Shown here piece by piece: positions 1-36,755 of a stretch of DNA of 36,755 nucleotides. The notes under the pieces were generated by a model that did not search any database, was not told where the DNA came from, and was given only the letters and a program-made list of their open reading frames with translations. The translations under genes were made by a program, and so were the position numbers. This stretch comes from a bacterium (GTDB lineage Bacteria > Cyanobacteriota > Vampirovibrionia > Obscuribacterales > JAKAZS01). The DNA lies in assembly GCA_021785395.1 (NCBI GenBank), contig JAJYFO010000005.1, positions 1-36,755 on the forward strand, read 5' to 3'. The first letter of the stretch is position 1, and the number at the start of each line of letters is the position of its first letter.

Positions 1-229
1 TGCTTTTAAAGCTTATTTTAAAGTATAGTTAAAGGGTAGCGAATTGCTTTTAAAGCTTATTTTAAAGTATAGTTAAAGGGTAGCGAATTGCTTTTAAAGC
101 TTATTTTAAAGTATAGTTAAAGGGTAGCGAATTGCTTTTAAAGCTTATTTTAAAGTATAGTTAAAGGGTAGCGAATTGCTTTTAAAGCTTATTTTAAAGT
201 ATAGTTAAAGGGTAGTTGGTTGCTTTTAA
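1..229. repeat. Tandem array of a 44-bp unit (about 5.2 copies)
   Basis: The unit starting TGCTTTTAAAGCTTATTTTA repeats head to tail at 1, 45, 89, 133 and 177 with no spacers. The first four copies look identical. The fifth differs only near its end (216-219), and a ninth-base stub follows to 229. Each unit holds a short near-palindrome, GCTTTTAAAGC. The copy nearest the gene supplies the last codons and stop of the minus-strand lipoprotein gene, so the array is a serial duplication of that gene's 3' end. The array runs off the left edge of the window, so its true length is unknown. Confidence 0.95.
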
Positions 230-1133
230 CGCCGTCGGTAACCAGGTGGATATAATGGGCACCAGCGTCTAAGGTTTTAGGCAAGCGCAGTTTGAGTTCG
301 CATGGAGACGCGGCTAGAATCTGGACCGGCTCTACGTCGTCAATGTAGGCATGGTTATTATTGGCTATGCCGTCAAAATTGCTACCTTTTAAAGTTAAAA
401 TATCAAATAAATCATGTGTTATGGCGGCTGTTTCAATTTTGGCCGTAGGGTGGTCGACGCTGCTGACATAGGCTGGCCCTTGAATCAATTTAGCTACAGA
501 CTGAAAATTAGAATTTAAAAGTGTTATGTCTAGCTCTTTGGCATCGTTTTGTGGAACGAGAAAGACCACTTGACCGCTGTAGTCAGATTGTAAGTCTGTA
601 TCGTTGATTTTAACCCCCACGTAACTTTGCCTATCGCCCAAACTGTCAAATATCGTCATTGTAGCAAAACTACCAGCCACACAGGTATCTGGTAAGAATA
701 TTTTCGAATTTTGGGCAGGCTGCCGAAGCATACTTGGCATAACTGTTCCGGAAAAAACGGAGCTTGGCTTATAAGTCTCGTTAAGTTCTTGCTTTATTTG
801 CTCGCGTAATTTGGCATAGTCGGTGTCTCTAAAATTTAATTCGTCGACTAATTGCGTTGTTTCGTCGTATGATGAAGACTGTTTATTTATCTTAGCCGTT
901 TTTTTAGGTTTGTTAACATTTTTAGGGCTAGACTTAGCGACGCTTCCAGTTTTAATTTGGTTATTAGAGATTAAGGAATGTAGAATATTTTTGCCTGGCT
1001 GTATAGCCTCGTTTAAATTGCTTTCTAGGCCAAAAGCTTGATCGTAGCAGGAAAAATCTTGACAAGCTGTTAGGACCAATATTAATATCAGGCTTTTGCT
1101 AGTTTTGGTTAATTTACGGGTTAAAATAGTCAA
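189..1133 (-). CDS. Lipoprotein with IPT/TIG-like Ig-fold C-terminus
   Basis: The predicted product is an exported lipoprotein of 314 aa. A Lys/Arg-rich start is followed by a hydrophobic segment and an LTAC lipobox (Cys about residue 24), typical of signal peptidase II substrates; lspA lies at 13488. A polar Lys/Ser-rich linker follows. The C-terminal half reads as one or two beta-sandwich domains, the last (about 90 residues) resembling IPT/TIG domains with a GSNF turn and a GAHYIHL strand. I chose TTG at 1133 because AAGGAA lies 7 nt upstream and it puts the signal sequence at the N-terminus; the frame is open to an ATG at 1247 with no such benefit. The last eight codons lie inside the 44-bp repeat array. 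Function unknown; surface adhesion or wall attachment is a guess. Confidence 0.7.
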   Translation of the reverse strand: MTILTRKLTKTSKSLILILVLTACQDFSCYDQAFGLESNLNEAIQPGKNILHSLISNNQIKTGSVAKSSPKNVNKPKKTAKINKQSSSYDETTQLVDELNFRDTDYAKLREQIKQELNETYKPSSVFSGTVMPSMLRQPAQNSKIFLPDTCVAGSFATMTIFDSLGDRQSYVGVKINDTDLQSDYSGQVVFLVPQNDAKELDITLLNSNFQSVAKLIQGPAYVSSVDHPTAKIETAAITHDLFDILTLKGSNFDGIANNNHAYIDDVEPVQILAASPCELKLRLPKTLDAGAHYIHLVTDGVKSNQLPFNYTLK

Positions 1134-1140
1134 TTTTTTT

Positions 1141-1146
1141 TTCCTT
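1141..1146 (-). promoter_or_regulatory. Ribosome binding site deciding a TTG start
   Basis: On the minus strand AAGGAA sits 7 nt before TTG at 1133. The upstream ATG at 1247 would add 38 residues ahead of the lipoprotein signal sequence, which fits export poorly. Confidence 0.5.
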
Positions 1147-1349
1147 GTAAGCTTTACTGATACTTCTTTAATTTGCCATTTTAATAAACAGATCAATCGA
1201 TCGTATAGGAATATTATAACAGTTAACAAAAGATTACTATCTAGCAATTTGACTTAAGGCAAACTAACCCAATTATCACAACAGTTTGTGTAATTAAAGT
1301 AATTTGTTAATTTCATTGATTAAGGTTGAGAGAAAAAAAGGGTTAAGAC

Positions 1350-3002
1350 TTAGTAATAATTTTTAGACCCATAGAACAAGCGCTGGTACAAAGCTATCGT
1401 TTCAGATTCGGTAAGTCCGTAGCCTAAGTATTCGTCTTTCACCCAAATTTCAAAATGTAAATGTTCATGGGTTTTGACCTTGGACGTGCCTTCACTGGTA
1501 CCGGAAGAACCGATTTGGCCAACCATTTCATTAGCCGTTATATACTGGCCAAGTTTTAGCGCCGGATTGACGTTGTTAAGATGAGCATATTTTGTTACAA
1601 TTCCGTTACCATGATTAATCCATACCTGGCAGCCTCTTAGTAGGTCTTCAGAATAGGCGCTTGATTCAAGGTTTTTTGAACATTCGGCCAAAATTTGCTG
1701 CCTTTTGCCAGGCGTCAGGTTTTGGTAGTTTTTGTCTAGTCTTACTATTTTCCCAGCAGCGGCACTGTAGGCATAATTAGGTTTGACCGCAGTTTTTCCA
1801 TAAACAAAAAAGTCTATTCCTTTGTGAAAGCCATGGCGGTAAATTCGTCTGGCTCCTGGATAAACCCCTGGATGATTAGGTAGTTTGCTAAATTTTACCG
1901 GCAAAGTAAATTTTGGCAGGTTAAGTTTAAGATAAGTATTATTTGAATACGTGGCCTTGCCGTAGTTCTTGTTAATTCTTATTAATTCGTTATTAGCCAG
2001 TATAAGTAAATTTTCGTTTATAGGGATGAGGTTTCTTATAAGTTTTTGGGGGTCTAATTGGTAATAATTCAAAGATCGGGTTTTTAGGTTTAAACAGGCG
2101 ACAAGGCAGTTTTCCTGATAAATTGTATAAATACAATTAGCACTGGCTATTAATCTGGTTGGTAATGCATTGCGTAAATGTTTGTAATAAACTGGTTTGA
2201 TAACGATTTTGGGGGTATTTTTCGAAAAGTCGTAGCTTAAAATTTGTCCGTTAGCGATAATTATATAATTTGAACTAAGCGACATAGCCCTTGTGAGATT
2301 TACGCAATTGCCTTTGAGCTGCCAGGCAAAAACCTGGTTTAGCATAGGTATAATGTGGCCATTTTGCATTAACCATAACTGATTGCGTTCCGGGTCTAGT
2401 AAATAGGTGTTAGCTTTATAGCCAGTAATGTCAATAAATTGAGGGTCTGGCTCGCCATAGAACCAGGCATTAGGTCGCAGCAACGACATTTGATTTTTTT
2501 TAAGGTCGTATCTAAAAATAGCTGATGTCTTGTCGATGATTATGAGGCTATTATCGCTTGGGTTATAGCTAAACTGGGTAAGCTCTTGGATTTTTACCGA
2601 TCGCTTATTATATTGATAAACACTGTTAGGTATCAATAAAGGGGTTAGGGTAAGTTTTGTTATGTTGTTAAAATTATTTAGGCAATCTTTGGCAAGGTAC
2701 AGCTGATTACTGGATAGAAAATAGAGGTCGTTCTTACAAGCCAAAAAAGTTATCGGATTTACGCAGACATTATCAGGGGTGACTAAAGTTAAATGGACAG
2801 TTTGATTAGCTGAATTGGTTTTAGCGTCTAAATTACTACTGATACCTTTGCTACTTAGTGTATTATTGAGCGAAGATGTGTAGTTGGCGTTCTGGTAAGA
2901 ATTGCTTTGGGATTGAATTTTAATTAGCGAAATTAAGGCTAAAGCCAAAGCTAGGCTAATTATCGTTAATCTGATTTTATTAGGTGGCTTAGAATATTGC
3001 AA
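1350..3002 (-). CDS. M23-family metallopeptidase (LytM-type), membrane anchored
   Basis: A probable peptidoglycan endopeptidase of 550 aa. It starts with TTG and has a hydrophobic segment at about residues 10-25 that would anchor or export it. Residues about 60-370 have no recognised family; recurrent strands such as SLIIIDKTSAIFRYDL and NTYLLDPERNQLWLMQNG look like a beta-propeller-type sensor (inference). Residues about 390-530 are the M23 domain: HKGIDFF supplies the H-x3-D zinc ligands, VWINHGNGIVTKYAHL is the conserved central stretch, and EHLHFEIW gives the HxH motif. All zinc-binding positions appear intact, so it should be active rather than an EnvC-like activator. It lies 28 bp after the IMS-domain gene on the same strand, probably co-transcribed. 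Other wall hydrolases in the window are at 18102 and 22609. Confidence 0.85.
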   Translation of the reverse strand: MQYSKPPNKIRLTIISLALALALISLIKIQSQSNSYQNANYTSSLNNTLSSKGISSNLDAKTNSANQTVHLTLVTPDNVCVNPITFLACKNDLYFLSSNQLYLAKDCLNNFNNITKLTLTPLLIPNSVYQYNKRSVKIQELTQFSYNPSDNSLIIIDKTSAIFRYDLKKNQMSLLRPNAWFYGEPDPQFIDITGYKANTYLLDPERNQLWLMQNGHIIPMLNQVFAWQLKGNCVNLTRAMSLSSNYIIIANGQILSYDFSKNTPKIVIKPVYYKHLRNALPTRLIASANCIYTIYQENCLVACLNLKTRSLNYYQLDPQKLIRNLIPINENLLILANNELIRINKNYGKATYSNNTYLKLNLPKFTLPVKFSKLPNHPGVYPGARRIYRHGFHKGIDFFVYGKTAVKPNYAYSAAAGKIVRLDKNYQNLTPGKRQQILAECSKNLESSAYSEDLLRGCQVWINHGNGIVTKYAHLNNVNPALKLGQYITANEMVGQIGSSGTSEGTSKVKTHEHLHFEIWVKDEYLGYGLTESETIALYQRLFYGSKNYY

Positions 3003-3030
3003 TTTTAATTACGGTTCGACTTTAGGTAAA

Positions 3031-4818
3031 CTATTTCTTCTTTGACATCTGTTTGGTTTCAACCTTGGAATCAACGATGTACCATTTATTGTTTATTTTT
3101 TGGACTGTGTATTTTACGTTGTACTTATCGGTGCTTTCAGAAAGAATTTTTTTGTTAGTATCACTAATTAATTTGCTATTTTCTGAAATGACTACATAAA
3201 CATAGTATTTTACGTTTTTTTCGATAGCTTCGTATTTGACTAAATTGACACCGTTAGGTTTTAAGTCGTAATAGTTGTGATTATTTTTTAACCAGTTAAT
3301 TGCGTCTTGTTGACGTTTTAAGGCGCCTTGAGCTAAAAAATTGCTCAAAGTAGTCGCATTAACGTCTTTTACGGCTGTTTGCTTGGCTTTTTGCCAGTTA
3401 GTAATTAAATTTAGAAATTCTGTTTTGAGGTTATCGGTTTTACTTGACGATGACTTGACAGTGTCTAGTATTTCGGTTTTAGAAGTATTAGGTGTCTTAA
3501 CACTATTTTTAGTGGTGGCAGCATTGCCGTCGGTTGTCATGGCGATCGTGGTATCAGATTTTTGTGAAAATTGGCTTGAAGAGTCTGGCTTGCTGTTATC
3601 TTGAGTATCGATTTTATTTAACACAATATCGTTCGATTTAGTTTCGCTAGTTGAATCGGTAAACATATTGCTCGACCCAGATTCGGTTGTGGTCTTTTGA
3701 GTGGACTCTGTTTTAGTGTCATTATTGGACGATTCGGCTAATCCGTTATTCTCAGAAGTTGTTTTATCGCCAATACTGGTTTCAGTTGTTTTACTGCTGG
3801 AGGTGCTGGCTTGGTTAGTTTCGGATAATTGCGTGTCAGTTTTTGGAGTGTCGTTATTTTCGGCTAATTGTGTATTAGTCTTTGCAGTGTCGTCACTTTC
3901 AGCTACTTTTACGTTTTTTGTGGAAGGCTTATTGTTTTTCGCTTTTTTAGATGCTGTTTGGGTTGTAGCTGAATCGTCGGAATTATTTTTTCGTCCAAAA
4001 TTACGATGTCGGATGGATTTAGACTTGTTTGGGGAATCTGGTAAAAGCGTATTTTTATCAGCTAAAACCGGCTCTAAATTGTTGTTTAGAGCTGAGGATA
4101 GGCTAATTAAAACTGTTTTTGTATCGTCATTAGGTAATGTTGAGATATTTATTAAATATCGATGCAGGGCAATCGTAAGTGGTTTTTTTACTGTAAATGT
4201 ATCAAGGCTTTCTTTTATGTTGTTAAATTTTTCATTAAAATTGGAAATCGCAGCAACGTTACAGCCGATTGCTTCAAGGAGGAAATCGATAATTACTTGT
4301 AAATTTAACATCGTATAATTGGTAATTTTATCAACGTCAAAATAAAACCTAAGTTCCGTAATGCCATTGTTTTTGTCAGTATTAAATTCAAGTTTGTTGT
4401 TGTGGATGTCAATAAGGGTATTCGTATCTGAGTTATTTGGCTTAAATGGACCGACGCTTGGCCAATATAAACCTTTAACAAATTTACTGGTCTCAAAGGT
4501 ATTAACTGTGGCAATAGCTATTAATTTTTCATTTGAGTTAGTTTTGGCGTTTCTAGGTCTTATATCGTCTTCTTGATTTGGCGTTATGTCACTGTCATGG
4601 CTTTGGGATGGACTATTACTGGATAATTTTGCGTCGCTATTGCCAGTTTGCCAGAGATCGTCTAATTTTGGACTATTGCTGGCGCTGGCTATATATTGTT
4701 TGTTTGTTAAATTTGTGCTCAAATTACCAGCCAAAACACAGTTATTAGCTGTCAGAGGAATAAGACCTGATAGGTTTAGACTTAACGCCAAGATTATAAT
4801 AGTTTTAAATTTTTGCAT
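3031..4818 (-). CDS. Secreted Ser/Thr-rich protein with C-terminal ARC6/IMS-like domain
   Basis: 595 aa with a classical signal peptide (MQKFKTIIILALSLNLSGL, cleavage near residue 30). Residues about 100-260 look folded. About 260-465 is a low-complexity linker rich in Ser, Thr, Asn and Lys with loose repeats such as DTAKTNTQLAENN and DTPKTDTQLSETN. The last about 125 residues (NWQKAKQTAVKDVNATTLS, then a WLKNNHNYYDL block, then NVKYTVQKINNKWYIVDS) match my memory of the IMS/DUF4101 domain at the end of the cyanobacterial and plastid division protein ARC6. ARC6 is a membrane protein with a J-like domain; this one is exported and lacks it. The role is therefore unknown. The domain call is from pattern recall and needs a profile search. 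Confidence 0.65.
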   Translation of the reverse strand: MQKFKTIIILALSLNLSGLIPLTANNCVLAGNLSTNLTNKQYIASASNSPKLDDLWQTGNSDAKLSSNSPSQSHDSDITPNQEDDIRPRNAKTNSNEKLIAIATVNTFETSKFVKGLYWPSVGPFKPNNSDTNTLIDIHNNKLEFNTDKNNGITELRFYFDVDKITNYTMLNLQVIIDFLLEAIGCNVAAISNFNEKFNNIKESLDTFTVKKPLTIALHRYLINISTLPNDDTKTVLISLSSALNNNLEPVLADKNTLLPDSPNKSKSIRHRNFGRKNNSDDSATTQTASKKAKNNKPSTKNVKVAESDDTAKTNTQLAENNDTPKTDTQLSETNQASTSSSKTTETSIGDKTTSENNGLAESSNNDTKTESTQKTTTESGSSNMFTDSTSETKSNDIVLNKIDTQDNSKPDSSSQFSQKSDTTIAMTTDGNAATTKNSVKTPNTSKTEILDTVKSSSSKTDNLKTEFLNLITNWQKAKQTAVKDVNATTLSNFLAQGALKRQQDAINWLKNNHNYYDLKPNGVNLVKYEAIEKNVKYYVYVVISENSKLISDTNKKILSESTDKYNVKYTVQKINNKWYIVDSKVETKQMSKKK

Positions 4819-5199
4819 AGGTTTTAAGAGGGTTCCTTAAGAATCGACTATAAAAATAAGTTAGGAGTTTTGATTTTAATTGCCCGTTTTACATTGTCAG
4901 CCAACTATTAAATTATAACTTTTAACCCTTTTTTTGATAGCTTGCTAGGTCTAAAATGGTTAAATTTTAAGATGCTTTAAATTGATCGCTAGGCTGAGTT
5001 GGAAAATCTTTGTGGAACAGTCTTAAATGCCAGTACAGGTAATTTTCAAAAAATATTTTAGCTTAAATTTAAAATTGGCCTTTCCTGATTATTAAATATG
5101 TTTTATAATATGTATATATTAATTATATTTAACTATCCTGACTGTTGAAAATTGTCGTTTTTGTGTAAATGTTATTGGCGCTGACGGTGAATAATAGTT
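4819..5199. other. Divergent intergenic region, no gene seen
   Basis: These 381 bases separate the minus-strand secreted-protein cluster from the plus-strand calpain gene and must hold promoters for both. They are very AT-rich. A TATAAT at 5104-5109 has TTTCCT at 5081-5086 as a weak -35 with 17-nt spacing for the plus strand, and an AT-rich run follows at 5107-5135. No ORF with a ribosome site, no tRNA and no clear inverted repeat was seen. Confidence 0.4.
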
Positions 5200-6456
5200 A
5201 TGAGCAAAGGTAATTTCGATTTTAATAATTATTATAAATCGGGCAAAACCGATAAGATAGATAAAGACGATGGTGCAAAAGATAAAACTCTAAACCTTAA
5301 ATTAGCTGACGCTGTTTACAAGGCCGATTCTTTCGCTAATAGTAGTATTATAGATGCTAATCACTCGGTTGCCAATGGCGATGAATTTTCATCTGTCCAC
5401 CCTTTTACACCTGGCGATATTGATAGTACGCCTAAAAAAATCAGCGACGATATCGTGTCTTTGGACCGATTTTTAAAAGACCATCCCCAATCTATAAATC
5501 AATTTAAAGCTTCTGTAATCGACGAATATTATTTGTTTTATCTTAGTAACCTGGTTGGAAAATCTTTCGAGGCTAGCCAAAATATTCATATTAATCACAA
5601 TATGTTTGATTCTCTTAAATATTTAGACCCCACTCAGTTGCATGTCGAAAAAATTAATACCAATAAGTATCATGCCGTAAGTGGAGTAGAACAGGGCGGT
5701 TACGGTGATTGCTGGTTTGAAGCCAGTTTGGCTGATTTGGCTAGTACAGCTAGCGGCGTTAAGGAAATTGCTAATATGATTACATTGGATTATAAAGGCG
5801 ACTACGAGGTGAAATTTCCTGGCTTTAGCGTTCCAATAATTGTGACCAGGGATGATTTAAATGAACTTGAGCTAAATTATTCTAAATTGAGCGAGTCTAA
5901 TCCAAATTATTCTAAGCTAAACAATTCAAGCCAGTGGGCTAATATTTTAGAGGCAGCCGCTTATAAAGTTTTTCCAGAATATATAGAAAACGGTGCTTGC
6001 CTTGGCTTTGGTATTAAACTATTTACTGATAAATCCCCCCGTTATTATAATCTCCAAGAAAACCCTGACGAAATTATTAAGGCGATGGAAGTGGCCTTGA
6101 AAAACAATCAGCCTGTTTTAGCCGCGATAAACGAACCTGTCCTTAAAACAACTGAAAACGTTAATGATAGAAAAAATATTAATGATAATGTAAATACGTC
6201 TTATGAAGATATTTTAGACAATAAATACTTGCCTTTATTACCTAACCATGCTTATAGCGTATTAAAAGTCAATTTGGATAATCAAAGTGTTACCTTAAGA
6301 AACCCGCATGGGTTTAATTATTATGTACAACCAAATACGCTTACCAAAAATTACACATATAAGTCGGTAAGTGACTTTGGTGACGGTCTTTTGGTTATGC
6401 CACTGAGTACATTTAAGAAATATTTTAGTGTAGTAGCTACAACTGATAATGAGTAA
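5200..6456 (+). CDS. Calpain-like cysteine protease (peptidase C2 family)
   Basis: 418 aa. The catalytic core is clear: EQGGYGDCWFEASLADLA carries the calpain Gln and nucleophile Cys (Q165, C171), LPNHAYSVL gives the catalytic His (H350), and LRNPHG gives the catalytic Asn (N368). The strand LVMPLSTFKKYFS near the end matches the close of the calpain protease core. Residues 1-140 are polar, Asp/Lys-rich and unassigned. There is no signal peptide or membrane segment, so the enzyme is cytosolic or exported by a signal-less route. No EF-hand or C2 domain is present. Insertions at about 225-245 (two NYSKL copies) and 315-345 (Asn/Asp-rich) are variable-loop positions. No strong ribosome site precedes the ATG. 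It is monocistronic, divergent from the secreted cluster and convergent with the mannosidase. Physiological substrate unknown. Confidence 0.85.
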   Translation: MSKGNFDFNNYYKSGKTDKIDKDDGAKDKTLNLKLADAVYKADSFANSSIIDANHSVANGDEFSSVHPFTPGDIDSTPKKISDDIVSLDRFLKDHPQSINQFKASVIDEYYLFYLSNLVGKSFEASQNIHINHNMFDSLKYLDPTQLHVEKINTNKYHAVSGVEQGGYGDCWFEASLADLASTASGVKEIANMITLDYKGDYEVKFPGFSVPIIVTRDDLNELELNYSKLSESNPNYSKLNNSSQWANILEAAAYKVFPEYIENGACLGFGIKLFTDKSPRYYNLQENPDEIIKAMEVALKNNQPVLAAINEPVLKTTENVNDRKNINDNVNTSYEDILDNKYLPLLPNHAYSVLKVNLDNQSVTLRNPHGFNYYVQPNTLTKNYTYKSVSDFGDGLLVMPLSTFKKYFSVVATTDNE

Positions 6457-6572
6457 ATTATAGTTGCAATTTTTTTTAATACTTTATCTCTATAAACGAT
6501 TTTACTATACGGTTAAAAGTCGATAGTTCAAACTCTTAAAAATTAAAATCAGCGTTATTACAAAGTAAAAAT

Positions 6573-9326
6573 TTAACAATAATCGCATTTTAAATTTAAT
6601 AATTCGTAAGCTTTAAATTTGATTTTGAATTTATATAAATCGGGTGTTTGCGATAAGTTGTCGTATTTTTCTAGTACCTCATCATTTAAATTAATTAGAC
6701 TCACGCTTTGGCAAGAATAGTTAATTTCAATGTTTACTTCCTTATCAATACTAGTTATATTAAGCGCTCTAAAAATGAAACCACTGCATTTATCATTATT
6801 AGGAAGAATATTTAATAAGTGTATACATTCGTCGTCGGATTTGATTAAGGAATTTTTTTCCAGTTTTTCGGTTAAATAAGTGATAGCTAATTTGTTCTCG
6901 TACAAGGCTGATTTTTTATACGCTTCTACGGCTAATTCATTATTTATGCTATGATTGCTGTCTTTATCTAGATAATCATTAAGACTGGACCAGGCATAAT
7001 TGACGCTTAATTCATTAAGGCAGTTTGCGTCTTCTAGCCTAAGTGGAGGTCCGGCTCCACCACCGCGGGTAAATAATCTCTTAGCTGATAATCTCGATAC
7101 GGCTCTTAAAAGCGTAATTTTGACCTTGTCATTTATTACTTCGTATTCTGGCAGTCCGTTATTGAGAAATAATTGGTCGGCGGCAATAAAGAATTTTTCA
7201 CATACTGATTTATCGCTTTGGCTTTCATAACCTAATTCTACAGGTTTTTTAATGTGGTTGTTTGAATTGTGTTCACGTTCGATTAATGAAAAATGGTTAT
7301 GAGAAATCGATTTATTGGTATTTTGATCTAACTTAAAAACGACACAAAGTCGATGGTCTTTGCTTCTGTTTTGCCATTTCGTCTCGAAAAAAACAATTGG
7401 TGTATTTTGTTTTAACGTAACGGTTACGACAATTTCGTGGGTAATTGACGGGTAAATTAATTTGTCTAACTTTATATTCTTGTCAGTCTCTATGCTTTGA
7501 TCTACTAGTTCAAAATCTTTAATGCCACCAGGAATTTTTATTTTATAATAAATATCTACTGAATTTACTAGACTGCCTGATTCGTTGATTACATATTTGC
7601 TAAATTCTGACTTTACTGGTTTGTTACCGGGTAAAAAATCAAAATTATAAGTATCACCTGCGTCTATTTGTGATTCAAAGTAGTGCTTAAGCTTATATTT
7701 CTTTTTTTTATATTTGTCATAAATACTCAAATCGCCTGTTTTACTCAAGTATAATTCATAAAATTCGTTATGAATTATACTTGAGTTGGCTTTCGTCTTA
7801 TTCTTATGATTTGAATCAATATTATCTTTCCAAGGAATCTTGTCGCTGATAATGGCGTAAGAACCGACTTCTTTACTTGGCATGATATACCCAGAGACAA
7901 TATAACTGTCTTTAAAATCAGGTAATTTATTTTCATTAATAAATAGACTGTATTCTTTTTTTATATTTTTTATTTGAAAGTTTTTATGATTTTTAGGTAA
8001 ACTATCTATATTGTCTAGACAAAATTCGATTGTTTGAGGTGAACGAATAGCAACCGAGCCTGTATTTATAAATGACACGTATTTTAAAGTAGAATTTAAA
8101 TCAATGTAATTGCGATTAGCTGCATAAAGATATGGTTTGGTATCATTTATGGCTTCCATAATGGCAGTTATAGCTTTTTGTTTTAAAGCTAAAGCTAAGT
8201 CAAAAGCTTTTTCATACCGAATTATCATTTCGCGGTGCACAGTATCGATAGAGCAACCACAAATGCTGTCATGGGGCTGATTTCGTAGTAAAAGCTTGAT
8301 TAAATAATTAACTTGATTGAATGGATATGTTACGTCAAAATATAATTTTATTATAACGAATAATGGTTCTATTGTTTTAAATATTAAATTTTCCAGTTTG
8401 CGGTTTAAAATTTTTAAATAAATTCTGGTCGATAAAACACCGTATAATAGATAAGCCCTTTTATAGGCTAAGGCGTGTTCGTTAGACCTTAATTCTCCTG
8501 TTATTGTGGTTAGCTTGTGGGTAATTTTAGCTTTTGATATTAACTTAAAAAAATCATTAAGAGTAGTGGCTGTAATATTGATTTTATTACCTTTATTATC
8601 TTTTAAATTTTCTTTAAGGAAATTAATTTTATTTTTTAAATTGTCGGGTAAAAAAGTATGGTCGCCGCCAAAGGGTAGCAAAGCTGCGTCTATAGGAGCA
8701 ATATATGATTTGGCTTGGGTTAAATCATCTGTTTCGCAAAAGTTATAAAAGGCTTTGATAACTTCAGCCATATTTTCATTTTCGTTTAATAGTGTATTAT
8801 AATATCCATGCGCTAAGGCAAGGGTGGTAACCGTGCTATCGTCGTAACTGCGCCATTGAAACAATGGGTAGTTTAATATTTTGGGCATACCACGCCAGAC
8901 AACGGCTGTGGTAATTTTAAATAGGTTTAAAAGGCGTGGTAGATCACTACAATGCCCAAAAGTATCTGGGCAATAGCCAACTTTACTGTAATTATCGTAT
9001 CGCTTACAAATTTTAAGACCAAAATCCAAGTTACGAATAATGCTTTCACCACTAACTAGGCTTTGATCACCAAGTACGTACCAAGGTCCTATAGATATTT
9101 TGCCGCTGTCTATAAATGTTTTAAGTTCTTTATAAAGACTTTCATCGATTTCTTGGATATCTTCGAGAATTATTACTTGTCCATCCAGTACAAAACTCTC
9201 TAATTCTCCAGTTTTTATTTTATTAATTACGTCTTCTACCATGGCTATTAGATTCAATCGATAAGACTCAAATGGTAAGTACCATTCTCTATCCCAATGA
9301 CTGTGTAGGTAATAATAAATATTCAT
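6573..9326 (-). CDS. Alpha-mannosidase, glycoside hydrolase family 38
   Basis: 917 aa, full length for GH38, predicted to release mannose from alpha-mannosides or mannosyl-glycerate-type substrates. HSHWDREWY at residues 8-16 has the zinc ligands H10 and D12. YCPDTFGHCSDLP holds the expected nucleophile D121. NQPHDSICGCSIDTVH (about 350-366) is the conserved zinc-site/helical motif. The C-terminal half is the beta-sandwich GH38C region, with NEFYELYLSKTGDLSIYDK near its start. There is no signal peptide, so it should act in the cytoplasm on imported oligosaccharide, as MngB does in E. coli. It starts 4 bp after the stop of the TIM-barrel gene, so the two are almost surely one transcript. No transporter for the substrate lies nearby. 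A long perfect palindrome lies inside the gene at 7743-7786. Confidence 0.9.
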   Translation of the reverse strand: MNIYYYLHSHWDREWYLPFESYRLNLIAMVEDVINKIKTGELESFVLDGQVIILEDIQEIDESLYKELKTFIDSGKISIGPWYVLGDQSLVSGESIIRNLDFGLKICKRYDNYSKVGYCPDTFGHCSDLPRLLNLFKITTAVVWRGMPKILNYPLFQWRSYDDSTVTTLALAHGYYNTLLNENENMAEVIKAFYNFCETDDLTQAKSYIAPIDAALLPFGGDHTFLPDNLKNKINFLKENLKDNKGNKINITATTLNDFFKLISKAKITHKLTTITGELRSNEHALAYKRAYLLYGVLSTRIYLKILNRKLENLIFKTIEPLFVIIKLYFDVTYPFNQVNYLIKLLLRNQPHDSICGCSIDTVHREMIIRYEKAFDLALALKQKAITAIMEAINDTKPYLYAANRNYIDLNSTLKYVSFINTGSVAIRSPQTIEFCLDNIDSLPKNHKNFQIKNIKKEYSLFINENKLPDFKDSYIVSGYIMPSKEVGSYAIISDKIPWKDNIDSNHKNKTKANSSIIHNEFYELYLSKTGDLSIYDKYKKKKYKLKHYFESQIDAGDTYNFDFLPGNKPVKSEFSKYVINESGSLVNSVDIYYKIKIPGGIKDFELVDQSIETDKNIKLDKLIYPSITHEIVVTVTLKQNTPIVFFETKWQNRSKDHRLCVVFKLDQNTNKSISHNHFSLIEREHNSNNHIKKPVELGYESQSDKSVCEKFFIAADQLFLNNGLPEYEVINDKVKITLLRAVSRLSAKRLFTRGGGAGPPLRLEDANCLNELSVNYAWSSLNDYLDKDSNHSINNELAVEAYKKSALYENKLAITYLTEKLEKNSLIKSDDECIHLLNILPNNDKCSGFIFRALNITSIDKEVNIEINYSCQSVSLINLNDEVLEKYDNLSQTPDLYKFKIKFKAYELLNLKCDYC
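7743..7786. repeat. Perfect 19-bp inverted repeat inside the mannosidase gene
   Basis: Arms ACTCAAGTATAATTCATAA (7743-7761) and its exact reverse complement (7768-7786) flank a 6-nt loop AATTCG. It lies in codons for the conserved NEFYELYL region and does not disturb the frame. Confidence 0.9.
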
Positions 9327-9330
9327 TGGT

Positions 9331-10197
9331 TTATTTTATTAGCGGTTTTAAAATTTTGATTGAGGCCTTTAAACCGTTTTCGTATTCGGTATCGGTTTCT
9401 TCTAAAAAATCATCTTCAAGCTGGATCGAGACGGTCTGGTCGTAGTTATAAAGCTTAAGCGTTTCGATTAATTGTCTCCAGTCAACTAGGCCTTTGCCTG
9501 CCATACGGTACTGCCACCAAAGTGGACCAAAAAGACCGCTATCGCTGAGCAAAGTTCGGTTGATTTCAATATCAAAGGCTTCGACATTTTCGATAGCTGC
9601 AACTATGCCAGGCAGTATATCTAAATAATTAATACCAAGCCAGACACAATCAGCTGGCGAAAATGAGAGACATAGTCCTTCTATACTGGCTATAAGTTCT
9701 CGCCATATTTGAGGGTTGGTAGCACGCCAATTAGACATAGACGATTTGCGAAAATTACTAGGCGTTGAAAGCCTCAGTAAAAGCTTAAGATCATTGGAAT
9801 TGGCTATATCGTTTAAATTAGTGAGGTGATTAATTATTTTTGTCTGCCAGTCTGAACCGTAGTCCGGATTTATGTATACGCCAATTTTATGACAATCAAG
9901 AATCTTGGCCAGGTATACTAATTTTTTAAACATATTTAATTCCTGGTCTAAGCTATTTTTCTTTATTTCATCAATGCATTCGTTAAAATTTATTATATCA
10001 AATGTTAAGTTGGCTTTATGAGCGGTTTTTAACAATTTTTTAAAATAACTGATTTCTGTTTTAGTCAATTTTTCATTGCTTTTAACCTTAAAATTGGCTA
10101 AATTCATTTCTAATGAATTAAAATTATAGGGTTGAATTAATTCTATTGCTTTTTCAATACCACAATTAAACTTGGAAATATTACAGGCTAATTTCAT
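9331..10197 (-). CDS. Sugar phosphate isomerase/epimerase-like TIM-barrel protein
   Basis: 288 aa, the usual size for the AP-endonuclease-2/xylose-isomerase-like TIM-barrel family. It opens with MKLACNISKF and alternates strands and helices typical of the fold: NSLEMNLAN (strand 2), TFDIINFNEC, CHKIGVYINPDYG, LKLLLRLSTPSN, GLCLSFSPADCVWLGINYLD, VEAFDIEINRTL and YDQTVSIQLEDDFLEE. The late Glu/Asp-rich strand and the GPLWWQYRMAGKGLVDWRQ block match the family's metal-site end. The exact reaction cannot be told. It sits 12 bp after the PDZ gene and 4 bp before the mannosidase gene, suggesting work on a sugar released by the mannosidase. No signal peptide, so cytosolic. Confidence 0.7.
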   Translation of the reverse strand: MKLACNISKFNCGIEKAIELIQPYNFNSLEMNLANFKVKSNEKLTKTEISYFKKLLKTAHKANLTFDIINFNECIDEIKKNSLDQELNMFKKLVYLAKILDCHKIGVYINPDYGSDWQTKIINHLTNLNDIANSNDLKLLLRLSTPSNFRKSSMSNWRATNPQIWRELIASIEGLCLSFSPADCVWLGINYLDILPGIVAAIENVEAFDIEINRTLLSDSGLFGPLWWQYRMAGKGLVDWRQLIETLKLYNYDQTVSIQLEDDFLEETDTEYENGLKASIKILKPLIK

Positions 10198-10209
10198 GAA
10201 TTCGCTAAA

Positions 10210-10782
10210 TTATAACTCCCTCATATACTTGCTTCTAGTCTCGTAATCGGGGATATCGGTAACGTCAATACGCATAATTTTTTTGACAAAAAAACTATCG
10301 CCCCTTTTCACGGAAATATTAACCGGTGTGTTTGGTACTCCGATAATTGAACCATAAATTTCTTCGCGGGTATAGCCAGCTATCGGCGTGCCGTCGACAG
10401 CAACTATATAATCGCCAACCTTGAGACCAGCTTTTTGAGCTGGTGTATTGGGAAAGACGTATTTTATAAGTGGCAGACTTCCCGTTCTTATCTGGAATAA
10501 CACTCCGATTACGCCTACAGACCGGCTGGCAGAATTCTGTAACATTTCATTGGTTAATGAGTCGGTTAAAGGCTTCTTGTTAATTTTCTGTAACAATGAA
10601 TTCTTTAGAGTATTGGACTTCATACTTTTCTGAACCGACCCTTGTAAAGTCGGATTGGCGTCTAATTTTGGCTTAGCTTTTTCTAGATTCTGACTGTAAC
10701 CGTAGCCTGGCAGAATCAAGAGAATTGTCAAGTAAATAATACTAATGAGGCTGAACGGTTTTGTAGTCAAATTGTTTAACAT
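10210..10782 (-). CDS. Exported PDZ-domain protein
   Basis: 190 aa. A hydrophobic N-terminus (FSLISIIYLTILLILPGYG, about residues 11-30) looks like a signal peptide or anchor. Residues about 85-175 form one PDZ domain: GVIGVLFQIRTG is the peptide-binding loop region, followed by VFPNTPAQKAGLKVGDYIVA and VDGTPIAGYTREEIYGSI. There is no protease domain, so it is not a CtpA or DegP enzyme but could be an adaptor or recruit C-terminal tails in the periplasm. It is the first gene of a probable three-gene unit with the TIM-barrel protein and the mannosidase, and is divergent from mdh. Function unassigned. Confidence 0.75.
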   Translation of the reverse strand: MLNNLTTKPFSLISIIYLTILLILPGYGYSQNLEKAKPKLDANPTLQGSVQKSMKSNTLKNSLLQKINKKPLTDSLTNEMLQNSASRSVGVIGVLFQIRTGSLPLIKYVFPNTPAQKAGLKVGDYIVAVDGTPIAGYTREEIYGSIIGVPNTPVNISVKRGDSFFVKKIMRIDVTDIPDYETRSKYMREL

Positions 10783-10961
10783 ATTCTCTATGATTAAAAT
10801 TCACCAGACCAGCATTGGTAGTAATTTGTATTTTGTGGAGCCAAGTTTAGTGACTGGGAATTTTCACTATTTGTTCCTAGTACCCAACTATCTTAACATA
10901 TTTTAAGGAATTGCAAATTTTAATTTATCATAATTTATCTATTAATTTTTAAAATATTTTC

Positions 10962-10991
10962 TTACTTTCGTGCTAAGTTAAATACTATACT
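10962..10991 (+). promoter_or_regulatory. Possible promoter for mdh
   Basis: TTACTT at 10962-10967 and TATACT at 10986-10991, spaced 18 nt, lie 39 nt before the mdh start in a highly AT-rich divergent region (10783-11029). Sequence match only; no other regulatory element was recognised in the region. Confidence 0.3.
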
Positions 10992-11029
10992 TTTTTGACC
11001 ACAGATTCTTAGATAGAAAGGAGTTGCAT

Positions 11030-11968
11030 ATGAGTAAGGTTGTTGTAATTGGGGCTGGAAACGTTGGCGCTACAGCTGCTCAATATATTGTTGACCGCAA
11101 ATTGGCCGATGTCGTTCTTATCGATATTGTTGAAGGTTTGCCGCAAGGTAAGGCGTTAGACTTGCTTCAAGCTGGATCCCCCAGTAACCACGATTGTAGT
11201 ATTATCGGTACTAATGATTATGCTGATACTAAAGACGCCGACATTGTCGTAATGACGGCTGGAATAGCAAGAAAACCAGGTATGTCAAGGGACGATTTGC
11301 TTAAAACGAACGCTAATATCGTTCAGTCCGCCATAAAAGAGGCGCATAAATATTCCCCTAATGCCATATTTTTGATAGTCACCAACCCTTTAGATGTCAT
11401 GACTCATTTGGCTCTTAAAACAACTAAATTACCGATGAATAGGGTTCTTGGAATGGCCGGTGTGCTCGACAGTGCAAGGTTTGAAACATTTATTGCCATG
11501 GAGTTAAAAGTTAGCGTAAAAGACGTTCGCGCTTTGGTTCTTGGCGGACATGGTGACCTTATGGTGCCAGTTACATCTTTGGCCAGTGTGTCGGGTATTC
11601 CGCTACTTAACCTAATTAAGCCAGATGTTTTGAGCAATTTAATCAAACGCACTCAAGACGGAGGCGCTGAAATTGTAAGCTTGCTCAAAACGGGTTCGGC
11701 ATTTTATGCACCAGGAGCGAGCGTTGCCTTTATGGTGGAATCAATACTGCGCGATCAAAACCGCCTTATGACAGCCAGTGTATGTCCTGGCGGAGAATAT
11801 GGGCTTAAAGATTTGTTTATTGGTTTGCCTTGTGTTTTAGGGCGGTCTGGTGTTAAGAAAATAGTTGAATTGGACTTGACCACTCAAGAAATGGGTGACC
11901 TAAATAAATCGGCAGCGGCCATTAAAGAAAGTATTAACAAAATGAATGAATTGCTGGTTGCTGTCTAA
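11030..11968 (+). CDS. mdh: Malate dehydrogenase (NAD-dependent, LDH-like type)
   Basis: Interconverts malate and oxaloacetate with NAD in the cytosol. 312 aa from ATG at 11030, which has AAAGGAG at 11017-11023, six bases upstream; a TTG six bases earlier overlaps too closely with that site to be the start. GAGNVG (residues 8-13) is the dinucleotide loop, and LIDI places an Asp at the end of strand 2, favouring NAD over NADP. IARKPGMSRDDL carries the mobile-loop substrate arginines, VTNPLDVMTH the conserved Asn, GVLDSARF the catalytic Asp and substrate Arg, and GGHGD the catalytic His (about H174). The Arg at the mobile-loop specificity position fits malate rather than lactate dehydrogenase. 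Sixteen bases separate it from the next gene, which is probably co-transcribed. Confidence 0.95.
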   Translation: MSKVVVIGAGNVGATAAQYIVDRKLADVVLIDIVEGLPQGKALDLLQAGSPSNHDCSIIGTNDYADTKDADIVVMTAGIARKPGMSRDDLLKTNANIVQSAIKEAHKYSPNAIFLIVTNPLDVMTHLALKTTKLPMNRVLGMAGVLDSARFETFIAMELKVSVKDVRALVLGGHGDLMVPVTSLASVSGIPLLNLIKPDVLSNLIKRTQDGGAEIVSLLKTGSAFYAPGASVAFMVESILRDQNRLMTASVCPGGEYGLKDLFIGLPCVLGRSGVKKIVELDLTTQEMGDLNKSAAAIKESINKMNELLVAV

Positions 11969-11984
11969 AGAAATAGGAAATTGA

Positions 11985-13469
11985 ATGAAAATTAAAATAA
12001 AAAAAAATAGGGTAATTAATATTGGGTTAATTATTAGTTTTTGGGGTTCGTCGTTCGTTTCATTGCCGGCAGTTGCCGGCAATGAAACGGGAAATGCTAC
12101 TAAGCCTGTGATTAAGACCGGCTTAAGTACCAATAAAATAATTGATAAAACGTCTGACAATGACATTAAGAAGCCGGATACGCCGGTTGCTAATCAAGGC
12201 GGTATCGTGTTGTCGGATCCCAAAAATACAGCTAGTAGTATCAATGATGAAAATGCTTATATCGATAATTCAAGCAGTAATTCCCAGGATTTGCAAGTTA
12301 TCAAAAACATCATTGTAAACCTTGAAGACGACTGGAATAACCACGATTTAGAAAAAGTGATGAATTATTATTCTGATACTTATATAAATAACGATGGCTT
12401 AGATAAAACCGCAATTACAGAGCTGACCAAAGATTTTTGGACAACTTATCCGGACGTAAAATCTAATTCACGCATTTATGAAATACGTATGGACGGTGAT
12501 TACGCTACAGTGGAATCGCTGGATAAGGCTTTTGGTCATACCGCCAAAGAAATGCCTGGACTTGGTACTAAAGGTGTTTTGAGTTCAAAGTCAGAAGGAG
12601 CTTTGTATATTAAAAGAACTGGTAAGATCTGGAAAATTATCGGCGACCGCAATAACTTTGAGGAAGTAAAAGTCTCTTTTGGTATTGCTAAATTAATAGA
12701 TACTAGCTTTTCGGCTCCAGCCCAGGTTAAATCAGGTTCCCCATTTTCGGCAAAACTTAATATGGAATCTTTGCCACCAAATATTGGTGCTATAGGTTCT
12801 ATAACAAATGAACCTTTAAAATATCCACAAAGTCCACCAAATGATTGCTGGAGGCCAATTATTGGTTCTAGGTTGGAACGCATTATGACAGCCAATACTG
12901 ATAACCGCAATGAATTGTTGATTGCGACGATTGGTTTGACTGACCCAAGTAAGGGAAATTTGGCTGGTTTGGAGTTTATTACGAGACGATTAAATGTTGT
13001 ACCAGAAGTTAGAAGTGACGATATAGTAAAACTTAAAAATAAAGAAGACGCTAAAAAATCGCCAATAGATGGTACTTTATTGCCCGGTAATATAGATAAT
13101 ATACCCGGTACAAAAAAAGACGATAAGTCAGTAAAAGATAAAGATAACGGTGCCTCTAACGATAAAAAAGATGATAAGTCAGTAAAATATAAAGATAATG
13201 GTGCCTCTAACGATAAAAAAGATGATAAGTCAGTAAAAGATAAAGATAACGGTGGCTCTAACGATAAAAAAGACGATAAGTCAGTAAAAGATAAAGATGA
13301 TAGTAGCTCTAACGATAAAAAAGATGATAAGTCGGTAAAAGATAACGGTGGCTCTAACGATAAAAAAGATGATAGGTCAGTAAAAGATAAAGATGATAAC
13401 GATAAAAAAGACGATAAGTCAGTAAAAGATAAAGACAATAGCAGCTCTAACGATAATAAAGCTAAATAA
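11985..13469 (+). CDS. Secreted NTF2-like protein with charged repeat tail
   Basis: 494 aa. The signal peptide ends in SLPAVAGNE with an AVA cleavage signal near residue 33; AGGAAA sits just before the ATG. Residues about 105-225 (NLEDDWNNHDLEKVMNYYSD through GALYIKRTGKIWKIIGDRNN) look like a SnoaL/NTF2-like domain, a fold used for small-ligand binding or as an accessory domain. Residues about 230-360 form a second beta-rich region with no recognised family. The last about 120 residues are seven tandem copies of a KKDDKSVKDKDN-type unit, highly charged and probably disordered. The gene follows mdh by 16 bp, with no functional link evident. The signal-peptide codons contain a strong palindrome at 12056-12089. 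Function unknown. Confidence 0.75.
   Translation: MKIKIKKNRVINIGLIISFWGSSFVSLPAVAGNETGNATKPVIKTGLSTNKIIDKTSDNDIKKPDTPVANQGGIVLSDPKNTASSINDENAYIDNSSSNSQDLQVIKNIIVNLEDDWNNHDLEKVMNYYSDTYINNDGLDKTAITELTKDFWTTYPDVKSNSRIYEIRMDGDYATVESLDKAFGHTAKEMPGLGTKGVLSSKSEGALYIKRTGKIWKIIGDRNNFEEVKVSFGIAKLIDTSFSAPAQVKSGSPFSAKLNMESLPPNIGAIGSITNEPLKYPQSPPNDCWRPIIGSRLERIMTANTDNRNELLIATIGLTDPSKGNLAGLEFITRRLNVVPEVRSDDIVKLKNKEDAKKSPIDGTLLPGNIDNIPGTKKDDKSVKDKDNGASNDKKDDKSVKYKDNGASNDKKDDKSVKDKDNGGSNDKKDDKSVKDKDDSSSNDKKDDKSVKDNGGSNDKKDDRSVKDKDDNDKKDDKSVKDKDNSSSNDNKAK
12056..12089. repeat. 34-nt perfect palindrome in signal-peptide codons
   Basis: Arms CGTTTCATTGCCGGCA (12056-12071) and its exact complement (12074-12089) are separated by only GT. 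The GC-rich centre is unusual in this AT-rich region and would form a very stable mRNA hairpin or DNA cruciform about 70 nt into the coding sequence. Confidence 0.9.
13113..13454 (+). repeat. Coding tandem repeat, 51-bp (17-residue) unit, seven copies
   Basis: The peptide unit is KKDDKSVKDKDNGASND with substitutions at the last five positions. Five copies are 17 residues, one is 15 and one is 14. All length changes are in-frame, so the tail has been kept translatable. Codon choice is nearly constant between copies, which points to recent expansion by slippage or unequal crossover. Confidence 0.95.
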
Positions 13470-13487
13470 AGGTAGCCAATCAAAATT

Positions 13488-13952
13488 GTGGTGTTAGTTT
13501 TTTTTATAACTTCAGTTTTTTGTATTTTTGTCGACCAATTAACTAAGTCTAGAGCCATAAGTTTTTTAACACCTGATACTAATCAGATTTTTATACCAGG
13601 GTTTATAAATTTGACTCTGGTTAAAAATACTGGCATGGCTTTTAGCCTGGCTAGCGGACATATTCAGATAACGACTTGGATTTCACTTATAGTATCGTTT
13701 GTGCTAATTTATGTATTTATTACCAACCAACCTCGCCAAAGAATTATTTTATATTATATTGCCTTTGGATTTCTTTTGGGTGGCGCCTGCGGGAATATTA
13801 TCGATCGTTTTTATCAGGGTTTTGTAACTGACTTTATTGAATTCTCCCAGTTTGACTTTCCCGTTTTTAATATGGCCGATATTTTTATCGATATCGGGAT
13901 TGTATTGTTGTTGATTTATAATTTTAAATACGCCAAATTAAGAATTAAATGA
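13488..13952 (+). CDS. lspA: Lipoprotein signal peptidase (signal peptidase II)
   Basis: An inner-membrane aspartic protease that cleaves prolipoproteins before the lipidated Cys. 154 aa, normal length, with four hydrophobic segments. VDQLTK near the N-terminus, LVKNTGMAFSL, GNIIDR (catalytic D106) and VFNMADIFIDIG (catalytic D131) are the family's conserved blocks. The start is GTG at 13488 with AAAGGTAG 12 nt upstream; no ATG is available. The gene overlaps rluD by four bases (ATGA), so the two are translationally coupled, a common lspA-rluD arrangement. A probable substrate is the lipoprotein at 189-1133. Confidence 0.95.
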   Translation: MVLVFFITSVFCIFVDQLTKSRAISFLTPDTNQIFIPGFINLTLVKNTGMAFSLASGHIQITTWISLIVSFVLIYVFITNQPRQRIILYYIAFGFLLGGACGNIIDRFYQGFVTDFIEFSQFDFPVFNMADIFIDIGIVLLLIYNFKYAKLRIK

Positions 13953-14992
13953 ATGAAAATTTTTCATTAGACAATATAAAAATTAACTTCGTAAACGAAG
14001 ATGATTCTGTTCTGGAAAGCCTGTATCCAAACATGAGTCAGCTCGGTAAACTTCTAGGTGAAGGTATTAGCGATTTGAGACTCGACGTGTTTTTAGCTAA
14101 AATCCTTCAAGACCATCCAAAATTTTCGTTTAGCCGGACTAAAATTCAAAATTTAATTAAAAACGGCAACATAATGGTAAATCACAAGTATGTAAATAGC
14201 AATATTAAAATTAATGCTAACTGTGAAATATCCATTGCCCTACCTAAAACTAGGGAATATTCTGTTGTTAAACGCAATATTCAACTCGAAATTATTTACG
14301 AAGATAATTATCTGGCTTTAATCAATAAACCCAGTGGTTTAACGGTTCATCCAGGAGCTGGCAATGACGACAATACCCTTGTTAATGCTCTTTTGTATCA
14401 ATTTGGTTCGAGTTTGTCTAGCTATAACCTGACCGACCGCCCTGGTATCATTCACCGCCTCGATAAAGATACTAGTGGTATTATGATGATCGCTAAATCC
14501 GACGAAAGCCACGCTAAACTAGCTAACCTTTTTAAAGCAAGACAAATTCAGAAAACTTATTTGGCTTTAGTGGAAGGTTACCCACAGTCCAAAACCGGTG
14601 AAATTAATCTTAGTATAGCCAGGCATAAAACTAAGCGTAAAATCATGTGCGTCGATAGTGAAGGGCGTGAGGCCATAACTTTTTTTAAATTGCTAAAACA
14701 TAGTAACACCTTTTCTTTGCTCGAACTTTTGCCTAAAACTGGTCGCACGCACCAGCTCAGGGTTCATTTGGCCTATTTAAATTTGCCGATTGCTGGCGAT
14801 TTGGTTTATAATAATAAAGCTAGCGGTAAAGCCCAGTTTCGCTGCGATTATGGGTTGAACGGGCATCTTTTGCACGCTTTTAGCCTAGAATTTATCCATC
14901 CCTATACTTTACAGAAATTAAAATTTGAGGCTCCTTTGCCAGCATATTTTAAAGCTGCGATGAAAACTTTAATAGACTTTAAACTTTCTTGA
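13949..14992 (+). CDS. rluD: RluA/RluD-family pseudouridine synthase
   Basis: Converts uridine to pseudouridine in 23S rRNA (RluD type) or a related RNA. 347 aa. Residues about 43-105 form an S4 RNA-binding domain (RLDVFLAKIL, then KIQNLIKNGNIMVNHK). The catalytic domain has the diagnostic RPGIIHRLDKDTSGIMM with catalytic D172, INKPSGLTVHPGAGN, and the downstream KTGRTHQLRVHLAYL and PIAGDLVY motifs. The start overlaps the lspA stop as ATGA. The N-terminal about 40 residues extend beyond typical RluD. Membership of the RluA family is certain; exact rRNA targets are inferred. Confidence 0.9.
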   Translation: MNENFSLDNIKINFVNEDDSVLESLYPNMSQLGKLLGEGISDLRLDVFLAKILQDHPKFSFSRTKIQNLIKNGNIMVNHKYVNSNIKINANCEISIALPKTREYSVVKRNIQLEIIYEDNYLALINKPSGLTVHPGAGNDDNTLVNALLYQFGSSLSSYNLTDRPGIIHRLDKDTSGIMMIAKSDESHAKLANLFKARQIQKTYLALVEGYPQSKTGEINLSIARHKTKRKIMCVDSEGREAITFFKLLKHSNTFSLLELLPKTGRTHQLRVHLAYLNLPIAGDLVYNNKASGKAQFRCDYGLNGHLLHAFSLEFIHPYTLQKLKFEAPLPAYFKAAMKTLIDFKLS

Positions 14993-15047
14993 ATAAAATT
15001 TATTTATATACTAAAATGAAGTGTTATATGGTTCAGGTTTTAAATAA

Positions 15048-15395
15048 ATGAATAAAAGTTATCTATACGTTTGCCTTAGTATCGTCATTTCGCTTTTTTG
15101 CCTTTTTGTCAGTTTGATCAACGGTCAGGCCGTTGAATTAAATTTGGGTTTTGGGAAAATGAATTTACCTATGTCGGTTGCGTTAATTATAGCTTGGGCA
15201 TTGGGTGTACTAAGTCTATATTGCTATAAGCAAAAACAGAAATTAGTCGCTAAAACATCGCAAACCCAGTTAGAATGGAAAGCCCAAGACGCAAAGCTTA
15301 TGGCTAGTATAGCCAGTGACAAAGAAAAACAACTTGAGGCAAAAATAGCTACGCTTGAAGCGGCGCTCAAAACGGCTTTAAAAAAAAATGACTAG
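15048..15395 (+). CDS. LapA-domain (DUF1049) small membrane protein
   Basis: 115 aa. Two hydrophobic segments, about residues 5-25 and 43-62, enclose a short loop (INGQAVELNLGFGKMNLP), then an Ala/Lys/Gln-rich helix that should form a coiled coil (about 70-113). This is the layout of the LapA domain, which works with LapB in lipopolysaccharide assembly in Enterobacteria and occurs widely in cyanobacteria without an assigned role. It lies 55 bp after rluD on the same strand and faces the minus-strand cluster. Confidence 0.75.
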   Translation: MNKSYLYVCLSIVISLFCLFVSLINGQAVELNLGFGKMNLPMSVALIIAWALGVLSLYCYKQKQKLVAKTSQTQLEWKAQDAKLMASIASDKEKQLEAKIATLEAALKTALKKND

Positions 15396-15405
15396 GCTAA
15401 AACAG

Positions 15406-15537
15406 TTAACTGAATAATTTATTGATTAATTTTCTTTGCTTGTCGTTATGAACTACCTGAAAAGTCGTTAAATGCCTTGGAACATTAGTAAGAGTTGAAA
15501 AGCACTGTATAAAGTCGGTAAGCGGCATAGATATCAT
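15406..15537 (-). CDS. Small hypothetical protein (43 aa)
   Basis: ATG at 15537 has AAAGG six bases upstream, and the frame runs to TAA at 15406. Its ATG overlaps the TGA of the upstream open frame (ATGA), as in coupled genes. The product is polar, starts MISMPLTDFIQCFS and has no recognised domain or membrane segment. It ends 11 bp from the convergent LapA-like gene. It may be real or chance; the ribosome site and coupling are the only support. Confidence 0.3.
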   Translation of the reverse strand: MISMPLTDFIQCFSTLTNVPRHLTTFQVVHNDKQRKLINKLFS

Positions 15538-15794
15538 TCCGCGCCTTTGTTTTCAACATTATTTATGCTATAACCTGTCCATGGGATTTGGTAATTATCC
15601 AATTTATTTAGTCCGGTTATAATATTAAACTCCCACGGGTTGCCTGCGGTAATCCTGTAGGCTGTAGGATTGTAGGCGATGACAGAAAAGAGGTTGTTTA
15701 AGTCGTTTTCAATATTTAAGTTAATCGAAGCTACAATCGGGTCACCATTATTTAGACAATTTGTAACGTGGCTATTTAAATTAAACTTTTGCTT
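15534..15794 (-). pseudogene. Possible gene remnant after the acyltransferase/ligase gene
   Basis: An open frame of about 85 codons begins inside the 3' end of the upstream gene in the -1 frame and ends at TGA 15534. Its content looks protein-like (LNNLFSVIAYNP, ITAGNPWEFNIITGLNKL, YQIPWTGYSINN), but it has no ATG, GTG or TTG start until near its end, so it may be a remnant that lost its start. No family recognised. A programmed -1 frameshift extending the upstream protein is possible, but no classical slippery heptamer is seen. Together with the 43-aa ORF it fills the otherwise gene-free 15396-15775. Confidence 0.3.
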
Positions 15795-18085
15795 TTAAGC
15801 AGATTGATCAAATCATTACGTTTTACTTTGCGAATAGCCGTTTTGGGCAGTTCTTCGTCGAGAACGATTATTCGCGTTGGTTGTTTATAACTGGCTAGAT
15901 TAACGTATTCTTTCTCGACAAGCTTTATCAATTCTTTATCGGCGTTTCCGTTATGGTTAGCATGCATAGATTTGAAATTGTCGCTGGGCGTTACTACGGC
16001 GACTACCTGTTCTTGGTCTTTTTTATTGCCAGAGCTATCGCATAAACCAAGTACACAAACTTCTTTGACACTTTGACAATTAGAGATAACGCCTTCTACT
16101 TCTTCTGGGTGAATTTTTTTGCCGCCAGCCAACACAATCAAGTTCTTAAGCCGCCCGGTTATGTATAAATACCCGTCTTGGTCAATTTTACCTACGTCAC
16201 CGGTATGGAACCATCCGTCACTGTCTATCGCTTCTTTGGTTAAATCAGGTCGTTTGTAATACCCCTGCATGATATGTGGCCCACGCGTCAAAATTTCGCC
16301 ACTATCATCGTCGATAGCTTTTTTGGCAATTTTAACTTCGATACCAGTAAACGGCCTACCTACAGAGCCAAGTTTATTCTGAGCCGGAGTGTTAAATGTA
16401 ATTACCGGACTTGTTTCGGTTAGACCATAACCTTGTAGAAGAGGAATGCCTATTAAATCATAAAATTTACCAATACTTACATCAAGAGCTGCTCCGCCTG
16501 AAATCAGCATTTGTAAATTGCCGCCTAGTTTTTGTTGGAGTGGGTAAAATAATAGGCGGCGTATTGACTTACTGGGAATTAGCTTGGCTAAGTTACTTGC
16601 CGTTTGCCACCATAAATTAGCTAAGCTACCGCCTTTATGGATTTCTTTTTCGATACCAATTTTTAGTGTTTTATAAAATAATGGTACGCTAAACATTCCA
16701 TAAATAGACCGCTCTTTCATAAGACTAATAATGTCTTTGGGATAAAGCGAACTAGAATAATAAACCGTTCCACCAGCGTGTAAAACGCCTAGGAATCCAT
16801 GGGTTAATTCTAACAAATGGTTTAACGGTAATATTGATAAAAAAGAAAAAGACTGATTAGTGCTCAATATCTCCTGAAAACGCTGTATCTGGAAGACGAT
16901 ATTGCTAAAACTGGTCATGACTCCTTTGGGATTACCAGTAGTACCAGAAGTATAAATTATGAGCGCTGTTTCATTTAGATCGCGGTTTATTGACGGATGA
17001 TTTTGGGCTGGTTTTAAATCATGAATGCTAGTAAATGTTGAGGCTTGATCACTGGTTAAATCTATCGTATAAATATTCTTAACAGAAGCGATATCGTCTT
17101 TGATGGCTTCAATATTCTTTAAGCAATGATTTGATACCATTATTATTTCAGGCTCACAGTCGTTGATTAGGGTCTTAAGCTCTCGACTTGTAAGCTTTGT
17201 GTCCAGAGGGACAACTATAGCGCCAGCTCGAACGGCTGAGAAAAAAGCAATGGCAAATTCTGGTCTTGACTCACTCAATATAGCAATTCTGCTGCCGTGT
17301 TTAAAGCCTGTTTCGATAAAGTATGAGGCTAAGCGGCTAGCTCTTCTCGATAATTCGTTGAAACTTATTTCCAGGAAAGTGTCATTGATTTTCATGCAAA
17401 CGGCGGGTCTGGCGGCAAACATGTCGCTGCGCGACTGGGTTAAGCCTAAAACGCCGTCAAGATATTCTTGGTTAGTCGTTTCTTGTCTGGTTATAGCTTC
17501 TTTCATGGACCCTATGATTTGTGATAATTCGTTTATTTCTTCGTTAGAAGGCAAATCGAGTCTGGTAAAAGGTACACCAAAATGAATGACGATTTTATGC
17601 GGTTTGGGAAATCTCTGATTATACCCCCAGGCTTCGAAGCCACCATAAATGGCGAATGGAACGATTGGGCATTTGCTCAACTGGTGCAATTTGGCGACAC
17701 CTTTGTGAAATTTAGCAATATTGCCGTCTTCGGTTAATCTACCTTCCGGAAAAATACAGATACTGTCGCCCCTGGCTAGGTATTTTTGCGCAGTTTCAAT
17801 GGCATCGCTGCCGCGGTTTGACTTTACTGGAATCCCGCCTAATATAGTTACCATAAAGCCTATAAAAGGAATTTTAAATACCCAGTCGACTACCAAGAAA
17901 CGCACGCGCCGGCTCGAAGCACTTGCGACAATAAAAGAATCTAACCAGCCGGTATGGTTGCCAGCTAGAATGACTGGACCGGTTTGGCGGTTAAGGTAAT
18001 GGCGACCGTCGTATTTAAGGCTAAATACGCCAGCCATTATAATTCTTACAAAAAATACGATAAAAGAATATATAAAATCCGTCAT
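15776..18085 (-). CDS. Bifunctional acyltransferase / acyl-AMP ligase (Aas-like)
   Basis: 769 aa fusion. Residues about 1-200 are a PlsC-type acyltransferase: NHTGWLD contains the HX4D motif (H44, D49) and IFPEGRLTEDG the second acyl-acceptor motif. Residues about 215-769 are an AMP-forming ligase: IIYTSGTTGNPKGVM is the phosphate-binding loop, GYGLTETSP the adenine motif, WFHTGDVGKIDQDGYLYITG the hinge, and LPKTAIRKVKRNDL carries the C-terminal catalytic Lys. The domain order matches E. coli Aas, which activates fatty acid onto ACP and re-acylates lysophospholipid. The helical N-terminus (FIYSFIVFFVRIIMAGVF) suggests membrane association. The SpoIID-like gene lies upstream, 16 bp away on the same strand. 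Phospholipid repair or fatty-acid salvage is the likely role, but the specific acceptor cannot be told. Confidence 0.88.
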   Translation of the reverse strand: MTDFIYSFIVFFVRIIMAGVFSLKYDGRHYLNRQTGPVILAGNHTGWLDSFIVASASSRRVRFLVVDWVFKIPFIGFMVTILGGIPVKSNRGSDAIETAQKYLARGDSICIFPEGRLTEDGNIAKFHKGVAKLHQLSKCPIVPFAIYGGFEAWGYNQRFPKPHKIVIHFGVPFTRLDLPSNEEINELSQIIGSMKEAITRQETTNQEYLDGVLGLTQSRSDMFAARPAVCMKINDTFLEISFNELSRRASRLASYFIETGFKHGSRIAILSESRPEFAIAFFSAVRAGAIVVPLDTKLTSRELKTLINDCEPEIIMVSNHCLKNIEAIKDDIASVKNIYTIDLTSDQASTFTSIHDLKPAQNHPSINRDLNETALIIYTSGTTGNPKGVMTSFSNIVFQIQRFQEILSTNQSFSFLSILPLNHLLELTHGFLGVLHAGGTVYYSSSLYPKDIISLMKERSIYGMFSVPLFYKTLKIGIEKEIHKGGSLANLWWQTASNLAKLIPSKSIRRLLFYPLQQKLGGNLQMLISGGAALDVSIGKFYDLIGIPLLQGYGLTETSPVITFNTPAQNKLGSVGRPFTGIEVKIAKKAIDDDSGEILTRGPHIMQGYYKRPDLTKEAIDSDGWFHTGDVGKIDQDGYLYITGRLKNLIVLAGGKKIHPEEVEGVISNCQSVKEVCVLGLCDSSGNKKDQEQVVAVVTPSDNFKSMHANHNGNADKELIKLVEKEYVNLASYKQPTRIIVLDEELPKTAIRKVKRNDLINLLKSKSLI

Positions 18086-18101
18086 GCTCTGTAAAAGTGA
18101 G

Positions 18102-19280
18102 TTATTTTGTTATCGAGCTGTAAGAGTAAGCTTGGGGAAAATTATTGGAGATGTTAGAACTTAGATTGATGTAGTTGTTGATTGAACCCAATTCGAGTTT
18201 ACCGTCTTTGTCCTGGTAGTAATGTTGTAAAATTTGCTGGTACTGCCAACCGTTATTGGCTAGCATATTAGCCCCGTGCTGACTCAGGCCCAGGCTTCCG
18301 TTACCGGGTCCTCGGCACGTGAAAATCCAGTTGTTGCCAGCCTGCCTTACGTCTAAAATACCGGCTGTGGGTAGATTGAGAATTTTAGCCAGGGCAACTC
18401 CATAAACGTCGCGGGATTTTTTAGCTCCGATAATCTGTAAATCGTTGACATTGCCAGTAGCGTCCCATTGTTTAGGCGTTACGCCGACAATTTTGGGTAC
18501 ACCGGTCAAAGCTTCTAATTTCTGACAGTTGACACTTACGTGGCGTAAGTTTAAATTTTCATTACTGTTGCCGACCCAAGCTCTATAAAAGCCCGGTTTT
18601 ACTGAACCGGCCTTTTTCAAAATAACGCCAGTTGTACTTATAACAGCCCTGGTACTTGAATCATGCTCGTTGCCAAGGCCTTTGTAGGCCTGGTCGCGAA
18701 CGTCAGGAACCAAATCGTAGCCTTCTGATTTAAACCATTTCGAGCCATGTCCAGTATGGGCTACAGCATAACTGCGTGCTGCTACGGCCTGAGCTTTTAA
18801 AGCTTCAATATTCCAATTGTAAGGCATCTCCGATGGTACGACACCGCGCAAGTAGTCTTCTATGTCGAGTAGATTTATAAGCGTAATCCTATTACCAAAG
18901 TTAATAATCTCTAGGCTTCCGCGCCACCATTTGTTATTGGCCCAAAAAATATAATTTGACGAGGCGATTTGGGCTCTTGCGGTTAGAGGTAGGGGGTAAC
19001 TTTTGCCCGTACTCAAATCAGTAATACGCGATTGACTTAGTTTATAAGGTTGACGAGCCTTTAATTCGAAAACAGGGTTGTTGTCAATAAAAACGTAGCC
19101 AGGTTCCCATAAAGCTATATAGGCCTGGCTAGCTTTGTTTATCAAGCCTATCCTTATGGGGTGGGACATGTTCGGGTACGGCATGAAACTTGCCTGTAAG
19201 CCTTTAGCCAGGCACGGGTAAGTGGTAACCGTGAGCATATAAGCCAGTATCAAAAAGCGCCAGTATTTTAAAAATTTCAT
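18102..19280 (-). CDS. SpoIID/LytB-domain exported protein
   Basis: 392 aa with a signal peptide (about residues 1-25). Conserved blocks of the SpoIID/LytB family are IEDYLRGVVPSEMPYNW, ALKAQAVAARSYA (containing the catalytic-loop Glu and helix), DLVPDVRDQAYKG, RAVISTTGVIL and SLGLSQHGANMLA. In Bacillus, SpoIID is a lytic transglycosylase that trims denuded glycan strands. Cyanobacteria and other non-spore-formers carry related proteins in the envelope, so no sporulation is implied. It is 16 bp upstream of the acyltransferase/ligase gene and follows two small secreted paralogues. Confidence 0.88.
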   Translation of the reverse strand: MKFLKYWRFLILAYMLTVTTYPCLAKGLQASFMPYPNMSHPIRIGLINKASQAYIALWEPGYVFIDNNPVFELKARQPYKLSQSRITDLSTGKSYPLPLTARAQIASSNYIFWANNKWWRGSLEIINFGNRITLINLLDIEDYLRGVVPSEMPYNWNIEALKAQAVAARSYAVAHTGHGSKWFKSEGYDLVPDVRDQAYKGLGNEHDSSTRAVISTTGVILKKAGSVKPGFYRAWVGNSNENLNLRHVSVNCQKLEALTGVPKIVGVTPKQWDATGNVNDLQIIGAKKSRDVYGVALAKILNLPTAGILDVRQAGNNWIFTCRGPGNGSLGLSQHGANMLANNGWQYQQILQHYYQDKDGKLELGSINNYINLSSNISNNFPQAYSYSSITK

Positions 19281-19379
19281 CGGTTTTCTTGTTCACACCC
19301 AAAATAGATTAGCTACTACATATATATTACCCTTATGATAATGCGTTTTATCTTTTCGGGCTAAATTTTAACTATTAAA

Positions 19380-19838
19380 TTATTTGGCTTGGTTAAAATT
19401 ATTCAATTGCCTGGTATATTCGTTGACTAGTGAAGAATTTGAAGCTTTTTTAGCGCTATTTAGCAAATTTATATAGGTAATTTTTTCAGGATAAGCTTCG
19501 AGCATAGCTTTAGCTACTTCGTTGGCTTTGGCGTTTTCTTGGTTACCGGCTAGGATTTCAAAGTATTCTAAGGGCAGGCTCATGTATTTCCAACGGTTTT
19601 GGTATGTTATAAAGCGGTTGATTTTTAACTCTTGCATGCTTCGTATTTGCATTTTATAAGTGCTCGTGACTATATTTTTGGCGCTTGCGTAATTATTGTT
19701 TTTAATTGCGTCACTGATTAGTGAGTCCATTTTGTCAAAGTCTTTATTATAAATTACGCTATCTTTGATATTCTGCGCTAAGCTTTTGTCAATACTCAAA
19801 ATAAGCAAGGAAATGATAATTAATTGTTTAAAGAGCAT
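19380..19838 (-). CDS. Small secreted helical protein, paralogue A
   Basis: 152 aa with a signal peptide (IISLLILSIDKSLAQ, cleavage after about residue 21). The remainder is alpha-helical and resembles two TPR-like hairpins. It is clearly homologous to the neighbouring gene at 19852: LEYFEILAGNQENAKANEVA here against LAYFEILAGCNDNASALKLA there, then TYINLLNSAKKASNSSLV against TYTKLIDAANRANNSKLA. They are separated by 13 bp, so a tandem duplication within one operon. No enzyme motif. A periplasmic protein-binding role is a guess. Confidence 0.65.
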   Translation of the reverse strand: MLFKQLIIISLLILSIDKSLAQNIKDSVIYNKDFDKMDSLISDAIKNNNYASAKNIVTSTYKMQIRSMQELKINRFITYQNRWKYMSLPLEYFEILAGNQENAKANEVAKAMLEAYPEKITYINLLNSAKKASNSSLVNEYTRQLNNFNQAK

Positions 19839-19851
19839 ATGTTTTACTGAA

Positions 19852-20322
19852 CTATTTAGTTTGGTTTTTCAGGTTGTTTAGGTCTTGGGCAAGTTTGGAA
19901 TTATTGGCTCGATTGGCCGCGTCGATAAGTTTAGTATAGGTTTCAACGTTATAAGAGGAAAACTTAAGCATGACTTTGGCCAATTTAAGGGCGCTAGCAT
20001 TGTCATTACAGCCAGCTAGGATTTCGAAATAAGCTAGAGGCCTATTTAAATAAACGTACCTGGAGCTTTGGGGTATGGGTGAATTTATTAATGGTTCTAA
20101 TTCCCAAATTTCTTGGTCGACGCCTTTTAAGGCTTCGGCGCGGCCTTTTTGGTAGTCTTTATTATTGACCAATTCAAACAGCTTGCGGTCACTTTCCATG
20201 CCAGCGCGTATCATTTTGCTGTCAAAGCCGTATTCTTCTGCGTTTTCTTGCTGGGCGGTGGCTAAACCGCTTATAACTAAGCTTAAAGCCAAGCCCAAAC
20301 TAATTATTTTTAAGTTTGACAA
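19852..20322 (-). CDS. Small secreted helical protein, paralogue B
   Basis: 156 aa, starting at TTG (20322) with AGGG 10 nt upstream. The signal peptide ends at about LATAQQE (residue 24). The LAYFEILAGCNDNASALKLA and NRANNSKLAQDL blocks are shared with the neighbour at 19380. The central stretch (ELEPLINSPIPQSSRYVY) differs. It has one Cys in the conserved block where the paralogue has Asn. It lies 27 bp downstream of the hppA stop, so it could be transcribed with the pyrophosphatase. Confidence 0.65.
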   Translation of the reverse strand: MSNLKIISLGLALSLVISGLATAQQENAEEYGFDSKMIRAGMESDRKLFELVNNKDYQKGRAEALKGVDQEIWELEPLINSPIPQSSRYVYLNRPLAYFEILAGCNDNASALKLAKVMLKFSSYNVETYTKLIDAANRANNSKLAQDLNNLKNQTK

Positions 20323-20349
20323 GTATGGTAAACCCTAGGCGATTAAATA

Positions 20350-22437
20350 CTAAACTAAAAATCTTACCAATAATAGCGCTACGATATTTAAGATCTTAAT
20401 CATCGGGTTAATAGCCGGTCCAGCTGTATCTTTATATGGGTCGCCGACTGTATCACCGGTTACGGCTGCTTTATGCGCGTCAGAACCTTTACCGCCGTAA
20501 TTACCTTCTTCGATGTATTTTTTAGCGTTGTCCCAGGCGCCGCCACCGCTTGTCATTGAAATAGCGACAAATATACCGGTTACGATGGAACCTACCAATA
20601 CACCGCCTAAAAGCTTAGCGCAGGCGTATTCTTGGGGCATGGCTTGGTTTAGCCAGAAATAACCCAGCATCGCAATGAGAACCGGGGTCATAACTGGTAA
20701 TAAGGCTGGTACGACCATCTGTTGGATGGCTGCTCTAGTTACTATATCCACGCACGCAGCGTAATCTGGTTTAGCCGTTCTTTCCATAATGCCAGGGATG
20801 GCCTTAAATTGACGGCGAACCTCTTCGACAACTAACCCGCCAGCGTGGCCAACTGCTTCCATGGCAAAAGCGGCGAATAAAAATGGAATTAGGCCACCTA
20901 AAAATAAGCCAGCTAAAACATAAGGGCTTGACAAGTCGAAATCGACGCTGGAAGAACTCGTAAGCGGGTTGTTGTGGATGGCGTCGTTTAATTCTTGGGT
21001 ATAAGAACTGAATAATACGATAGCCGCTAAGCCAGCCGAACCGATGGCGTAACCTTTGGTTACTGCCTTAGTGGTATTTCCGACAGCGTCTAGAGGGTCG
21101 GTAATGTCTCTAACTTCTTTGGGCATTTGGGCCATTTCAGCAATACCACCGGCATTATCAGTAATAGGTCCGTAAGAATCGATGGCAACGATAATCCCCG
21201 ACATGCTTAACATCGACATGGCAGCTAATGCTACACCAAAAATTCCGGCCAAAGAATAAGATATTAAAATACCGGCAATAATTACTAACACTGGAGCGGC
21301 TGTAGACTTAAGCGATATGGCCAGCCCAGCAATTATATTGGTCGCATGTCCAGTTTGCGAAGCCTGGGCTATATATCGCACTGGACCAAAATGAGTCGAC
21401 GTGTAGTATTCGGTAATCCATACGATAGCTCCGGTAACACCAAGCCCAACTAAGGTGCTTAAAAAGAAACTAAACGACGGAATTACTTGACCGTGGATGG
21501 TTAAGCCTGACATCATAGCTTTGGTTGCGAAGAAAAAGCCGACCGAGCTTAGTAGGGCTGCAACGACTAAGCCTTTGTAAAGGGCGTTCATAATGTTTTT
21601 ATCGGCGCCAATCTTTACGAAAAAGCTGCCTATAACTGAAGCTATAATGGAAATTCCGCCTAACACAAGTGGATACATGATGACCGAATTGGTAATGTCT
21701 GATTTGCCGCCGAGGAAAGTCTCACTAGCTAGTAGTATAGTAGCTATGGCTGTGACTGCGTATGTTTCAAATAAGTCAGCGGCCATACCAGCACAGTCAC
21801 CAACATTGTCGCCGACGTTATCGGCTATAACGGCTGGGTTGCGTGGGTCATCTTCGGGAATCCCGGCTTCTACCTTACCGACTAAATCAGCGCCAACGTC
21901 AGCTGCTTTCGTATAAATACCGCCGCCTAAACGGGCAAAAACCGATATCAAACTTGCGCCAAAACCAAGTCCAACTAGAGCTTTGACGTCTTTGACTACG
22001 ATTAAAAAGGCTGCTACGCCGATTAGACCAAGGCTTACCACTAGGATACCGGTTACCGATCCGCCCTTAAAAGCCATGTCAAGAGCCTTGTCTAATCCAC
22101 TGCGGGCAGCTTCGGCCGTGCGCACATTGGCTCTGACCGAAACAAACATACCTATGTAACCAGCCATAGCACTCAACACAGCTCCGGTTAAAAAGCCTAA
22201 AGCAGTGGTTAAGCCAAGAGCTAGGGTTATTATGACAAAAAGGACTGTGCCAACTACGGCTATAGTCATGTACTGGCGATTCATGTAAGCCCTTGCTCCC
22301 TCTTGTATAGCACTGGCAATAAGCGTCATTTCGGCATTACCAGCAGGAGCTTTTAAAACAGCCATACTTGCCCATATTCCGTACAATAGACCGATTACAG
22401 CTGAGAGAAAAACAAATGGGGTTATTAGATCTTGCAT
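20350..22437 (-). CDS. hppA: Membrane-bound proton-translocating pyrophosphatase (K+-independent type)
   Basis: Hydrolyses PPi and pumps H+ across the membrane. 695 aa with about 16 hydrophobic segments, normal for the family. [20 protein letters not shown] and [19 protein letters not shown] contain the Asp-rich Mg-PPi site; [18 protein letters not shown] and [18 protein letters not shown] are the later conserved blocks. In [14 protein letters not shown] a Lys (K457) and Thr (T460) sit at the positions that are Ala and Gly in K+-dependent enzymes, which predicts a K+-independent H+ pump (family rule from published mutagenesis; applied here by eye). AAAGGAG lies 11 nt before the ATG. It is the first gene of the minus-strand run, divergent from the amidase gene. 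Confidence 0.95.
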
Positions 22438-22608
22438 GAATGTTTAAACTCCTTTACAATAGTTTTCAAGTACAAGTTTGTTGAACATTAAAAATTTTAC
22501 CATCTAATTACATGTTGAGTTCTCATTTCCGCTTTTTAATTTCCAATTGTATATTTTTTTGTGTTAATATTTATTTGGGTCAGTGAACTGAATAGATTTA
22601 AGGTTAGT

Positions 22609-24267
22609 ATGCTTTTGGCAGCCAAAAATAGTTTAAAAATCTGTCTTTTGTTATCAGTTTCAATTACATGTTCAGTGTCGGTTAGTTTAGCTACTGGGGC
22701 TAGTTTTTTTAAATCAAAATTAAACGAAGTGGTATCGTATGATTGGCTAGGTTCAAGCAAACTGCGGATTCAGGCTGCCAATAACATTAGCCCCAAGCCA
22801 CCTAGTTTAAAAATGTTGAAAAATCAGGCTGGTGACTATGTTTTAATGGCAGATTTTAATACTTTGATTATCAAATCTAAGGTCAGCCCATTTGACATTA
22901 AGCAGCCCAGTATTTTTAAACAAGTTATTTTGACTAATTCTGACCTGAATAAATGTTTAAGGGTCGTTTTTACCGCGCATGACCAGAAGGCTTTTAAAAC
23001 GCTTAATTTTCAGGTTGTTAAGAAGAATCTTGACCTTAGCTGGGTCGATATTAGTGCGCTTGAAATGAGTAAAGTTAAGGGCCCGAAAGCCAAGATGACT
23101 AGAAACACAAACATATCCTCTGAACTTAGCCGTGTAATGCCTGATAAGCCAAAGTCTAATGCTAATCTTGGCAGTCAGAACAATAGCGTTGCTTTAGCGA
23201 CTGTTAAACAGCCTAATAGACCAATTGAAAAAACGATTCAAGACGATAAGGTCCTGGTGAGTAGCGCGATACCATCAGATCCCAGCCAAAACATTTGTTT
23301 GGCTTTTGTTTCTCTGAACTCGATAAATGTAATCAGTGAAAGCAAAATTGATTATAGCTTAAGGAAAACTGCTGATTCTCATTATGACATCGTTTTTAAC
23401 CAACCAGTCAAGTTGGTCTACAAAAACTTCAACCAAGAAATTTTCAAAAATATTACTAATTCCGCCAACAAGCATAACTTAATTGGCCTTGATTTGACTT
23501 GCGATAATATCGGTTGCGAAGAAAAGTTGGACCCTTCTGGCCAGAGCCTGGAAATGTTTTTTTCGCCTAAACCCAAAGAAAATATAGCTGTTTCAACTGG
23601 CCTTGATGTTTACAACGATTTTGTCTTTGCCCAGCCTAAAACGGTCGTCCTCGATCCTGGTCATGGTGGCAGTGATCCAGGTGCTATAAGGCTAAACGCT
23701 CAGGAAAAGAACATAACGCTCGACATAATAAATCAGTTAAGGCAACTTCTGAAACAGCATAACATTAATATAATTAGCACCAGAATGAACGACGATTTTG
23801 TTTCTTTGGCTTACCGGGTGAAGCTTGCCAATTTTGTTGAGCCTGATTTGTTTTTAAGCGTGCATATAAATTCGCTCGATAAAGATAGCGACATAACCGG
23901 TATAGAGACCTATTATTGTAAGGATGACAGTATTGACCTGGCTAAAGCTGTGCATAGCAATTTAATAACTAGTTTACCAACTTACGATAGGCAAATCCGT
24001 AAGGCGCATTTTTATGTTATCAAAAATACGGCTATACCTTCGATATTAGCAGAGGTCGGTTTTATTACTTCGCAAGATGAACGCAGTAAATTACAATCGG
24101 TAAATTATCGCAAGCAAATTGCCAAATCTTTAGCCACTGGGATAATTAAATATTTAATTACCACAAGTAAGACAACGCCGACAAAACCTTTCGATAATCG
24201 TATAAGTGTTGAAAATAATACCGGCAAAGAAAGAAATCTAGCTTTGACCAAGGATAGGCTGGAGTGA
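22609..24267 (+). CDS. N-acetylmuramoyl-L-alanine amidase (Amidase_3) with long N-terminal region
   Basis: Cleaves the amide between MurNAc and the stem peptide. 552 aa from ATG at 22609, chosen because AAGG lies 5 nt upstream and the ATG opens directly into a signal peptide (SLKICLLLSVSITCSVSVSLA); GTG at 22561 is a longer alternative. Residues about 340-540 are the catalytic domain: VVLDPGHGGSDPGA (zinc His), NAQEKNITLDI (zinc Glu), LFLSVHINS (zinc His) and ILAEVGFITSQDE (catalytic Glu). The N-terminal about 330 residues probably hold a beta-rich AMIN-like wall-targeting domain (VVFTAHDQKAFKTLNFQVV region), a Lys/Ser-rich linker and another beta-rich stretch. It is alone on the plus strand, 235 bp before murI. 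Confidence 0.9.
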   Translation: MLLAAKNSLKICLLLSVSITCSVSVSLATGASFFKSKLNEVVSYDWLGSSKLRIQAANNISPKPPSLKMLKNQAGDYVLMADFNTLIIKSKVSPFDIKQPSIFKQVILTNSDLNKCLRVVFTAHDQKAFKTLNFQVVKKNLDLSWVDISALEMSKVKGPKAKMTRNTNISSELSRVMPDKPKSNANLGSQNNSVALATVKQPNRPIEKTIQDDKVLVSSAIPSDPSQNICLAFVSLNSINVISESKIDYSLRKTADSHYDIVFNQPVKLVYKNFNQEIFKNITNSANKHNLIGLDLTCDNIGCEEKLDPSGQSLEMFFSPKPKENIAVSTGLDVYNDFVFAQPKTVVLDPGHGGSDPGAIRLNAQEKNITLDIINQLRQLLKQHNINIISTRMNDDFVSLAYRVKLANFVEPDLFLSVHINSLDKDSDITGIETYYCKDDSIDLAKAVHSNLITSLPTYDRQIRKAHFYVIKNTAIPSILAEVGFITSQDERSKLQSVNYRKQIAKSLATGIIKYLITTSKTTPTKPFDNRISVENNTGKERNLALTKDRLE

Positions 24268-24502
24268 CCTTGGCAATTTTCTTACGTTAAATTTTTTGTG
24301 TTAACCGGTTCTAAAAAATTGCTTATATTCAATCGGTTTAAATTTAATATAAATTTTATATTTAACTGCTTGTCAATGTAATTTGTAAGTAAAATTTAGC
24401 AAAATTGACTAGCTAATAATGCAATATTTTGAGATATTTGAATCGTTCACGGTCTTTTTAGGTTAAAATCTTGGAAGTTTATAAAATAGTCATTGGGGAT
24501 TT

Positions 24503-25447
24503 ATGCAATTGGTTTCAGATTCTAGTTTAAACGAGCTTAGGTTTGCTTTATTCGATTCGGGAGTCGGTGGCTTTTCGGTTTTAGTCGAACTAGCAAACGC
24601 TTTGGCTGGTTTTGACTTTGACTTTGACCCAGAAATATTCTATTTGGCTGATACGGCCAGGTGTCCGTATGGGCCTAAATCAGAAGCACAGATAACTGGT
24701 TTTGTCGAACAAATCAGCAAATGGTATTTGGGGCGAAAGGTGAATAATTTTGTTATGGCCTGCAATACGTCGGCGGCAATTGCCAGCAATAAATTAAGGC
24801 TTTGGCAAGAATGCCCTGTCTGGGATTTGATAAATTTAACCTGTAATGATGAAGTTTTAAAATATAATAAAATCCTTGTCCTGGCTACGTTGGCGACAGT
24901 TAACTCCAAAGCTTTTAGCAACGCTTTGCAAGCCGCCAAGCCAGACCTTGTCGTTGAAGAATTGGCCAGTGGCGAACTTGTAAATATAGTTGAGACAGGC
25001 GATTTTTCAAGTATTAATACTCGCAATGTATTAAAATATTACGCTGATTACGCTGTCAACAATAAATTTGACGCGGTTATTTTTGGCTGTACGCATTTTC
25101 CTTTTTTGATCGACCAGTTTAGAAAGTATCTTCCTGAGTCTAGTCGTATCGATTTAATTAATCCGGCTAAATATTTGGCCAGTCAGTTAGGTTATAAGTT
25201 TAAAGCCAAATCAGGTTTGTCTTCTGGTCGATCGCTTAGGTCAGCTAGCGACTATATCAAAAATACCAGGTTTTTTACGACCGGAAATCCAGATAATTTT
25301 GCTATTCAGGTAAATAAATTTTTAAATCTAAGTACGGATAGAATCGAATACGTCGACGTCCAAGAGTTAGAGCAGTGTAAAGTGACCGTTAATAGTCCAA
25401 ACCATCACTATATCAACGATTTAAATATTATTCCTAAATTTGCCTGA
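24503..25447 (+). CDS. murI: Glutamate racemase
   Basis: Makes D-glutamate for peptidoglycan by cofactor-independent racemisation. 314 aa, slightly longer than average (about 265-285). FDSGVGGFSVL is the start motif, YLADTARCPYGPKS the conserved second block, and MACNTSAA (C87) and FGCTHFPFL (C196) carry the two catalytic cysteines. A GGGGAT ribosome site precedes ATG. The uracil-DNA glycosylase gene follows after 10 bp. The extra length is a C-terminal tail (after about residue 270) with no known domain. Confidence 0.95.
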   Translation: MQLVSDSSLNELRFALFDSGVGGFSVLVELANALAGFDFDFDPEIFYLADTARCPYGPKSEAQITGFVEQISKWYLGRKVNNFVMACNTSAAIASNKLRLWQECPVWDLINLTCNDEVLKYNKILVLATLATVNSKAFSNALQAAKPDLVVEELASGELVNIVETGDFSSINTRNVLKYYADYAVNNKFDAVIFGCTHFPFLIDQFRKYLPESSRIDLINPAKYLASQLGYKFKAKSGLSSGRSLRSASDYIKNTRFFTTGNPDNFAIQVNKFLNLSTDRIEYVDVQELEQCKVTVNSPNHHYINDLNIIPKFA

Positions 25448-25457
25448 ATAATCTTTC

Positions 25458-26051
25458 ATGCTTGCTAATGGTTTAAGTTTAGACGATATTGGTTCGCAAG
25501 CTTTCAACTGTCAGGCTTGCAATTTGGCTAAAGGCCGGTTGAATGTTGTTTTTGGCGTTGGTAACCCGTTATCAGGGGCGATTTTTATTGGCGAGGCCCC
25601 TGGTGCTCAAGAAGATGAGTTGGGATTACCTTTTGTCGGACGGTCTGGTAAGCTTTTGCGCGAATTAATGGTTAAAGCCGGTCTTAGTATTGACAATGAC
25701 TTGTATTTGACCAATATTGTCAAATGCCGGCCACCGGGTAATAGAACTCCCAGTAGGGCTGAAATAGATGCTTGTAGCTATTTTATCGATAGCCAAATGG
25801 CTATAATTAAGCCTAAAACAATAGTTTTAATTGGCAGCTTGGCTTTAAAGTCGATATTAAAAATAAACCTACCCATTTCGCAAATTCGCGGCAAGTGGTT
25901 GGATTACGGCAGCGATTGTCAGGCCATGGCAATTTTTCACCCGGCTTATCTGCTAAGGTTTGGCCAAGGTTTACCCAATAGCCCAAGTGAAGTTACCCTG
26001 TTGGATCTGCGCAAAATATATAGCCGTATAGACAAGTTAAAATCAATTTAA
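25458..26051 (+). CDS. Uracil-DNA glycosylase, type 4-like (Fe-S)
   Basis: Removes uracil from DNA as the first step of base excision repair. 197 aa. Four cysteines (C18, C21, C90, C106) are at the spacing of the type 4 Fe4-S4 site. FIGEAPGAQEDELGLPFVGR is the catalytic/uracil-binding motif A, LTNIVKCRPPGNRTP the central block, and IFHPAYLLR motif B near residue 165. It lies 10 bp after murI, probably the same transcript. The family also includes 5-hydroxymethyluracil-type and polymerase-fused variants, but size and Cys spacing support the plain enzyme. Confidence 0.92.
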   Translation: MLANGLSLDDIGSQAFNCQACNLAKGRLNVVFGVGNPLSGAIFIGEAPGAQEDELGLPFVGRSGKLLRELMVKAGLSIDNDLYLTNIVKCRPPGNRTPSRAEIDACSYFIDSQMAIIKPKTIVLIGSLALKSILKINLPISQIRGKWLDYGSDCQAMAIFHPAYLLRFGQGLPNSPSEVTLLDLRKIYSRIDKLKSI

Positions 26052-26183
26052 GGATTAAATTAAAATAATAATTAAGAAAAATCTAATTAATCTGATAATT
26101 TTAGAGTATTATATAATTAATTTGAAAATTCCATTTTTATCACTTTCATTAGTTTAGATTATTGAATAATCAGGTAGGTTCCA

Positions 26184-27071
26184 TTGACATTCACCAGTAA
26201 AGATTTATCATCCAGTCAACCGTTTCTAAGTGACGAAGCTAGTAACTTTGACAATAAATTTAATTCATTCCATGACAATTTAGGTGTAGGTACAAATAAG
26301 CCGTTGGATAAATTACATAAACTTTTAGCTGAATACGCTCTGACTAGGTCGCCTCAGGTCAGAGATGCAATCATAGAAGCAACGCTACCATTGGTCAAAA
26401 GAATTGCCTATGGTCTGGCTAGGCGTTCGACTGACCCTGTCGAAGATTTGATTCAGGTGGGGTCGATTGGCCTTATTAAGGCTGTTGATCAATACAATAG
26501 TGAAGCTGGAGCAAGGTTTCAAACCTATGCTACGCATTTGATAACCGGTGAAATTAGGCATTACTTGCGCGATAAAACAGCCATGATTAGGGCTCCGCGT
26601 GAATTGCAAGAACTGTCGTACCGCATAAACCGCCTGGTACAAAATCTTACCCTTAAACTGGGCCGAGAACCTAGTGATACAGAAATCGCTATGGAATTAC
26701 AGATACCAGTTAGTAAAGTCAACGAAGCTTATGAAGTTGACCGCAGGCGTAATTTGGTTTCACTCGACCAAGCTTTTACGGGTGAAGGCAGTGAGCAGTC
26801 TATTGTTGATACTTTAATCGACGGTAAGTATCAGAACTCTTTACTGGCTAAAGAAGATTGTTTTATGCTGGTTGAAGCTATTAAGCATTTGCGCACTGGC
26901 TTAAAAGAAGTTGTGCAGTTAACGTATTTTGAAGATTTAAGTCAGACTGAAGTCGCCAGACGCTTGGGTATATCGCAAATGCAGGTATCTAGACGCTTAC
27001 GTACGGCGACAGCTGATTTGTACAAAATTATAACACAGAATAAAAAGCTTTCTCAACAGGAAGAAAACTAA
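26184..27071 (+). CDS. RNA polymerase sigma factor, group 3 (SigF/SigB type)
   Basis: 295 aa. Residues about 65-125 form sigma region 2 (EATLPLVKRIAYGLA, then DPVEDLIQVGSIGLIKAVDQY and ARFQTYATHLITGEIRHYLRD, with the AMIRAPRELQE continuation of region 3). About 140-200 is region 3 (KLGREPSDTEIAMELQIP). About 230-285 is region 4 with the HTH FEDLSQTEVARRLGISQMQVSRRL. The absence of region 1.1 and the 290-aa size fit the SigF/SigB/WhiG stress-motility group rather than RpoD. The start is TTG at 26184, preceded by AGGTAGG. In cyanobacteria SigF controls pili, so the prepilin peptidase 33 bp downstream on the same strand is a suggestive neighbour. No anti-sigma or anti-anti-sigma gene is nearby. 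Confidence 0.9.
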   Translation: MTFTSKDLSSSQPFLSDEASNFDNKFNSFHDNLGVGTNKPLDKLHKLLAEYALTRSPQVRDAIIEATLPLVKRIAYGLARRSTDPVEDLIQVGSIGLIKAVDQYNSEAGARFQTYATHLITGEIRHYLRDKTAMIRAPRELQELSYRINRLVQNLTLKLGREPSDTEIAMELQIPVSKVNEAYEVDRRRNLVSLDQAFTGEGSEQSIVDTLIDGKYQNSLLAKEDCFMLVEAIKHLRTGLKEVVQLTYFEDLSQTEVARRLGISQMQVSRRLRTATADLYKIITQNKKLSQQEEN

Positions 27072-27104
27072 TAATTAACCATAACAGTCCAAAGTTATAC
27101 TAAT

Positions 27105-28070
27105 TTGACCAATTATTTGTACTTGATTTTAATAGGCCTTGTTTTAGGCAGGCTCGTTTTTGTGCTGTCTAAAAGAATATTATTTGAAGAAAAATTATGG
27201 TCTTTCAAGAATCAGTGCAGTGACTGCCAGGCTTCTTGCACGGCTAAAATTATATTGCCGTTTACTAGTTTTAAGTGTGGTCATTGCCATAAGTCTATAT
27301 TACCCAAGGCTATATTTGTCGATATTATAAGCGCTTTAATTATATGTCTGGTCTACTATAAATTTGGGCGTTCTAACTCGTTTATACCGTTTCTGGCTTT
27401 AAGTTATTTTTTGTTGGCAGCTTCTATAACAGATTTTTGGACTAAATTGATACCGCATGATATAACTTATCCGGCCATTATTATTGGTATCATTTACAGT
27501 TACTGGGTCAAAAATGACATTATGTCGTGTTTGGCTGGTATTGGCGTTAGTTATATTCTATTTGACTTTATCGCTTTTTATGGACATAAACTCTATATAT
27601 TTATGCATAAAAAAGAAATTGAACAAATACTTGCCCAGAATGATGTATCAGAAGTTTCTGAAATTGAAGTTATGGGTGGAGCCGATGCTGTATTATCGGC
27701 GGTAATAGCTAGCTTTTTGGGGTTGAACTTTTTAGTTGTGGCTTTAATGATCGCATTTTTAGCTGGAGCAGTACTTGGTGCTGTATATTTATTCGTGGAA
27801 ATGTATAAGCTTAAAATTCTAAATACTGCGATTAAACCAGTTTTAATCGCAGCTTGTGCCATTGGTTCTATAGCTCTTTTAATATTTACAGGTTTGAGTT
27901 TTGCTTTTAGTGTTAGTATTATCAATTTTATTCCGGCTATAACTTTTTTTGTCATAGCCGGAGCTTTATTGGGCTTTTTATTTTCAGCTAGTTCAATAAG
28001 CAAGCCTTTTCCGTTTGGACCAGCTATTGCTTTGGGTGGAATAATAACTATGTTTTTAGTAAATGTTTAA
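27105..28070 (+). CDS. Prepilin peptidase (type IV pilin leader peptidase, A24 family)
   Basis: Inner-membrane aspartic protease that removes the leader from type IV prepilins and related pseudopilins. 321 aa, TTG start. Residues about 38-61 form the Cys4 zinc motif (CSDC and CGHC), then KSILPKAIFVDIIS. Catalytic aspartates are D110 in SITDFWTKLIP and D194 in MGGADAV, where the family consensus GxGD has Ala at the third position. About seven hydrophobic segments follow or bracket these. It follows the sigma factor after 33 bp and is probably co-transcribed. Its stop overlaps that of the convergent small gene by four bases. Confidence 0.88.
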   Translation: MTNYLYLILIGLVLGRLVFVLSKRILFEEKLWSFKNQCSDCQASCTAKIILPFTSFKCGHCHKSILPKAIFVDIISALIICLVYYKFGRSNSFIPFLALSYFLLAASITDFWTKLIPHDITYPAIIIGIIYSYWVKNDIMSCLAGIGVSYILFDFIAFYGHKLYIFMHKKEIEQILAQNDVSEVSEIEVMGGADAVLSAVIASFLGLNFLVVALMIAFLAGAVLGAVYLFVEMYKLKILNTAIKPVLIAACAIGSIALLIFTGLSFAFSVSIINFIPAITFFVIAGALLGFLFSASSISKPFPFGPAIALGGIITMFLVNV

Positions 28071-28414
28071 AAGTTATCAGTCATATGTAAATACTTAGGT
28101 AAATCATTAACTTTTAAAATTTTAATTACGCAGTTTGGACTTGGATTTTTTATTAATTTTTCGATTAAACTGGCCAGTTTAATCCTTTGTTTTATCGCTG
28201 TATCTAGATCTTTGGCCGGGATTAAAGAAGATTCTTTGACGATATTTTCATTGCTTAAAGTAGTTAAATTATTTTTACAAAAATTTTTTATTTCAGTGAT
28301 TTTAATATTAGAATTCGCAAGCCCGTTATCGCAGTCTTGAATTAATTTGAGCAATTCACGTAAACTGCGTGTTTCAGCTTTAAAGATGGCTTGAACGTCA
28401 TTACTTATTATCAT
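28067..28414 (-). CDS. Small helical hypothetical protein
   Basis: 115 aa, predicted almost all alpha-helical, with two cysteines near residues 28 and 46 and another later (PSPNCVIKIL). No signal peptide or membrane segment. No family recognised. It starts at ATG 28414, which overlaps the end of the readthrough frame from the upstream small membrane protein (that frame's TAA is at 28401-28403), so translational coupling is possible. Its stop overlaps that of the convergent prepilin peptidase. It is probably controlled by the palindromic promoter at 28644-28675. Confidence 0.6.
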   Translation of the reverse strand: MIISNDVQAIFKAETRSLRELLKLIQDCDNGLANSNIKITEIKNFCKNNLTTLSNENIVKESSLIPAKDLDTAIKQRIKLASLIEKLIKNPSPNCVIKILKVNDLPKYLHMTDNF

Positions 28415-28478
28415 GATTATTTATGGTGCTATCCATATTTGTTTTAGTCTCGACCGAGCCACATTTGCTTCGGCTGGC

Positions 28479-28568
28479 TCAAGTTGATATGCCAAGTTTT
28501 GGCAAAAGCCAAACTTGCAGTACGATCCAGAATATTAAAAAGCCAATAAAAACAAGGGTGTCATTCAT
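28479..28568 (-). CDS. Tiny single-span membrane protein (29 aa to TGA)
   Basis: ATG at 28568 opens a frame reading LVFIGFLIFWIVLQVWLLPK, one clear membrane helix, then LGIST and a TGA stop at 28479-28481. The frame continues 25 codons to TAA at 28401 (SRSKC follows soon after the TGA), overlapping the next gene's start. No strong ribosome site. From memory, small proteins with a TM-LPxLGxPTC-(x)4-5-C layout exist, and TGA would fall at the first Cys, so the full product may be a 55-aa selenoprotein or a readthrough form. If not, it is a 29-aa membrane peptide. It is the first gene after the ArsR-side promoter. Confidence 0.5.
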   Translation of the reverse strand: MNDTLVFIGFLIFWIVLQVWLLPKLGIST

Positions 28569-28643
28569 AATTTTAAATTCTTAAATTACTTACCAGTGAT
28601 ATTAATTTTTTACAAAAAAAAAACTTATTTATCAGTATGTCTT

Positions 28644-28675
28644 TATTGTACTTTAAGTTCACATAAAGTACAATA
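28644..28675. promoter_or_regulatory. Palindromic bidirectional promoter and probable ArsR operator
   Basis: Arms TATTGTACTTTA (28644-28655) and their exact complement (28664-28675) flank 8 nt. TTGTAC (28646-28651) and TACAAT (28669-28674) are spaced exactly 17 nt, a good sigma-70 pair reading toward the ArsR gene. By symmetry the same pair reads toward the small membrane-protein gene. Regulator binding to the dyad would block both directions. The ArsR start is 31 nt downstream. Sequence evidence only. Confidence 0.6.
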
Positions 28676-28705
28676 TCAAGTAATTCTTCTTCATCAAAAT
28701 ATTCA

Positions 28706-29092
28706 ATGTCTGAAAATTCACATCAAATATTTGGTCCATTGTCAAGGAATGCTTTAGAAATCGTGGCTTTACGCTTTAAGGCTTTAAGCGACCCAACCAG
28801 GCTGTCTATATTACAGCATTTGTTAAATGGTGAAAAGACCGTTGGCGAAATTTTTAAATTGACTAACATGAATCAGGCCAATATAAGCAAGCATTTGGGT
28901 GTATTGCTCGACCAGGGACTTGTAGCCAAACGTAAAGACGGCTTATTCGCGTACTATCGCATTGAGGATGACAGTGTCGCTAAAATTTGTGAATTGGTCT
29001 GTAATTCGGTCAGTAATCGACTTGATATTACTCATTCGGAATTTAAAATAGCCAAAAAAGAGAAATTTCGTAATTACCCCAATGATAATTAA
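28706..29092 (+). CDS. ArsR-family winged-helix transcriptional regulator
   Basis: 128 aa. ALSDPTRLSILQHLLNGEKT and VGEIFKLTNMNQANISKHLG are the helix-turn-helix, followed by the wing (LVAKRKDGLFAYYRI). The arsenic/metal-type CxC pair in helix 3 (ELCVC) is absent; two cysteines occur instead in ICELVC in the last helix, which could sense metal or oxidants. Members usually bind dyad operators and release DNA on ligand binding. The palindrome at 28644 is 31 nt upstream, so autoregulation and control of the divergent small genes is likely. No Shine-Dalgarno sequence precedes the ATG, so translation may be leaderless-like or weak. Confidence 0.85.
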   Translation: MSENSHQIFGPLSRNALEIVALRFKALSDPTRLSILQHLLNGEKTVGEIFKLTNMNQANISKHLGVLLDQGLVAKRKDGLFAYYRIEDDSVAKICELVCNSVSNRLDITHSEFKIAKKEKFRNYPNDN

Positions 29093-29147
29093 ATGAGACT
29101 CAATTAAAATAATATCTAGCATTAATTATTTTAATTGTGGTCGCTTC

Positions 29148-30809
29148 ATGTTTGACAAGATACCGCTAAGCCCTAAACAAGATTCAATTTTAACCAAGGC
29201 TTTGACGAAAGTTTATAGTTTGCCCTTAGACAGAATTTGTAACGATTCGCAAGAATCTTCCAAAATAAGTCAAAACTTGGCTCGTGATACTTCGGCTATT
29301 CTTACGATCGCCCCTCTATTTGTCGAAGGTGCGCCTGGTTATGTTTTAAGTGGTTTGTTAAATGGTTTAGACAATACTCGTTTAGATAAAAATTTAGGTC
29401 GCAATTTTAGCTTGGGTGCTTTAAAAGGAATTTTGTTAAAAGGTAGTTTAAGTGCTGCTTCAGACATGGCTTTGTCAGCTAGCTACAAAGGTGTCGCGTT
29501 GGGTTTTAGTAATAATTTTTTGAATTTAAGTTTGGACCCAAATAGTTACAGCGACACAGATAAAAATTTTAGTTTATGGCGTGGGCTTAAATATTCGTTG
29601 GTTAATTCATTAAATCTGCGGCATTTGGCCTTGGACGGTTTAACCTTTATGGCCAGTGAAACGGCTCTGGGCGCTTTAACCTATAAGTCCAAGGGTTTAT
29701 TTCTCGACTCTAAAATTTTGAATAACGCCTTAGCAGGTGGTACTTTTGGCTTGATTGGTACTGGCAGTCAGGTTTTAACGGGTAATTATCACGGGTCCTG
29801 GCAAAATACCTTGCAAATGGGTATTGCCAACGGCATCATTGGCGCATTTGGCGCTGGTTTTGGCAGTCTAGCTAATTCTAATTTCGATTTTATTAAATCT
29901 AGCGATACCCCTAAAATTTCGGCCACTAACTTAGAGCCTGAGCAATTGGCTCTTTCTAACGCAAAGTTTTCACCACTTTATAAAATTGGTAGCGATAAAT
30001 TTATCGGAACCGTTGATGACCCACAATTTGGCGGTACAAAATTCGTTTTTCGTATTAAGCCGCAAGACTTATCGGATAAAGTTTTTCAGCGTCGCATAAA
30101 TAATGAGGTGGCTAGTTACACACTTGGTAAGTTAATGGATTTATCGGCTAATTTTCCGCTGACGGTTCCTTATAGCACGCAGGTTGTCGATAATGGTGTA
30201 TATGAAACAGGCTATTTGCAAGAGGTCAAAGGTGTTTCTCTCGAAGATTATTTAAGGTCTAAAAGCGATTCTAAAGTTTTGGCCAAAAACGATATAGTGA
30301 CCGCGGTTTTAAACGATAGTACACTCAAACAAAACTTGACCGACGCCATGGCTCAAAGAATGCTTTATAGCGAATGGGACAACCATTTGCACAACTATGT
30401 TGTAAATCCTGGTGGTAAGCAAATTTATAATATTGACCTGGAAAATAGTTATCCAGCTAACCGTCAAACTTTAACGTACGGCAAAACCTTAAGCAGGGTT
30501 AGTTTGACGTCCGATTCATTAGCCAGTAAACTGACCAAGACGCCTATTTCTGACGATTTTAAAAACAGTTTGACTAATTTTGTCAAAAATTATGACAATG
30601 AATCTGGTTTTAAGGTACTAAAAGCTAAGCTAGCAATTCCTGATGAGTCTATTAAAAGCTTTATAGCTAGGGTCAAAACACTAAGTGAGGATCCGTATTT
30701 ACCGACAAAGCCTATTAATAATCTTTATGTTTTAGGCTTAATGAAATACTTTGAAATGAAAACACCCGTTTTCAAGACCAGCCTCGACAATGCCTTTCAA
30801 CCTAACTAG
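29148..30809 (+). CDS. Unknown protein with C-terminal PI3/4-kinase-like catalytic core
   Basis: 553 aa. Residues about 45-245 are Gly/Ala/Leu-rich with recurrent stretches such as GALKGILLKGSLSAASD, DGLTFMASETALGAL and MGIANGIIGAFGAG, resembling amphipathic helices rather than clear transmembrane segments. Residues about 280-440 look like an atypical kinase fold: TKFVFRIKP (possible ATP Lys, K304), NNEVASYTLGKLMDL (helix C-like Glu, E320), VPYSTQVVDNGVYETGYLQEV, then EWDNHLHNYVV giving a D-x-H-x-x-N catalytic loop (D411, H413, N416) and IYNIDLENSYP giving an Asp in the magnesium-site position (D430). These resemble PI3/PI4-kinase and HipA-like cores. No signal peptide. Target unknown; lipid, protein or small molecule are all possible. 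No regulator or toxin partner is evident. Confidence 0.6.
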   Translation: MFDKIPLSPKQDSILTKALTKVYSLPLDRICNDSQESSKISQNLARDTSAILTIAPLFVEGAPGYVLSGLLNGLDNTRLDKNLGRNFSLGALKGILLKGSLSAASDMALSASYKGVALGFSNNFLNLSLDPNSYSDTDKNFSLWRGLKYSLVNSLNLRHLALDGLTFMASETALGALTYKSKGLFLDSKILNNALAGGTFGLIGTGSQVLTGNYHGSWQNTLQMGIANGIIGAFGAGFGSLANSNFDFIKSSDTPKISATNLEPEQLALSNAKFSPLYKIGSDKFIGTVDDPQFGGTKFVFRIKPQDLSDKVFQRRINNEVASYTLGKLMDLSANFPLTVPYSTQVVDNGVYETGYLQEVKGVSLEDYLRSKSDSKVLAKNDIVTAVLNDSTLKQNLTDAMAQRMLYSEWDNHLHNYVVNPGGKQIYNIDLENSYPANRQTLTYGKTLSRVSLTSDSLASKLTKTPISDDFKNSLTNFVKNYDNESGFKVLKAKLAIPDESIKSFIARVKTLSEDPYLPTKPINNLYVLGLMKYFEMKTPVFKTSLDNAFQPN

Positions 30810-30875
30810 GTCTAAGTCTTAGCTGCGAATAACACTTAGTCATCGGCATTTTCTCAATGACTTTGACCAATAAAG

Positions 30876-31142
30876 CTAGATTTGGGCTTTACAGTTAAGA
30901 CCCAGTTTTCGACACATCGAAGCACACCAGTTCAAAGCTAGCTGTTTGGCTAAATTTAGGTTCTCGTTGTTAGTCAGACCATTGGGGAAAACTTTGTAAA
31001 TTAGCAATTCTAGTTCTAATTCGTGTTGCTCTAATTCCGTCGGGATAGCTAGATTAAGCTCATTGATGGCTGATTTTACTTGATTTAATGTTTTTGCGGA
31101 TTCCATATTGTGTATGATGACTATAAGTAAAGCGAATAACAT
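30876..31142 (-). CDS. Small probably exported Cys-containing hypothetical protein
   Basis: 88 aa. A short hydrophobic start (MLFALLIVII) may be a signal peptide. The rest is helical, ending in a region with three cysteines (NWCASMC, then GLNC). No family recognised. It is isolated, convergent with the 553-aa gene (66 bp between stops) and divergent from the LRV gene. Confidence 0.5.
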   Translation of the reverse strand: MLFALLIVIIHNMESAKTLNQVKSAINELNLAIPTELEQHELELELLIYKVFPNGLTNNENLNLAKQLALNWCASMCRKLGLNCKAQI

Positions 31143-31349
31143 AACTTAACAATTACCTGTATACTTTACACTATTTAATAATTCTTGTCTAGTATTTTCT
31201 CATTAGAAAAATCGCCCTAATTCTATATAAATTGTTAAATTTTTTTTAAACCTGTTATTTTTCGCATTTTTCTGGGTATGTATGGATTAGAGTTAGCTTG
31301 CTAAATTATAGGTGAGACTAAACTCGAATTAATTTTGAGGGGGATTAAT

Positions 31350-31871
31350 ATGACACAAGAAAAACCGGTTCAAGTTGGTGGTAATACCAACATCAAAGGT
31401 TCTCAAGGGAATATCGACACTTTGCACGTCCGCAAGGTAGTTGCGCGTAATCCTAATACACCTAAACAAGTCTTGGCCAAACTTATTGAGGATAGTGATA
31501 GCAATGTAAGGCACGGAATTGCTTCTAATCCGAAAACCGATAGTGACCTTTTACAAAAACTAGCTTTTGATATCGATAAAGATGTTCGGCTGGCAGTGGC
31601 TGAGAACCCTAATACACCGCCAGTGACTCTGTCGTTATTGTCAGACGATGAAGACGTTGATGTGCGTTTTGGTGTGGCTGAAAACCCGCATATGCCAGAA
31701 AAAATCTTGTTAAAACTAGCCCATGATGAAAACGCTTACGTGCGCTGTAGAGCATTAAAAACCCTCCAGATTTTTCCTTTGGAAATCCAGGAGCGTTTAA
31801 AGATGTTACTTGAAGAAAACTGGGTTCCAAGACACAATGAGATTTCGCCAAACCCTAGCTTGGGCGAGTAG
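31350..31871 (+). CDS. Leucine-rich repeat variant (LRV) / HEAT-like repeat protein
   Basis: 173 aa from ATG at 31350, chosen for the GAGGGGG ribosome site at 31337-31343; an upstream frame extends five codons. From about residue 30 it has four or five repeats of about 24 residues with consensus VAxNPxTPxxxLxxLAxDxDxxVR: ARNPNTPKQVLAKLI, ASNPKTDSDLLQKLA, AENPNTPPVTLSLLS and AENPHMPEKILLKLA. These form a superhelical binding scaffold. The Fe-S cysteine cluster that precedes the LRV repeats in the Azotobacter protein is absent; the only Cys is in the last repeat. No signal peptide, so cytosolic protein binding is likely. Partner unknown. Confidence 0.8.
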   Translation: MTQEKPVQVGGNTNIKGSQGNIDTLHVRKVVARNPNTPKQVLAKLIEDSDSNVRHGIASNPKTDSDLLQKLAFDIDKDVRLAVAENPNTPPVTLSLLSDDEDVDVRFGVAENPHMPEKILLKLAHDENAYVRCRALKTLQIFPLEIQERLKMLLEENWVPRHNEISPNPSLGE

Positions 31872-32020
31872 CTAGTGTGAGTATTTAGACTTGTGTGTGC
31901 TTGCCGACAATTTTGACTTGGTCGTTTGGAAGCCAGATTAGAATGGGGTTTATCATGTCTAGACCAAGTAAAACATTTAGGTCGTAGTGACCATTTAGCG
32001 CGCAACACTTTTATAGAGTG

Positions 32021-32052
32021 GTTGTCGGCTTGGCTTGCGCCAAGCTGACAAC
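32021..32052. repeat. 14-bp inverted repeat
   Basis: Arms GTTGTCGGCTTGGC and GCCAAGCTGACAAC, with one G-T mismatch, flank loop TTGC. GC-rich compared with the surroundings. No T-run follows, so it is not a classical terminator. Confidence 0.7.
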
Positions 32053-32076
32053 AGCGCCAATTATATTTATTAAGCT

Positions 32077-32122
32077 AAATTCTCCAGTGTGTGTTTTAAT
32101 AAACAGACACTGGAGAATTTTT
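32077..32122 (+). terminator. Intrinsic terminator, possibly bidirectional
   Basis: A long hairpin (arms 32077-32096 and 32101-32120, one mismatch, loop TAAT) with core CTCCAGTGT/ACACTGGAG is followed by TTTTT on the plus strand at 32118-32122. On the minus strand it lies downstream of the response regulator's stop, so it may end both converging transcripts. Confidence 0.8.
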
Positions 32123-32135
32123 GGGTACTTAAAAA

Positions 32136-32819
32136 TCAGCGTGAAGAACTTAAGTCTTCTTCTTTTAGAACGTAGCCTTCACCACGAACGGTCTGGATGA
32201 GGCGTTTATTGGACGTGTGCTCGTCCAATTTGGACCGCAAGTATCTTATATAAACTTCAATTACGTTAGATTCACCGATGAAATCATAGCCCCAGACCTT
32301 GTCAAAAATAAATTCGCGCGAAAGTACTTGTTCGGGGTGTTGCATGAATAAGCGAAGCAAATCAAATTCTTTAGCCCTCAAGTCAAGAGGCTTGTCGGCT
32401 CTTTTAACGAATCGGTTTAACTGGTCCATCCATAAGTCAGAATAGGCTAATATTCCTTCTTGAGGTTTGCGACGCAATACAGCTCTTATACGAGCCAAAA
32501 GCTCTTCGGTGGCAAACGGCTTGGTTAAATAATCGTCAGCCCCTGAATCCAGACCTACTACCCTATCGCCGACTCCATCTTTAGCGGTTAACATGATTAC
32601 CGGAACTTTTGACATTTGTCTTAGCCGTTTGCATACCTCGACTCCATCCAGGCCTGGTAGCATGACGTCAAGCAAGACTAAGTCTGGTTGGTCAGCCTTA
32701 AATAATTCAAGCCCCTGGTTGCCTTCATGTGCAACAGAAACCTGATAACCTTCATAGCCTAGTTCCAATTCAATAAGCCGAGCAATATTAACATCATCTT
32801 CGATTATAAGGATTTTCAA
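32136..32819 (-). CDS. OmpR-family response regulator
   Basis: 227 aa. The receiver domain (1-118) has the acidic pair E7-D8-D9, phosphoacceptor D51 in LLDVMLPGLDG, T78 in MLTAKD and K100 in DYLTKPF. Residues about 130-222 are the OmpR/PhoB winged helix (LDLRAKEFDLLRLFMQHPEQ and YIRYLRSKLDEH, then RLIQTVRGEGYVLKEE). The start is TTG at 32819 with GAGG at 32828-32831, 8 nt away. No histidine kinase is adjacent, so it is an orphan regulator like the cyanobacterial RpaA/RpaB/NblR group. Target genes unknown. Confidence 0.92.
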   Translation of the reverse strand: MKILIIEDDVNIARLIELELGYEGYQVSVAHEGNQGLELFKADQPDLVLLDVMLPGLDGVEVCKRLRQMSKVPVIMLTAKDGVGDRVVGLDSGADDYLTKPFATEELLARIRAVLRRKPQEGILAYSDLWMDQLNRFVKRADKPLDLRAKEFDLLRLFMQHPEQVLSREFIFDKVWGYDFIGESNVIEVYIRYLRSKLDEHTSNKRLIQTVRGEGYVLKEEDLSSSR

Positions 32820-32935
32820 GAGTTTAACCTCACAGTTTTAACACACATAATTTTAGTTTATTGACAGATATTTGGCATATTAGAAACAAATATATTCGTA
32901 ACATCTATTCATTCTACATTAAACAAATTCTATAG

Positions 32936-32973
32936 ATAATTTTAATCTAAAAATTACTTTAGATTAAAATTAT
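32936..32973 (-). terminator. Perfect 16-bp inverted repeat after the SDR gene
   Basis: ATAATTTTAATCTAAA (32936-32951) and its exact complement (32958-32973) flank AATTAC. It lies 20 nt after the stop of the SDR gene on the minus strand and before the response-regulator gene. It is almost all A/T with no clear U-tract, so it could be a weak terminator or a regulator-binding dyad for the response-regulator promoter. Confidence 0.45.
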
Positions 32974-32993
32974 TAAAAGAATTTAACAAAATG

Positions 32994-34001
32994 TTAAAGC
33001 AAATTTTGTTCTTTAGCCCAATCGATTTCTTTCGTCAACCCTTCAAGTAATGTCGTTTCAGGTGTAAAGGGTGAAAGTTTTAAGAGTTTTTCACAAGACA
33101 AAGTCGTCGTTGTCGTCAATTTTTTTAATTGGTCTAAAGATACCGGCGATTTTTCCTTTAATAGGGCTTGAGCGGCTTTAACTCCAAGCGAAATGAGCGG
33201 TTCGGGCAGCGATTGGATTTTTTTATTGGTTTTTAATATAGAGGCAATTTCTTCGGTTAACTCTTTAATACTTACAGGATTGGGATTGGCTAGGTTGAAG
33301 ATATTGAAACCAGAAACGCTGACTTTTAATGAATCTAGCAAAATCTTGGCGGCGTCTTCGGAGTAAATCATGCTCTTTTGCGTGTCTCCCTTGCCAATAT
33401 GTAAATATCTATTGTTTTTAACTTCTTTGATAAGAGCTAGAACGTTTCCTCTGTCGCCTGGCCCATAAACCAGTCCTAAGCGAAAGACTAGAAGTTTGCT
33501 AAACTTATCGGCAAAGTCGGCTAAAACCCTTTCGCAGGCAGCCTTTGACGAAGCATAGGGGGTTATAGGGTTTAATGGAAAATTCTCATCGCAATTTATA
33601 AACGGGCCGTTGCCATAAACGCCAGCCGTACTTAAAAAAATAAAATTAGCTACGTTGGCGCGGTCGCAGGCTTGAGCCAGTGCCAACGTAGCTCTAGTAT
33701 TGACTACGTCAAATTCTTGGTAACTGGCGTTGGGATTGTGAACCAGGCCACCGGCGTGGATAACCGTATCGGTGTCTTTGACTAATTTGTCATAGTCTTG
33801 GTCCAGGCACATTGTAAAGTCGGCTTCTAAAAGTTCGATTTTAGTCAAATCAATAACATCTCCGATACTGGCTCTGGTTTGTCGTTTGTTGCGAACTTGG
33901 GCTTTGACCTTGTGACTTTTAGACTGGCTCAAAATTGATAGAAAGGCCCTGCCTATCGTGCCATTAGCACCTGTTACTAAAATACGGCTTCCCATTGACA
34001 T
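32994..34001 (-). CDS. NAD-dependent epimerase/dehydratase (extended SDR family)
   Basis: 335 aa. ILVTGANGTIGRAFL (residues about 6-20) is the Rossmann nucleotide loop; VIHAGGLVHNPNASYQEF and FIFLSTAGVYGNGP match extended-SDR blocks, and YASSKAACE supplies the catalytic Tyr-x3-Lys. LGLVYGPGDRGNVLALI and GKGDTQKSMIYSEDAA are the substrate side. Typical substrates are nucleotide sugars or sterol-like compounds; the precise one cannot be told. It starts at ATG 34001 with GGAGAAAGG upstream. It ends a three-gene minus-strand run with the GT2 glycosyltransferase (47 bp) and methylmalonyl-CoA mutase, suggesting a role in glycan precursor supply. Confidence 0.82.
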   Translation of the reverse strand: MSMGSRILVTGANGTIGRAFLSILSQSKSHKVKAQVRNKRQTRASIGDVIDLTKIELLEADFTMCLDQDYDKLVKDTDTVIHAGGLVHNPNASYQEFDVVNTRATLALAQACDRANVANFIFLSTAGVYGNGPFINCDENFPLNPITPYASSKAACERVLADFADKFSKLLVFRLGLVYGPGDRGNVLALIKEVKNNRYLHIGKGDTQKSMIYSEDAAKILLDSLKVSVSGFNIFNLANPNPVSIKELTEEIASILKTNKKIQSLPEPLISLGVKAAQALLKEKSPVSLDQLKKLTTTTTLSCEKLLKLSPFTPETTLLEGLTKEIDWAKEQNLL

Positions 34002-34048
34002 TGATTTTGACCTTTCTCCTTACAAGCATTTTGTTAGATTATTATATT

Positions 34049-34948
34049 TTAAAGCCTGGCTAATTTTTTTGGTTCAAAAGTTAATAATGACCTTAGAAAA
34101 TTAATAATTATAAATAAGACTAGCCTTAAAAATATCCCCAAGTAAACTATTAGGTTAAATACAACTGGGTATTTAGAACTTAAGTGCTTTTTATAAAATA
34201 CGTACATGCCCATATGCAAGTTGACAGTGGCGCCAATTGGTCGCTTTTTGCTACTAGCTCCGTGTTCGTGGATTACGATTGAATTAGGGTTGTACATAAC
34301 TTTGTACCCAGCTGTTTTGGCTCGCCAGCATAAGTCTAAATCTTCACCAAACATGAAAATATTTTCATCAAATACGCCAATTTTGTCTATAACAGACTTC
34401 CTTATAAGCATGGCGGCTCCCGAGACGCTGTCGACTTCACAAATTTGGTTTTCGTCGATAAAAGTAAGGTTGTAATTGGCCATGGCCTTATGTTTGGGAA
34501 ATAGATAGCTTAAGTAGGTCAGTCGGTAAAATGACGCCATTGGGCTAGGGAAAGACCTTCGGCAAGCTAATTGCAGACTACCGTCGCAATTTAGGACTTT
34601 GGGTCCGCAAATACCGATATTTGGGTTATTTTCCATGTAATCGAGCAAAATACTTACGGCGTCCTGGGCAATCGTGGTATCTGGGTTTAGCAAAAAAATG
34701 TATTCGGTCGTAAAAATCTTTAAAACTTGGTTGCAGGCGACCGAAAACCCCAGGTTTTCCTGATTCTTAATTATTTTTACGGTTTTGAACTGGTCTTCTA
34801 CAAGTGCAACCGATTCGTCTTGCGAATTATTATCAACGACGTATACTATGAAATTGGTAAAATTGCGGTCTGTTTTAAGAGACTCTAGGCATTTGACCAA
34901 TAAATCTGGAGTTTTCCAGTTGACAATCAGAATCGTGAGTTTGGGCAT
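34049..34948 (-). CDS. Family 2 glycosyltransferase (rhamnosyltransferase-like)
   Basis: 299 aa. LTILIVNWKTPDLLVKCLES opens the GT-A fold, YVVDNNSQDES is the nucleotide-binding Asp region, and FLLNPDTTI is the DxD-equivalent. MFGEDLDLCWRAKTAGY holds the catalytic ED and the QxxRW-like end. One or two C-terminal hydrophobic segments (IVYLGIFLRLVLFIIINFL) suggest membrane attachment. The layout matches WbbL/rhamnosyltransferase-type enzymes adding a sugar to a cell-surface polysaccharide. AAAGG lies 8 nt before the ATG. It is 11 bp downstream of the mutase gene and is followed by the SDR gene. Confidence 0.88.
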   Translation of the reverse strand: MPKLTILIVNWKTPDLLVKCLESLKTDRNFTNFIVYVVDNNSQDESVALVEDQFKTVKIIKNQENLGFSVACNQVLKIFTTEYIFLLNPDTTIAQDAVSILLDYMENNPNIGICGPKVLNCDGSLQLACRRSFPSPMASFYRLTYLSYLFPKHKAMANYNLTFIDENQICEVDSVSGAAMLIRKSVIDKIGVFDENIFMFGEDLDLCWRAKTAGYKVMYNPNSIVIHEHGASSKKRPIGATVNLHMGMYVFYKKHLSSKYPVVFNLIVYLGIFLRLVLFIIINFLRSLLTFEPKKLARL

Positions 34949-34959
34949 TTATACTGCCT

Positions 34960-36498
34960 TTAAAACGACTGGTAGGCTTGATAGCGACCAAAAGATTGAG
35001 CCAGCGCGTCACTTATTTCGCCAACGGTAGCGTAAGCCTTGACTGCATCTAGGATATAGGGCAAAAGATTCTCGTTGGTCGTGCTTATTTCTTTCAAGGC
35101 TTTCAAAGTATTTTTAACTGTCTGATTATCTCGGTTCAACCTTAGCTGTTTCAAGGCTTTAATCTGCCTGATTTCTATGTCGTTATTGACCTTGAGTAAG
35201 GTTTGTCTATCGCCGGCGTCGACGCTATCGGTAAATTTATTGTATCCGACGATGATTTTTTCGTTGTTGGATAAGTTTAGATGGTCTTTATAGGCTGAAT
35301 CCTGAATTTGTCTTTGGATAAAGCCATCTTCAATGCTGGCTATGGCTCCGCCGCGCTTGTCGATTTCTTCCATAAGCTCAAAAACGTCAGCTTCTATCTC
35401 GTCGGTTAAATTCTCAATATAGTAAGATCCACCAAAAGGGTCACAAGTACTTGCTATTCCTGTTTCGTGTAAAATTAGTTGCTGGGTCCGCAGAGCTAGT
35501 AGAGCCGAACTTTCCGTTGGCAGCGACAATGCTTCGTCTTTGCTATTGGTGTGCAATGACTGGCATCCGCCCAACACGCTGGCCATAGCCTCAAGTGTTG
35601 TGCGCGTAATATTATTGTCTATTTGCATGGGAGTTAGGCTAGACCCAGCTGTTTGGACGTGAAAGCGTAAAGTCAGCGATTTGGGGTCTTTAGCTTTAAA
35701 CTTGGATTGCATTATTTTGGCCCATATTCGCCTGGCTGCTCTAAACTTGGCAATTTCTTCTAAGAAATTGATTTGAGCTACAAAGAAAAAGCTTAAACGT
35801 GGGGCGAAATCGTCAATGGCTAAACCACTTTTGAGAGCCGCTTGAACGTATTCGATGGCGTTAGCGAATGTGAAGGCTAATTCCTGGACAGCTGTAGCCC
35901 CAGCTTCACGAATATGGTAGCCGCTTATAGAGATCGTATTAAAATTAGTCAATTCATTGGCGCAGTATTTAAAAATATCGCAGACGATTCGCATAGACGC
36001 TTTAGGCGGGTAAATGTATGTATTGCGCGCTTCGTATTCTTTTAAAATATCGTTCTGGATCGTCCCGCGCAGGTCAGACTTGGATACATTGCCTTTTTCG
36101 GCGATGGCCTGGTACATGCATAATAGAATACTGGCTGTTGCGTTGATCGTCATAGACGTAGAAACTTTGCCCAAGTCAATACCCTTGAATAAAACTTCCA
36201 TGTCGTAAAGGCTGTCAATGGCGACACCGGTTTTGCCAACTTCGCCTTTGGCCTTAACGTTATCGCTATCGAGCCCCATTTGCGTTGGTAAATCAAAAGC
36301 TACCGACAGCCCCGTTTGACCGTTGGCAAGCAGATATTTAAAACGTTCGTTGGTAGCTTTGGCATCACCAAAACCTGAATACTGGCGCATTGTCCAGGGT
36401 CTTGAACGGTACATAGATGGATGAATTCCTCTTGTATAGGGAAATTCGCCCGGTAAACTATTGTCTTTGGTGGAAAAGCTGTCAGATAGATCGGTCAT
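34960..36498 (-). CDS. Methylmalonyl-CoA mutase, large (catalytic) subunit
   Basis: Adenosylcobalamin-dependent interconversion of methylmalonyl-CoA and succinyl-CoA. 512 aa with the TIM-barrel substrate domain only; the B12-binding domain must be a separate gene not in this window. TRGIHPSMYRSRPWTMRQYS has the Tyr (Y30) and PPKASMRIVCDI the Arg (R170) at positions that distinguish methylmalonyl-CoA mutase from isobutyryl- (Phe/Gln) and 2-hydroxyisobutyryl-CoA (Ile/Gln) mutases (family knowledge, alignment by eye); the catalytic His is H195 in SISGYHIREAGA. TSTCDPFGGSYYIE-type sequence appears in the C-terminal half. It is the first gene of the minus-strand unit with the GT2 and SDR genes, divergent from the cysteine synthase gene. 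Confidence 0.93.
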   Translation of the reverse strand: MTDLSDSFSTKDNSLPGEFPYTRGIHPSMYRSRPWTMRQYSGFGDAKATNERFKYLLANGQTGLSVAFDLPTQMGLDSDNVKAKGEVGKTGVAIDSLYDMEVLFKGIDLGKVSTSMTINATASILLCMYQAIAEKGNVSKSDLRGTIQNDILKEYEARNTYIYPPKASMRIVCDIFKYCANELTNFNTISISGYHIREAGATAVQELAFTFANAIEYVQAALKSGLAIDDFAPRLSFFFVAQINFLEEIAKFRAARRIWAKIMQSKFKAKDPKSLTLRFHVQTAGSSLTPMQIDNNITRTTLEAMASVLGGCQSLHTNSKDEALSLPTESSALLALRTQQLILHETGIASTCDPFGGSYYIENLTDEIEADVFELMEEIDKRGGAIASIEDGFIQRQIQDSAYKDHLNLSNNEKIIVGYNKFTDSVDAGDRQTLLKVNNDIEIRQIKALKQLRLNRDNQTVKNTLKALKEISTTNENLLPYILDAVKAYATVGEISDALAQSFGRYQAYQSF

Positions 36499-36649
36499 CG
36501 GTACTTATGGTAAAATTATTTGAAGTAGGGGCTTGCTAAGGATAAAAATTAAATCTAATTTATTTTTTTAACTGTTTTTATTTTATCACTTAAGCCTTGT
36601 AAAATTATTAAGGAAATCTAGATTTTAATTCTAGTTAGACGGAGGATTG

Positions 36650-36755
36650 ATGAAAATTACTAATAATATCCTGGAAACTATAGGTAATACCCCGCTTATT
36701 AAAATTAATAGACTAAATAGTGGACTTAAACCTCAAATTTACGCCAAATGCGAAA
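36650..36755 (+). CDS. cysK: Cysteine synthase/cystathionine beta-synthase family, 5' end only
   Basis: Only the first 35 codons are in the window. ILETIGNTPLIKINRL is the opening of the PLP-dependent O-acetylserine sulfhydrylase family, followed by IYAKCE, just before where the PLP lysine block begins. ATG at 36650 has GGAGG at 36641-36645. The PLP lysine and substrate loop lie beyond the edge, so cysteine synthase cannot be separated from cystathionine beta-synthase. Divergent from the methylmalonyl-CoA mutase gene. Confidence 0.8.
   Translation, partial: MKITNNILETIGNTPLIKINRLNSGLKPQIYAKCE

What the first reader, a model, noticed from the sequence alone, without database searches (positions are those of the whole stretch)
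28401..28568. Candidate selenoprotein or readthrough: in-frame TGA after a single membrane helix
Seen: a 29-codon membrane peptide ends LPKLGIST then TGA. The frame stays open 25 more codons, gains a Cys six residues after the TGA, and ends only after overlapping the next gene's start codon, as coupled genes do. Just after the TGA, GAGCCA and TGGCTC can pair around a 13-nt loop. From memory only, small one-helix proteins with a LPxLGxPTC then Cys pattern exist; TGA falls where that first Cys would be, the classic Sec/Cys exchange. Against: the stem starts at the TGA itself, closer than usual for bacterial SECIS, and TGA is an ordinary stop elsewhere here.
Basis: partly seen in the sequence, partly recalled or inferred. 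Interest (0 to 1): 0.7.

Follow-up and report, generated by a model that had tools for sequence, protein, structure and literature searches.

The report
Uncatalogued one-helix membrane selenoprotein family
The odd in-frame TGA is almost certainly read as selenocysteine: it lies in a tiny membrane protein of a non-photosynthetic relative of cyanobacteria, and the same selenium-containing protein occurs across about 15 bacterial phyla but is missing from the family databases and the recent selenoprotein inventory I could check.

Summary
The gene is on the minus strand (28568→28401): one membrane helix, LPKLGIST, TGA (28481–28479), 25 more codons including a Cys. The genome has selA, selB, selC and selD. 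In the same order (Obscuribacterales) 42 distinct members were read: 40 with TGA, two with TGT (Cys). A pattern scan of GTDB genomes gave 109 loci in about 15 phyla, 108 with TGA and one with TGC (Cys), the last in a genome without detectable SelA. The motif is LP(K/R)xGVPT-Sec-M-S-x-x-Cys. A covarying hairpin follows the TGA. In Obscuribacterales its loop is GGUC, with Ser=TCG 41/41 and Val=GTC 40/41; the one GTT is in a Cys copy. No Pfam, NCBIfam or catalogued selenoprotein family matches. Neighbours in relatives are rhodaneses, NADH-disulfide reductases, persulfide-dioxygenase-like proteins, thioredoxins and ArsR regulators; one homologue is fused to thioredoxin. Likely role (inferred): membrane-anchored selenol for sulfane-sulfur or thiol redox chemistry. 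Sec incorporation has not been shown chemically.

The parts
28401..28568 (-). Selenoprotein gene, 55 codons with Sec: MNDTLVFIGFLIFWIVLQVWLLPKLGIST-U-ASRSKCGSVETKTNMDSTINNHDNK, stop TAA 28403-28401
   Evidence: Translation; about 150 homologues with the same architecture
28497..28562 (-). Single membrane helix, residues 3-24
   Evidence: AlphaFold2 helix 3-24 at high pLDDT, remainder without structure; hydropathy peak 2.48 over 19 residues
28479..28481 (-). In-frame TGA, selenocysteine codon (residue 30)
   Evidence: TGA at the same column in 40 of 42 distinct order members and 108 of 109 loci of the genome scan, TGT/TGC (Cys) in the other three; no TAA or TAG at that column in the profile searches
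28461..28463 (-). Codon of the second conserved residue, Cys36 (TGT), six residues after Sec
   Evidence: Cys nearly invariant (90% or more) in the 86-sequence alignment A2; absent or displaced in about six members
28449..28458 (-). Core of the conserved SECIS hairpin: CUC-GGUC-GAG, GGUC loop at 28455-28452, 23 nt after the TGA
   Evidence: GGTC loop in all order members with TGA; stem with compensatory changes. In the window only 3 bp flank the loop
28456..28480 (-).
   Evidence: Not kept in relatives; z = -0.5
28067..28414 (-). Overlapping downstream gene of unknown function (115 aa)
   Evidence: Also downstream of the selenoprotein in both other genomes of the genus, L023/L024; no Pfam or NCBIfam family
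28706..29092 (+). Divergent ArsR/SmtB-type regulator with a C-x3-C pair in the last helix (ICELVC)
   Evidence: Pfam HTH_5 E=2e-14, NCBIfam NF033788 above cut-off; similar ArsR genes beside family members in Obscuribacterales, Acidobacteriota and Planctomycetota

Best explanation
The gene encodes a 55-residue membrane selenoprotein. SelB with tRNA-Sec, guided by an RNA hairpin just after the UGA, inserts selenocysteine at residue 30 instead of stopping. One N-terminal helix anchors the protein, and the Sec sits about six residues past the helix, probably on the cytoplasmic side, in the motif LP(K/R)xGVPT-U-M-S-x-x-C followed by a disordered charged tail. It most likely works as a membrane-tethered selenol that exchanges sulfane sulfur or electrons with partner proteins encoded beside it in relatives (rhodanese, NADH-dependent disulfide/persulfide reductase, thioredoxin), in several cases next to an ArsR-type repressor. 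The Sec decoding rests on comparative genomics, not chemistry; the topology and biochemical role are inferred. The confidence given is for Sec decoding in this gene; for the sulfur/thiol redox role alone it is about 0.5.
For: Sec machinery complete in this genome. TGA at one column in 146 of 149 distinct homologues; the other three have Cys codons. A near-identical pair in sister genomes, L065 and L048, 88% identical over 400 nt, has TGT against TGA. The Deltaproteobacteria Cys copy L132 is in a genome where SelA was not found, while 22 of 23 sampled genomes with TGA copies have SelA (published base rate of the Sec trait 21.5%, PMC5029168). Within the order the TGA form goes with SelA: 28/4 against 10/11, p = 0.004. 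Post-TGA hairpin with 110 double-sided changes against 38 shuffled, covariation 0.595 against 0.13-0.20 when slid. Codon freezing at the hairpin loop, broken only in a Cys copy. For the role: rhodanese 15, pyridine nucleotide-disulfide oxidoreductase 10, ArsR 4, DUF6132 4, OsmC 3, thioredoxin 3, MBL-fold 3 among 112 close same-strand neighbours; fusion to thioredoxin in L108, E=6e-29. Helix 3-24 then disorder; tail more positive than the N-terminus in 75% of members.
Against: No protein-level proof. The window's own hairpin has only 3 bp round the GGUC loop, and a competing fold is predicted more stable, so decoding may be weak here. Four MAGs with TGA copies, all in genus g6 and 75-84% complete, have no detectable SelA. 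About six members lack the second Cys, so a Sec-Cys pair cannot be obligatory. The window itself has no rhodanese or reductase beside the gene, only the ArsR gene and an unknown gene; the role is carried over from relatives. The charge rule points the same way in only 75% of members.
Confidence: 0.93

Rival explanations
1. TGA is an ordinary stop; the product is a 29-residue single-helix peptide and the downstream frame is open by chance.
For: TGA is a normal stop elsewhere; the window's own RNA fold is not exceptional.
Against: The codons after TGA align with conserved sequence in relatives (SVE, Cys); three homologues have Cys codons instead of TGA; the post-TGA stem covaries; loop codons are frozen.
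Confidence: 0.04
2. Programmed UGA readthrough with another amino acid (for example Trp), not selenocysteine.
For: The frame is open and conserved, which readthrough would also explain.
Against: The replacement at the column is always Cys in the members read; SelA presence tracks the TGA form; the loop GGUC and its position resemble known bacterial SECIS elements.
Confidence: 0.02
3. Selenoprotein, but with a metal or metalloid role (arsenic, mercury or copper binding) rather than sulfur/thiol redox.
For: ArsR-type regulators beside several members, including the window, with a C-x3-C pair; ArsP-type permease beside two members.
Against: The commonest neighbours are rhodaneses and disulfide reductases, with MBL-fold and thioredoxin proteins; a thioredoxin fusion exists. 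ArsR-family proteins can also sense persulfides (BigR/SqrR, own knowledge).
Confidence: 0.2
4. Membrane scaffold or adaptor like eukaryotic selenoproteins K and S, with Sec used to form mixed (seleno)disulfides that recruit partners rather than for catalysis.
For: Same layout: one helix, short disordered charged tail, Sec in the tail (SelK/SelS from own knowledge).
Against: No interaction data; Sec here is next to the membrane and not near the C-terminus as in SelK/SelS.
Confidence: 0.25

Closest known systems
Bacterial UGA/SECIS-decoded selenoproteins, for example E. coli formate dehydrogenase H (fdhF SECIS)
   Same: UGA with SelA/B/C/D present; hairpin directly after the UGA inside the coding frame; loop GGUC as in the fdhF SECIS (fdhF from own knowledge)
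   Different: Not an enzyme domain: a ~50-60 residue one-helix membrane protein; no bulged U is evident in the Obscuribacterales stem
Selenoproteins K and S of eukaryotes
   Same: Single membrane helix plus short disordered tail that carries Sec
   Different: No sequence relation seen; Sec lies next to the membrane, in the middle of the protein; bacterial-type hairpin in the coding frame
Rhodanese / YgaP / DUF6132 and CoA-disulfide-reductase-type sulfane-sulfur gene sets
   Same: These are the recurrent neighbours of the family
   Different: The selenoprotein belongs to none of these families (no Pfam/NCBIfam match)
The 119 selenoprotein families/subfamilies listed in PMC13188914 (May 2026)
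   Same: Predicted by the same kind of evidence (Sec/Cys exchange, SECIS, Sec machinery)
   Different: No listed family is described with this motif or architecture; no NCBIfam model matches meaningfully in 127 member scans; GOS_A of PMC2398784 has no model and could not be compared

Membership tests
Bacterial selenoprotein (UGA decoded as Sec) | Host has selA, selB, selC, selD | tested here: met
   All four above curated cut-offs in the window's genome
Bacterial selenoprotein (UGA decoded as Sec) | Conserved in-frame TGA column with Cys in some homologues | tested here: met
   146 TGA, 3 Cys of 149 distinct members
Bacterial selenoprotein (UGA decoded as Sec) | SECIS hairpin shortly after the UGA with conserved G-containing loop | tested here: met
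   Family level: covarying stem, GGUC loop in the order. Window copy alone: weak, 3 bp round the loop
Bacterial selenoprotein (UGA decoded as Sec) | Selenium in the protein | not testable with these tools
   Needs 75Se labelling or mass spectrometry
Any catalogued family (Pfam-A / NCBIfam 20.0) | Match to a curated model | tested here: not met
   Only scattered weak helix matches, E 0.002 or worse
SelK/SelS type | One membrane helix with disordered Sec-bearing tail | tested here: met
   Helix 3-24, tail pLDDT 51-61
SelK/SelS type | Sequence homology to SelK/SelS | tested here: not met
   No Pfam match to any such family at E up to 1
BigR/SqrR persulfide-sensing repressor (neighbour 28706-29092) | NCBIfam BigR cut-off and a cysteine pair spanning helices 2 and 5 (the pair from own knowledge) | tested here: not met
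   BigR model 47.5 bits against cut-off 155; both cysteines lie in the last helix

The most novel reading that the evidence does not exclude
A widespread, mostly Sec-containing family of one-helix membrane selenoproteins, overlooked because gene callers end or skip a ~30-codon ORF at UGA, acts as a membrane-tethered persulfide/thiol relay with rhodaneses and NADH-disulfide reductases, and may be one of the main clients of the Sec machinery in some of these bacteria (in the window's genome no formate dehydrogenase match was found and SelD has no in-frame UGA).
Probability: 0.5. Interest if true: 0.88.

Novelty: new variant of a known kind. Interest (0 to 1): 0.82.

Why it matters
Selenoprotein inventories list about 119 prokaryotic families, most of them thioredoxin-fold or metabolic enzymes. 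This one is a ~55-residue membrane protein present in about 15 phyla and nearly always in the Sec form, so searches that need many Cys homologues or an annotated ORF would miss it. It gives a bacterial counterpart in layout to SelK/SelS, links selenium to sulfane-sulfur gene sets, offers a reason why several lineages keep the Sec machinery, and extends the selenoproteome to non-photosynthetic Cyanobacteriota. Cultured members make it directly testable.

Tried and rejected
Reading the coordinates on the plus strand: wrong strand. Rfam scan of the window: nothing. Plasmid tblastn and a viral-contig pattern scan: nothing. Profile search over 386 genomes drawn from the phylum: only borderline matches (E 0.006 or worse) apart from the window. 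Eight of 117 loci of the genome scan were chance pattern matches and were dropped. RNAalifold consensus energy was small because the sequences are diverse; explicit pair counting was used instead. The covariation screen on Obscuribacterales alone is uninformative, because the stem hardly varies there. Literature searches for the motif letters returned only unrelated words.

Full report
OBSERVATION. The feature is on the minus strand. From ATG at 28568 the frame reads MNDTLVFIGFLIFWIVLQVWLLPKLGIST, then TGA (28481-28479), then ASRSKCGSVETKTNMDSTINNHDNK and TAA at 28403-28401. It overlaps the start (28414) of the next minus-strand ORF by 14 nt. Its GAGCCA/TGGCTC stem exists, but folds no better than shuffled sequence (z = -0.5).

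SEC MACHINERY. The window is contig 275 of a 2.83-Mb, 297-contig assembly, 88.5% complete. It holds SelA (E 1.8e-99), SelB (293 bits, cut-off 242), tRNA-Sec (70.6 bits, cut-off 47) and SelD (E 1.2e-97). No formate dehydrogenase alpha match at E 1e-50 was found in it, and SelD has no in-frame stop. Other selenoproteins of this genome were not searched for.

HOMOLOGUES IN THE ORDER. Searching 289 related genomes with the read-through protein gave about 45 clear matches in the same order, nearly all with exactly one TGA inside. The window organism is therefore in Obscuribacterales, a non-photosynthetic order of Cyanobacteriota (placement of the order from own knowledge). An alignment of 41 members has invariant L22 P23 G26 T29 U30 C36 S38 V39 (Sec is written as Cys in the tool's alignment). 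L027 has TGT at the Sec column, and so does L065, which is 88% identical over 400 nt to L048 with TGA. No TAA or TAG occurs at the column in the listed family matches.

HOMOLOGUES ELSEWHERE. Of these, 109 are genuine by inspection (one helix before the motif, short charged tail after it): 108 with TGA and one with TGC. Two of the 109 (L125, L136) are the same genes as L059 and L051, so the distinct total is 149: 146 TGA, 3 Cys. The pattern allowed TGA, TGC and TGT only, so it cannot show the absence of TAA/TAG; the profile searches in the order can. Record titles place the loci in Acidobacteriota, Thermodesulfobacteriota, Myxococcota, Planctomycetota, Armatimonadota, Spirochaetota, Zixiibacteriota, Krumholzibacteriota, Calditrichota, Verrucomicrobiota, Rokuibacteriota, Actinomycetota, CSSED10-310, KSB1 and Cyanobacteriota (the 'Myxococcota' group contains records titled only 'Deltaproteobacteria', so the count of phyla is approximate). 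SelA was found in 22 of 24 genomes sampled from these loci; the two without it are the genome of the Cys copy L132 and one TGA genome, Rokubacteria L192. The published rate of the Sec trait in bacteria is 21.5% (PMC5029168). In Obscuribacterales, 28 genomes have TGA form and SelA, 4 TGA form only, 10 SelA only, 11 neither (Fisher p = 0.004). The four TGA-only genomes are MAGs of one genus, 75-84% complete. Genomes are related, so the p-value is indicative only.

SECIS. In Obscuribacterales a hairpin CUGCUC-GGUC-GAGCAG lies in nearly all members at about 14-30 nt after the start of the TGA, with compensatory changes in L023/L024 and L049/L050. The Ser codon is TCG in 41 of 41 (background 18%) and the Val codon GTC in 40 of 41 (background 27%); the one GTT is in the Cys copy L027, as expected if selection for the loop ends when Sec is lost. 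In 99 unselected sequences from other phyla with Cys at +5, the best helix in the whole 60-nt stretch after the TGA is this one: for the 7-bp core pairs form in 65% of cells against 46% expected from column composition. In a gap-free set of 56 of them, which I chose favouring this register, the 7-bp stem at columns 20-26/30-36 is paired in 77.6% of cells (53.8% shuffled, 34-42% slid) with 110 double-sided changes (38 shuffled) and covariation 0.595 (0.13-0.20 slid). The selection raises the absolute percentage; the unselected screen gives the same helix. GGUC is also the fdhF SECIS loop (own knowledge). In the window itself only CUC/GAG flank the loop, so its hairpin is weak.

FUNCTION. AlphaFold2 gives a helix at residues 3-24 and no structure after it. 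The tail is more positive than the N-terminus in 75% of 121 members, which suggests N-out, C-in, with Sec in the cytoplasm. Of 112 close same-strand neighbours scanned, 15 carry rhodanese, 10 pyridine nucleotide-disulfide oxidoreductase, 4 ArsR, 4 DUF6132, and 3 each thioredoxin, MBL-fold, OsmC, DUF302 and YgaP-like membrane domains. Many of the rhodanese/reductase cases come from Obscuribacterales, so they are not independent, but L150 and L123 from other phyla show the same partners, L165 has a thioredoxin 83 nt downstream, L132 a DsbD/thioredoxin protein, and L108 is itself fused to a thioredoxin. MBL-rhodanese proteins resemble persulfide dioxygenase-rhodanese fusions, and reductase-rhodanese fusions resemble CoA-disulfide/persulfide reductases (own knowledge). 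The best reading is a membrane-anchored selenol in sulfane-sulfur or thiol redox chemistry. About six members lack the second Cys near the Sec (L081, L091, L108, L178, L181, and L092 where it is displaced); in L108 the fused thioredoxin could supply the thiol. In the window the neighbours are an ArsR-type gene (also beside the gene in genome G002) and an unknown 115-aa gene that is conserved in the genus.

NOVELTY. No member matches a Pfam or NCBIfam model meaningfully. The table of 119 families in PMC13188914 names nothing of this kind. The library searched holds open-licence papers only, so prior description elsewhere cannot be excluded; GOS_A (PMC2398784) has no model to compare, but was reported with 2 Sec and 155 Cys forms, opposite to this family. 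I file it as a selenoprotein (features tested) of a new family, with the role as inference.

Noticed in passing
G035, G027, G048, G045 (genus g6): TGA copies of the gene but no detectable SelA, while sister genomes G007, G022 and G031 have SelA; incompleteness or recent loss of the machinery cannot be told apart.
   Followed up: partly
L069 (G017:C19): A further copy with LPKLGIPT-TGA-MSGSCSVEQ but stop codons upstream in the helix region; looks like a decayed duplicate.
   Followed up: no
L025, L029, L031, L033, L035, L037, L048, L054 and others, downstream of the selenoprotein: In 13 Obscuribacterales loci an alpha/beta-hydrolase-type gene follows the selenoprotein gene closely.
   Followed up: partly
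L106, L129, L164, L173: DUF6132, a tiny membrane protein with GCxSGxCPLTSNP, lies beside the selenoprotein gene in KSB1-type and similar genomes and may be a functional partner.
   Followed up: no
window 28067-28414 (-): Uncharacterised 115-aa protein overlapping the selenoprotein gene, conserved in the same genus.
   Followed up: partly
window 31335-31871 (+): 178-aa ORF with tandem repeats of the type VAENPNTP..LL..LA.D.D..VR, as in short HEAT-like repeat proteins.
   Followed up: no
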